NCBI GenBank assembly: GCA_016930255.1
Contig: JAFGHB010000031.1
Span: 1 to 48,265, forward strand
Direction of reading: 5' to 3'
Origin: Methanomicrobia archaeon
Lineage (GTDB): Archaea > Halobacteriota > Syntropharchaeia > Alkanophagales > Methanospirareceae
Length of the DNA stretch: 48,265 nucleotides
Both the position numbers and the translations under genes were made by a program. Below are positions 1-48,265 of this stretch, piece after piece; position 1 is the stretch's first letter, and the number at the start of each line of letters is the position of its first letter. The notes under the pieces are model-generated. The model had not been told where the DNA came from. It searched no databases and saw only the letters and a list, made by a program, of their open reading frames with translations.

Positions 1-48
1 GAAGCGATTCTCGGCCTGTTCCTGAAGGAGGACAAGTGGTATGAGTAA
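1..48 (+). CDS. 3' end of a gene cut by the window edge
   Basis: An open frame runs from base 1 to a TAA at 46-48 and ends in residues EAILGLFLKEDKWYE. Too little is visible to name it. An ATG at 41 lies inside its last codons, the overlap typical of genes translated from one transcript, so it was probably the upstream partner of the decayed ATPase that follows. Confidence 0.45.
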   Translation, partial: EAILGLFLKEDKWYE

Positions 49-1009
49 CGTTAAAAAAGCAAAACGAAATAATAATCGTACTCTACAATGAAATTGAGAC
101 ATTGAATAAAATAGCCAAAGCGACACCATATAAAAATCATGATTTCACTCGGTTAATCTAACAGTGAATGCCGGTATAGACCGGATATTATCGGAGACTT
201 TATCGACAAAGGATGGCCTTATATGTGAATTATACTTTGATGAGGATAAAAGTAGACATATGATGAAATATTCACCAGAAATAATCAAGGGAGACTTTAT
301 CAACGATTCATTTAGGCTTTTAGGTTGGGGCGCGGTGACACCAAAAGAAACACCTTATTGTGCAGACATTAGCGAGAAATTGAGATCCACAGTTTTGGGT
401 AATATGAACAAAATATACTTTTTGTCGGCATCCAGAAGAGTTTCAATGAGAGAACAAAGTGTGGCAGAAGAGCCAGATGAAGTGCATAATGGTGCTACTA
501 CTTTAGCTTTTCTTCAATATATTAGAAACAATAAACCTGATGCGTTCAGTAAGATAGTTGAACATACAAAGAAGTTTAATATCGCCGATTTAAGTACTAT
601 ATTGAGCAGGGGGACGTGTACCGCAATTTTTAAGGATGATAAGCTTCCTATTAGTACGAGTATAATGGATATAGGGTTTGGTACAAATCAGATATTTTCT
701 GCAATAGTACAGTGTTTTGGATCTCCTGCCGGTAGTACAATACTGATAGAGGAGCCTGAAATTGCCCTTCATCCACTTGCACAATCTAATCTGTTAAATA
801 TGTTCCTCGACGCCACTAAAGATGATGCTAAACAGGTTATTATTACGACTCATTATGCAAAATTATTAGACAAAATAAGAGAGGGAGCAGACAGCAAATT
901 TGAGGAGAACGAAGTGAAAGTCTTCAAAGTGACAAAAGGAGATGAAGGGAGTGTAATACAAGATATACCACTGAAATCAATTCGATTGGATGAGGAGTTT
1001 GGATATTGA
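41..1009 (+). pseudogene. Decayed AAA/OLD-like ATPase (Walker A region lost)
   Basis: The longest open piece (GTG 164 to 1009, 281 residues) holds the C-terminal half of an AAA_21/OLD-type ABC ATPase: a DIGFGTNQ signature-like motif, Walker B in ILIEEPEIALHP, and the switch histidine in ITTHYAKLLDK. No Walker A is present. Upstream, coding-like pieces occur in two other frames: ATG 41 to a TGA at 89-91, then a frame through 69-160 reading LYNEIETLNKIAKATPYKN and ending in TAA just before the GTG. I infer at least two frameshifts plus a deletion of the N-terminal ATP-binding part. It resembles the intact ATPase at 32686-33675 in layout. A functional short protein starting at 164 cannot be excluded but could not bind ATP alone. 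Confidence 0.65.
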
Positions 1010-1291
1010 ATAATTTTCAAATAAATTTCTTCTGGAAATGCGAAAGTACACTATCACACAGCATCTGGGTTTACTAAAAGCGTTAACTAAAATCAAACAT
1101 TAAAATCATTTCATAGAAATTGAACGGTCAAATCGAAAAGGAGAACCAAAAAAACGGGGGTTGCTGAGTTAGTTACGACTCGTAGGAGTCCTAAAGTTCG
1201 AATCTTATCCAATCTGATGCTATTCCGTTTTTCAGCTTCGGCTAGATTTGAATGTGCTTTACCGCCAAAACCCAAATCTTTAAAAAAGTCG

Positions 1292-1801
1292 TTATCTGAT
1301 AGTGAACCGCCACTTACAGAAACAGTCAGAGGGATGCGGATCCGGCGGTGCGAAGACGCACTCGACCTTTATTCTCGGATCGATCACCGCGGCGAACCGT
1401 TTGAATTCCTCGTAATGCATGTTTTTGCAGACGTATTCACCGAGCCCGTGCTTGAGCCGCGCCTCCTGTGGCGGGCAGTGCGGCACCGAAATCACAACTT
1501 CGTCCTCTTTCTCTTCTATCTCATACGTTATAATAGAAGACCAGGGGAATAATTTGTAAGCCGTGACAAAGCCTTTCAAGCCTTTCTCCTTGATATCAAA
1601 CCGTTTCAGTATCTCTTTAGCCGCCAGTTCGGCTGACTTGCCCCAGACCTTTTCGTTAAGCTCTTCGGCAACCTCTTGATCAAATCGCTCTTCTGTATAA
1701 AGGAACCAGAACGCATCGACGACGCGGTAGTGCCAGAGTAAAAACTCGAGGTAGCTCTTGAGCTGTGCAGCGTCCATCTTCTCGAACAGGTCCGGGTCCA
1801 T
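1292..1801 (-). CDS. DUF6125-like conserved protein
   Basis: A 169-residue soluble protein without signal or membrane segments. The N-terminal half is helical ([10 protein letters not shown], then [16 protein letters not shown]) and the C-terminal half has a cysteine-rich stretch with [18 protein letters not shown] and DCFCKW, which suggests a metal- or cofactor-linked fold. I recognise the pattern as the DUF6125 family, whose members often sit beside oxoacid:ferredoxin oxidoreductase or acyl-CoA ligase genes; the biochemical role is unknown to me. It begins 26 bases after iorB on the same strand and is probably the third gene of that operon, so a role in aryl-oxoacid or aryl-CoA metabolism is a context inference. 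Confidence 0.65.
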
Positions 1802-1827
1802 ATCTATCTTCCAGCCTGTGATTATAT

Positions 1828-2421
1828 TTATTGTGCCTCTACTTCTTGCTTGCCGAGCTCGAACGCGCGTCTGTTGACTTCTATATACTTCGCTTTTATC
1901 GATTCGCTAAGTGCCTCGATGAGCGTTTCCTCGTGTAACGGCACATATCTGGAGAGCGCGCCGAGCATCACGACGTTCATCGTCTGCGGCGTGCCTGCTT
2001 GCACGGCCAGCTCTGTTGCATCGAACGCTTTGACCTCTCTGCAAACTTTTCGGATCGGCGCAAGAATCGCATCCAGCGGGGGATACGTGGCCTTCCCGGT
2101 GGTAACGGTAACGGGGAGAATGGCATGCGTGTTCACCAGCGCGACACCATCTCGTGAAAGATAATGGCCGTACCGCAATGCTTCTGCAGGCTCAAGAGCG
2201 ACTAATACATCTGCACCTCCGGGCGGCACCATCGGGCCGTACTCGCAGCCCAACCTGATGTGGCTTATCACGCTTCCGCCGCGCTGCGCCATCCCGTGCG
2301 TCTCCGCGCCCCGAACGGGCAGTCCGGCCTTAAGTGTCGCCGTGCCTATTACGTTTGAGATTAGGATTACGCCCTGACCGCCAACGCCGACCACCACGAT
2401 GTCACACTCAGATGTCTTCAT
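1828..2421 (-). CDS. iorB: Indolepyruvate:ferredoxin oxidoreductase, beta subunit
   Basis: A 197-residue gamma-type domain of 2-oxoacid:ferredoxin oxidoreductases. It shows the N-terminal glycine-rich motif [16 protein letters not shown], the [12 protein letters not shown] motif typical of IorB, and [16 protein letters not shown]. With IorA it oxidises aryl 2-oxoacids such as indolepyruvate to aryl-CoA plus CO2, reducing ferredoxin; in methanogens and relatives the enzyme can also run toward aromatic amino acid synthesis. The start overlaps the iorA stop by four bases (ATGA), so translation is coupled. Length is normal for the family. Confidence 0.93.
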
Positions 2422-4208
2422 TCGACCACCTCGATAGCATCATTTTCACAGATCTGCGCACAGACCCCGCAGCCGGAGCAGAGCGCGTTGATGCGAGCAC
2501 TATCACCTTCGAATTCGATCGCAGGGCAGCCAAACTGTACACACTTCTTACACCCCGTGCAGTTTGCGGTGTTAACGACGAATGGTTTTCGTCTCACACC
2601 AGCTCGTCGCGCGGTAATCATGCAGGACTGCTTCGCAATAACAACCGAAAGCCCGGGGAATTCCTTCGCTTGCGTGAAGGTCTCGATTGCTCTTTTGACG
2701 TCGTAAGGGTCTACCGTCTCGACAAAATCGGCGCCCAGTGCCCTGGCGATCGCGTCAAGCGACGCAACCGTGGTCTCCTCACCGGTGACGGTGAAGCCTG
2801 TCCCGGGATGCGGCTGATGCCCGGTCATTGCCGTCGTCGAATTGTCAAGTATAGCAACAGTTATTCGCGCCTTATTGTACGCGGCATTGAGCAATCCCGG
2901 CATTCCAGCATGGAGAAACGTCGAATCGCCGATGCTGCAGCAGATATCTCGCTCCTCGCCGCCGAACCGTATCCCGCTGGCCTGGGTTATGCTCGCACCC
3001 ATACAGAGGCAAGTATCAATGGTGCCCATGCGCACGGCCAGCGTATAACAGCCTATATCGCTCGGGAAGATCGCATTCTTTCCGAATGCCTTCCGCATCG
3101 CGTAGTAGGTCGCCCGGTGGCTGCAGCCGGGGCAGAGTGCTGGCGGTCTGGGCGGTAGAATCTCGTCCGCTTCCTTCAGAGCCGGGACTTCCTCCCGCGG
3201 GCGATCGAACATCGTTGCAAGTGCATTTCTGACCAGCAAAGAATCAAACTCGCCCTCACGTGGGATGTGCCCGCTCATCTTGCCGAGAATCTTCAGATCG
3301 GGATTGTGCACCCGTGCAAAACGCTCCACGTATTCCTCTAGTACCGGCTCCAGCTCTTCGATCACCAACACCGTGCTGACATGCCGTAGAAATTCAGCGC
3401 ACAGTTCTTCCGGTGGCGGAAAAGTGCCAATCCGGAGAACGGAAATATCTGCGTCCAGCTGCTTGATCGCTTCCTCTGCATAGAGTCCGGAAATACCAGA
3501 AGTAATGACTCCCAGCTCTCCTCGCAGCACGAGTCGGTTCCAGGGCAAATTGGTCAGAGCAGCTTTTATACGCTCCTGTTTCCTGAGCAACTCGGTATGA
3601 CGCGGCCGGGCGTGTGCAGGGAGCATAACCCATTTAGCAGGATCCTTCACGAACTCGGGATTCGAACGCCGTTCTTTTATCTCCCCGACCTCAACATCCG
3701 CTCGGGCATGTGAGACCCGAGTGGTAGGTCTGAGGAGAACCGGCAAATCCAGCGCCTCCGAGAGTTCAAAAGCGTAAACACACATATCCTTTGCCTCCTG
3801 TGGATCTGCAGGGTCCAGACAGGGAATGCTGGCGAACTGGGCATACCGTCGTGTATCCTGCTCGTTCTGGGATGAATGACAGAAGGGGTCGTCAGCGACG
3901 ATCACCACGAGTCCACCGCTCACGCCGGTGTACGCCAGGGTCATAAACGGGTCTGCAGCAACGTTCAAGCCCACGTGTTTCATGGTGGCTACAGCTCTCG
4001 TGCCCGTCCATGACGCGCCACTGGCAACTTCCAGCGCGACCTTCTCGTTCACTGACCATTCGACATGGAGATTGTGTTTCTTGGCGAACGGCGCCATGCT
4101 CTCCACGATTTCGGATGCCGGAGTCCCGGGATAGCCGGTAACGACGCCCGCACCCGCCTCGAGGATGCCTCTTGCAATCGCAGCATTTCCAAGCAGATAT
4201 TCCTTCAT
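2418..4208 (-). CDS. iorA: Indolepyruvate:ferredoxin oxidoreductase, alpha subunit
   Basis: A 596-residue thiamine diphosphate enzyme of the cytoplasm. The N-terminus (LLGNAAIARGILEAGAGVV, then GYPGTPASEI) is the pyrimidine-binding domain of 2-oxoacid oxidoreductases; PPRPPALCPGCSHRATYY and the GDSTFLHAG...DNSTTAMTG segment form the ThDP/Mg site; the last ~47 residues are a ferredoxin domain with CTGCKKCVQFGCP and CSGCGVCAQIC. I chose ATG 4208 rather than the longer open frame to 4304 because the extra 32 residues are not family-like, and a purine-rich CAGGGG precedes 4208. It overlaps iorB by 4 bases. Confidence 0.94.
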   Translation of the reverse strand: MKEYLLGNAAIARGILEAGAGVVTGYPGTPASEIVESMAPFAKKHNLHVEWSVNEKVALEVASGASWTGTRAVATMKHVGLNVAADPFMTLAYTGVSGGLVVIVADDPFCHSSQNEQDTRRYAQFASIPCLDPADPQEAKDMCVYAFELSEALDLPVLLRPTTRVSHARADVEVGEIKERRSNPEFVKDPAKWVMLPAHARPRHTELLRKQERIKAALTNLPWNRLVLRGELGVITSGISGLYAEEAIKQLDADISVLRIGTFPPPEELCAEFLRHVSTVLVIEELEPVLEEYVERFARVHNPDLKILGKMSGHIPREGEFDSLLVRNALATMFDRPREEVPALKEADEILPPRPPALCPGCSHRATYYAMRKAFGKNAIFPSDIGCYTLAVRMGTIDTCLCMGASITQASGIRFGGEERDICCSIGDSTFLHAGMPGLLNAAYNKARITVAILDNSTTAMTGHQPHPGTGFTVTGEETTVASLDAIARALGADFVETVDPYDVKRAIETFTQAKEFPGLSVVIAKQSCMITARRAGVRRKPFVVNTANCTGCKKCVQFGCPAIEFEGDSARINALCSGCGVCAQICENDAIEVVE

Positions 4209-4234
4209 ACGTATACCCCTGTAATATTCAAGGT

Positions 4235-4247
4235 GATATATATAAGG
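4235..4247 (-). promoter_or_regulatory. TATA box of the iorAB operon
   Basis: On the minus strand the sequence reads CTTATATATATC, an archaeal TATA box centred about 33 bases before the iorA start. It would give a leader of only a few bases. Confidence 0.5.
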
Positions 4248-4372
4248 GGTATTTTGATTACAGTCCAGTCTTAGAAGCAGCGTACGTAGTATGAGAAAGC
4301 ACACGAAGTTTACGGTTAAAATGAAACGCGGGCGATTTTAGCTGAGTTGAGCTAACCAAGAATTAGCCGGAA

Positions 4373-7300
4373 TCAGCGCCGCCTCTTGAACCGGTTCACA
4401 TAATCGAGTCCCACCGCAAAAGCAACAGCCAGCAGCCAGAGAATTACGTCAAAGCCCGGCTCTTCTGGTGTCGGTGTCGCTGGCATTTCTGTCGGCGTCG
4501 GTATCGGTGCTGGCGTCATAATAGGTGTGGCACTCGGTGTTACAGGCGAGGGTGTAGCAGGTTTTGGTGGCAACGTCGGATCCAGCGGAAACGGGTCTTC
4601 CGAATCGATGAAGCTATCCCCGTCAGTATCGGGATTATAGGGGTCCGTTCCTTCGATGAGCTCTTTTATATCACTCCAGCTATCATTATCAGAGTCTCTC
4701 TGGATATAGCGACCATGCCCTCCACCCCCACCACCTGATGGTGGACTTATTTGGCCAGCCAACCCGTAGGTGCTGAAATGCAGCACATCCGCCCAGACAT
4801 AGCCCTCGTAGTCGTTCCCGTAAAGCTCGATATCCGTTGTGTTTACGCCGATTCCAAGCACCCACGACATACTCGTCGAAAGCTCTGTCCAGCGACCCTG
4901 TGTTTCATCATACCAGTACAGTTTCAAAGTGCTCTCGTCGATGTCAGCGTCATCATCTGCATCGCCGTCGCCCGTTCGGTCCAGATCTGCCACCGTGTAG
5001 TAAATCGTTACCGTGGCCCCCGTGAGGTTACTTGTAGTCTCGTTCTGCACCGTTTCATTTACCACTATATCGAGATACCGTCCCAGGGCTTTGTCCTTTC
5101 CGGTCAAGCCCGAAGTATCAGACAGTGCGAACGGTATTGTCGAGCCGTTATATCTGCTCATTTGAACAGAGAGCGTCACCGGTTCGTCAAGAGCAGCAGC
5201 AACGACTGAATCGGTCTCCTTGAGTGTATCGATGGTATCTACTTCGAAGAAATCCTGTGGTGCTGAATAGCTCACCGTCGCCGAATCCGGTCGTATCGTC
5301 ACCGTCCTGCTCTTGAGAATGTTCAGCGCTCTGTAATGATCACGCGGATAGGGATGTGAAAGCATCAAGACCGTCTGCGTTCTGTTCCAGACTCCGTACC
5401 GCACCACAAACCGGTAGGAATCTGATTCTAGCATCTGATCCAAGATCTCCCCGGAATCCGCTAGAAGATCGTGAATGAGGGCACCAACCGTTCCGTTCGC
5501 CGCATCCGGTCTGCCGACCAGCACGATATACGGCGCCTCTGAATGAGTTGTCAACAGCTCATCGAGAGAGACGATATGGAGATACGTGTAATTCAAGGAC
5601 GCATTGAGTTGCTCCGCGAACTCGTCCGTATCAGCGTCTGGGTCGTAGGCGAGGTAAACGTTTTCCTCGAAGGTGGTAAAGCTGTCAAAGTCTTCCGAGT
5701 CGGGTATGCCGTCGCCGTCTGAATCGCGGCTCAGTGGATTGAGGCTCCGGTTCAGTTCGTCCCCGTCCAGGAGCCCATCGCCATCGGTATCATTCAGGAG
5801 CGGATCCAAGTGCTTGTCGATCTCTTCACTGTCGTTCACGCCATCGTTATCGCTATCCGGATTCGTCAGATTCGTATTGAAAAAGTCCTCGTGTCCGTCA
5901 ATGAGCCCGTCGCCATCGGTATCAGGATTCCATGGATCTGTGCCCCATCTCTTTTCCTCACTATCGTTCAACAAATCGCCATCGGTATCCGGGAGGAGCG
6001 GATCTGAGAAATTGATCTCCTGCGAGTCGGTGAGCCCATCATCGTCGGTATCAGGCTTGGTCGGATCGGTGGTGAAGTTGAGGCCCGCATAATAGGGGAA
6101 GTAGAGTGAGAGGTTGAACTCCTCGTAATCCGAAAGCCCGTCATTGTCGGTGTCAGGTAGGAGCGGATTGCTGCCGAAGGTGATTTCCGCACCATCGTCG
6201 AGGCCATCACCATCGGTATCGTAGTGGAGAATATTCGTTCCAAGTTCATATTCAACCAGATCGGTGAGCGCATCGTCGTCGGTATCCACATCTCGCGGGT
6301 TGGATAAGTGGTTGAACTCCCCGTAATCGGTGAGCCCTTCAAGGTCCGTATCATTCATCAGCGGCTCGCTCGACACCTGAATCGTGTATGTGCCGGTCGC
6401 ATTGGTAAAGGTCACGTTCCAGCCAATCGTCTCGTTGAGATCGGTCAACCCATCGCCGTCTGAATCCTTGAGGATATCCGGTAGTAACGTGTCCATAGCG
6501 AACTTCTGGATGCGGTAATTTCCGCTATCGGCGACATAGACATCGCCGACGTAACCCCACGTTCCGGTATCACCCAGATTGTAATTCTTGGCTAACCGTA
6601 AGAGCCGGTAAGGCTCGTAAACCGCCACGTCGCGGGGCTTTTTGAACTCGCCATCGCTCGTACCTTCGTACCCCAATCGTTTGAGGAACCAGCCGTCAGG
6701 AGCGAACTTCTGGATGCGATGATTATTGGTATCCGCGACATAGACGAAGCTGCCAATGTCCACCGTCACACCCTCGGGCGACGAGAAATTACCGTCTTCC
6801 GAGCCGCATCCACCCCAGTGATTGAGTAAAGTGCCGTTGTTAGAGTACTGATAAATGCCACAATCACGATTATCGACAGCCCAGACGTCCCCGTGGCTAT
6901 CGACGGCTATCCCCCCAGCCCGATAGCCTAAACTCCACGATTTATTTATGAACCCTCCATCGGAGTCAAAGATCAAGATAGACATCACCTCTCCATCGTA
7001 AACATACACATTACCATCGGGGCCCACTGCCACGAGCACCGGTGATATAACTGGATCCCGCCACGAGGTAATAAACGTGCCGTTGGTATCAAACTTTGTG
7101 ATGTTCCAATTACTCGGCCAACCATATGTAGTAACGTAGACATAGCCGTTGCCCACGGCCAAATCGCTCATGTACAGATGTGAAACACTAGTATCATTTA
7201 CATACCAGTGTGCAAGGTACGTACCGTTAGCGTCGAACTTCAGGATCCGGGGCGTTGGAGAGGGTGGGGCCCACTCATTCGGGGTTTCCGCGACATAGAC

Positions 7301-10300
7301 GTACCCGTCTTCGTCTATTGCTATGCTACCCGGCGTATAGGTGAAATTCCCGGTCTCGTTGCCCTCACTGCCCCATTTCAAGGTGTAATTGAACTTGGTA
7401 TAGTACTTCGGTGAAGCTATATCCATAACGCCGTCGCCATCGGTATCCTTCGAGAGCGGATTGAGGAAACTGAAATATTCCATCTCGTCCTCAACGCCGT
7501 CGCCATCGCCATCAGGACGCAGTGGATCCGCGTGAACCGTGGTGTTGAACACGTACCCGCTGTAATTAACGGTAATGACCCAGCCGTTGGTCTCCATGTA
7601 ATCCGAGAGTTCGTCACCGTCAGAATCCCAGAAGGACGTATTCGTGCTGTACAGGAGTTCAACCTTGTCACTCAAACCATCTCGATCCGTATCGGCGTCA
7701 CGTGGGTTCGTGCCAATGTCCAGCTCATACTTATCACTCAAACCATCGCCATCGGTATCGAAAGCCCAGGGCGAGGTGCCGTTATCGCGTTCCTCAGTGT
7801 ACGTGAGCCCGTCGTGGTCATGGTCGTTCTCCAGCGGTGTCATCCCGCGCCAGCGCACAAACTCGCTTATGGTTGCTGGGAAGACATCGAAGTAGAGCGT
7901 ATCGATGTTGCTCGTGCTCGATCCTGTTTGACTCTCCCTGTCGCAATGCCAGCCAAATAACCACCAGCAATCGTCGTAAAAGGTTTTGTAATCGGCGACC
8001 AGTTGCACCAGCATGGGGAGATTAACGCCACTTCGCGGCCAGAGTTTGACCCACACATCATACGTATCTACTTTATGGGTCGAGTTCCAATCCGTTTTGG
8101 TAGGGTTAGGCATTGGAGTAGACCGTTCGTAGTAACCCACGCTAAAACCTAACTTATAGGAGGGTTTCACGTAACTTTGCACTATATCATTCCACCCGCC
8201 GTGTCCGGTTCGCTTCACGGTTCCTGTTATCGTGCTCTTAAACTCAATCCAGTCGCCAACGTCCAGGCCGTTATTATCAGAATCGTCAATATTCACGGAC
8301 GAGTCTTTCATATCGAGTCCAACGACCTCGCTTCGCACCCGGACATCGGTAAACAAGTCGATGATCCAGCCAATCAGCATCTCCATCCAGCCCTGGCCGA
8401 AGAACAACATGGTAAGGATGTCGGATAAAATAATTATTGCAGCAAGTATCTGGCCCACAATCGGGATACATGAAATAGCATAGAGCACAATGGCAATGAT
8501 GATCGTCAACGTCGCATAGAGGGTGCCGACGAAGATACCTTTATTGCTCCAGCCCGAATCGATGGCCATAGCAAAGAAGGAATAGAGTGCCAGACCAATC
8601 TCTATGACCCATCCGATAGCCTCAATGGCTTTCGTCGCCCGTTTTACCGCTTTGAGAGCGCCCGTTTCTGCCTTTGCTATCGTTTTCACCGACGCTCTCG
8701 CGAATTTCCAGCCGGAACTTCCGGCAGAGGCTGTTGCCTCTATTTTCATGAATTTGATGAAGTAATACGCGGTACCCACGCTTCTTATCGTCTCACCGAT
8801 AAATTGGAGCCCGTCAATAAGCCCGTAGTCCTTGAGGTCGTTCACCACGTCCAGTCCTTCGGGATAATCGAAATCAGTCACGTCCGAACCAATGCTCGTG
8901 ACCATGGTCTCACCAACATTCCAGGCGAGTACCACACTCAGCATGGTTGCCAGGTTATCAGTATCGACCCCCTGAGCCTGGCCCCAGTCCTGCATCTCGG
9001 TCACAATCGATTCTAACTCGAGTGATTCATTCGAGCTGGTGTTATACCAGTTCATCTTCATCGTCTTCGTCGTTAAAATCGGCTCGCTCCTCAGATCTAT
9101 CTCAAAGGAGGTCACGGAAGCAGAGGGAAGATCATCCATGTCCTTTCGTGTAAATCGGTCTTCAAAGGCTGCAAGAATAGGAATGAGGAGATCCGGGGGT
9201 AATGACTGGAGCACATTTGGTGTCATATTACTCGCGACCTCCATTAAGGCTTCATCCTGGTGCGCGAAGGACCGGATTGTTGAGTTTACCGTTACATTAT
9301 GCTCGAGGAGGTCGGCTGGCATATCAGCGACGCGAGTCGTGGCATTCCGCACGAAATCGTACGCGAGCACGAAGCCCGCCTCAAGTGTCTCGTTCTTATC
9401 GGCGCTATAAAACAAGCCGACGTCAGAGCCCGAGCTCTCTTCCACGCTGAACCCGGTAAGCGTAAAGTTTTCATAGTAGTGGCCGAACGTTATAGTATCA
9501 GAGTCTACAACTTCGCCCTGATCAAGCCGTACAAAGGTTTCCCAGTCACCGATGGCGCTGCTATCCGCAACGAGCGTGCTGTTTACCGTATCGACACGGA
9601 CGTACAGGCCATTATGCGCTTTTAACGCTGTTTTATTGCTATCACCGTCAACCTCGACGAGTTCAAACTTTTCCCAGTCGCCGACGGCAGTACTCTTCGC
9701 AATGAGCGTCCCGCCACGCTCGGTATCGGCACGGACATAGAGCCCATTATGCGCTTTGAGCGCGATCGTATCCTCACTCACGTCACGCAGTGTAAAATTC
9801 TCCCAATTGCCCGTTACATTGCTGTCGGCAACGAGCGTGCCATTGCTTTCGTTATCAGCGCGGACATAAAATCCGTTTTGCGCTCTCAAGGCTATCGAAT
9901 CACGCTTCTCGTCGCTGGCTCCGCTGATCATCCAGATCAGCCGTGCGTCTGCCGAAATCTCCAGTGGTGCGGGTGCGGGATAAAACATCCGCCCTCGCAT
10001 GGCCACAGGGGCTCCATAATCCTGGTCAGGTGAAAGGGGAACAAGCGCTTTATTCCCACTGACTGAGATGCCGTAATCCGTTACCGAAGACTGGTTTGGC
10101 GCAGTATTGACCGTTAACTCAAGCAGAGGAGTGACATGGACATCCGCTTTGGAGTCGTCGAGGTCCTTAATGTTCCCCCGGCTGTCTTTGTCGCGCCAGT
10201 CCCACGTCTGGCCCGGCATATACAGGAGATACGCATCTTCCGGCTGGATCTGGAAGTTGATATACGTGATATTCCCTGTGGTTTTGATATCGAAATGGAA

Positions 10301-10855
10301 GCTGCTGCTGAGATTGGAATAGGAAAACGGGGACATATCCATCGCGTCAATGACGCCGTCACCGTCATTGTCGAAATCCCACGCATTGGGGAACCCGTCA
10401 CCATCGGCATCAAGCGAGACATTGTGCACTTCAAAATAATCAGGAAGGCCGTCGTAGTTGGAATCTGGTTTCAGCGGATCAGTTGAATAAATCAAGAGTT
10501 CATCTGAATCGTTGAGACGGTCGAAGTCCGTATCCGTGTCGTTCATATCCGTGCCGAGGACCGCTTCGACCGGATCGTACAAGCCATCGCCGTCCGTATC
10601 GGTTCGGTTAGCAACGGGCGTTGCATTTTGCAGTGCAACAACGTCCATCCCGTTATTCTGCTGCTGATTCGCCGCGGCGCGCATTTCTCCGAGCGCACTC
10701 AAAGCGGAAGCGGTGGCGGGTGTGAGAGAAGAGAGCTCTGGTTTTGAATCCCGATGCAACGAGGTCTCAGCGGGTCGGGCTATGGCGGGCTGCAAAGCTG
10801 CTGCTAGCAACACAACAACTGCAAAGATCGCGAAGATATAGTTTGGTTTATACAT
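4373..10855 (-). CDS. Giant calcium-repeat surface protein with fascin-like and NHL domains
   Basis: A 2160-residue exported protein. Order by approximate residue: signal peptide 1-27; first block of Asp-rich repeats (pattern DTDGDGLxD, thrombospondin type 3/dockerin-like calcium loops) 85-175; three ~50-residue fascin-like repeats (ALKAHNGLYVRADTE) 318-455; about 90 strongly hydrophobic residues 738-830; second Asp block 1008-1142; NHL-type beta-propeller (GYVYVAETPN, GSFVYVADTNNHRIQKF) 1155-1455; third Asp block 1465-1722; a region with a PGF-pre-PGF-like stretch ending ADVLHFSTYGLAG near 2035; glycine run 2045; last Asp repeats 2051-2088; Pro/Thr-rich stalk; C-terminal membrane helix followed by RFKRRR. 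Many NxS/T sequons suggest glycosylation. Probable cell-surface or adhesion protein anchored at its C-terminus. The start has GGAG six bases upstream. Confidence 0.88.
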   Translation of the reverse strand: MYKPNYIFAIFAVVVLLAAALQPAIARPAETSLHRDSKPELSSLTPATASALSALGEMRAAANQQQNNGMDVVALQNATPVANRTDTDGDGLYDPVEAVLGTDMNDTDTDFDRLNDSDELLIYSTDPLKPDSNYDGLPDYFEVHNVSLDADGDGFPNAWDFDNDGDGVIDAMDMSPFSYSNLSSSFHFDIKTTGNITYINFQIQPEDAYLLYMPGQTWDWRDKDSRGNIKDLDDSKADVHVTPLLELTVNTAPNQSSVTDYGISVSGNKALVPLSPDQDYGAPVAMRGRMFYPAPAPLEISADARLIWMISGASDEKRDSIALRAQNGFYVRADNESNGTLVADSNVTGNWENFTLRDVSEDTIALKAHNGLYVRADTERGGTLIAKSTAVGDWEKFELVEVDGDSNKTALKAHNGLYVRVDTVNSTLVADSSAIGDWETFVRLDQGEVVDSDTITFGHYYENFTLTGFSVEESSGSDVGLFYSADKNETLEAGFVLAYDFVRNATTRVADMPADLLEHNVTVNSTIRSFAHQDEALMEVASNMTPNVLQSLPPDLLIPILAAFEDRFTRKDMDDLPSASVTSFEIDLRSEPILTTKTMKMNWYNTSSNESLELESIVTEMQDWGQAQGVDTDNLATMLSVVLAWNVGETMVTSIGSDVTDFDYPEGLDVVNDLKDYGLIDGLQFIGETIRSVGTAYYFIKFMKIEATASAGSSGWKFARASVKTIAKAETGALKAVKRATKAIEAIGWVIEIGLALYSFFAMAIDSGWSNKGIFVGTLYATLTIIIAIVLYAISCIPIVGQILAAIIILSDILTMLFFGQGWMEMLIGWIIDLFTDVRVRSEVVGLDMKDSSVNIDDSDNNGLDVGDWIEFKSTITGTVKRTGHGGWNDIVQSYVKPSYKLGFSVGYYERSTPMPNPTKTDWNSTHKVDTYDVWVKLWPRSGVNLPMLVQLVADYKTFYDDCWWLFGWHCDRESQTGSSTSNIDTLYFDVFPATISEFVRWRGMTPLENDHDHDGLTYTEERDNGTSPWAFDTDGDGLSDKYELDIGTNPRDADTDRDGLSDKVELLYSTNTSFWDSDGDELSDYMETNGWVITVNYSGYVFNTTVHADPLRPDGDGDGVEDEMEYFSFLNPLSKDTDGDGVMDIASPKYYTKFNYTLKWGSEGNETGNFTYTPGSIAIDEDGYVYVAETPNEWAPPSPTPRILKFDANGTYLAHWYVNDTSVSHLYMSDLAVGNGYVYVTTYGWPSNWNITKFDTNGTFITSWRDPVISPVLVAVGPDGNVYVYDGEVMSILIFDSDGGFINKSWSLGYRAGGIAVDSHGDVWAVDNRDCGIYQYSNNGTLLNHWGGCGSEDGNFSSPEGVTVDIGSFVYVADTNNHRIQKFAPDGWFLKRLGYEGTSDGEFKKPRDVAVYEPYRLLRLAKNYNLGDTGTWGYVGDVYVADSGNYRIQKFAMDTLLPDILKDSDGDGLTDLNETIGWNVTFTNATGTYTIQVSSEPLMNDTDLEGLTDYGEFNHLSNPRDVDTDDDALTDLVEYELGTNILHYDTDGDGLDDGAEITFGSNPLLPDTDNDGLSDYEEFNLSLYFPYYAGLNFTTDPTKPDTDDDGLTDSQEINFSDPLLPDTDGDLLNDSEEKRWGTDPWNPDTDGDGLIDGHEDFFNTNLTNPDSDNDGVNDSEEIDKHLDPLLNDTDGDGLLDGDELNRSLNPLSRDSDGDGIPDSEDFDSFTTFEENVYLAYDPDADTDEFAEQLNASLNYTYLHIVSLDELLTTHSEAPYIVLVGRPDAANGTVGALIHDLLADSGEILDQMLESDSYRFVVRYGVWNRTQTVLMLSHPYPRDHYRALNILKSRTVTIRPDSATVSYSAPQDFFEVDTIDTLKETDSVVAAALDEPVTLSVQMSRYNGSTIPFALSDTSGLTGKDKALGRYLDIVVNETVQNETTSNLTGATVTIYYTVADLDRTGDGDADDDADIDESTLKLYWYDETQGRWTELSTSMSWVLGIGVNTTDIELYGNDYEGYVWADVLHFSTYGLAGQISPPSGGGGGGHGRYIQRDSDNDSWSDIKELIEGTDPYNPDTDGDSFIDSEDPFPLDPTLPPKPATPSPVTPSATPIMTPAPIPTPTEMPATPTPEEPGFDVILWLLAVAFAVGLDYVNRFKRRR

Positions 10856-11010
10856 GCGCGCTCCAGGTTTAGCACACCGCCAGCCTTCAGGAGACTTCGC
10901 TGATCTTAACGGTTTATCATAGTTTGCCCTCTATGGCGATCGGGGCGAAGGCGCTTTTGGAGAGCGTTATATCGTCAGATTTTGTGCTTGGTGGGAAAAA
11001 AGTTCTGCTC

Positions 11011-11021
11011 CTATTTAAAAC
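11011..11021 (-). promoter_or_regulatory. Possible TATA box for the giant surface protein
   Basis: The minus strand reads GTTTTAAATAG about 160 bases before the start at 10855. If used it gives a leader of roughly 135 bases. I found no other gene in 10856-11127. Confidence 0.35.
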
Positions 11022-11127
11022 TTTCGCTTCGTCTGGTTTTGCACTTTTAATCGGCCAAAAATGGCATTAAAAATGCAAAGCCGCTTCGTCTTTATTCCGC
11101 TTTATGGGTTCCGCTATTTCTCCTCGT

Positions 11128-13419
11128 CTACTTCCAAACTTTCCTGTACCTCTTCCCCTTCCTTCCATGCACTCGATCTATGATTGATGCGAGCATCCCC
11201 CGCTTACAGCACTCGAGCGACTCGATCTTTTCTCGTCTCTTCAGACGTGACTGTATTCCCAAGAGTATCCCTGTTTTTCTTCCTCCCTGCGTCCTGTAAA
11301 CGACTGCTGCGACTATTCCGGCAGTGACCAGTGCAATCAGTGCGATAAGCAAGATAGAACGACTTCTCGTCGAACCGGGCGCTCCTTCCGGTAGTTCTTC
11401 TGTTACCGATGGTGTAGGATATGCCGCCCGGGATGCTCCTTCCGGTGCCCCTTCTGATACCTCTCCGAGTTCCTCTTCTCCCGCGAAGAGTACGATGGTG
11501 GAAAAATGATTCATCCTTGTGGTTGCTGTACTCTCAACGATTGTGGTCTCAAGTGCCCTCCATCTACCCGTTTCGTACGTGTAAATCAGCGGTGTTCTTC
11601 CTTCAAAGTCCGCAGGGTCAAAGGTTATAGCACTCCTCACTGGCTGGCTGAACGTCGCACCATCCGGACCGATATCATACGCATAACCGACGTACGTGAC
11701 GCCCGCTGGAACTCCCACAGCCACGGGTAAGACCGCCAGTCGAGTTATGGAGACCCCTGTTAAAGCTTGCTCATTCGCATCTCGTGCGATGGTTCTCTCC
11801 CATATCGTGACGCTTGCTTTCCCATCTACGGACGTTGCGATACTCGTTGTAATAACGGTTCCTGTTGTGGTCACGAGAAGGGGTGTGGTACACGTCTCTC
11901 CTGTAATCGTTACCCGTTTTCCTCTACCTCGTTTGTCACCTCGTTCCGAAGCCGCAGACGTGATGGTAAGCGTTACAGCATCCTGATCAGATAACGTCGT
12001 ATCGTTTTCCGGGTAGTGCCCACACACAGTCGCGTTGTTCATAATGGCTCCGCTGCGACCCGTCACGTTCGCATCGTACACAATGGTCCTCTCCTCGGAT
12101 AGATTCAGTGATGCAAAGGCCCAGGTATAATTGTCAACAGTAGCAGAGGGTTCAAACGGTGCGATCGTACCCACATACTCCAGGCTCGCCGGTAAATAAT
12201 CTGAGACGGTTACGTTGGTCAAATTGCAGCAGGATCCGCTGTTCCGCACCCGTAACGTGAACCGAACGGTATCATTATGATTCACCTCCGTTTGATCTAC
12301 CCACGCGGTGCTGTCCCATACCGTTTTCTCTATTGTTATCCCCGGTTCGGGAATCAGGAACACGCTTGCATTGTCTTTATCAGAAACACACAAGCCACTG
12401 GTTTGGTTAATTCCGGTTACGTTAACCTCACTTGCATACTCGCCCGCATGCCCTATTACCTTAGCATCAAAGAAGATCTCATGTGATGCCCCCGGGTCAA
12501 GCGAGAAATTCCACCATATCGTTTCGTTCTCTGCATCCTTGCCTGTTTCCTTAGGGGAGGCGTCATTAGCCCATTCCAAACTATCTGGAAGCGTATCGTA
12601 CATCACCGCATCAAGGAGACAAGCACCGGTATTCTTAACGGTTACTTTAAATGTCACACTTTCCTCGGGACGGGCGGTAACCCGGTTCACATAACCCGCG
12701 GTGGCATTCTTCACCGTCATGTTGACCGTGATATTGGGCTGAAATATCCCTGGATTAATGCACACCCAGGGCGTCTCATCATTGAGCATCCCTAACGCAC
12801 TTGCATATCCGCGTAGGCACAAGCTCCCACCGGTGAGAACTAAACTCGCGTTGGTGATACCCATTTCAATTATCCCTGGTTTGGTGTTATTGTCGCTGAA
12901 AGCACCCTCAGCATGAACAACGGGTATTGTCGTACCGTTTCTGTATTGTGCGGTGACTGCATTACTTGTATATTCTATACGATACTCTCTCATGTGATCG
13001 TTGGTGGTATCCAGGTCTAAACCATAGGTCTCATTTGCTGTGCCACTTATACCAGGATAATCGGCGAAAACATAGGTATTGTTATGGTTCCACCCGTTCC
13101 CATCGGTATCCCCGGCAACGCCTGAGGTTTGCATCATGAGATACAGGTTATCCTCTTTGTTGTTGTAGCAGCACCAAACGCCGGTTAGGTCGTAGCCGGT
13201 TTCGAACGGAATCGTATCCATCTCAGGATCTTCAATCAATTTAGGCGTGGAATCCCAATCACTCGCGTCTCCGTCCACGCTAATAGTACACGGTAAGGCC
13301 GCCGCGTTTCCTATGGAAAGGGCTAACAGGAAAATCACGAATACCATGATAAAACTTCCGTTGTTCCTGCCCGCTCCGCTTCGTTCAATAACTCTCAAAT
13401 ACCGCTTTGGCTTACCCAT
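11128..13419 (-). CDS. Cell-surface protein with DUF11 repeats and C-terminal anchor
   Basis: A 763-residue exported protein. A hydrophobic signal segment (SFIMVFVIFLLALSIGNAAA) follows a basic N-terminus. The next ~200 residues start CTISVDGDASDWD, like carbohydrate-binding or DOMON-type domains of archaeal surface proteins. Two DUF11 (conserved repeat) domains follow, each with an SVTFKVTVKNTG-type strand and a DTLPDSLEW or DYLPASLEY motif. Then comes a PGF-pre-PGF-like domain (near YTYETGRWRALETT, ending MNHFSTIVLF), a Pro/Glu-rich linker, a membrane helix near residues 690-712, and a basic cytoplasmic tail. I prefer ATG 13419, preceded by GAAGGGAAGGGCGGCG, over the upstream GTG 13473, which lies at or before the transcription start predicted from the TATA box. 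Same strand as the giant surface protein 272 bases downstream. Confidence 0.85.
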   Translation of the reverse strand: MGKPKRYLRVIERSGAGRNNGSFIMVFVIFLLALSIGNAAALPCTISVDGDASDWDSTPKLIEDPEMDTIPFETGYDLTGVWCCYNNKEDNLYLMMQTSGVAGDTDGNGWNHNNTYVFADYPGISGTANETYGLDLDTTNDHMREYRIEYTSNAVTAQYRNGTTIPVVHAEGAFSDNNTKPGIIEMGITNASLVLTGGSLCLRGYASALGMLNDETPWVCINPGIFQPNITVNMTVKNATAGYVNRVTARPEESVTFKVTVKNTGACLLDAVMYDTLPDSLEWANDASPKETGKDAENETIWWNFSLDPGASHEIFFDAKVIGHAGEYASEVNVTGINQTSGLCVSDKDNASVFLIPEPGITIEKTVWDSTAWVDQTEVNHNDTVRFTLRVRNSGSCCNLTNVTVSDYLPASLEYVGTIAPFEPSATVDNYTWAFASLNLSEERTIVYDANVTGRSGAIMNNATVCGHYPENDTTLSDQDAVTLTITSAASERGDKRGRGKRVTITGETCTTPLLVTTTGTVITTSIATSVDGKASVTIWERTIARDANEQALTGVSITRLAVLPVAVGVPAGVTYVGYAYDIGPDGATFSQPVRSAITFDPADFEGRTPLIYTYETGRWRALETTIVESTATTRMNHFSTIVLFAGEEELGEVSEGAPEGASRAAYPTPSVTEELPEGAPGSTRSRSILLIALIALVTAGIVAAVVYRTQGGRKTGILLGIQSRLKRREKIESLECCKRGMLASIIDRVHGRKGKRYRKVWK

Positions 13420-13488
13420 CGCCGCCCTTCCCTTCTTTCTTCCGCGCCAGCTTTTGGTTATCTCAACGTGCACCTATAGTGTATACCT

Positions 13489-13498
13489 ATATTTAAAT
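13489..13498 (-). promoter_or_regulatory. TATA box of the DUF11 surface protein
   Basis: The minus strand reads ATTTAAATATAGG. Transcription would begin near 13467, downstream of the GTG at 13473, which supports ATG 13419 as the start. Confidence 0.5.
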
Positions 13499-13643
13499 AT
13501 GCTTACTTTCCACTGCAATTGCGGGTGAGTCATTGCTTCCTATGAGGATACGATCTGGCCAATTACTTTATCTCTCATGTCAGGAATGCAAGTGCTCAAA
13601 AATCCGTGGTCACACGCCTTCCCACTTCGGGTATCGGATCGTG

Positions 13644-13692
13644 AGGTGAACAGGAATTAAACGATTCGCTTACGTTCATCCTATGTTCACCT
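13644..13692 (+). promoter_or_regulatory. Stem-loop upstream of the metal exporter
   Basis: AGGTGAACA at 13644-13652 pairs perfectly with TGTTCACCT at 13684-13692. Inside, GGA can pair with TCC past a 2-base bulge, and AACG with CGTT around a 9-base loop. It ends 68 bases before the CDF start. It could be an operator or a structured leader RNA. Confidence 0.4.
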
Positions 13693-13760
13693 ATCCGCAA
13701 ACTTCTTTTACACGGAGACGGTATGAGTGAGTATACAGACCCAGAATCAGAGGGATAGAG

Positions 13761-14681
13761 ATGGAACGAAAGACTAAGAATGCGTTCTCCGAGCATCTGT
13801 TTGAATATCGTGCGGTGGAAAAGAGAAAGCTGCTGCTATCGCTCTCTATTACGTCGGTTGTGATGGTTGTTGAAGTGATTGGTGGCATTCTGACCAACAG
13901 TATTGCACTGATCAGCGATGCGGGGCATATGTTTACGCATTCGTTCGCGATTGGCATAAGCCTTATAGCGATACAGATAGCTCGCAAGCCGCCCTGCCAT
14001 CATCGGACATTTGGCTTGTACCGGGCAGAGATATTAGCGGCCTTCATCAACGGGTTATTTCTCATTCTGGTAGTGGGCATCATCGTGTACGAAGCGATAC
14101 TCCGAATTGTCCATCCACGGGAAGTGCTCGGGCTCCAGATGTTCGTGATTGCGCTCGTTGGCCTCGTGGTAAACGTAGCAAGTATCCTCATACTTCGCGG
14201 CAGCACAACCGATCTCAACGTACGGAGCGTGTTTTACCATCTCATTGGAGATGCTGCTTCGTCGATCGGCATCGTTATAGCAGCCGTGGTCATTTTTTAT
14301 ACCATGTGGAATATCGTGGATCCGCTCGTCAGCATGGGCATATCCGCGCTTATCCTGTATTGGGCCTGGGGGATCCTGAAAGAGTCGAGCAGAATCTTAT
14401 TGGAGCTGGCACCCACAGGAATGAATATTGCTATCATCGGTGACGATTTGAAGACCACGTTTCCGGAGATCGAAGAGCTTTATAACGTGCATCTCTGGGC
14501 TATCACGCCTGATATGCTTGTCTTCTCCGCCCACATAAAGTTACCAAGCGCCATCGTAGCGAGTGATCACGGGGAGCTCCTAGCACGAATCACTAACCAT
14601 CTTGCCGAAAACTATCGCATCATCGAATCCACACTTCAGATAGCGTCTGACTACGAACCCGAGGTCTGTAGGATTCCATAA
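13761..14681 (+). CDS. Cation diffusion facilitator (zinc-type) exporter
   Basis: A 306-residue inner-membrane metal/proton antiporter of the CDF family (CzcD/ZitB-like), with six membrane helices and a C-terminal cytoplasmic domain (VHLWAITPDMLVFSAHI). Family landmarks are NSIALISDAGHMFTH in helix 2, HRTFGLYRAEILAA after it, and YHLIGDAASS in helix 5. The helix 5 pair H160/D164 is the usual HxxxD, but helix 2 reads H56-x3-H60 where relatives normally have HxxxD, so the metal site is HH-HD. Length is normal. The start is preceded by GAGGGATAGAG. The gene stands alone; the stem-loop at 13644-13692 may control it. Confidence 0.9.
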   Translation: MERKTKNAFSEHLFEYRAVEKRKLLLSLSITSVVMVVEVIGGILTNSIALISDAGHMFTHSFAIGISLIAIQIARKPPCHHRTFGLYRAEILAAFINGLFLILVVGIIVYEAILRIVHPREVLGLQMFVIALVGLVVNVASILILRGSTTDLNVRSVFYHLIGDAASSIGIVIAAVVIFYTMWNIVDPLVSMGISALILYWAWGILKESSRILLELAPTGMNIAIIGDDLKTTFPEIEELYNVHLWAITPDMLVFSAHIKLPSAIVASDHGELLARITNHLAENYRIIESTLQIASDYEPEVCRIP

Positions 14682-14918
14682 CTAACTCACCCGGTTAACG
14701 GCCGCGAGGATTGCCCGACGAAGGATTCCTGCACGTAGCAGGTGGATGTGCGATAACCGAGAAAAGAAGAAAGCCACGATACCACGCTTAGAGCTTAAGC
14801 CTCAGCACCCACTGGTAATCCGAATTTATTGGAATAGCATGAAAAACATCGCGATATAGGGGATATACGAGACTTATACGCGATTCATAGATATACCGAA
14901 GCACTGGGCAAGAGTTAA

Positions 14919-14928
14919 CTTTAAATAC
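14919..14928 (+). promoter_or_regulatory. TATA box of the DUF5654 gene
   Basis: CTTTAAATAC lies about 38 bases before ATG 14962, giving a leader of about 15 bases that contains the GGGGTGA ribosome-binding sequence. The rest of 14682-14918 holds nothing I can assign. Confidence 0.5.
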
Positions 14929-14961
14929 CGAGTTCCCCTATATCTTTTTGGGGTGATGAGA

Positions 14962-15183
14962 ATGGATGCAGAAGTCATAGAAAAACTAGCTGCGTTGATT
15001 ACCGCGGCTTTCGGATTAGTTGCAGCACTTGCGTGGAATGGGGCAATACTTGCCATCTTTAAAGCAATATTTGGTACATCAGAGACAATTGGAGCGTTGT
15101 TGGTGTATGCAGTTGTGGTTACCATCATTGCGGTGTATGCAACAATCAAAATAGGGAGAGTTGCTGAAGCAGCAAAAAAATAA
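14962..15183 (+). CDS. DUF5654 family small membrane protein
   Basis: A 73-residue protein with two predicted membrane helices (AALITAAFGLVAALAWNG and ALLVYAVVVTIIAVYATI) separated by a short loop containing FGTSE. This matches the archaeal DUF5654 family, of unknown function. Three in-frame starts exist (GTG 14953, ATG 14956, ATG 14962); I chose 14962 because GGGGTGA then lies just upstream. The gene is a single unit with its own TATA box and a T-rich stretch directly after the stop. Confidence 0.75.
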   Translation: MDAEVIEKLAALITAAFGLVAALAWNGAILAIFKAIFGTSETIGALLVYAVVVTIIAVYATIKIGRVAEAAKK

Positions 15184-15210
15184 CTTCTCCCTTTTTCTTT
15201 TTTATATTTT
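15184..15210 (+). terminator. T-rich terminator after the DUF5654 gene
   Basis: Immediately after the stop codon the plus strand carries two T runs (CTTTTTC, CTTTTTTATATTTT), the usual archaeal termination signal. Confidence 0.6.
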
Positions 15211-15356
15211 AGCTGGCGGTGAAACGGTATCGAGCTTTGAGACGGGGATAGTCGTTACAGTCAGCAGCGGATAGTGCACGAAGAAGCTATGCCTGCAAGT
15301 ATAGGCATTATGAATACAGCTCCAATCGGTGCGCCCTCGATCAATGAATGAGGCTT

Positions 15357-16388
15357 TTAATCCAGATCCATCAGCGTATAGTCCCGACTTCCCATTCTTT
15401 GCTTTCCCGCGATGCTGAATTGAAGCTCGCCGTTGATGTTCAGGGCTTCGCATAGCACATCCCGTCCGGCGGCTTCTCTTATAAGATCGTACGAGGCTTG
15501 CTCGATGCTGAGGATATCGCGGGATGCAAGCGCGCCGAGATCGGGAACGAGAGGTTTTTGTTGGAAGGTGCAATCGCACATTGCGGTTACATCGGTAAGG
15601 AAATTAATGAAACAGCTATTGCGATTGAATTTTTTGGTGACCGCATGAGCAGCGTCAACCAACGCTGTTAGGTAGTCCTCGAACCATCCTTCTGGTTGAT
15701 GCATCGCGCCCGTTGGACAGGTTTTGACACAGCGAGCACAGCCGACGCACCCCGTGCGATCGATTACCGGGAAATCGTCCATGTGGATTACTGAATACGG
15801 ACAGGTTTCGATGCAGGTTCCGCACGTATCGCACGTTTCAGTATCCACTTCCGGTATCGAGAAGTGATGCACTGCGCGCTTGCCGTTCTTTGTGGTGCAG
15901 CCCATGCCGAGATTCTTTAGAGCGCCCGCATAGCCAACGGTTATATGGCCAGTGCAGTGCGTTACCGTAACCAGATAGTCGGCTTCGTAGATCGCCTGTC
16001 CAAGTTCGATTTGTTTTACGAGTGCCCCACCGGTTTTGACCCTGATGCCACTCTCGCCCGTCAGGCCGTCTGCAATGATCACGGGCGCACCAATAGTCGA
16101 GAAGTTGAACCCGTTCTGCCGTGCCGTTTTGAGGTAGCCGACGGCATTGTATCGTCCGCGCGGGTATAAGGTGGTCGTGTCGGTCAGGAAGGGATTCCCT
16201 CCCGCGTCTTTGATCGCCGTCACGATCTCACGCACAAAGGCAGGCCGGATGAAGCGATAATTGATCAGCTCGCCCATATGCAGCTTCACGGCAACCAGCG
16301 AGCCTTTTTCTATTCCGGAAACCATCTGGAACAAGTCCCTCAGCCGTGAGGGTTTGCCCAGCTCCGCAAGCCTGTAAACTTCGGTCAT
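15357..16388 (-). CDS. DUF362 protein with 2x[4Fe-4S] ferredoxin domain
   Basis: A 343-residue cytoplasmic protein. Residues 1-175 are the DUF362 domain (LVAVKLHMGE, NPFLTDTTTLYPRGR, YLVTVTHCTGH, GYAGALKNLGMGC). A bacterial-type ferredoxin insert follows with CDTCGTCIETCP and CVGCARCVKTCP, enough for two [4Fe-4S] clusters. The C-terminal part resumes the DUF362 fold (INFLTDVTAMCDCTFQ, GALASRDILSIEQASYDLI). The family is widespread in anaerobes; an electron-transfer or cluster role is likely but the substrate is unknown. It ends 131 bases before the nreA start on the opposite side of a short gap and appears to be monocistronic. 15211-15356 holds nothing I can assign. Confidence 0.88.
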   Translation of the reverse strand: MTEVYRLAELGKPSRLRDLFQMVSGIEKGSLVAVKLHMGELINYRFIRPAFVREIVTAIKDAGGNPFLTDTTTLYPRGRYNAVGYLKTARQNGFNFSTIGAPVIIADGLTGESGIRVKTGGALVKQIELGQAIYEADYLVTVTHCTGHITVGYAGALKNLGMGCTTKNGKRAVHHFSIPEVDTETCDTCGTCIETCPYSVIHMDDFPVIDRTGCVGCARCVKTCPTGAMHQPEGWFEDYLTALVDAAHAVTKKFNRNSCFINFLTDVTAMCDCTFQQKPLVPDLGALASRDILSIEQASYDLIREAAGRDVLCEALNINGELQFSIAGKQRMGSRDYTLMDLD

Positions 16389-16488
16389 GTCCAGTAAAAA
16401 TGTAACACTTGATTTCTTTTAAGAGCTTCCACTTTCGATGCTGATTATCTCCTGCTTGACTGACTGCCCGAAAAAGAGCCTGCACTAA

Positions 16489-17724
16489 CTAAAAATCAGT
16501 CAGCCGTTTCTGCCGTAATATCCGGCTGAGCGCTTCGAAATCTTTCAAGCGAGACGGCATCTCTTCCTGTGCACGTAATCGAGCATCGATATACGTGAGC
16601 GCTCCTTTTTGGGTATCAAACTTCTCACCTCGGTGTCTAAACGCGTCGCGTGCGGTTTCGCGTACCACCCATACACCGAGCGGAACGGAATACTGCGGCG
16701 ATATTTCCCGGAAGACCACGACGCCAGCTTGCCGCCGCATCCTGTGCAACGCTTCTGCAACGCCCAATCGTGCCGCGTAATAGCCACCGCCTTCTTTCTC
16801 CGCGTACCGTTTCCGGCCTTTGAAGCCTTCGTAATCTTCAACGATTACCGGTCGCGGGTTCCGCGCATCGCTCCACACAGAACCCGGGAACCACGCCTCG
16901 AAGTTCTCGTACTCGAACAGAGACGGCATCAGCAGCACCAGAAAGTGGTTGTCCATGTACGACGATTCGTAGACGTAATAGGAGTCAACGGTCGGGAATT
17001 CTTTGATTTCCGGTGCCAGCTTCTTGAAGATGATGTCGTCCGTGGCCGTAATGCTCCAGCGCGTCGGCACCATCCTTTGCGCTTGGCTCAAGCCTAAAGC
17101 GCCCGATGACAGGATCGTGGATACTTTGTAGACGTCCAGGCCAAGGCCGTAGAGGCTATGAGCGGCCTCGACTGCTTTGATATCGTCCGAGACAATACGG
17201 TCGACTTGCTTTGGGATCTTCGGGTTCTCGGCAACGTGCATCTTCTCTACGTTCACGCTCGCACCGATCGGCCGCATCATATCAGAGAACGTGAGGTTAA
17301 CCGACGGTTTGCTCTTGAATGCGAGTTCGACGTCGACCGGCTTTGTGGCAAGCGCGAGTTCGGTCAGGTCCGTCACAAAGTTTGATTTCGATTTGATATG
17401 CTCCCCGTGCTTCGAGCGTAACGTAGCACTGTGTAATTCCACGATATCGTCCATGCCGAGTCCCTGCGCGAACCACTGGCTCGGCTCTTCGAATCGGCCG
17501 AGTTCTATTCCCGCGTCCTTGGGCTCTAACACCGACATCGGGCCCACGCGTACGTTGGGGTAGCCGATTCTGCCGACGAAGATGGAGGTGGAGGGCCCGA
17601 AATACTCCGTCTTATTGGCGAACTCGGTATACTTCGTTCGTTTCCGTAGCGCGGCGAGTAACGGACAGGAATTGCGGCCACATAACAACCGCGAGCCCTT
17701 GCAGACGATGCATACGCGATACAT
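16489..17724 (-). CDS. nreA: Archaeal DNA repair protein NreA
   Basis: A 411-residue protein of the archaeal Nre family, linked to repair of DNA damage by interaction with the sliding clamp. The N-terminus has a putative zinc site, CIVCKG...CGRNSCP. The core contains family-like stretches GPSTSIFVGRIGYPNVRVGP, KMHVAENPKIPKQVD, RMVPTRWSITATDD and SVPLGVWVVRE. The last seven residues, QKRLTDF, form a PCNA-interacting (PIP-like) motif, as reported for Nre proteins. The start is preceded by GGGAGTGA. It is divergent from the nuclease-NACHT gene. Confidence 0.93.
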   Translation of the reverse strand: MYRVCIVCKGSRLLCGRNSCPLLAALRKRTKYTEFANKTEYFGPSTSIFVGRIGYPNVRVGPMSVLEPKDAGIELGRFEEPSQWFAQGLGMDDIVELHSATLRSKHGEHIKSKSNFVTDLTELALATKPVDVELAFKSKPSVNLTFSDMMRPIGASVNVEKMHVAENPKIPKQVDRIVSDDIKAVEAAHSLYGLGLDVYKVSTILSSGALGLSQAQRMVPTRWSITATDDIIFKKLAPEIKEFPTVDSYYVYESSYMDNHFLVLLMPSLFEYENFEAWFPGSVWSDARNPRPVIVEDYEGFKGRKRYAEKEGGGYYAARLGVAEALHRMRRQAGVVVFREISPQYSVPLGVWVVRETARDAFRHRGEKFDTQKGALTYIDARLRAQEEMPSRLKDFEALSRILRQKRLTDF

Positions 17725-17844
17725 TAGTTCACTCCCGTGATATTTCGGTAACAGTCGTAGTTCTTAGATTACCGCAAGCGCATAATTAAGTTCGATTTTT
17801 TCAGCGGTCAGAAAATTACAGTACATTGATGAAAATAAGCGAAA

Positions 17845-17855
17845 GTTTTATATTT
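17845..17855 (+). promoter_or_regulatory. TATA box of the nuclease-NACHT gene
   Basis: GTTTTATATTT lies about 60 bases before ATG 17911, predicting a leader of roughly 35 bases. It sits in the divergent region between nreA and the NACHT gene. Confidence 0.45.
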
Positions 17856-17910
17856 GAGCGGTGATTTTTGGATTTAAACGGAGAGTACCAAAATTTCAAA
17901 TGCTACCAAA

Positions 17911-20232
17911 ATGGTGAAAAACAAGTCCTCTAAGAAATCGGATTCAACAAAGACTTCAAGGGGAAAAGCGGCAGTCCAAAAGGGTGCCAAGTTTGAAGAT
18001 ACCGTAGCGGGTTTATATCGCCTACTTGGAGCGGAGGTTGTCCAGAATATCGAGATCTGCCAGAAAAAGGTAGACATTCTTGCTACATTTCGACTTCCCG
18101 GTAGTCCTACGGGACATCGTGTGATCGTTGAGTGCAAGGACGAAAAGAAAGCTGTTGCGCAAAATCAACGAGTAATGCAATTTAAAGGGCTCTTAGATAC
18201 CGCTAGGCAAACTGGTGATGCTGATTCAGCAGAGATCATTACACGAGTTCCATGTAGCGATCAAGCAAAGGGTTTTGCTCGCGAATCCGGAATTGCACTC
18301 CTCACTTACGAGGAAAAGATAGCGCAACTCATTGATTTCTCTTCGTATCTTGAAGGCATAGTTGATAGATTCGAAAAGGGAGACCCAAGACGACCAAGTG
18401 AACCTCCACTGGGAGCATATTACGTCGACTTAAGTGCGGAACATGGTTACGGAGAAAAGACTGAAAAAATTCCTGTTATTGACGATTACATAAAGCAATG
18501 GTTGGAGCACAACGGTACGCAACAACATTTGGCCATTTTAGGTGAATACGGTACCGGAAAAACTTCGTGGTGTCAGAAACTGGCACATGATCTGGCCGCT
18601 TCGTATTTAAAAACGCCGGGTTCCTCCAGAATCCCAATTCTGTTTAATCTTCGTGAATTTACTAAGACCTTGAAACTGGAGTCTCTTGTTACTTCTTTTC
18701 TCGATGAGGAGTGTGGAGCTATTAATCCACGGTTCAAATTGTTCCAGGCCATGAACGACGCGGGTATCTTTCTCCTTGTTTTTGATGGCTTTGATGAGAT
18801 GGCGGTAAGAGTAGACGTAGACACACTGGAAATGAATCTTCAAGAGATCGAGAAACTCGCGGCATCTCCGAAGAGCAAGGTTATCCTTACCAGTAGACTC
18901 GAATATTTTATCAGCGGTGAAGAGGAGAAGAAAGCTCTTCGTCCAAAAGGGGAACTGCTCGCAGCTCGGGAGACCGAGTATAGACCGTTAAGAATTAAGC
19001 CGTGGGACGACGAACAGGTAAATTCCTTCTTAAAAAAGAGAGTCCCATTGATTGAAGAAGCTGTGCAGCCCTGGACCTATTATCGCGACCGTATACGAGA
19101 GATTGAAGGGCTATCTGATCTTTCCAGACGTCCCGTGCTTTTAGAAATGATTGCGAAAACCTTGCCTCAACTAATTACAAGTGGTAAGTCGATTAATCGT
19201 CCAAATTTGTACGAGACGTATCTCATGGGAGAAATCAAACGACAGAAAATTTTGAAAAAGAGGACTCTCTTTCTTCCAGAACCTGCTCGTTTTTCCCTAC
19301 TTAAACACTTAGCTCTAGATTTTTTTGTTGGTGACATCTCTGCGATTACGTTCACCGATGCATTAAAGCACGTAGCGGAAGTTATTAATCCCCCCAAAGG
19401 TGACCTGGAAGCCTATACCAGGGAGTTTCTCACCTGCTCATTTTTGATTCGCGAAGGTGACGAATATCAGTTTTCCCATAGGTCAATCATGGAGTATCTG
19501 ATTGCAAGGGGATTGATAGAAGAAATCGAGAATGATACGCCTTATGCGTTCAAACAAGGACGGTTAGAACCTGTGGTTACCGCGTTTTTAGCGGAGTTAA
19601 ATCCTAACATAGAAACCCTCTGGAACTGGATAGAATCCACAAAGACAGGAGCGGAAGAGGATATTAAATACCTTGGTGGCAACGCAGTTACTCTGCTTTG
19701 TCACATGGATCGAGCGGCATTAGCAGGAAAGGATCTATCAGGGGCCGTTTTATTCGGAGCTAATTTAAGTTCAGCAGATTTGAGAGAAGCTAATTTTAAT
19801 AGTTGTGCTTTGAGCAATGTTGATTTTACCAAAGCGTTGTTCTATGAAAAAGATCTGACATCTGCGAAACGGATTCAAATTTCTTTGTATGTTTTTGGAG
19901 ATTTTGTAGAAATAAACAAATCAAGAACGGAAGCTTATACAAGTATTAGAGAAATGGACGATCAAGTGACTAGTAAGATTCATTCAAGTTTTAAAGTAAA
20001 GGTTTTTAGGATTTATGATACTATAGACTCAGAAAACTATTTTGGACTCATAGAATTCAAATTAAATGATATTGGTTCCCTAAACTCGGTTAAGAGTGAA
20101 GTTGCCACTCTATCGTGGGTGAAGGTAGTTTCAATTTATGCCGATGAACTTGAAAAACTCTTTGAATTACTTCCAAAATCCTTAAAATATCAAATTAAGG
20201 AAAAAATGGATTTGCTTTGGTTCTTAAGGTGA
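17911..20232 (+). CDS. Mrr-like nuclease / NACHT NTPase / pentapeptide protein (candidate defence)
   Basis: A 773-residue STAND-type protein. Residues ~24-145 form a PD-(D/E)xK nuclease domain of the Mrr/restriction type: FEDTVAGLYRLLGAEV, D55 in VDILATF, and E74-x-K76 in VIVECKDEK. A NACHT ATPase follows: Walker A GEYGTGKTSW at 211-220, Walker B FLLVFDGFDEMA with D292/D295/E296, sensor VILTSRLEYF at 324-333, RRPVLLEMI near 406, and the winged-helix motif FSHRSIMEYLIARG at 521-534. Pentapeptide repeats (LAGKDLSGAVLFGANLSSA) run ~603-650. The last ~120 residues are unassigned and may sense a trigger. Prokaryotic NACHT proteins with nuclease effectors are known antiviral systems; this role is inferred here. 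No partner gene is adjacent. Confidence 0.88.
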   Translation: MVKNKSSKKSDSTKTSRGKAAVQKGAKFEDTVAGLYRLLGAEVVQNIEICQKKVDILATFRLPGSPTGHRVIVECKDEKKAVAQNQRVMQFKGLLDTARQTGDADSAEIITRVPCSDQAKGFARESGIALLTYEEKIAQLIDFSSYLEGIVDRFEKGDPRRPSEPPLGAYYVDLSAEHGYGEKTEKIPVIDDYIKQWLEHNGTQQHLAILGEYGTGKTSWCQKLAHDLAASYLKTPGSSRIPILFNLREFTKTLKLESLVTSFLDEECGAINPRFKLFQAMNDAGIFLLVFDGFDEMAVRVDVDTLEMNLQEIEKLAASPKSKVILTSRLEYFISGEEEKKALRPKGELLAARETEYRPLRIKPWDDEQVNSFLKKRVPLIEEAVQPWTYYRDRIREIEGLSDLSRRPVLLEMIAKTLPQLITSGKSINRPNLYETYLMGEIKRQKILKKRTLFLPEPARFSLLKHLALDFFVGDISAITFTDALKHVAEVINPPKGDLEAYTREFLTCSFLIREGDEYQFSHRSIMEYLIARGLIEEIENDTPYAFKQGRLEPVVTAFLAELNPNIETLWNWIESTKTGAEEDIKYLGGNAVTLLCHMDRAALAGKDLSGAVLFGANLSSADLREANFNSCALSNVDFTKALFYEKDLTSAKRIQISLYVFGDFVEINKSRTEAYTSIREMDDQVTSKIHSSFKVKVFRIYDTIDSENYFGLIEFKLNDIGSLNSVKSEVATLSWVKVVSIYADELEKLFELLPKSLKYQIKEKMDLLWFLR

Positions 20233-20267
20233 TTTGCAGAAAATCAGAAATCCTAGAAAATACAAAA

Positions 20268-20354
20268 ATGCAAAAAGCAACCTTCGGCGCAGGCTGTTTC
20301 TGGGGCGTTGAAGCCGCTCATTCTGAAAAAACGCGCCAAATCATTCCTCGTTAA
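20268..20354 (+). pseudogene. msrA stub: first ~17 residues of methionine sulfoxide reductase A
   Basis: ATG 20268 opens a 28-codon frame beginning MQKATFGAGCFWGVEAA, which matches the start of MsrA including its catalytic motif GCFWG. After residue 17 the similarity stops (HSEKTRQIIPR, then TAA), so the rest of the ~170-residue enzyme has been deleted. It lies 35 bases after the NACHT gene. The peptide cannot be an active reductase. Confidence 0.7.
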
Positions 20355-20439
20355 GGATCGGTTTTACCCAATATTAGCACCGCTGCACGCACGGTTAGTG
20401 AGTGATTGATTGATCGGTCCGAAACCTTTTGAAGACAGG

Positions 20440-20607
20440 CTACAGAACATAGAACCCCAAAAGCTGGCTGAGTACGATAACAATCAACACAATGAGTCCT
20501 ATGCCGATAGCAATTTTGAGTAATTTCAGCGAGATTTTCACTACCAGAACCAGGATTGAGAGCGCAATAAAAAGAATGAGTAAGCCGATAAGCCAACCTA
20601 TGCCCAT
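20440..20607 (-). CDS. 55-residue membrane protein
   Basis: A very hydrophobic protein with two adjacent membrane segments, WLIGLLILFIALSILVLVV and KIAIGIGLIVLIVIVLSQLL, separated by a short basic ISLKLL link. I recognise no family. The open frame extends upstream to 20778 but the added residues are charged and unlike a membrane leader; ATG 20607, preceded by GGGATCACC, is preferred. It stands alone, convergent with the msrA stub. Confidence 0.5.
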   Translation of the reverse strand: MGIGWLIGLLILFIALSILVLVVKISLKLLKIAIGIGLIVLIVIVLSQLLGFYVL

Positions 20608-20861
20608 GGTGATCCCACTTCTATAATGATGCTCCTCACATAAATATCTACCGTAAGGCTCTACCCGTGCTCCCAACAACAGCCTTTTCGATTTCTCTCC
20701 GTCTCCTTCCTTCATCGGCCTTTGAGCACCCTCCTGCTGCCGCGGTAGCCGTTCTGAGCATTTTGAAATGGACTGCACCTGAAAAATCCTGGTCGAACTC
20801 CGCCAGAGAGATAAGCTTATTTCACGGCAAAGCCATAGAAATACCGGGAGGAAAATTGATC

Positions 20862-21377
20862 ATGCTTGACCTCTTGCGAAAGCGGCGCAGTATTCGTAAG
20901 TATAAGGATGAGCCTATCGAGCCCGAGCAGATCGAACTGCTGAAGGAGGCGGCCGTCCGATCGCCCACCTCGCGTAATTTCAGACCCTGGCGCTTTCTCT
21001 TCGTGACTGAGAAAACGAAGCTGGCAGCACTCTCACGAGCAAAGCCCAGCGGTTCGAGCTTCTTGAGAGGTGCAGCTTTGGGCGTCCTGGTCTGCGCAGA
21101 CGAGCACGAATCGGACGTCTGGATCGAGGACTGCTCTATCGCGTCCATTATCCTGCAACTCACCGGTCAGAGCCTGGGGATGGGCTCCTGCTGGATCCAG
21201 ATACGGAAACGGATGCATGACGACACCGCAACCGCCGAAGAGTACGTCAAGAGCGTGCTCGGGTTACCGGCGACCCTGCGAGTGGAATCGATCATCGCCT
21301 TCGGCTACTCGGACGAGGCGAAGCCGCCCATTCCTAAAGAGCAGCTCGAATACAGCAAAATCCTCGATACGAAGTGA
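20862..21377 (+). CDS. Nitroreductase family protein
   Basis: A 171-residue FMN-dependent oxidoreductase of the nitroreductase superfamily. The FMN phosphate-binding N-terminus reads LRKRRSIRKYKDEPIEPEQI, followed by AVRSPTSRNFRPWRFLFV and the family region SIILQLTGQSLGMGSCWIQI. It probably uses NAD(P)H or another donor; the substrate is unknown. ATG 20862 is chosen over the longer frame from 20667 because GGGAGGAAAA lies just upstream and the family begins at this point. It is convergent with the small membrane gene at 21388. Confidence 0.88.
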   Translation: MLDLLRKRRSIRKYKDEPIEPEQIELLKEAAVRSPTSRNFRPWRFLFVTEKTKLAALSRAKPSGSSFLRGAALGVLVCADEHESDVWIEDCSIASIILQLTGQSLGMGSCWIQIRKRMHDDTATAEEYVKSVLGLPATLRVESIIAFGYSDEAKPPIPKEQLEYSKILDTK

Positions 21378-21387
21378 TTCGCGGCCA

Positions 21388-21576
21388 CTATCTTTGCTTG
21401 CTCCTGTTGGCCGCTAGGTATAACCCCATGGCAAAACACGCTATGCCGATACCGGTAAACCCTGTGGTCTCCACAGACAACCCCACTGCGTAATCAATCG
21501 CACTGAGCACAATGAGCATAAATCCGAATAGCGCAAAGCCTAATCCTAACAAACTTCGGGGTTCTCGCTTCTTCAT
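21388..21576 (-). CDS. 62-residue two-helix membrane protein
   Basis: A basic N-terminus (MKKREPRS) precedes two membrane helices, LLGLGFALFGFMLIVLSAID and GIGIACFAMGLYLAA, and a basic tail. No family recognised. A TATA box (minus strand ATTTTATATG, 21599-21608) places the transcript start almost at the ATG, as for a leaderless archaeal gene, which supports it being real. Confidence 0.55.
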   Translation of the reverse strand: MKKREPRSLLGLGFALFGFMLIVLSAIDYAVGLSVETTGFTGIGIACFAMGLYLAANRSKQR

Positions 21577-21642
21577 ACTTTTTAAGCTACATCCAGCCCA
21601 TATAAAATCTATTTCTGAGAGGGCAAGACCAAACGAGCCAAA

Positions 21643-21948
21643 TTGGTAAAGCGGGCGAAGAACAGGTTCATAAGCGGTGCAGTTGTTATCGTAGTTATAC
21701 CCTTATCGGAGTTTGAACGATCGATCGCATGTTTACCAAACAATTTTCAAAGGAAATCGAAGCACTCTTCGCGAATTCCGAAGACATCTATCTCCGATAC
21801 CGCGTTCTCGTACGAGCAGCTCAACGAGCTGCCGGAACCCGTGCAGCGATATTTCAAACGCTCGTTAAAGGCAGAACAGCCGTACATCAGCTATGCGCGG
21901 TTCAGAGTGACGGAGATCGAATTTAACAAGCCAGAACGATTCGAGTAG
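21643..21948 (+). pseudogene. Frameshifted fragment of a DUF6544-like protein
   Basis: Two overlapping frames carry parts of one protein. From ATG 21729 the reading MFTKQFSKEIEALFANSEDI is protein-like; around 21788 the coding signal moves to the other frame, which continues FSYEQLNELPEPVQRYFKRS and YISYARFRVTEIEF and stops at 21948. The LPEPVQRYFK motif is typical of the N-terminus of DUF6544 proteins, which are usually over 200 residues. So this is a frameshifted and C-terminally truncated remnant. Confidence 0.55.
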
Positions 21949-22011
21949 TATGCCGCCCGCGCCTTGACGTTTGTTTACACGTAACCCGCAGTACCGCATG
22001 CAATACAAATC

Positions 22012-22020
22012 CTTAAATTA
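22012..22020 (+). promoter_or_regulatory. TATA box of the GyrI-like gene
   Basis: CTTAAATTA lies about 40 bases before ATG 22057, giving a short leader that holds the strong GGAGGAGGT ribosome-binding site. Confidence 0.45.
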
Positions 22021-22056
22021 ATCGGCAAACAACCGACTTATTAGGAGGAGGTATGA

Positions 22057-22527
22057 ATGGAAGAAATAAGTATTGTTGAGGTAAAGCCGCAGCTGGTGCT
22101 CGGCATGCGGAAGAGAGGGCCGTACGGGACAATCGCAACGCTGATTCAGCAGCTCTGTGAATTCGCTTTTGCGCACGGGGTTCAAATGATAGGGCCTCCG
22201 ATCTTCATCTGTCATGAGATGACGCCCGAGCAGGCTATGGAGGCCAATGAAGCGGGAACTGCGGATGTCGAGGTCGCAATTTCGATCGCAGAAAAGGTGG
22301 AGGGGACTGCGGAGATCAAGTGCTACGAACTGCCCGGCGGTAAAATGGCAAAGACCAGTCATAAAGGCCCCTATGAAGAGTGTGGCCCAACCTACGAGAA
22401 ACTCTTCGCTTGGCTCGCAGCGAACGGAAAAAAGATCGTAGGACCGACCAGAGAGCTATATTTGAACGATCCGCACGAAGTCCCGCAGGAAGAGATACTA
22501 ACCGAAATATTCGCGCCTGTAGAATAA
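22057..22527 (+). CDS. GyrI-like small-molecule-binding protein
   Basis: A 156-residue stand-alone GyrI-like (AraC effector-binding, SOUL-type) domain with no DNA-binding part. Characteristic stretches are VEVKPQLVLGMRKRGPYGTI, GPPIFICHEM, DVEVAISI, AKTSHKGPYEECGPTYEKLF and REVYL-like RELYLNDPHEVPQEE. Such domains bind or hydrolyse small hydrophobic molecules; the ligand here is unknown. GGAGGAGGT lies just upstream, so expression may be high. It follows the DUF6544-like debris. Confidence 0.85.
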   Translation: MEEISIVEVKPQLVLGMRKRGPYGTIATLIQQLCEFAFAHGVQMIGPPIFICHEMTPEQAMEANEAGTADVEVAISIAEKVEGTAEIKCYELPGGKMAKTSHKGPYEECGPTYEKLFAWLAANGKKIVGPTRELYLNDPHEVPQEEILTEIFAPVE

Positions 22528-22752
22528 CGGAACACATAAAATTCAGTACTTCCGGTCTCCCGAATAGCTTATAATGTGGACGTGAGTGCTGAGCTGCCAC
22601 TACGTATCCACCTCACCAGCATTATCAGAACGAAGTATGAAATCGTAGGTGTGGCACTAAAATGGCACTGTATCCTGCAGAATTGAAATGAAAATAAAAG
22701 ATATAAGTGTAGAAATCAGTTATTCGTACCATAAGTTGATTTAAAAGGCTAG

Positions 22753-22766
22753 CTTAGCTGGCTAAG
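22753..22766 (+). promoter_or_regulatory. Inverted repeat between TATA box and start of htrA-like gene
   Basis: CTTAGC-TG-GCTAAG is a perfect 6-bp inverted repeat. It lies between a TATA-like GATTTAAAAG (22739-22748) and the GAAGGAG site before ATG 22785, the position where archaeal repressors commonly bind. The rest of 22528-22738 holds nothing I can assign. Confidence 0.35.
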
Positions 22767-22784
22767 AGAAGGAGCCTAACTAAA

Positions 22785-23951
22785 ATGGCGGCCGAGCCCG
22801 AACCTCAAAGCAGATGGATGTATGTCTCGATCGTGCTTATAGTAATCCTCATCGCCCAACTGGGTTTGCTCTCTTACGTAATGCTCGATCTCCAGCGGAC
22901 TATTTCGGAACTCCAAAGTGAACAAGATTCGATTCAGCCAGAGCCTGCGGCAAGCCGTTCGACTATAAGTCAGCCTTCAACTAACTTAACCCCTGTTCAG
23001 ATTTACGACTTGTCGCAGGATTCAGTCGTGCTGATCACGGTAAAGTGGCAGACGCTCGCGGGTTTGGAGCCTGTTTCGAGCGGATCCGGTTTCGTTTACG
23101 ATACCGAAGGACACATCATCACCAACAATCACGTGGTTGAGGACGCAGATGCGATCGATGTTACGTTCAGCGACGGAACGATAGTACCTGCGGAGCTCGT
23201 AGGGGCTGATCCGTACAGTGACCTGGCGGTTATTCGCGTGGACAGCAACTCGCCCGAACTGCTTCATCCTCTTCCCGTAGGGAACTCATCCGAGCTTCTC
23301 GTAGGCGAAGAGGTCATGGCTATCGGGAATCCGTTTGGCTTGAGCAATTCGATGAGTCTCGGAATCGTAAGTCAACTGGGCCGGGAGCTTGACGCTCCTC
23401 GCAATTACAAAATTGTGGATGTTGTTCAAGTGGATGCGGCGATAAATCCGGGCAATTCCGGAGGGCCGCTGATGAATATGCGCGGTGAAGTGGTTGGGGT
23501 GAACACGGCCATAATTGAAGGTTCGGTTGGCGTTGGATTCGCTATTCCGTCGGATACGGTGAGCCGAGAAGCGCCAGAGCTCATTCAAACCGGTACCTAC
23601 GAGCACCCCTGGCTTGGCATCTCCTCGGTGGATCTTGACCCTGATATAGCCGAGACCATCGGTCTGAACATTACGAAGGGCACCATAGTTGTCGGTGTCG
23701 TTCCCGACAGCCCCGCTGAGGCCGCGGGCATTAAAGCGGCCAATCAAACAACCACTGCTGACGGAAGAACGGTTACGCTCGGCGGCGACGTTATCGTTGG
23801 AATTGATAAGGTAACCGTGCGAAAACTCATTGATATGGTGGTATATATCGAGCGGAACAAGAAACCCGGCGATATCGTAACGCTGGAAATCATCCGAAAC
23901 GGCGAACTCATCGATCTCGAACTCGTCCTTGGCGAAAGGCCGTCACTGTAG
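22785..23951 (+). CDS. HtrA/DegP-like membrane-anchored serine protease
   Basis: A 388-residue S1C protease for quality control outside the membrane. Residues 12-35 form a signal anchor (MYVSIVLIVILIAQLGLLSY), followed by a Gln/Ser-rich linker. The trypsin-like domain has the full triad: H116 in TNNHVVED, D146 in DPYSDLAVI, and S225 in NPGNSGGPL. A single PDZ domain fills ~270-388 (GTIVVGVVPDSPAEAAGI, GDVIVGIDKVTV). ATG 22785 is preceded by GAAGGAG. Single PDZ plus anchor resembles DegS/HtrA of Gram-positive type. Confidence 0.93.
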   Translation: MAAEPEPQSRWMYVSIVLIVILIAQLGLLSYVMLDLQRTISELQSEQDSIQPEPAASRSTISQPSTNLTPVQIYDLSQDSVVLITVKWQTLAGLEPVSSGSGFVYDTEGHIITNNHVVEDADAIDVTFSDGTIVPAELVGADPYSDLAVIRVDSNSPELLHPLPVGNSSELLVGEEVMAIGNPFGLSNSMSLGIVSQLGRELDAPRNYKIVDVVQVDAAINPGNSGGPLMNMRGEVVGVNTAIIEGSVGVGFAIPSDTVSREAPELIQTGTYEHPWLGISSVDLDPDIAETIGLNITKGTIVVGVVPDSPAEAAGIKAANQTTTADGRTVTLGGDVIVGIDKVTVRKLIDMVVYIERNKKPGDIVTLEIIRNGELIDLELVLGERPSL

Positions 23952-23995
23952 GCCCATGACGAGCGGTTTTGACCTGAAACATTCATCAAACAAGC

Positions 23996-24123
23996 CATTT
24001 TTTCTTTCTTTTCTTTTCAAACGTTCTTACACTTTCTTTTCAAAAAGAACCTGTACTAGGAAACGTCGTTCTTTCAGCAGTATTCTTTTGATAACCCTTT
24101 TCTATCTTATTTCTTTTCTTTGA
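23996..24123 (+). terminator. Pyrimidine-rich stretch after the protease gene
   Basis: About 125 bases of the plus strand are dominated by T with C (many TTTCTTTTC units). T-rich tracts end transcription in archaea, so this probably terminates the protease transcript. The motif TTCTTTTCAAA recurs in it. Confidence 0.45.
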
Positions 24124-24124
24124 T

Positions 24125-24151
24125 CAAACTTTCTTTTTAAAAGAAAGTTTG
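24125..24151 (+). promoter_or_regulatory. 27-bp perfect palindrome abutting tiaS
   Basis: CAAACTTTCTTTT at 24125-24137 and its exact reverse complement at 24139-24151 flank a single T. The palindrome ends one base before the tiaS ATG at 24153. It may be an operator, a hairpin masking the start, or a terminator for the upstream gene. Confidence 0.6.
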
Positions 24152-24152
24152 A

Positions 24153-25511
24153 ATGATCATAGGAATAGACGATACGGATTCGAGGAACGGAATGTGCACC
24201 ACGTATCTCTGTGCCGTTTTAGTTGACGAGCTGAAGGTGTACGGAGATGTTTCAACACCGCGATTGGTACGACTTAATCCCTGCATTCCGTTTAAAACGC
24301 GCGGCAACGGCGCGGTATCCTTCGAGGTTGTCGTACCTGCAGAAAAAGAGGAAAACGTAAAGGAGTTCGTCACGTCTCATGTCTGTGAGCTCTCAGAGGT
24401 GGACGAGGAAGAGACAAACCCTGGCGTGGTCTTTATTGATAATGCAGCTTTATACGCGCTGCGTGACAGCGCCGGTAAGAACGAGCGCAAGCTGCTGATT
24501 GACTTTTACGAAACGGCGGTGCGAGACGTCGTGAAGCTGAAACACGCGTATGACATCATCGCGGAATTGCAGCTCGATTATTTCGGCTTAAAGAATAAGA
24601 GAGGCCTTATAGGCGCTTTGGCGGCAGCTGCGTTTCTAACGGTGCAGACGCGTGAACCTGCGTATTTCGATTGCACGTACGAGCTGATCGTTTATCGTGA
24701 GAAGGAACGCTGGGGCACGTCGCGGCTTATCGGCGAAGCGAGCGTGTGGAATGCGAATGAAGCCACCTATCCTCTGACCTGGGATACGGTAGACCACGCG
24801 AATAAGAAGATAGTTTGCGCACCGCATTCACCCTGCCCCGTCCTCTTCGGGATACGCGGTGATAGCGTAGACGCGCTCTACGACACGCGTGAACTGATAC
24901 AGGCAGAGCCTGCGGAGCGTGAAATGCTGTTCGTCACGAACCAGGGCACGGATTCGCATTTGATTACGGCGTGTAAAGAAGTAAATGCTACGCTGGACGA
25001 CTACCACTCGTATATTTTAGACGGTGTAGTAGAGTCCAATCCCAGAACAATTGTAGGAGGGCACGTGGTCTTTGTGCTTGCGTTTACACTTTCGCTTACG
25101 CATCCAGGAGAACCGAAGGATCGTATCGACTGCATCGCGTACGAGCCGACGAAGAACTTCCGTGATATTATCCGGAAGTTGCGGCTTGGCGATGAAGTCA
25201 AAGTCTACGGGTCGTTCAAGGACAGGACAATCAATCTAGAGAAGATAGAGCTGCGGAAATTGAACGTAAAAGCAGAAGTGAATCCGCGATGCGCGCAATG
25301 CGGCAAGCGGATGGAATCCGCGGGGAAATCGCAGGGCTACCGGTGCAAGCGGTGCAAGACGTATAGCACCGATAAGGAAGTTCAAATAGTGGAACGGGAG
25401 ATAGAAGAGGGCTTATATGAAGTCCCCCCGGTTGCACGGCGACATATCTCGAAACCGTTGATCCGTCTGCGTATGAAGGAAGGATTCAGTAACTATCATC
25501 CAAGCAGATGA
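24153..25511 (+). CDS. tiaS: tRNA(Ile2) 2-agmatinylcytidine synthetase
   Basis: A 452-residue archaeal enzyme that attaches agmatine to C34 of the CAU-anticodon isoleucine tRNA, using ATP, so that it reads AUA. The N-terminus IIGIDDTDSRNGMCTTYL is the hallmark of the ATP-hydrolysing TCKD domain; PRLVRLNPCIPFKTRGNG follows. An OB-fold region (LRLGDEVKVYGSFK) precedes a zinc ribbon with CAQCGKRM and CKRCKTYS. Length is as expected. The ATG directly follows the 27-bp palindrome and no clear ribosome-binding site is left, unusual for such an essential gene. Confidence 0.95.
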   Translation: MIIGIDDTDSRNGMCTTYLCAVLVDELKVYGDVSTPRLVRLNPCIPFKTRGNGAVSFEVVVPAEKEENVKEFVTSHVCELSEVDEEETNPGVVFIDNAALYALRDSAGKNERKLLIDFYETAVRDVVKLKHAYDIIAELQLDYFGLKNKRGLIGALAAAAFLTVQTREPAYFDCTYELIVYREKERWGTSRLIGEASVWNANEATYPLTWDTVDHANKKIVCAPHSPCPVLFGIRGDSVDALYDTRELIQAEPAEREMLFVTNQGTDSHLITACKEVNATLDDYHSYILDGVVESNPRTIVGGHVVFVLAFTLSLTHPGEPKDRIDCIAYEPTKNFRDIIRKLRLGDEVKVYGSFKDRTINLEKIELRKLNVKAEVNPRCAQCGKRMESAGKSQGYRCKRCKTYSTDKEVQIVEREIEEGLYEVPPVARRHISKPLIRLRMKEGFSNYHPSR

Positions 25512-25606
25512 GCTTTTCACCTGCAAGCAAAAGCTCATAAAGCCCCATCCTCGCCCCTCCGAATGAATTCGGGTGCATCATTTAGCCGATAGCGGAGACA
25601 TTTCTC

Positions 25607-26728
25607 TCAGTTGAGATAATGATATTCTTTTGTTACTGGGTCTATAGCTATCTTTTTCCCTTCAAGTTTTGCATCATATCCGGGATAACCATATTCCCCA
25701 GCCGTTGCATCAAGAACTATACATTTTTGATTATCTAATTCATAGTATGATATTTTTTGATTTGGAAGAAATTCATAGGGGGATAAATAAAAATAAAATT
25801 TTATTTTCAAATCAACGGTAGCGTCCTTATTGGAAAATAGCCCTAAATTTCCATTCTTTAAAATCAAACCTCCGTAATTTGTCAAACCATCACACGAATC
25901 GCTAATTTGTAGAATATCTTGATTTTGACATGATGGATAATGTTTGAATGTCTGCCCCTCAGACATTGATTCAAATTCGGCTCTTGACGGAACTACATAA
26001 ATTGTTAGCGGCTGAGATGAAGATACATCATACTTTATCTTCATATACTCAATTGGTGAAGTAAATTTAGAGCCATCCCCACCGCAATAATACACACGTT
26101 CCTCTTTTAAAACAAATGTTTGTTGTTTTTCCTCCACAACAAAAAGATTACCATTCTCTATAACCACTTTCCGATTCTCTTTTTGACCGAGATCTTTTGA
26201 TACTTGAGTTATTATAGACTCTTCAATATATTGCCACAAATCCTCGGTATCTACCCCACATGCCAAACAATATGCATGTGTGTCTGTTAAAACAAGATAC
26301 GTTTTTATCCCAAGATTCTCTAAAAGAGAACTAAGCAAAATTGTTAAATCTTCACAATCACCACCTTTTATTTTCATTGTATCCTGAGGTGATTGAATGT
26401 ATTCCCCCGCTCTAGGATCACTGTAGTAATCATAATTTTCTACAACATATCGATATAGTCCATTGAGTTGACATTCTTTATCCCCAGAAGGGCATCCACT
26501 AACAATTGAAGCAGCTTGTGTCCTTAGATTTATATCCTCAGTAACAATTTCACACAAATAGGGTTCTGCTCTATGAATTATAGGATCCTTGATAACTTTT
26601 GTTTCTGGCGGTTGAGTGGCAGTTTCAGGAACTTTTGCAGGAGTTTCTTCTTCGATGCATCCTGAAAATGCAACAATAACAACCAGTAGTGTTGCCAATA
26701 CAATTCCTACTGCCATTTTATTTTTCAT
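25607..26728 (-). CDS. Lipoprotein with transglutaminase-like domain
   Basis: A 373-residue exported lipoprotein. A signal peptide ends in the lipobox-like AFSGC (C24), followed by a Pro/Glu/Thr linker. A transglutaminase-like papain-fold domain spans about residues 60-190: the cysteine lies in GGDCEDLTILLSSLLENLGI, the histidine in DTHAYCLACGVD, with a following aspartate to complete a Cys-His-Asp triad. The C-terminal half is unassigned. ATG 26728, preceded by GAGAGGTAAGA, is preferred to 26752. The gene is visibly more AT-rich than its neighbours, which may mean acquisition by transfer. Role could be proteolysis or cross-linking at the surface. Confidence 0.8.
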   Translation of the reverse strand: MKNKMAVGIVLATLLVVIVAFSGCIEEETPAKVPETATQPPETKVIKDPIIHRAEPYLCEIVTEDINLRTQAASIVSGCPSGDKECQLNGLYRYVVENYDYYSDPRAGEYIQSPQDTMKIKGGDCEDLTILLSSLLENLGIKTYLVLTDTHAYCLACGVDTEDLWQYIEESIITQVSKDLGQKENRKVVIENGNLFVVEEKQQTFVLKEERVYYCGGDGSKFTSPIEYMKIKYDVSSSQPLTIYVVPSRAEFESMSEGQTFKHYPSCQNQDILQISDSCDGLTNYGGLILKNGNLGLFSNKDATVDLKIKFYFYLSPYEFLPNQKISYYELDNQKCIVLDATAGEYGYPGYDAKLEGKKIAIDPVTKEYHYLN

Positions 26729-26758
26729 TCTTACCTCTCTAATAGAAGTCACATACCA

Positions 26759-26767
26759 GTATTTAAG
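26759..26767 (-). promoter_or_regulatory. TATA box of the transglutaminase lipoprotein
   Basis: The minus strand reads ACTTAAATAC about 35 bases before ATG 26728, giving a leader of about 10 bases. Confidence 0.45.
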
Positions 26768-26868
26768 TACATCGCCTGCCCTTAAACACGAGCGCCTGTG
26801 ACATAAACCACTTTCTTATCACAGGATATAAAAACTTTTCGATTTCCCTTCCACCACTACTTTCACGT

Positions 26869-28281
26869 CTAACCAGAAGCAGCACCGCCAACCAATATCC
26901 TCTTTACCCGTACATGCGGCGCGTATTCCGAAACGGGGACCTCCTGACCATCTTTGCCGCAGAACCCTATCGTACCTCGCTTTTTGTCGTTTCCCACGGC
27001 GTCTATGCTCTGCAATACGTCCAGGGTCCGTCCGGATAGCGAAACGTTCTTCAATCGTTTTGTAAGCGTACCGTTTTCTATAAGGAACGCCTCCTCCGCG
27101 CTGAACTGGAATTCGCCCTTTACCGTATCTACCTGCCCGCCGCGCATGCCCTTCGCGTAGATGCCGAACTTTATGCCTGCACGCATCTCGTCAAACTGCC
27201 AGTCCCCTGCCTCGATCACCGTGTTGCTCATTCGCACTATCGGGAGATCGGAATAATCAGCCGCTCGCGCGTTCGCCGTTGGCTCGGCGTCCAACCGGCC
27301 CGCGGTCTCCCTGCTGTGCAGGTACGAGGCCAGTACGCCGTCTTTTATTATCTCCGTTCGGTTCGACCGCATGCCCTCGTCGTCGTACCGATAATAGCCA
27401 TGAGACGCCTCGATGGTCGGATCGTCCGCCACGGTCAGCCCTTCGTACGCGATCTCCGCGTCCAATTTGCCTTTTAATATCGATTCGCCGTACAGTACAT
27501 GATCCGCTTCGGCAGCATGCCCCAGCGCCTCGTGCATAAAGACGCCCGTGAGCCGGTGGTCCATAATCACTGGCAGCTCGCCTCCCGGCGGCAGTTCCGC
27601 ATCGAGGAGCCGGACCGCTTTATCCGCAGCTTTTACGGCTAATGTCGTTGGATCTTCGCCTTTTATGAATTCGAAACCCGCTACCGCGCCGATACTCTCG
27701 CGGCCTTCCTGTAACACGTTCCCCTTCTTCGCTACTACGCCGGCACGCATGAAAACGGCAGGCGTTTCCGTTACGATATAACTCCCATCGGAATTTGCAT
27801 AGATTTGCTCCTCGTAACCGTCGAGGTAGACAACCGAAATGCTCTTGACGAGGTCCGAATACTCCTTCGCCGCGTCGTATGCATCCTTAACCATGCGCTT
27901 CTTCTCCTCGATGCTGACGTCCTCGGGATTGATCTTCGGCTTGAGCTTGAAATGGTCGTTTCGCGAGGCTGCATCGGCCACGGTTACGGATGCCGCGTTC
28001 TTAGCCGATTCTGATGACGAGAGCGCTCTCCCAATGTCCAACGCGTCTTCAAACGAGGCTCGTATCGCAGATCGCGCGACATTGTTGGAGGAAGAGAATC
28101 CCCACGAGTCCTCGTACAGAACGCGCACACCCAGGCCCTGATCGATGCCGTAACTCATCTCTCTGAAAACGTCATCTCTCAGATCTATCACCGTTGCGTA
28201 CCCTCGTTCCAAGCGGATATCAGCGTATTTCGCGTGGTTCGAAAGCACAAAATCAATCGCTCTTTTAATCTCTTCTTCCAT
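26869..28281 (-). CDS. tldD: TldD/PmbA family metalloprotease
   Basis: A 470-residue TldD-type protease. The zinc motif HEALGHAAEAD (HExxxH, near residue 249) identifies the catalytic TldD subunit rather than TldE. Other family regions are YADIRLERGYATVIDLRDD near the N-terminus, PVIMDHRLTGVFMHEALG, and MRGGQVDTVKGEFQFSAEEA, ending with a glycine-rich KRILVGGAASG. TldD normally works with TldE to cleave small peptides inside a closed barrel. No tldE is adjacent. The ATG lies at the transcription start predicted from the TATA box, so the mRNA is probably leaderless. Confidence 0.93.
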   Translation of the reverse strand: MEEEIKRAIDFVLSNHAKYADIRLERGYATVIDLRDDVFREMSYGIDQGLGVRVLYEDSWGFSSSNNVARSAIRASFEDALDIGRALSSSESAKNAASVTVADAASRNDHFKLKPKINPEDVSIEEKKRMVKDAYDAAKEYSDLVKSISVVYLDGYEEQIYANSDGSYIVTETPAVFMRAGVVAKKGNVLQEGRESIGAVAGFEFIKGEDPTTLAVKAADKAVRLLDAELPPGGELPVIMDHRLTGVFMHEALGHAAEADHVLYGESILKGKLDAEIAYEGLTVADDPTIEASHGYYRYDDEGMRSNRTEIIKDGVLASYLHSRETAGRLDAEPTANARAADYSDLPIVRMSNTVIEAGDWQFDEMRAGIKFGIYAKGMRGGQVDTVKGEFQFSAEEAFLIENGTLTKRLKNVSLSGRTLDVLQSIDAVGNDKKRGTIGFCGKDGQEVPVSEYAPHVRVKRILVGGAASG

Positions 28282-28303
28282 TCTAAAGGAATATAAAGAG
28301 GTA

Positions 28304-28314
28304 AATATTTATAA
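28304..28314 (-). promoter_or_regulatory. TATA box of tldD
   Basis: The minus strand reads TTATAAATATT, centred about 28 bases before ATG 28281. It predicts a leaderless transcript. Confidence 0.6.
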
Positions 28315-28367
28315 CTTGTTACGTTACAGAGAAAGTATTTAGTTTGAAAGAAAGAGCAAATCCAAAC

Positions 28368-28441
28368 GGGACCGTAGCTCAGACTGGGAGAGCGCTCGGC
28401 TGAAGACCGAGTTGTCCCGCGTTCAAATCGCGGCGGTCCCA
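28368..28441 (+). tRNA. tRNA-Phe (GAA)
   Basis: A complete cloverleaf: acceptor GGGACCG/CGGTCCC, D-arm GCTC...GAGC, anticodon arm CTCGG-CTGAAGA-CCGAG with anticodon GAA, T-arm CCGCG-TTCAAAT-CGCGG, discriminator A. No CCA is encoded and no intron is present. It is divergent from tldD. Confidence 0.97.
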
Positions 28442-28601
28442 CTGACGTTCTATCGAAAAAGCGACCCGTCCATTTATCCAGACGTGAGTCGCAGAAGTAA
28501 GTATACGGACTCAGGAGCGGCTTATCGGAAATATCGCGTTTGGTCGTGTAGAAATTTAATAAGATACGACTTGTTATTCATTAACGGGGACGAAACGGGT
28601 A

Positions 28602-29096
28602 ATGAAGAAAGAGCTAAAAGTCGTGCCAATCAAGAACGGAACGGTGATTGACCATATTGCGGCAGGGCAGGCGCTGAACGTGCTGAAGATACTGGGGGTA
28701 CATGCAGGGACAGATGCGGCGTTGAGCGTGGCGATGAACGTACGAAGCAAGCAGATGGGCCGTAAGGACATCGTAAAGGTGGAGAATCGAGAGCTAATGC
28801 CCGAGGAAGTCGATAAAATCGCGCTGATCGCGCCACAAGCAACGATAAACATCATACGTGATTCAGAGGTAGTAGAGAAGCATAAGGTCTACCTTCCAAA
28901 TTCAATAGAGGGTATTATCCGCTGTGCGAACCCCAATTGCATATCCAATGTAGGAAGAGAGCCGGTTATATCAAGGTTCGTCACGGTGAGCGGTGATCCT
29001 CTCAGGTTCAGATGCTTCTACTGTGAACGAATGATCGAGGACGTTTCCGGGTATCTTAAACCCTTTTTTAAAAAAGAACGCTTTACCAAAGGATGA
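28602..29096 (+). CDS. pyrI: Aspartate carbamoyltransferase regulatory subunit
   Basis: A 164-residue regulatory chain that binds nucleotides and tunes PyrB in pyrimidine synthesis. The allosteric domain shows VVPIKNGTVIDHIAAGQAL and NVRSKQMGRKDIVKVENREL. The zinc domain keeps all four cysteines in CANPNCISN and CFYCERM, needed to contact PyrB. A TATA-like AATTTAATAAG lies ~45 bases upstream. pyrB, usually next to pyrI, is not present; the gene lies between two tRNA genes. Confidence 0.95.
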   Translation: MKKELKVVPIKNGTVIDHIAAGQALNVLKILGVHAGTDAALSVAMNVRSKQMGRKDIVKVENRELMPEEVDKIALIAPQATINIIRDSEVVEKHKVYLPNSIEGIIRCANPNCISNVGREPVISRFVTVSGDPLRFRCFYCERMIEDVSGYLKPFFKKERFTKG

Positions 29097-29115
29097 AACA
29101 AGAGGATAAAGGTAA

Positions 29116-29188
29116 GGGCCGGTAGATCAGATGGTAGATCACTCGCTTGGCATGCGAGAGGCCTCGGGTTCAAATCCCGACCGGTCCA
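29116..29188 (+). tRNA. tRNA-Ala (GGC)
   Basis: Acceptor GGGCCGG/CCGGTCC (one G-U pair), anticodon arm CTCGC-TTGGCAT-GCGAG with anticodon GGC, T-arm TCGGG-TTCAAAT-CCCGA, discriminator A at 29188. No CCA is encoded. It lies 19 bases after pyrI and may share its transcript; coaBC follows 29 bases later. Confidence 0.96.
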
Positions 29189-29217
29189 TCGATATAGCTA
29201 ACTATCAGCCGGGTAAG

Positions 29218-30447
29218 ATGGCAGAACGAGAACGAAGACCACACCCCACGCTGCGGGTAAAGGGAACAAAGAGCCGTTCGTTATGGGGTAAGAAGATCGT
29301 TTTAGGCGTTACGGGCTCCGTCGCGGCTGTGAGAGCGTTTGAACTCGCACGCGAATTGATACGGCATGGCGCGGACGTCTACAGCGTGATGAGCCGAGCG
29401 GCGACGGAGATAATACATCCGTATACGCTCCATTACGCCACGGGGCACGAAGCGATAACGAAATTGATGGGTGACATCGAGCATGTGGAGTTCCTCGGTA
29501 TGGAGGGTTCGGCAGATCTCTTTCTCATCGCGCCATGCACGGCAAATACGCTCAATAAAATCGCGACTGGCGTTTCTGACACACCGGTAACAATCTTTGC
29601 CACTACGGCGTTCGGCTCGGGCATTCCCATCATCATCGTGCCTGCAATGCATGAATCCATGTACAACAGTCCGGTACTCATAGAGAATCGTGAAAAGCTG
29701 CAACGGCTTGGTGTCACCGTTTTGGGGCCGAAGATACAAGAAGGACTCGCGAAGATCGTTTCCACCGATGAAATCGTACTTACGACCGAGCATGTGCTGT
29801 CGCCCAAGAAGCTTGCGGGAAAGCGCGTTCTCGTCACGGGCGGGCCCACGGCCGAGCCGATAGATCCCATACGGATCTTAACCAACCGAAGTTCAGGTCT
29901 AACCGGAATCGAACTGGCGAAGGAGGCGTATAAGCAGGGTGCGGAGGTCACGCTCGTGCACAGCAAAGTGCTGAACATGATGGGCATAAACGAGCTTCGA
30001 GTGGAGACCGCGGATGAAATGATCGATACCTGCATGAACGAGCTTCGAAAGGGCTATGACATGCTGATTTCATCTGCTGCAATCGCGGACTTCACGGTTG
30101 ACCCTGCAGACGTAAAGATCTCCTCAGGGGGCGATTTACAGCTGCATTTCACACGCACGCGGAAATTGCTAGAAGCGGCGCGGAACGAATTTCCCGAGCT
30201 GGTTATTGTGGGTTTCAAAGCGGAAACGAACGTGTCCACTGAGGAATTGATACGACGGGCACGGGCAAATATGGAGCTGAATAACCTTGCGCTGGTCGTT
30301 GCCAACGACATTGGAAAAGGGGGGATCGGCACCGCAGAGAACGACGTTTACCTATTGCGAAACGGTACAGAAGAGATAAAGCACGTAAACGGTAAGAAGC
30401 GGATCATTGCCGAGGAGATCGTGAACGAATTGGCGGACTTGTTTTAG
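29218..30447 (+). CDS. coaBC: Phosphopantothenoylcysteine decarboxylase/synthetase
   Basis: A 409-residue bifunctional enzyme of coenzyme A synthesis. CoaC half: flavoprotein motif LGVTGSVAAVRAFELAREL, FLIAPCTANTLNKIATG, and PAMHESMY in place of the classical PAMN motif. CoaB half begins GKRVLVTGGPTAEPIDPIR, followed by LTNRSSGLTG and SSAAIADFTV, and ends with a DIGKGGIGTAENDVYLL nucleotide-binding region. The open frame extends into the tRNA-Ala gene; ATG 29218, preceded by GGGTAAG, is the likely start. Confidence 0.95.
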   Translation: MAERERRPHPTLRVKGTKSRSLWGKKIVLGVTGSVAAVRAFELARELIRHGADVYSVMSRAATEIIHPYTLHYATGHEAITKLMGDIEHVEFLGMEGSADLFLIAPCTANTLNKIATGVSDTPVTIFATTAFGSGIPIIIVPAMHESMYNSPVLIENREKLQRLGVTVLGPKIQEGLAKIVSTDEIVLTTEHVLSPKKLAGKRVLVTGGPTAEPIDPIRILTNRSSGLTGIELAKEAYKQGAEVTLVHSKVLNMMGINELRVETADEMIDTCMNELRKGYDMLISSAAIADFTVDPADVKISSGGDLQLHFTRTRKLLEAARNEFPELVIVGFKAETNVSTEELIRRARANMELNNLALVVANDIGKGGIGTAENDVYLLRNGTEEIKHVNGKKRIIAEEIVNELADLF

Positions 30448-30586
30448 TCTGTGCTGTTATCAGTGTACCGTGCCATCTGAAGACACGCATTGACGATAAG
30501 AAAAGAATCCCGTGCCATACCATACCTTGCCGAACCGAGCTGAGCAGAATTAAAAGTATAAGTTATACTAACATCTACCTGAACAG

Positions 30587-31867
30587 GTGAAGTGGCTCGA
30601 CAGAATCTTAAGCAAGGAGGAAATACCGGCCACGATTGCCTTTGATGAGTTCGATACGTGGCTGGAGCAGGTATCTGATTCGCTCTTCCGCGGTCTGAGC
30701 GCCAATGCCGTCCGATTATATACCGAGATGGGGGAGATAATCGAGACGCTTAAACATGATATAGCCACGCTTCAGACTGCCGAATCAACGGAAGAGGTGC
30801 CTGATCGCATCGTAAAGATCGGAGTGCTCAGCCGCGACAAAATGGTGAAGCATCTCTTTGCAGTGACTGAAAAGATCGAGATTCCAGCCAAGACCGATTA
30901 TCAAACCGTTTCGTCCTTTTATAAAGACACGACGGCTGCCCTCGAATTCCCGTTTGGCAAATCGCAGACGAACATCTACTGTGTGCGATCTCTCTTTCCC
31001 ACTGAGATTAAAACCACTATCGCGGATCTCAAGCGATTGCGAGCCAGCCTTGACCAACTGATCGCACCGTTAAAAGGTAAAGAGCGCCAAATTAGGCAGT
31101 TAGAGCGCGTGCCGGAGCTGGTACAGGCTATCAATGACGTAAGGACTGGAATAAAGGAAAAGAAGACGCATCTGAACGAGCAAGAAGCAGCGTGCGCGGC
31201 ACTCGAACGCAACATCGAAACAGAAAGCAGCCGGTTGGAGCGTATAGAATGTTCAGAAGAGTGGAAAAAGTTCAAAGCGCTCGAAGGCGAGTTATCATCA
31301 GTAAAAGAGGAATTAAACACGCTCGAAGCGAACGTGCTCAGATTGTTCGCGCCGCTTACCAAACCACTCAAGCTCCTGAAGAAGCAGGATGAAACGGGGC
31401 GGCACACCCTTACGCTCGATGAGCGAACCGCGATAGGGTCGATTTTGTCATCGCCCGTTCGCGCGCTGAATGCAGATGTCGCCAAAAGTCTTCGCGCTAT
31501 ACAGAAGGTTATAGAAGGGGATCCCGCCGTGCTCAAGGATCGGAAACGCGAGACGGCACTGAACTGGATCGAGCAGCTGTTACAAGCCGATCTGGCTTCG
31601 ATAAAGGGCAAACGTGAGCGGTTGCAAGCACAAATTACGGAGACCACGAGTAAGCTTTCTGATTCAACGATACTCCAGGAGAAAGAGGAACTCGAACACT
31701 CCATCGAGTCTGCTCAGGGGCAGCGCACGCAGTTACGAGAGGAAATAGCCCGGGCAAAGAAGCATATCGTTTCGTTGGACGAGGAACTGCGCGAGAAGAA
31801 GCAGCGGTTGATAAAGGCTCTGGAAGAACTCGCCGGTAATGAAATTGACGTTACCTTTACGTTCTAA
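30587..31867 (+). CDS. Coiled-coil protein of unknown function
   Basis: A 426-residue cytoplasmic protein dominated by heptad-rich helices in two stretches, about residues 150-240 and 330-415 (for example EEELEHSIESAQ-like and LDEELREKKQRLIKALEEL). The middle has a more globular part (LDERTAIGSILSSPVRALNA). It has no Walker motif, so it is not an SbcC/SMC ATPase despite superficial likeness. The start is GTG at 30587; a TATA-like AAAAGTATAAG about 35 bases before it leaves almost no leader. A possible out-of-frame extension follows at 31839-31943. Confidence 0.7.
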   Translation: MKWLDRILSKEEIPATIAFDEFDTWLEQVSDSLFRGLSANAVRLYTEMGEIIETLKHDIATLQTAESTEEVPDRIVKIGVLSRDKMVKHLFAVTEKIEIPAKTDYQTVSSFYKDTTAALEFPFGKSQTNIYCVRSLFPTEIKTTIADLKRLRASLDQLIAPLKGKERQIRQLERVPELVQAINDVRTGIKEKKTHLNEQEAACAALERNIETESSRLERIECSEEWKKFKALEGELSSVKEELNTLEANVLRLFAPLTKPLKLLKKQDETGRHTLTLDERTAIGSILSSPVRALNADVAKSLRAIQKVIEGDPAVLKDRKRETALNWIEQLLQADLASIKGKRERLQAQITETTSKLSDSTILQEKEELEHSIESAQGQRTQLREEIARAKKHIVSLDEELREKKQRLIKALEELAGNEIDVTFTF

Positions 31868-31943
31868 CGATCAGACGCTGCTGAGGTTAACGGCGGATGA
31901 TCTGCTCACGCTCGAGCCGCAAATCGCTGAGGTTGAAGAGTAA
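31839..31943 (+). CDS. 34-codon ORF overlapping the end of the coiled-coil gene
   Basis: In the +1 frame, ATG 31839 starts 29 bases before the coiled-coil stop and reads to TAA 31941-31943, with protein-like composition in TLLRLTADDLLTLEPQIAEV. No ribosome-binding site precedes it. It is either a small overlapping gene or the true C-terminus of the coiled-coil protein shifted out of frame. Confidence 0.35.
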   Translation: MKLTLPLRSNDQTLLRLTADDLLTLEPQIAEVEE

Positions 31944-31963
31944 AAGATTTCCGGACGGCTAGG

Positions 31964-32470
31964 ATGGGTCTCAAAAAAGTGATAACCTCGGATCAACCGT
32001 ACGGCATAGATAAAGCGAAGATAAAACTGCTCGTCGGCCTGTTCTGCATGGAGACGTTCAAGCAAGAGCTGATGGCGTATTTCGAGGAGAAGGTGCTCCC
32101 GCTGGAGGAGATAAAGAAGTTGGACATCAAAGGAAAGGAATTCCGCGTTTACGATCAGGACGGGAACCTGCATGTCGTTCCCTTCGGCGACGTCGAGGGC
32201 TATGGCAATACCGGCTGTTTCGCATGCCCTGATTATACCGCGGAACTGGCGGATGTTTCGGTCGGCTCCGTGGGCTCTGAGCCGGGGTGGTCTACTGTTC
32301 TGACCCGAACGGAAAGGGGCGAGGAGTTGCTTAAGGGCGCCATCTTCTACTCACTCACTGCACAAATTTGAGCGTGACCTCACCATTAAGCTATTTGAGA
32401 GAGGTTCAGAAAACTTCTGAAGATCTCAAAACGGGTAAAGGCGCGAGTGAACAAAGAGAAAGCGGCTTAG
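31964..32470 (+). pseudogene. Remnant of an FrhB-family F420 oxidoreductase beta subunit
   Basis: The ORF 31964-32371 (135 residues) matches only the C-terminal part of FrhB/FpoF-type subunits, which bind FAD and [4Fe-4S] clusters and react with coenzyme F420: KIKLLVGLFCMETF, TGCFACPDYTAELADVSVGS, and GWSTVLTRTERGEELL. The N-terminal half is absent. After the stop, the same frame resumes at 32399 with FRKLLKISKRVKARVNKEKA, typical of the basic tail of this family, before TAG 32468. Loss of both the front half and tail continuity argues for a decayed gene. Confidence 0.6.
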
Positions 32471-32542
32471 CTCGAAGGAAGCACAAAGGTATGGGGGTCT
32501 CTCTTGGAGGAGTTTCGAACACGTGTGTGGACATTTAACTAC

Positions 32543-32571
32543 TCTCAAATGATCCCCACAAAAATTTGAGA
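32543..32571. repeat. 8-bp inverted repeat upstream of the orphan ATPase
   Basis: TCTCAAAT at 32543-32550 and ATTTGAGA at 32564-32571 are perfect reverse complements with a 13-base gap. The related 10-mer AATTTGAGAT (32563-32572) recurs inverted at 33713-33722 just after the ATPase gene. Confidence 0.45.
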
Positions 32572-32620
32572 TGACAGACGAAAATTATTTTTTTGGAACC
32601 ATGGTAGGAAGTATGAGCAA

Positions 32621-32630
32621 CTTTTATATG
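32621..32630 (+). promoter_or_regulatory. TATA box of the orphan ATPase
   Basis: CTTTTATATG lies about 60 bases before ATG 32686, predicting a leader of about 35 bases. 32471-32542 holds nothing I can assign. Confidence 0.45.
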
Positions 32631-32685
32631 ATGTCGGACGCATTTTCTAAAACACAAGATACAAAAACCGACCAAGGCGGTAAAC

Positions 32686-33675
32686 ATGATTGAAAAAGTG
32701 CATGTATCAAATTTTAAGTGTATCAAAGCACAAACACTCGATAGTCTGACACCAATCGTTGGTATCTGGGGAAGAAATGGTTCTGGGAAAAGTAGCCTAC
32801 TCCAAGCGATAATGTGGGTATCGAAAAATAAAGGGGCATACGATAGGAATGGTATCAACTTGAAAGAGCCTTCAAATTTTATTTTTGGACATGATCCCGT
32901 TAACAACGTTTGTAATGTTGAGGTGACTCTTCCGAATATACCTATGTATCAAATAAGGATGGGTGGAGGGGGAACAATAAACAAGAGTGGAAGCCTTGAT
33001 AATATCAGGTATTTTCCACCATGGAGACACATTTCTGATCGATCTTCTGAAATAAATCGGGAAATTACCTCCAATTTGGGAATTCAAGCTCGCAATACGC
33101 ATACATTTATGCATTATTTTCTCCATCGGTTAATGGGTAGGAACCAGAGGAAGGATAAAGAAGCCTTAGAAATATATGATAGCATTAACCGTTGGGCAGA
33201 AAAATTTGGATTCGGACCCTTGTTAGACGCACAAGAAGGAAGTAGTCTAATTAGAGGAACCTATTTTGACAAAATAATGAATTTGGAGGTTGATATCTTT
33301 GATGGTGGATTTGGAGGGAACTCATTTCTGCCCATTTTATTGGAAGGATATAGTTTTACAGATGGTATAATGTTAGTCGAGGAACCTGAAATTTCTTTAC
33401 ACCCTGCAGCGCAGTCCGAAGTATTGGACTTTTTCATTGAGATGGCTAAGAAGAGAAACCACCAAATAATCTTTACTTCGCATTCGGAGTACATGGTTAA
33501 AAAGATTGCGAGACTTCTGAAAGAAGGGGAAGTCGATTCAGATCTAATTTCCGTTTATGTCGCTAAAAAAGAAGATGAAAATGGGACTATATTTGAAAAA
33601 CAGGACAACAGAGATTTGGTTTCTCGTTTCGATAAAGGACAGGATATAATTTTAGAGTTAACGAAAAGGAATTGA
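32686..33675 (+). CDS. AAA/OLD-like ABC ATPase, orphan
   Basis: A 329-residue ATPase of the AAA_21/OLD-like group. Walker A is GRNGSGKSS at 29-37; Walker B is LVEEPEISLHPAAQSE near residue 230; the switch histidine lies in FTSHSEYMVKK near 263. The middle carries YFPPWRHISDRSSEINREI and a helical lid. There is no TOPRIM domain, so it lacks the nuclease part of full OLD proteins. Such ATPases often act in phage defence with a partner, but none is beside it. It is more AT-rich than the metabolic genes around and resembles the decayed ATPase at 41-1009. Confidence 0.8.
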   Translation: MIEKVHVSNFKCIKAQTLDSLTPIVGIWGRNGSGKSSLLQAIMWVSKNKGAYDRNGINLKEPSNFIFGHDPVNNVCNVEVTLPNIPMYQIRMGGGGTINKSGSLDNIRYFPPWRHISDRSSEINREITSNLGIQARNTHTFMHYFLHRLMGRNQRKDKEALEIYDSINRWAEKFGFGPLLDAQEGSSLIRGTYFDKIMNLEVDIFDGGFGGNSFLPILLEGYSFTDGIMLVEEPEISLHPAAQSEVLDFFIEMAKKRNHQIIFTSHSEYMVKKIARLLKEGEVDSDLISVYVAKKEDENGTIFEKQDNRDLVSRFDKGQDIILELTKRN

Positions 33676-33752
33676 TGCGGAAGAACAACTCCGAAGCGAC
33701 TAGTGAAGACGAATCTCAAATTAGATAATAAACGGTTAACAAGTCTGTAAGA

Positions 33753-33886
33753 AAAGTTAAACATCTGATCCCCGTTTATCCTTAACCAGCTTTTTTTTAC
33801 CGTTTGCTTAGGCAAAGGCAGGATCCTGAGAAGATTTCCTGACGGACGGCGGAATCTCAAAAAGGTGCTAAAAGCGGATTTTGCAG
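33753..33886. repeat. Direct repeat, copy A (left of permease)
   Basis: The first 93 bases (33753-33845) match copy B at 35704-35794 with seven mismatches and a 2-base indel in a T run, about 90% identity; weaker similarity continues to a shared TTTTGCAG at 33886. On the minus strand both copies hold coding-like ends of the same frame, here broken by the T-run indel. The region 33887-34144 otherwise holds only the permease leader. Confidence 0.8.
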
Positions 33887-34144
33887 AAAAGACCTTTTGT
33901 ACTCCAAAAACCCTTCATGTCTAAACCGCTGTGCGCTCGTTAGTTACATGAGGTCGAGGAAATAGTGATGGATGCGCTAGTGGCGCAGAAGCGGCGAAAG
34001 AAGAAATGATACATTTCGAGGTGATGATGCAGCATAAAATTTGAGACAGGGAACAGGCTAATAATTACGTAAGAATTTAGTAAGATAGATATACCCGCGT
34101 TAATCACAAGATTGTTAGCTTTATACACCGGAGGAAAGGAGATA

Positions 34145-35449
34145 ATGGTCGGTCGTGACGCCAGCCAGAAGAAAATGGGGTTCAATGCCACGTGGTCTAT
34201 GGCAGTTGGGGGCATGGTGGGCGGCGGTATTTTCTCCGTCTTGGGCGTTGTAATCGCCATCGCAGGACAATGGGCATGGCTCAGCTTTGTGATCGGCGGC
34301 CTGATTGCGCTGGCAACGGCTTTTGCCTATTCTCAACTGGCAGAGCAGTTTGGCGAGGGGGGAGGCGCGTTTACATTCCTGCGCGAAATCCACCGCGAAG
34401 GCTTCGCAGGCAGCCTCTCCTGGGTGCTCATCTTCGGGTACACACTTACCATTTCTGTCTATGCATTTACCTTCGGGCATTACCTGGAACACCTCGTTGG
34501 ACTTGGACCGTGGTTTCCCAGAGTCTGTGCCGTGGCGATTATCGGAGGGTTGATCGCGGTGAATCTGCGGGGAGTGGGAGATGCGTCCGACGTGGAAATC
34601 GTGACCGTTTGGGGGAAGCTCTTGGTGCTGATCGGGCTGGCCGCCTTTGGACTATGGCAGTGGAAGCCAGCGCTACTTACACAGGGTATTCAGGCTAAAG
34701 GACCGATGGCAGCGATGTTAGGCGCGGCGTCTGTCTTCATGGCTTACGAAGGGTTCCAACTGCTGACCTACGATTACGATGACATCCGCAACCCGAAGAA
34801 GATACTGCCTCGCGCTATGCTGACCGCAGTCGTTGTCGTGATCTTCGTTTACGTGGGTGTTACTCTGGGTGCGGCAATGCTCGTTGGAGCAGGAACGATT
34901 ATCGAGCAGCAAGAGGTAGCTATTGCCGTGGCAGGTGAGGCTGCGCTTGGCACGTTAGGTCTATTGCTAGCAACTATTGCCGCGCTCTTCTCCACCGGTT
35001 CGGCCATTAACGCAACACTTTTCGCCACGGCACGGTTGACGTGGGATGTCGCCCAGGACAAGGAGTTGCCTCCGGCTCTCGGACACGAAAACCAGAATGG
35101 CATACCAGACCGCGCAGTGCTCATTATCGGAGGCACCGGGACGCTCTTGGCTATCATCGGCTCACTCGAGATTTTGGTAGAAGCGGCAAGCTTGGTGTTT
35201 CTATTCACCTTTGCCACCGTAAACACACTGGCTTTCCGGCAGATTAAACACCGGCGATGGTGGGTGTTTGCTGCTGGCGCAGCGGGGGCCAGCGTAGCCG
35301 GAGCGTTTCTATGCTGGCGCCTCATGCACGTGGCCCCAGTTGCCTTGGGATTACTGGCTTTTCTCGTGCTCATAGCCCTCGTAGGGCGCCCGTTTATCTT
35401 GCGTTACTCTCAATCGCGGAAAGGGAATTTCATGAGTGGAACTATATGA
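34145..35449 (+). CDS. APC-superfamily amino acid permease
   Basis: A 434-residue membrane transporter with about 12 helices. The first helix has the APC hallmark MAVGGMVGGGIFSVLGVV; other landmarks are AYSQLAEQFGEGGGAFTFLR in helix 2-3, FMAYEGFQLLTYDYDDIRNP (the conserved substrate/sodium region), and ATARLTWDVAQDKELPP. It imports amino acids by proton or sodium coupling; substrate unknown. ATG 34145 is chosen because GGAGGAAAGGAG lies directly upstream. The gene is flanked by direct repeats A and B, suggesting it arrived or was bounded by recombination. Confidence 0.9.
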   Translation: MVGRDASQKKMGFNATWSMAVGGMVGGGIFSVLGVVIAIAGQWAWLSFVIGGLIALATAFAYSQLAEQFGEGGGAFTFLREIHREGFAGSLSWVLIFGYTLTISVYAFTFGHYLEHLVGLGPWFPRVCAVAIIGGLIAVNLRGVGDASDVEIVTVWGKLLVLIGLAAFGLWQWKPALLTQGIQAKGPMAAMLGAASVFMAYEGFQLLTYDYDDIRNPKKILPRAMLTAVVVVIFVYVGVTLGAAMLVGAGTIIEQQEVAIAVAGEAALGTLGLLLATIAALFSTGSAINATLFATARLTWDVAQDKELPPALGHENQNGIPDRAVLIIGGTGTLLAIIGSLEILVEAASLVFLFTFATVNTLAFRQIKHRRWWVFAAGAAGASVAGAFLCWRLMHVAPVALGLLAFLVLIALVGRPFILRYSQSRKGNFMSGTI

Positions 35450-35499
35450 CTTGACTATACGAGTCCAAGGATATTGTTGGGAAAAATGAAAGGTCAGGT

Positions 35500-35643
35500 T
35501 CAAACTGTTTCTTCTTCCTTTCTCCTTTCATCCTCTGCCTTTCTTTTTTTGTAGCTCTCTACAAGTTTTATTAACTCATCCAAACTGGGGTGATTTAATT
35601 CGTCTCCTGTGTCTAAATCCGTCCAGCTCCAAAGTTCTCTCAT
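35500..35643 (-). CDS. 47-residue charged small protein
   Basis: The minus strand from ATG 35643 encodes 47 residues starting MRELWSWTDLDTGDELNHPS, with a helical charged tail (LVESYKKRKAEDERRKEEE). I recognise no family. A TATA box (AATATTTAA on plus, 35660-35668) sits where it would give an almost leaderless transcript, and a T run follows the stop. It lies between the permease and repeat B. Confidence 0.6.
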   Translation of the reverse strand: MRELWSWTDLDTGDELNHPSLDELIKLVESYKKRKAEDERRKEEETV

Positions 35644-35659
35644 TCGTACATCCACCAGT

Positions 35660-35668
35660 AATATTTAA
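35660..35668 (-). promoter_or_regulatory. TATA box of the 47-residue gene
   Basis: The minus strand reads TTAAATATT about 20-25 bases before ATG 35643. Confidence 0.5.
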
Positions 35669-35703
35669 TGACCCTGGATGTTAAAGTTAGCCTTTATATA
35701 AGG

Positions 35704-35832
35704 AAAGTTAAACATCTGATCCCCATTTATCCTTAACCAGCTTTTTTACCGTTTGCTCAGGCAAAGACAGGATTCTGAGCAGATTTTCTGACGGTCTGCT
35801 ATCTCAACGTGGCAATAAAGTGGTTTTTGCAG
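35704..35832. repeat. Direct repeat, copy B (right of permease)
   Basis: Second copy of the element at 33753-33886, same orientation. On the minus strand it contains an intact coding-like tail, LRILSLPEQTVKKLVKDKWG, ending in a stop at the left edge. It may be the end of a lost gene duplicated with the permease. Confidence 0.8.
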
Positions 35833-35845
35833 CGCAACGTTGCGC
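35832..35845. repeat. 14-bp perfect palindrome after cbiP
   Basis: GCGCAACGTTGCGC lies about 43 bases beyond the cbiP stop, abutting repeat B. It could be part of a transcript end structure or a protein site. Confidence 0.4.
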
Positions 35846-35887
35846 GTGCGTGTCATGCAGCCCTATCCACTAACGCAGCTTCTTCTT

Positions 35888-37453
35888 TTATTGCAAGCCA
35901 TCGCGGAGCACGATTTCATACAGCTTGTCCATATCGATACTCCCCCGCACGAGGTCTGCTAATTTGTTGTATTCGTTATCCCAATTTATTCCCGCCGTGC
36001 TCTCGCCTCTATTTTTGGCTGCTGAACGTACTGGTACTGCAGTGGGCAATCCTTTCTTCGCCCGTATATAATCGAGAAACGCTTGCCTGAAGTCATCGTT
36101 GTCAAAAATACCGTGGATATACGTCCCAATGACGTTGCCAAAAGCCGCGCCGCCACTTTCGTTCGGCACCGCCTTACCGGAACGCTCGACGATCGTGAAT
36201 GCCGGTTTCACGCCTTCTTCAGAGAAATACGTCCGGCCCATATGTATCTCATAGCCCGCGATTTCGCCCTGGTAAAACGCTAAATCCGCTATCGCACGCA
36301 CCTGGTTCGTCATCTTCAGGTCATGGCTCTCGAAGGTTGTGCGCGCGGGCAGCAAGCCCAGGCCTTCGAGCTCGCCAAGCGTGGATTCCACACCCTCTGG
36401 ATCTATTAAGGACTCGCAAAGCATCTGATAGCCGCCGCAGATGCCAAAGACAACGCACTTGCCGGTTCTCGCCTTCTCCACTATCTCCGACGCGTATCCG
36501 CTCTCTTTAAGATACGAGAGGTCGCTTATCGTATTCTTCGAGCCCGGGATGATTATCACATCGGGTTCGCCCAGTTTATCGCCTTCACCCACATACCGGA
36601 GCAAAACGTCATTCTCCGCTTCTAACGCGTCGAAATCGGTGAAATTCGAGATACGGGGCAACTGAACGACTTTTATCAGTATTTCTCGTTTCTCGCCGTG
36701 TCTCATACCCTTTATCTGCCCCGTTTTGCCAGATAACGATACGGAGTCCTCTTCTTGTATCCTTATATCCTGGAAATAGGGTATGACGCCGAGCACGGGC
36801 TTACGGGTTCGTTTCTCAAGGAACTCCAGTCCCGGCTTGAGTATCTCCAGGTCACCGCGGAACTTATTTATCAGAAACCCCTTCAGTAGCTCTCTCTCGT
36901 CTTCTTCGAGCAATTCAAGCGTCCCCACAATCGAGGCAAATACCCCGCCTTTGTCTATATCGCCGAGGAGCAGTACCGGCGCATCCAGCAGTTTCGCTAT
37001 GCTCATGTTCACAATGTCGTTCTCACGCAGGTTTACCTCTGCCGGGCTTCCCGCACCTTCGATTGCCACGATCTCGTTCTCGCGATCGAGCTTCTCAAAG
37101 CACTCCTTTATGAGTGTCAGCGCGGCCGACTTGTATTCGTGATACTCCTGAGCTGTCATATTGCCCACCGGCCTTCCGCGCACGATGACCTGAGCGCCGA
37201 CGTCGCTTGTGGGCTTCAACAGAATAGGGTTCATCTCCACAGTCGGCTCTTTACCTGCCGCGAAAGCCTGGAACGCCTGCGCTCGCCCTATTTCAAGGCC
37301 GTCTTTGGTGACGTACGAGTTGAGCGCCATATTCTGCGATTTAAATGGTGCAACCCTGTAACCATCCTGCAGGAATATGCGGCAAAGTGCTGCCACTATC
37401 ACACTCTTCCCTACGTGCGAGCCGGTGCCCTGCACCATTATCCTTTTCGCCAT
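35888..37453 (-). CDS. cbiP: Cobyric acid synthase
   Basis: A 521-residue glutamine-dependent amidase that converts four side chains of adenosylcobyrinate diamide to amides. The ATP-binding N-terminus reads IMVQGTGSHVGKSVIVAALC, followed by VAPFKSQNMALNSYVTKDG. The C-terminal CobQ-type GATase has VIIPGSKNTISDLSYLKESG, the nucleophile cysteine in VFGICGGYQML, and the histidine in GTYIHGIFDND. ATG 37453, with AGGGTAAAA upstream, is preferred over 37471. It follows cbiA by 40 bases and ends the block. Confidence 0.95.
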   Translation of the reverse strand: MAKRIMVQGTGSHVGKSVIVAALCRIFLQDGYRVAPFKSQNMALNSYVTKDGLEIGRAQAFQAFAAGKEPTVEMNPILLKPTSDVGAQVIVRGRPVGNMTAQEYHEYKSAALTLIKECFEKLDRENEIVAIEGAGSPAEVNLRENDIVNMSIAKLLDAPVLLLGDIDKGGVFASIVGTLELLEEDERELLKGFLINKFRGDLEILKPGLEFLEKRTRKPVLGVIPYFQDIRIQEEDSVSLSGKTGQIKGMRHGEKREILIKVVQLPRISNFTDFDALEAENDVLLRYVGEGDKLGEPDVIIIPGSKNTISDLSYLKESGYASEIVEKARTGKCVVFGICGGYQMLCESLIDPEGVESTLGELEGLGLLPARTTFESHDLKMTNQVRAIADLAFYQGEIAGYEIHMGRTYFSEEGVKPAFTIVERSGKAVPNESGGAAFGNVIGTYIHGIFDNDDFRQAFLDYIRAKKGLPTAVPVRSAAKNRGESTAGINWDNEYNKLADLVRGSIDMDKLYEIVLRDGLQ

Positions 37454-37493
37454 TTTTACCCTATTTTCCATTCAATTCACTCGTATTTCAGAT

Positions 37494-38897
37494 TCACAAG
37501 CGACATTTCGCAGCTTCTAGGAAACGGAGGAACGCTTTTTCGTTTCCCACAGCATGAAGGTGCGTGTAGGATGCGAGCGCGTTTTCTCTGATGATTCCGT
37601 CCCGCTTGCTCTCTATTCCGACACCTTTTAGAAGTTTATAGGCGAAATCCACACCTGTGTCAGCATTGACATCCAACGTTGAGTAATGGAACTCGTGTCC
37701 CCGGAATCTCTCCCCTTTTCTGAAGAGAAGGCAGTCACTTACAGAGACCGCTTCGACATAACCCACCGCCTGAAGCCTCCCTGTTAGCTTTGCGGACCCT
37801 TTGAATAAGCCGAGCATTTCCCGGCCTTCGAGTTGCTCAAGGCAGTAAAGCAAGCCGCCGCACTCTGCGTAGAGCGGAGTCCCTTGCTGGATCGCCTCGG
37901 CAAGCTTCTCCCTCAAAGAGGCATTCTCTTCGAGCTGTTCTGCGTAAAGCTCCGGGTAGCCGCCACCTAAGTAGAATGCATCAGCATCAGGTAAAGAGTC
38001 CCGAAGCGGAGAGAAGGGGACGATTTCAGCCCCGAAATCTTGCAGGACCTCTAAGTTCTCCGGATAGTAGAAACAGAACGCTTCATCCATCGCTACCCCC
38101 GCTCTGACGCCATCAGCAGCCCTTAATTGGGACCCAGGCTCTGCAGCACTTGGGATCTCAACTTTCGTCGCCTCAAACAAAGCGTCCAGGTCTATATTCT
38201 TCTCTACGAGCCTCGATAGGTCATTCAAGAGGGAGCGGTCAACTTCGTGAGACATGTATAATCCTAAGTGTCTCTCCGGAATTCTCACGGCTTCATCCCT
38301 GGGAATAACTCCAAAAACCCTCGTAACTCCTCTTAAAGAGTCTTCGAGTAGCTCTCTGTGCCGTTCACTTCCCACTCTGTTTAAGACGACACCCGCAAGC
38401 TTGAGCGATGGGTCATAGGTCTTGTATCCGTGGACCAAGGCGGCAACGCTCCCCGCAAGCTTAGAGGCGTCAACAACAAGGACTATCGGTATATCGAGGA
38501 GTTTCGCAAGGTGAGCGGTACTCCCCTCTCCACCGGCGGAAGAGCCATCGAAGAGGCCCATGACGCCCTCCACAACGTTCACCGCAGCCACGTTCATCCT
38601 GAACGTTCGAAGAATGCCAGAAGCCGGCATCATGAACGTGTCGAGATTTCTTGATGACTTTTCTGCGGCGAGTGTGTGTAAACTGGTGTCTATGAAGTCA
38701 GGACCCACTTTGAACGGCTGGACTTCAAGTCCTCGATGACGGAACGCGGCGATAAGCCCGAGAGAGACCGCAGTCTTCCCCACGCCACTCTGCGTCCCCG
38801 CAACTACGAAAGCCGATTTCATACTCGGGCATTTTGTGATGGTCCTCTTAACCTGTTCGAGTCTTTCAGGGCGGATCATGGCTTCTATTCTCGTCAT
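37494..38897 (-). CDS. cbiA: Cobyrinate (or Ni-sirohydrochlorin) a,c-diamide synthase with PII-like leader
   Basis: A glutamine- and ATP-dependent a,c-diamide synthase. Core from residue 26: FVVAGTQSGVGKTAVSLGL, VQPFKVGPDFIDTSLH, and a CobB/CobQ GATase with ECGGLLYCLEQLEG and the final histidine in FRGHEFHYSTLD. Next to cbiP it fits cobalamin synthesis, but methanogen relatives also have CfbB for coenzyme F430 and the two cannot be separated by eye. Uniquely, residues 1-20 (MTRIEAMIRPERLEQVKRTI) match the N-terminus of the PII protein GlnK1 at 14 of 20 positions. There is no stop between them and the core. AGAAGG immediately precedes ATG 38897; the alternative start ATG 38822 has no ribosome-binding site. 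It starts 6 bases after pdxT. Confidence 0.9.
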   Translation of the reverse strand: MTRIEAMIRPERLEQVKRTITKCPSMKSAFVVAGTQSGVGKTAVSLGLIAAFRHRGLEVQPFKVGPDFIDTSLHTLAAEKSSRNLDTFMMPASGILRTFRMNVAAVNVVEGVMGLFDGSSAGGEGSTAHLAKLLDIPIVLVVDASKLAGSVAALVHGYKTYDPSLKLAGVVLNRVGSERHRELLEDSLRGVTRVFGVIPRDEAVRIPERHLGLYMSHEVDRSLLNDLSRLVEKNIDLDALFEATKVEIPSAAEPGSQLRAADGVRAGVAMDEAFCFYYPENLEVLQDFGAEIVPFSPLRDSLPDADAFYLGGGYPELYAEQLEENASLREKLAEAIQQGTPLYAECGGLLYCLEQLEGREMLGLFKGSAKLTGRLQAVGYVEAVSVSDCLLFRKGERFRGHEFHYSTLDVNADTGVDFAYKLLKGVGIESKRDGIIRENALASYTHLHAVGNEKAFLRFLEAAKCRL

Positions 38898-38903
38898 CCT
38901 TCT

Positions 38904-39506
38904 TCAAAGAAAAGTTTCAAGGAAATAATGATGAATTCTTCTATCGTCCGTGAGTTCGGGATGGAACGAGAGCGCAAGTAGATTCCCCTGCTGCGCCGCG
39001 ACGGTGTGCTCATCGAACGTTGCTAAGACCTCCACATTTTCGCAGGTGCGTGTAATCGCAGGCGCTCGGATGAAGACTGCATGAAACGGCTCTTCAAAGA
39101 TGCTCATCTTCAACGACACCTCAAATGATTCACGCTGCCGCCCAAATGCGTTCCGCTTCACCGTTACGTCCATCAAGCCGAGCAGTGGCTGGCCGGTCTT
39201 TGCAACCTCCTCATCGCCCTCTTTCGCCAGCAGGACGAGTCCGGCACAGGTGCCTAAAATTGGTATATCCCGTTCCGCAACAGCCGTTTTGATTTCCTCA
39301 ATGATATGTTCACGCTGCATGAGCCGCCCGATCGTGGTGCTTTCACCGCCCGGAATCACGATGGCGTCGCACGACTCGACCAACCCCCGTTGTTTTATCT
39401 TCAGCACCTCGCCGCGCTCGCCGCGCTCTGCTAACGACTTCTCCAGTGCCACGACGTGCTCCTCTACCGCCCCTTGTATCGCGATTACGCCGATTTTCGT
39501 TGTCAT
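38904..39506 (-). CDS. pdxT: Pyridoxal 5'-phosphate synthase glutaminase subunit
   Basis: A 200-residue glutaminase that feeds ammonia to PdxS for vitamin B6 synthesis. Family motifs are IGVIAIQGAVEEHVVAL, IPGGESTTIGRLM, the nucleophile in GTCAGLVLLAKEG, FIRAPAITR, and the catalytic His-Glu pair in SFHPELTDD. Length normal. pdxS is not in the window. It lies 39 bases after carA and 6 bases before cbiA, on the same strand. Confidence 0.95.
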   Translation of the reverse strand: MTTKIGVIAIQGAVEEHVVALEKSLAERGERGEVLKIKQRGLVESCDAIVIPGGESTTIGRLMQREHIIEEIKTAVAERDIPILGTCAGLVLLAKEGDEEVAKTGQPLLGLMDVTVKRNAFGRQRESFEVSLKMSIFEEPFHAVFIRAPAITRTCENVEVLATFDEHTVAAQQGNLLALSFHPELTDDRRIHHYFLETFL

Positions 39507-39545
39507 TGCTGGTTCTCTCTGGATTTCCCCCCCCGATTGTTGGAG

Positions 39546-40631
39546 TTACACTCCTTTTTCCGTGTACTTCACCAACCCGTCAAAGAATCGCTGCTCCGTG
39601 TCCCACGGCCCAGGACTCGCTTCCGGATGATATTGCACGCATTGTACGCCCAGATAGGGATTCTCAAAGCCTTCCACCGTCTGATCATTCGCATTTATCT
39701 GCGTCAGCGTGGCTTTGCCCTCCATTGTGTCCTTATCAACAGCGAAACCGTGATTCTGCGCGGTGATGTACACGCGCCCGGTCGTGAGATCCTTCACCGG
39801 CTGGTTCGCACCGCGATGCCCGAACTTCAGTTTATAGGTATCGCAGCCCAGCGCAAGCGCTATGATCTGCAACCCGAGGCAAATGCCGAAGACGGGGATT
39901 TCACCCACGAACGTTTTCACGAAATTCAGCGCATTCCTGCCGCGCTTCGGATCACCAGGCCCGTTTGAGAGCAGCAGTGCGTCCGGTTCCGCAGCTCGTA
40001 GCTCTGATTCAGTCGCAGTAGCGGGAAACACGAAAATATCCCAATTTCGCTTCGCTAAATTATTCAACATATTCCTTTTTATGCCCAGATCGAGCACCGC
40101 GATTCGTTTTGCGCCCTCGTTACCAGGTATTCTGTAGGGGTTCCTGCAGGAAACCTGCTCGATCAAATCAAGCTCTGAGATATCCGGCTGGTTAATCGCG
40201 AGTGCTAACGCCTCTTCCGCCTCTTTCGTGGCACCAACGTGCAAGCATGCTTTCATTGTGCCGTACTCGCGCGTCTTTCGCGTCAACATCCTCGTATCGA
40301 TCTCGCTGATCCCTGGCACGCCTTCTTCTCGCAGGAATTCGTCTATACGTCGCGTGCTCTTGTAATGAGACGGAAACTCACATCGCTCACGGATCGCAAA
40401 GCCCTCTACCTTTATGCCGTCCGACTGGAACTTTGCCCCGCTCACACCGTAGTTACCCACCAGCGGGTAGGTGAGCATTAAGATCTGTCCTTTATACGAG
40501 GGGTCCGTCAGAGCCTCTTCGTAACCCGTAAACGGCGTTGCAAAGACGAGTTCGCCAATAGCCGTGCCCTCTGCTCCGAACCCTTCTCCTTCCACTACCG
40601 TTCCGTCTTCCAGTGCAAGAATTGCTTTCAT
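39546..40631 (-). CDS. carA: Carbamoyl phosphate synthase small subunit
   Basis: A 361-residue subunit that hydrolyses glutamine and passes ammonia to CarB, for arginine and pyrimidine synthesis. N-terminal domain: ALEDGTVVEGEGFGAEG, FTGYEEALTDPSYKGQI. Class I GATase: LLSNGPGDPKRG, nucleophile C in FGICLGLQIIALALG, and FHPEASPGPWD-like QYHPEASPGPWD with the catalytic His/Glu. Its start overlaps the carB stop by four bases (ATGA), so the order carB then carA is certain and translation coupled. Confidence 0.96.
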   Translation of the reverse strand: MKAILALEDGTVVEGEGFGAEGTAIGELVFATPFTGYEEALTDPSYKGQILMLTYPLVGNYGVSGAKFQSDGIKVEGFAIRERCEFPSHYKSTRRIDEFLREEGVPGISEIDTRMLTRKTREYGTMKACLHVGATKEAEEALALAINQPDISELDLIEQVSCRNPYRIPGNEGAKRIAVLDLGIKRNMLNNLAKRNWDIFVFPATATESELRAAEPDALLLSNGPGDPKRGRNALNFVKTFVGEIPVFGICLGLQIIALALGCDTYKLKFGHRGANQPVKDLTTGRVYITAQNHGFAVDKDTMEGKATLTQINANDQTVEGFENPYLGVQCVQYHPEASPGPWDTEQRFFDGLVKYTEKGV

Positions 40632-43600
40632 TTCACGCTTTCTGCAAAATACTCATTTATTGACTTTACTTCGATTTTCCCGCCGCTCTCTTTCATCTCC
40701 ACGATCGCAGAAGCAGCAGCCTTCGCCGCCTGCATCGTTGTTATATACGGAACATCAAGGTCAATACACGTCTGTCGTATCTGATAGCCATCCTTATGCG
40801 ATTGCTTATCCGTCGGTGTATTGATCACCAGCATTATTCCCCGCGCCTGCATCATCTCCACCACGTTTGGCGAGCCGTGCTGAATCTTCTTCAATTCTCC
40901 CGCGTCGATCCCGTGCTGTTTTAGATAGTCCACGGTGCCTCCCGTTCCGACGATTGAGAGCCCCACGTCCTTTAACGCTCGTGCGATCTTCACAATATCC
41001 GCCTTATCATCGTTGCAAACCGAGATAAAAACCGTACCGCCACTGCTCGACGGTAAGGGATTAGCCGCTGCACGTTCCGCTTTGAAAAACGCCTTGCCGA
41101 ATCCGTAATCAATGCCCATCACCTCGCCTGTGCTCTTCATCTCAGGACCGAGGATGATGTCAACGCCCTTGAATTTCGAGAACGGCAGGACAACCTCCTT
41201 CACTGCTACATGCCTGAATACTCGTTTCTTTACGTTTAAATCGCGTAATTTGTGCCCCAGCATCACCTTCGCCGCGAGCTTCGCCAGTGGAATGCCCGTT
41301 GCCTTCGCAACGTACGGTATCGTTCTACTCGACCGAGGATTTACCTCCAGCACGTAAACGACGCCGTCTTTTACCGCCATCTGGATGTTGAGCAACCCCT
41401 TTATATGCAGCGATAGCGCTATTCTCGTTACATAGCCCCTTATTCTCGTAATTATATCGTTAGATAATGATTGCGGTGGTATGACGCACGTAGAATCGCC
41501 TGAATGAACGCCTGCCTCTTCTATGTGCTCCATGATCGCACCGATCAGCACCTCTTCCCCATCACATACCGCATCGACATCGATCTCCGTGGATTTCTCC
41601 AGGAATTTATCGATGAGTACCGGTTTCTCCTTTGATACACGAACCGCCTCGCGCATGTATCGTTCCAGTTCGCTATCATCGTACACTATCTGCATTGCCC
41701 GTCCGCCCAGCACGTACGAAGGACGAACAAGCACAGGAAAACCTATCCGCGCTGCTACGTCTTTCGCACCGCCCACGGACGTTGCATAGCCGCTTTCAGC
41801 TTGTGGAATCCCCAATTGATGGAGTAATTTGCTAAAGCGCTCCCGATCTTCGGCTACATCCATATGTTCCGGGTCCGTCCCCAGAATTACCGTTTTCGCC
41901 CCTAGCCTTTCCAATTCCTTCTTTAGTGGCACTGCTAAGTTGACTGACGTCTGACCGCCGAATTGCACCATCACACCCTCGTAGTTCTCCTTCTCTATAA
42001 CGTTCATCACATCCTCAAGCGTCAGGGGCTCGAAGAAGAGCTTATCTGAGGTATCGTAGTCTGTGGATACGGTCTCCGGATTGTTATTGATGATGTGCGC
42101 CTCGATTCCCTCTTCCTTTAACGCTTTAACCGCATGTACGGTGCAGTAATCAAACTCAATCCCCTGCCCTATCCTGATAGGCCCTGCGCCAATGATCAAT
42201 ACTTTCTTTCGAGTTGAGGGCTTCAACTCGCATTCATCCTCATACGTGGAATAGAAATACGGTGTTTTCGCCTCGAATTCCGCGGCACAGGTGTCCACCA
42301 TCTTATAGGTAGGAATAACCCCTTGTTCTCTCCTGAGGTCGCGTATTGCCTCACTGCTTCTGCCCGATAGCCGCGCAATCTGCTCATCAGCGAAGCCCAT
42401 CCGTTTCAGGTTCTTCAACCGTTGTGAATCCAAATCGTTCCCCGTTTCCAGATCCGACTCGGCACACACGATTCTCTCGAGCTTCCGGATGAAGAACGGA
42501 TCGATACCGCTCAGCTCTGCGATCTCCTCCACGCTAAAACCGCGTTTCAGTGCCTCGTAGAGTGCATAAATACGGTCGTCCGTAGGTGTTTCTAAAAGAT
42601 AGCGCAGCTCCGTTTCTGACCACGCATCATAGCCAAAGCCGAAGCCTTTATCGACATCCAGGGAGCGGAGTGCTTTTTGCAGCGCTTCCTCAAACGTCCG
42701 TCCTATCGCCATCACCTCGCCCGTGCTCTTCATTGACGTCGTCAACGTCCTGTCCGCCCCCGGGAACTTATCAAACGGCCAGCGCGGTATCTTCACCACC
42801 ACATAATCGATCGCCGGCTCGAAGGACGCCGGGGTCTCTTTCGTTACATCGTTCCGTATCTCGTCGAGCTGGAGCCCGATGGCTATCTTCGCCGCTACGC
42901 GCGCAATGGGATAGCCTGTAGCCTTTGACGCGAGTGCAGAAGATCGAGACACACGCGGATTCACCTCGATTACCCGGTACTCACCTTCCTTCAAGGCAAA
43001 TTGGATATTGCAGCCGCCTTCAACTTCTAACGCACGTATTATCTTTATCGCTGCAGACCGCAGCATTTGATGATCTTCATCAGATAACGTCTGTGAGGGC
43101 GTAACCACGATTGATTCGCCCGTATGAATGCCGATTGGATCGAGGTTCTCCATATTACAGATGGTGATACAGGTATCCCGAGCATCGCGCATCACCTCGT
43201 ACTCTATCTCGTTCCACCCAAGCACGCTCTCTTCCACCAATACCTGGTGGATTCGCGAAACCTGCAGGCCGTAGGATACGATCGCTCGTAGATCTCCCAG
43301 TGTCCTCGCTATCCCGCCTCCCACGCCGCCTAAGGTATATGAGGGCCTAATGATGACGGGAAGGCCCAGCTCGACCGCAACTTCCTCTGCCTCCGCCATA
43401 GAACGAACGGTGAACCCTCTTGGAATTGGTTCATTTATGCGTTCCATCGTTTGCTTGAACCGTTCGCGGTCTTCTGCATTGTATATGGCCTCTAACGGTG
43501 TGCCGAGAACTTGTACGTTGTACGTGGCTAAAGTCCCAAGCTCCGCTAATTCCGCGGTTATGTTCAATGCCGTTTGTCCACCTAAACCAGCAACTATACC

Positions 43601-43852
43601 ATCCGGGCGCTCTTTCTCGATGATCCGCGCGACCACGTCCACAACCAGCGGCTCGATGTAGATAACATCCGCCATCTCGAAATCGGTCATGATCGTTGCC
43701 GGATTGGAATTGACGAGCACGACCTGTACTCCTTCTTCTCGCAACGCTCTGCACGCTTGCGAGCCAGAGAAATCAAATTCTGCCGCTTGACCTATCTGTA
43801 TCGGTCCCGAACCGATTACCAGCACTTTCTTGATCTCTTCTCTTTTGGGCAT
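40628..43852 (-). CDS. carB: Carbamoyl phosphate synthase large subunit
   Basis: A 1074-residue full-length ATP-using subunit. Both duplicated halves are present: the first begins [20 protein letters not shown], the second [20 protein letters not shown]; each has an ATP-grasp domain (for example [12 protein letters not shown] and [15 protein letters not shown]). The C-terminal allosteric MGS-like domain has [17 protein letters not shown]. ATG 43852 is chosen for GGAGAGGTA upstream. It precedes carA, the reverse of the common order, and follows glnK1 by 71 bases with a TATA-like element in between. Confidence 0.96.
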   Translation of the reverse strand: [1074 protein letters not shown]

Positions 43853-43890
43853 TACCTCTCCGTTCGCGTTCGAACACACTTAGAGCTTTG

Positions 43891-43907
43891 TCACATAAAA
43901 AATGTGA
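43891..43907 (-). promoter_or_regulatory. Inverted repeat over the carB TATA-like box / end of glnK1
   Basis: TCACAT-5 A-ATGTGA (plus strand) is a perfect 6-bp inverted repeat. On the minus strand it reads through TTTTTTATG, which could serve as carB TATA box, glnK1 terminator, or both. Confidence 0.4.
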
Positions 43908-43923
43908 AGGAGGGGGAATCCAT

Positions 43924-44262
43924 TTACAACGCCTTTTCTCCCTGCTCCCCTGTTCGTACTCGTATTATATCGTCCAGTGATGAGACGAATATCTTACCAT
44001 CGCCGAATTTGCCAGTTCTCGCTGCGTTTGATATCGCGTAGACGAGAGACTCGACTAACTCATCCTTCACGATCGTTTCAATTTTGACCTTTGGTAGTGT
44101 ATCGACCTCCATGCGTCGTCCCCTAAACTGTAATGCGATGCCTTTTTGCTCCCCTCTTCCTGTTACCTCAGTTATAGTCATTGCAACCTGCCCTTGCATT
44201 TCCATGGCCACCTTAACCTGTTCAAGCCGTTCTGGTCGAATTACTGCTTCGATTTTCTTCAT
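43924..44262 (-). CDS. glnK: Nitrogen regulatory PII protein, GlnK1
   Basis: A 112-residue PII protein that binds ATP/ADP and 2-oxoglutarate and, in the GlnK group, plugs the Amt channel when ammonium is plentiful. It shows MKKIEAVIRPERLEQVKVAM, the T-loop GRGEQKGIALQFRGRRMEVD, the B-loop TGKFGDGKIFV, and RVRTGEQG at the C-terminus. Position 51, the tyrosine uridylylated in enterobacteria, is methionine, so that modification is impossible. GAGGAAAAG precedes the start. It follows amt1 by 27 bases. Confidence 0.95.
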   Translation of the reverse strand: MKKIEAVIRPERLEQVKVAMEMQGQVAMTITEVTGRGEQKGIALQFRGRRMEVDTLPKVKIETIVKDELVESLVYAISNAARTGKFGDGKIFVSSLDDIIRVRTGEQGEKAL

Positions 44263-44289
44263 ACTCTTTTCCTCCTCGTTATTATTATT

Positions 44290-45492
44290 TCAGCCCGTGT
44301 AGGCCCGCTCTCCATGCTGTGAAAGATCCACGCCCACATATTCTTCCTCCTCGGTCACACGCAATCCGATCGTTAGGTCAACGAGTTTTGCGAGTACAAA
44401 GGCGAGTACGAAAGCGTAGATAATTGCTGCTCCGGCACCGATGAGCTGAGCTATGAATTGGTCGACGTTTCCGTAGAGCAAACCCGAGTAACCACCCACT
44501 GCTTCATTTGCAAATAGTCCCGTGGCCAGTGCACCCCAGAGCCCACCAACACCGTGTATTGCCCATGCATCAAGGCTTTCATCAAGCCTTATCTTTATTC
44601 TGAAAAGCATTGCCCGGTAGCAGATAACCCCGGCGACCAGTCCGATCACTATCGACGCCATTGGTGTGACAAATCCCGCTGCAGGTGTGATCGCAACGAG
44701 TCCGGCGATAGCGCCACTCACCACGCCCAACGAGCTTGGTTTTCCGTGCATCCAGTTTGCGGCCATCCAGCCGAGGGCCCCTGCCGCAGCAGACGTGTTG
44801 GTGACGACGAATGCGTTGGCTGCGAGTCCGTTGGCTGCTAAAGCGCTACCACCGTTGAAGCCGAACCAGCCGAACCAGAGCAAGGCTGCGCCAAGCAGTG
44901 TCAGCGGGATGTTATGTGGTCCCATCGGCTCATCGCCAAATCCGCGCCTTTTGCCAATGACCAGGGCTAAGGCCAGGGCCGAGAACCCTGAACTAATGTG
45001 TACCACCGTGCCTCCTGCGAAATCTAACGCACCAAGTTCCGCAAGCCATCCGCCACCCCAAACCCAATGAGCGAGCGGATCGTAAATGATCGCCGTCCAA
45101 AGCAGACCAAAAACAATGAATGCACTCATCTTCACCCGTTCAGCCATTGTGCTGGTGAGAATTGCAAGTGTCACCACAGCAAAAGCGAGTTGGAACGCCA
45201 TGAATGCTAAGTGTGGAATCGTCAAATCGCCGCAGTCCATGCCTACATTCCGTAATCCCATAAACTCGAGGCCACCAATGAATCCGGCTATGTCAGAACC
45301 GAATGACAAACTGTATCCCACGAGAACCCACTGTATACTGATCACCGCAAGTGCGACAAACGAGAAGGAAAGCATTGACACGACGCTTTTCTTACGAACC
45401 ATCCCCCCATAGAAGAGCCCGACACCTGGAGTCATCAACATGACCATAGCGGTCGATACGAGTATCCACGCCGTATCTCCACTATCAAGCAT
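44290..45492 (-). CDS. amt: Ammonium transporter Amt1
   Basis: A 400-residue membrane channel with 11 helices. N-terminus [20 protein letters not shown] and [12 protein letters not shown] match archaeal Amt proteins. The twin pore histidines lie in TVVHISSG and WAIHGVGG, and [15 protein letters not shown] is the usual gate region. The C-terminus ends [14 protein letters not shown], the part that interacts with GlnK. ATG 45492 is chosen because GGAGGTGA lies 11 bases upstream and the family begins here; the frame extends only to GTG 45513. A signal-peptide-like ORF in another frame ends eight bases inside it. Confidence 0.95.
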
Positions 45493-45649
45493 CTCTGACT
45501 GGTTCACCTCCACCGTTGTGCCTCATTCCGCCGTGAATCACTACTCTTACGCCGGATGCCGATGGTAAAGGCTGTTTCGACACAAGAACTGCGAACAACA
45601 ATCCTATAATCCATAATCTCACCGATGCGTTTCTTTTCACATTCCCCAT
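45485..45649 (-). CDS. 54-residue signal-peptide-like ORF overlapping amt1
   Basis: ATG 45649 opens a frame with a basic start ([11 protein letters not shown]), a hydrophobic core ([13 protein letters not shown]) and a cleavage-like LPSASG, ending at TGA 45487-45485 inside amt1. Its placement relative to TATA box and GGAGG mirrors amt2, whose own reading frame starts with a comparable signal region. It may be the detached signal peptide of Amt1 (frameshift) or a translationally coupled leader. Confidence 0.5.
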
Positions 45650-45692
45650 CTTTCCGTATTAATATCCTCCTACTTCGTGGTTAATTAGAAAA

Positions 45693-45743
45693 CCTTTTAA
45701 GCCTATTTGAGAACTCAGCCTAACAATTAAGAACAAATATGAT
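45693..45743 (-). promoter_or_regulatory. amt1 promoter with shared upstream element
   Basis: TATA box CTTAAAAGG (minus strand, 45701-45693) is preceded after exactly 7 bases by a 35-base element at 45709-45743 that matches 28 of 35 positions with the element before amt2. Shared cores are ATCATAT and TTCTTAATT, then TTCTC at the TATA-proximal end. Predicted start of transcription is near 45671, giving a ~180-base leader to the Amt1 ATG. Confidence 0.6.
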
Positions 45744-46079
45744 CAATTCATTCTATTTCTCATTTCATAATGTTAAAATTTAGGACATTCTGTTTGGTAA
45801 TTTGACAAAACTTCACAAAAATTCTGAAAAGTTATGAACGTTATTATTGATTGAGAGACTAAAGTTAAATACTGTGAATTCGTATTTATTACCCATAAAT
45901 CGTAAAACTATAGCCTTAAAATTGTCACTCTATTTTCCCCTCTTTATTGGAATTTACGTATCCTTAAAAGTGATGTGTACCGCCAGTTATAGCTACATCA
46001 AGCTATCATATCTTATTATTATTGTACAACTTTTTCGATTTGATAGTGGAAATGCCTATTTTGAATCGCTTTTCATCAA
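45744..46079. other. AT-rich intergenic region, nothing assigned
   Basis: Between the amt1 promoter element and the glnK2 terminator I see only AT-rich sequence with no convincing ORF, repeat or RNA. It may contain further regulatory sites of amt1. Confidence 0.4.
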
Positions 46080-46116
46080 GTTCATAAAAAACAAAAGGGG
46101 AGGGTTAATTCCCCCC
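46080..46116 (-). terminator. Hairpin terminator after glnK2
   Basis: Directly after the glnK2 stop the minus strand forms GAGGGGGG/CCCTCCCC around AATTAA (one mismatch, one G-U), followed by TTTTGTTTTTT. Confidence 0.6.
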
Positions 46117-46455
46117 TCACAACGCTTTCTCGCCACTTTCGCCTGTTCTCACGCGAATTACTTCTTCAACGGGCAGCACGAAGATCATGCCATCGCCGAA
46201 ATTCCCCGTGTACGCGCTTTCCCTGATAGTTGCCACCACCTTTTCTGCATCCGCGTCCTTGACCACCACGTTCAGCTGAAGCTTCGGGAGCATATCAACC
46301 GTATAAGCAGTGGCTCGCCACTGGAGTGCTATCCCTTTCTGTTGGCCGCGACCTTTTACTCCTGACACGTTCAACCCCTTGATTCCGATTTTATCGAGTG
46401 CCGCTTTTACATCGTCGAGCTTATCTTCCCGTATGATTGCCTCTATTTTTTTCAT
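46117..46455 (-). CDS. glnK: Nitrogen regulatory PII protein, GlnK2
   Basis: A 112-residue PII protein partner of Amt2. It has MKKIEAIIREDKLDDVKAAL, the T-loop GRGQQKGIALQWRATAYTVD, the B-loop TGNFGDGMIFV and RVRTGESG. Unlike GlnK1 it keeps Tyr51 (start of YTVD). ATG 46455 is chosen over GTG 46467 because GGGGGTGAAAG is its ribosome-binding site. It begins 8 bases after the amt2 stop, so the two are one operon, closed by a hairpin terminator. Confidence 0.95.
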   Translation of the reverse strand: MKKIEAIIREDKLDDVKAALDKIGIKGLNVSGVKGRGQQKGIALQWRATAYTVDMLPKLQLNVVVKDADAEKVVATIRESAYTGNFGDGMIFVLPVEEVIRVRTGESGEKAL

Positions 46456-46463
46456 CTTTTCTT

Positions 46464-47882
46464 TCACCCCCAGCAGCTATCCTCAGGACTAGCATAACAC
46501 GGCGTGCCGTGCTCACTAATGTCCAAGCCAACAACTTCCTCTTCTTTCGATACGCGCAGTCCAACTGTATATTTAATCGTTGCGAATATTAGTAGCCCCA
46601 GCCCGAAAGCCCAGATGAAGACTGTTACCACATTGATCGCTTGCGCTATAAACTGCCCGACATTGCCTGCGATGAGACCGCTCACACCGCCGTAGGTGCC
46701 GTCTGCGAATATGCCGACCGCGAGTAAGCCCCACAGCCCGTTGACACCGTGAACAGAGACCGCTCCGACGGGGTCGTCTACGCCCAGTTTCCACTCGACG
46801 AACCAGATGCTTACCATGACAAGAACTCCTGCAATCGCACCGATTACCACGGCTGCCCAGGGTGCCACGAATGCACAGGGGGCTGTTATCCCAACCAATC
46901 CTGCTAAAGCGCCGTTACAGATGAGGAAAATGTTCGCCTTTCCGGTTCTGAAGTAGGTCACGTAGCAGGCGATCACAGCACCAGCTGCGCCCGCTAAGAA
47001 CGTGTTTACCGCGATCACTGCTATCCGCAAGTCCGTTGCTGCAAGCGTGCTGCCGGGATTGAACCCAAACCAGCCGAAGAAGAGTATGAACGTACCCAGA
47101 ACAATGTACACGATGTTGTGACCGGGTATTGCAACCGGTGTTCCGTCCTTCTTGAATTTGCCCGCTCGCGGCCCTACGAGATACGCACCAGCCAGTGCGA
47201 CGAACCCGCCAACCGCGTGTACAACGCCCGAGCCTGCGAAATCCACTGCACCTGCACCGTAAGGTAGCGTTGACAGCCAGCCACCTCCCCAGACCCAGTG
47301 CCCGTAGATCGGATAGATCACTACGGTCACGATGACAGTGTAAATAAGATATGCCTGGAACTTCGTCCGTCCCGCCATCGCACCGGCAACGATCGTCGCT
47401 GCGGTCGCCGCAAACATCGCCTGGAAAAGCCAGAGCATGTTCGTGGTAACATCGTAAGCCTCTCCCGCTAGGAACCATCCGCTGTAGCCGATGAGTGCAT
47501 TCCCGAGTTCCAGCCCTGGCGCGGCTTCTGACCCGCCAAACATGAACGCGAAGCCGACGACTAGGAAGGCGATCGCACCGAGAGAGAAGTCCATATAGCT
47601 CTTCGCCAGGTAGTTCACGGCGTTCTTCGCACGAATTGCACCCACACCGACGAGCGCAAATCCTGCTTGCATGAAGAAGACGAGAAATCCTGCAACCAGT
47701 ACCCAAACGAAATTGATCGCAATCTCAAGGCTCGCCAGATAGCCCGTATAAGTCATCTCACCGCTGGGGTCTCCTGCCATCACTCCCGGCATCATTGTCA
47801 GTAGTATGCCCCCTATAACGAGCATAAATACAGGCACTACTCTCAAATGTCTCGCTGCTATATCTTTTCTTTCTTTTACCAT
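46464..47882 (-). CDS. amt: Ammonium transporter Amt2
   Basis: A 472-residue ammonium channel. The first ~35 residues form a signal-like region (FMLVIGGILLTMMPGVMAG), followed by the Amt core: [35 protein letters not shown], pore histidines in SGVVHAVGG and VSVHGVNGLWG, and a C-terminal GLDISEHG region. It is only distantly similar to Amt1. GGAGGT lies 14 bases before ATG 47882, a longer gap than usual, as for the ORF before amt1. Confidence 0.94.
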   Translation of the reverse strand: MVKERKDIAARHLRVVPVFMLVIGGILLTMMPGVMAGDPSGEMTYTGYLASLEIAINFVWVLVAGFLVFFMQAGFALVGVGAIRAKNAVNYLAKSYMDFSLGAIAFLVVGFAFMFGGSEAAPGLELGNALIGYSGWFLAGEAYDVTTNMLWLFQAMFAATAATIVAGAMAGRTKFQAYLIYTVIVTVVIYPIYGHWVWGGGWLSTLPYGAGAVDFAGSGVVHAVGGFVALAGAYLVGPRAGKFKKDGTPVAIPGHNIVYIVLGTFILFFGWFGFNPGSTLAATDLRIAVIAVNTFLAGAAGAVIACYVTYFRTGKANIFLICNGALAGLVGITAPCAFVAPWAAVVIGAIAGVLVMVSIWFVEWKLGVDDPVGAVSVHGVNGLWGLLAVGIFADGTYGGVSGLIAGNVGQFIAQAINVVTVFIWAFGLGLLIFATIKYTVGLRVSKEEEVVGLDISEHGTPCYASPEDSCWG

Positions 47883-47925
47883 CTATCTTTTTAATTACCT
47901 CCTTTCTTAGCTGTTACCCAGCCAC

Positions 47926-47976
47926 TATAAAAAGGGTATGTGAGAAATTAGACTAATAATTAAGAATTGATATGAT
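47926..47976 (-). promoter_or_regulatory. amt2 promoter with shared upstream element
   Basis: TATA box CTTTTTATA (minus strand, 47934-47926) preceded after exactly 7 bases by a 35-base element at 47942-47976, the partner of the amt1 element. Predicted transcript start is near 47904, just before the GGAGGT site. Confidence 0.6.
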
Positions 47977-48265
47977 TTATCAGTGGATAATTACATTTTT
48001 ATTTGTAATTATGTCCTTAAATATATTAGGCTATTTGGGAACGAATCATAAAAGTTATGAAAATTTAGGGGTGCATTTTTGGACAAAATTACAGAGATCA
48101 GTACCTATTTTGGATAACTATGCTTAGAGCCTTAAAAAAGGGTTTTGGACTAGTAATCACCTAGAGTTACAATTATATTCAAAAACCAAACAATTCATAC
48201 TTAACACCCTCGCCTAGAAACCGCTCGATCCAGCCATGCGCGAAACTAAGCCGTGATGAAAATTC
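47977..48265. other. AT-rich right edge, nothing assigned
   Basis: About 290 bases upstream of the amt2 promoter carry no ORF, RNA or repeat that I can support. The 12-mer AAAAGTTATGAA at 48050-48061 also occurs at 45827-45838 upstream of amt1. Confidence 0.4.

Follow-up and report, generated by a model that had tools for sequence, protein, structure and literature searches.

The locus raises the question of why the reading frame of a cobyrinate a,c-diamide synthase (CbiA) of the vitamin B12 pathway opens with a short stretch resembling the start of the PII protein GlnK. The window, the whole 48,265-nucleotide stretch of DNA analyzed here, is contig G000:C31 from the genome of a methane-oxidizing archaeon of the Methanophagales (ANME-1), a placement based on the named relatives of its cbiA, and carries on its minus strand the gene order amt2-glnK2-amt1-glnK1-carB-carA-pdxT-cbiA-cbiP. 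The cbiA frame (37494–38897, minus strand) encodes 467 aa, opens at ATG 38897 and begins with MTRIEAMIRPERLEQVKRTITKCPS, followed by MKSAFVVAGTQSGVGKT, the P-loop strand; no stop lies between that ATG and the CbiA core, as an earlier note on this DNA had stated. Upstream is pdxT (38904–39506, minus strand), whose stop is 6 nt (AGAAGG) ahead of the leader ATG, with an identical 6-nt spacer in the genome Kmv05 (G022), and downstream is cbiP, encoding cobyric acid synthase (35888–37471, minus strand; likely start 37453; 630.6 bits to NF001989, cutoff 273).

Residue comparison bore out the proposed kinship of the leader, which matched GlnK1 (43924–44262, minus strand; 97.6 bits to Pfam P-II) at 14 of 20 residues, or 14 of 17 within the matching part, and the more distant GlnK2 (46117–46455, minus strand) at 9 of 20 (9/17). 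The count of seven matching codons that differ only synonymously held as well. In a six-frame translation of the window, the only sites scoring above 7/17 were glnK1, the leader and glnK2, and the chance of a match of at least 14/17 was 5e-16 per site, or ∼5e-11 for the whole window. The GlnK-derived part comprised codons 1–17 (MTRIEAMIRPERLEQVK; 38846–38897, minus strand), and the similarity stopped at codon ∼17–20. It was followed by a junction zone with residual cbiA 5′ flank (codons 18–25, RTITKCPS; 38823–38845, minus strand), the breakpoint lying somewhere inside; codons ∼21–25 represent the junction or the native cbiA 5′ flank, and the sequence CCGAG(T)ATG is similar to CCGAGCGATG and TCGAGCGATG found ahead of cbiA in relatives. 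A possible 4-nt CCAT microhomology was seen by eye at the junction. The 25-mer alone gave a weak P-II hit to profile positions 1–22 (14.8 bits, below the gathering score of 25; Pfam PF00543), and the full cbiA-frame protein gave no P-II hit in Pfam. The leader is without the T-, B- and C-loops, which serve trimer formation and ligand binding.

A DNA search with nt 1–113 of the frame against 53 genomes of the order revealed a two-part structure. Leader nt 1–52 matched glnK1 of G035 and G066 with 87% identity (E ∼1e-11 to ∼2e-11), the match ending at nt ∼52, while nt 75/76–113 matched native cbiA starts. The leader DNA matched the G035/G066 glnK1 at 44/51 positions and the window's own glnK1 at only 39/51. 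Both halves were joined only in the window genome and Kmv05, so that the leader, far from being generally conserved across related cbiA genes, had a single other carrier, the remaining 51 genomes being without it. Intact glnK genes are still found beside cbiA: in G016, G025 and G026, all ANME-1, the order is amt1-glnK1-cbiA, with the closest glnK1 orthologues ∼100 bp upstream of cbiA, and in UBA186 an intact glnK is found in amt-glnK-cbiA-cbiP. In Ca. Methanoxibalbensis ujae (G017/L054, 5819–6054), a glnK pseudogene with frameshifts and losses lies upstream of cbiA, with EAIIRPERLEQVK still readable. Taken together, the adjacency in relatives and the chimeric DNA argue that the leader is the 5′ end of a glnK1 formerly ahead of cbiA. 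Sequence comparison thus strongly supports one of the two options of the earlier note, a scar of a deleted glnK1 that would have been cut at about codon 18 and welded to the cbiA 5′ flank; the window's glnK1 would be an intact paralogue of the lost copy. The same note had placed the lost gene between pdxT and cbiA; an intact glnK in that position was not found among 51 genomes of the family, so the exact progenitor order was not seen, and among the stretches examined cbiA adjoined pdxT only in the window genome and Kmv05.

In UBA186, the amt-glnK-cbiA-cbiP group (L052, 8034–17258) directly adjoins a cluster resembling nifH-nifI1-nifI2-nifD-nifK, whose genes were named by eye from translations. 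Other CbiA matches that start early (L053, L055, L067, L072, L106 and others) were considered as carriers of PII-like leaders and rejected, their N-termini not being PII-like.

An assembly chimera or a chance resemblance would also produce such a frame, and all contigs do come from metagenome-assembled genomes, with just two carriers. However, the independently assembled Kmv05 contig shows the identical junction with 7 substitutions, and both the chance probability given above and the E ∼1e-11 match to glnK1 of other genomes speak against coincidence, which leaves this explanation with a negligible probability.

The deletion would have proceeded as follows. An ancestral glnK1 would have been the immediate upstream neighbor of cbiA, an arrangement that other ANME-1 retain, and would have lost all of its sequence beyond about codon 18, together with the intervening DNA up to a point just short of the start codon of cbiA. 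The junction is in frame by chance, and the glnK start codon consequently now opens a frame running into cbiA. The cbi locus is deletion-prone in these genomes, as relics and internal deletions occur in G002, G006, G013 and Kmv05. G002 (G002:C71, L180/L162) has cbiA and cbiP relics adjoining glnK2, G006 (G006:C118, L183) a cbiA relic with cbiP intact, and G013 an internally deleted cbiA, while cbiP of Kmv05 (L041, 3834–4617) has lost its middle, equivalent to residues ∼164–424 of the window CbiP. The truncation of the cbiA relics looks alike in G002 and G006, which belong to the same genus.

Two further observations concern the present position of the scar. A probable recombination tract covering the end of pdxT, the leader and cbiA (37521–38966, minus strand) was recognized by a jump in identity to Kmv05 (L041), with ∼93% DNA identity inside the tract compared to ∼73–76% in the pdxT flank and ∼75% in the cbiP flank. 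The rise begins ∼60 nt before the pdxT stop, and dS between the two genomes was 1.38 for pdxT vs. 0.22 for cbiA. Most likely, homologous recombination carried the fused cbiA from one of the two lineages to the other, and the leader therefore would not have been retained independently over a long time in both carriers. Either a duplication of glnK1 with reciprocal loss or an import of the scarred cbiA by recombination would suffice to explain why carB-carA-pdxT now separates that cbiA from the intact glnK1. In a check of neighboring genes, a tandem duplication of glnK1-cbiA-cbiP-carB-carA-pdxT followed by reciprocal loss was only suggestive, because carB beside the cbi relics of G002 (L180, 1878–5075) encodes a protein 51% identical to the window CarB and so is not its orthologue; CarB of G059 is 81% identical. 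This suggests that G002 may hold a second, distant carB lineage. In the window itself, the interval from glnK1 to carB showed no evident cbi relic.

The second option of the earlier note was a working PII-derived leader, and its claim that the peptide had been kept under protein-level selection can be evaluated from the substitutions. When differences were polarized with six glnK1 orthologues as outgroups, seven of the eight synonymous differences fell on the GlnK1 branch; the glnK1 branch of the window had 7 synonymous and 1 nonsynonymous changes, and the leader 3 nonsynonymous and 1 synonymous. The claim was therefore not sustained, leader changes being mostly nonsynonymous. Between the window genome and Kmv05, the leader differed by 6 nonsynonymous and 1 synonymous changes (dN 0.109, dS 0.066), compared to a nonsynonymous:synonymous ratio of ∼35:62 for the CbiA body (dN 0.036, dS 0.219, omega 0.16). 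The nonsynonymous share differed between leader and body (Fisher p = 0.014, on small counts), that of the leader fitting a neutral ratio, and no 25-codon stretch of the CbiA body matched the nonsynonymous count of the leader. These counts show a leader that drifts as unconstrained sequence would, next to a constrained CbiA. Nevertheless, 7 changes were observed in the leader where 14.2 were expected under neutrality from the synonymous sites of cbiA (Poisson P = 0.03), so that mild constraint is possible, perhaps on RNA or start context, of a kind invisible at the amino-acid level. The cbiA of Kmv05, which stands beside an internally deleted cbiP, is the copy that yielded the omega of 0.16 against that of the window.

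The enzyme itself appears ordinary. The native cbiA/cobB gene (37494–38822, minus strand; ancestral start M26) scored 481.7 bits to NF002204 (cutoff 254) and 479.9 to TIGR00379 (cutoff 261.4). The NCBIfam models did not assign it to CfbB, the Ni-sirohydrochlorin a,c-diamide synthase, the score to NF033195 (455.5 bits) falling under its cutoff of 560. The ATPase and glutamine amidotransferase domains are whole, and S37, G40 and K41 of the P-loop and C346 and H446 of the amidotransferase were invariant among 45 sequences. The downstream cbiP is consistent with the predicted activity on cobyrinate. This gene is the only CbiA/CfbB homologue seen in its own genome (95.5% complete), whereas relatives such as G005 have CfbB of the F430 pathway; a CfbB gene may be truly absent or may lie on a missing contig. 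The AlphaFold model, built with 45 sequences (12 close sequences gave a useless pLDDT of 34), had a mean pLDDT of 90.1 over the body, mostly >90, with a strand at 26–34.

The leader residues correspond to strand 1 and helix 1 of PII. Such a peptide might dock CbiA to GlnK or block GlnK trimers and thereby make a glutamine-using enzyme responsive to nitrogen status; in favor of this, the PII residues are in frame, including the best-kept RPERLEQVK, and the window also encodes an intact GlnK1 and an intact GlnK2. On the other hand, amino-acid constraint is absent and the segment IRPERLEQVK already reads ISPERLEEVK in Kmv05, whose leader is nonetheless open, without the stops or frameshifts that the earlier note had set against its reading. 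In the AlphaFold model, residues 1–8 had pLDDT <50 and residues 3–8, PII strand 1, were not predicted as a strand. No homologue of GlnK1 reached E ≤ 1e-8 in Kmv05 (93% complete), and none of the other 51 genomes in the order has the leader. Assembly of the leader with GlnK, as the earlier note had proposed, thus gained no positive evidence, and a docking or trimer-blocking function is quite improbable; that a PII remnant translated on CbiA continues to contact GlnK or to jam its trimers is very improbable. If true, it would mean that a single evolutionary step linked nitrogen status to corrinoid amidation.

Whether the scar is translated is a separate matter. It may be 5′ untranslated sequence only, with CbiA starting at its native ATG 38822 (38822–38820, M26) as in relatives. 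Among 11 related cbiA genes, 10 of them without the leader, the native start was M26 or near it, and the relatives that start there are also without a strong Shine-Dalgarno sequence at that site. The AGAAGG noted earlier as the only ribosome-binding-like sequence does precede the leader ATG, but as a ribosome-binding site it is poor because no spacer separates it from the ATG and its pairing with the anti-Shine-Dalgarno sequence is weak (-2.5 kcal/mol, compared to -10.1 for glnK1). An omega near 1 would likewise be expected of untranslated DNA. However, M26 lies 81 nt from the pdxT stop, badly placed for reinitiation, and ATG 38897 only 6 nt. In Haloferax volcanii, reinitiation was reduced by 40–60% or more at 13–14 nt and was gone at 22–23 nt (PMC10666635). 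The frame is also open and free of indels in both carriers, weak evidence given the few changes. An untranslated scar is accordingly somewhat unlikely. Since the old glnK ATG is within termination-reinitiation reach of pdxT, the leader tail is probably translated, and it would be if cbiA translation is coupled to pdxT; a translated and passive leader is the reading we moderately favor. Its 25 leftover residues would have no PII action, with the T-, B- and C-loops gone and the sequence drifting, and they would serve solely as a translation-entry adaptor and as an inert N-terminal tail, the cobyrinate a,c-diamide synthase behind them being a normal one.

As a whole, the locus is likely best explained by a passive deletion scar of glnK1, with no PII role and a tail that is probably translated. 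It offers a clean, polarizable case in which a lost operon neighbor leaves a new N-terminus, with intact, decaying and fused glnK-cbiA coexisting in ANME-1. It also offers two cautions for annotation: a PII-like leader of 25 aa does not have to be a regulatory domain, and where a sequence differs synonymously from its paralogue, all of those changes may have arisen on the paralogue's branch. How such scars affect translational coupling can be tested.

A literature search returned nothing on a glnK-cbiA fusion. Compared to GlnK/PII proteins (PF00543), the first 17 residues of the leader derive from GlnK, yet most of the fold is missing. Compared to the CbiA/CobB family, the window CbiA adds a 25-residue N-terminal tail not found in the other members examined. 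Deletion-born 5′ fusions, in which co-oriented neighbors are joined once the stop of the first gene is deleted, are known from comparative genomics; the present case differs from these in general in that the upstream gene is reduced to a mere ∼17 residues, and in that the intact, decayed and fused states of one neighbor pair are visible within one family.
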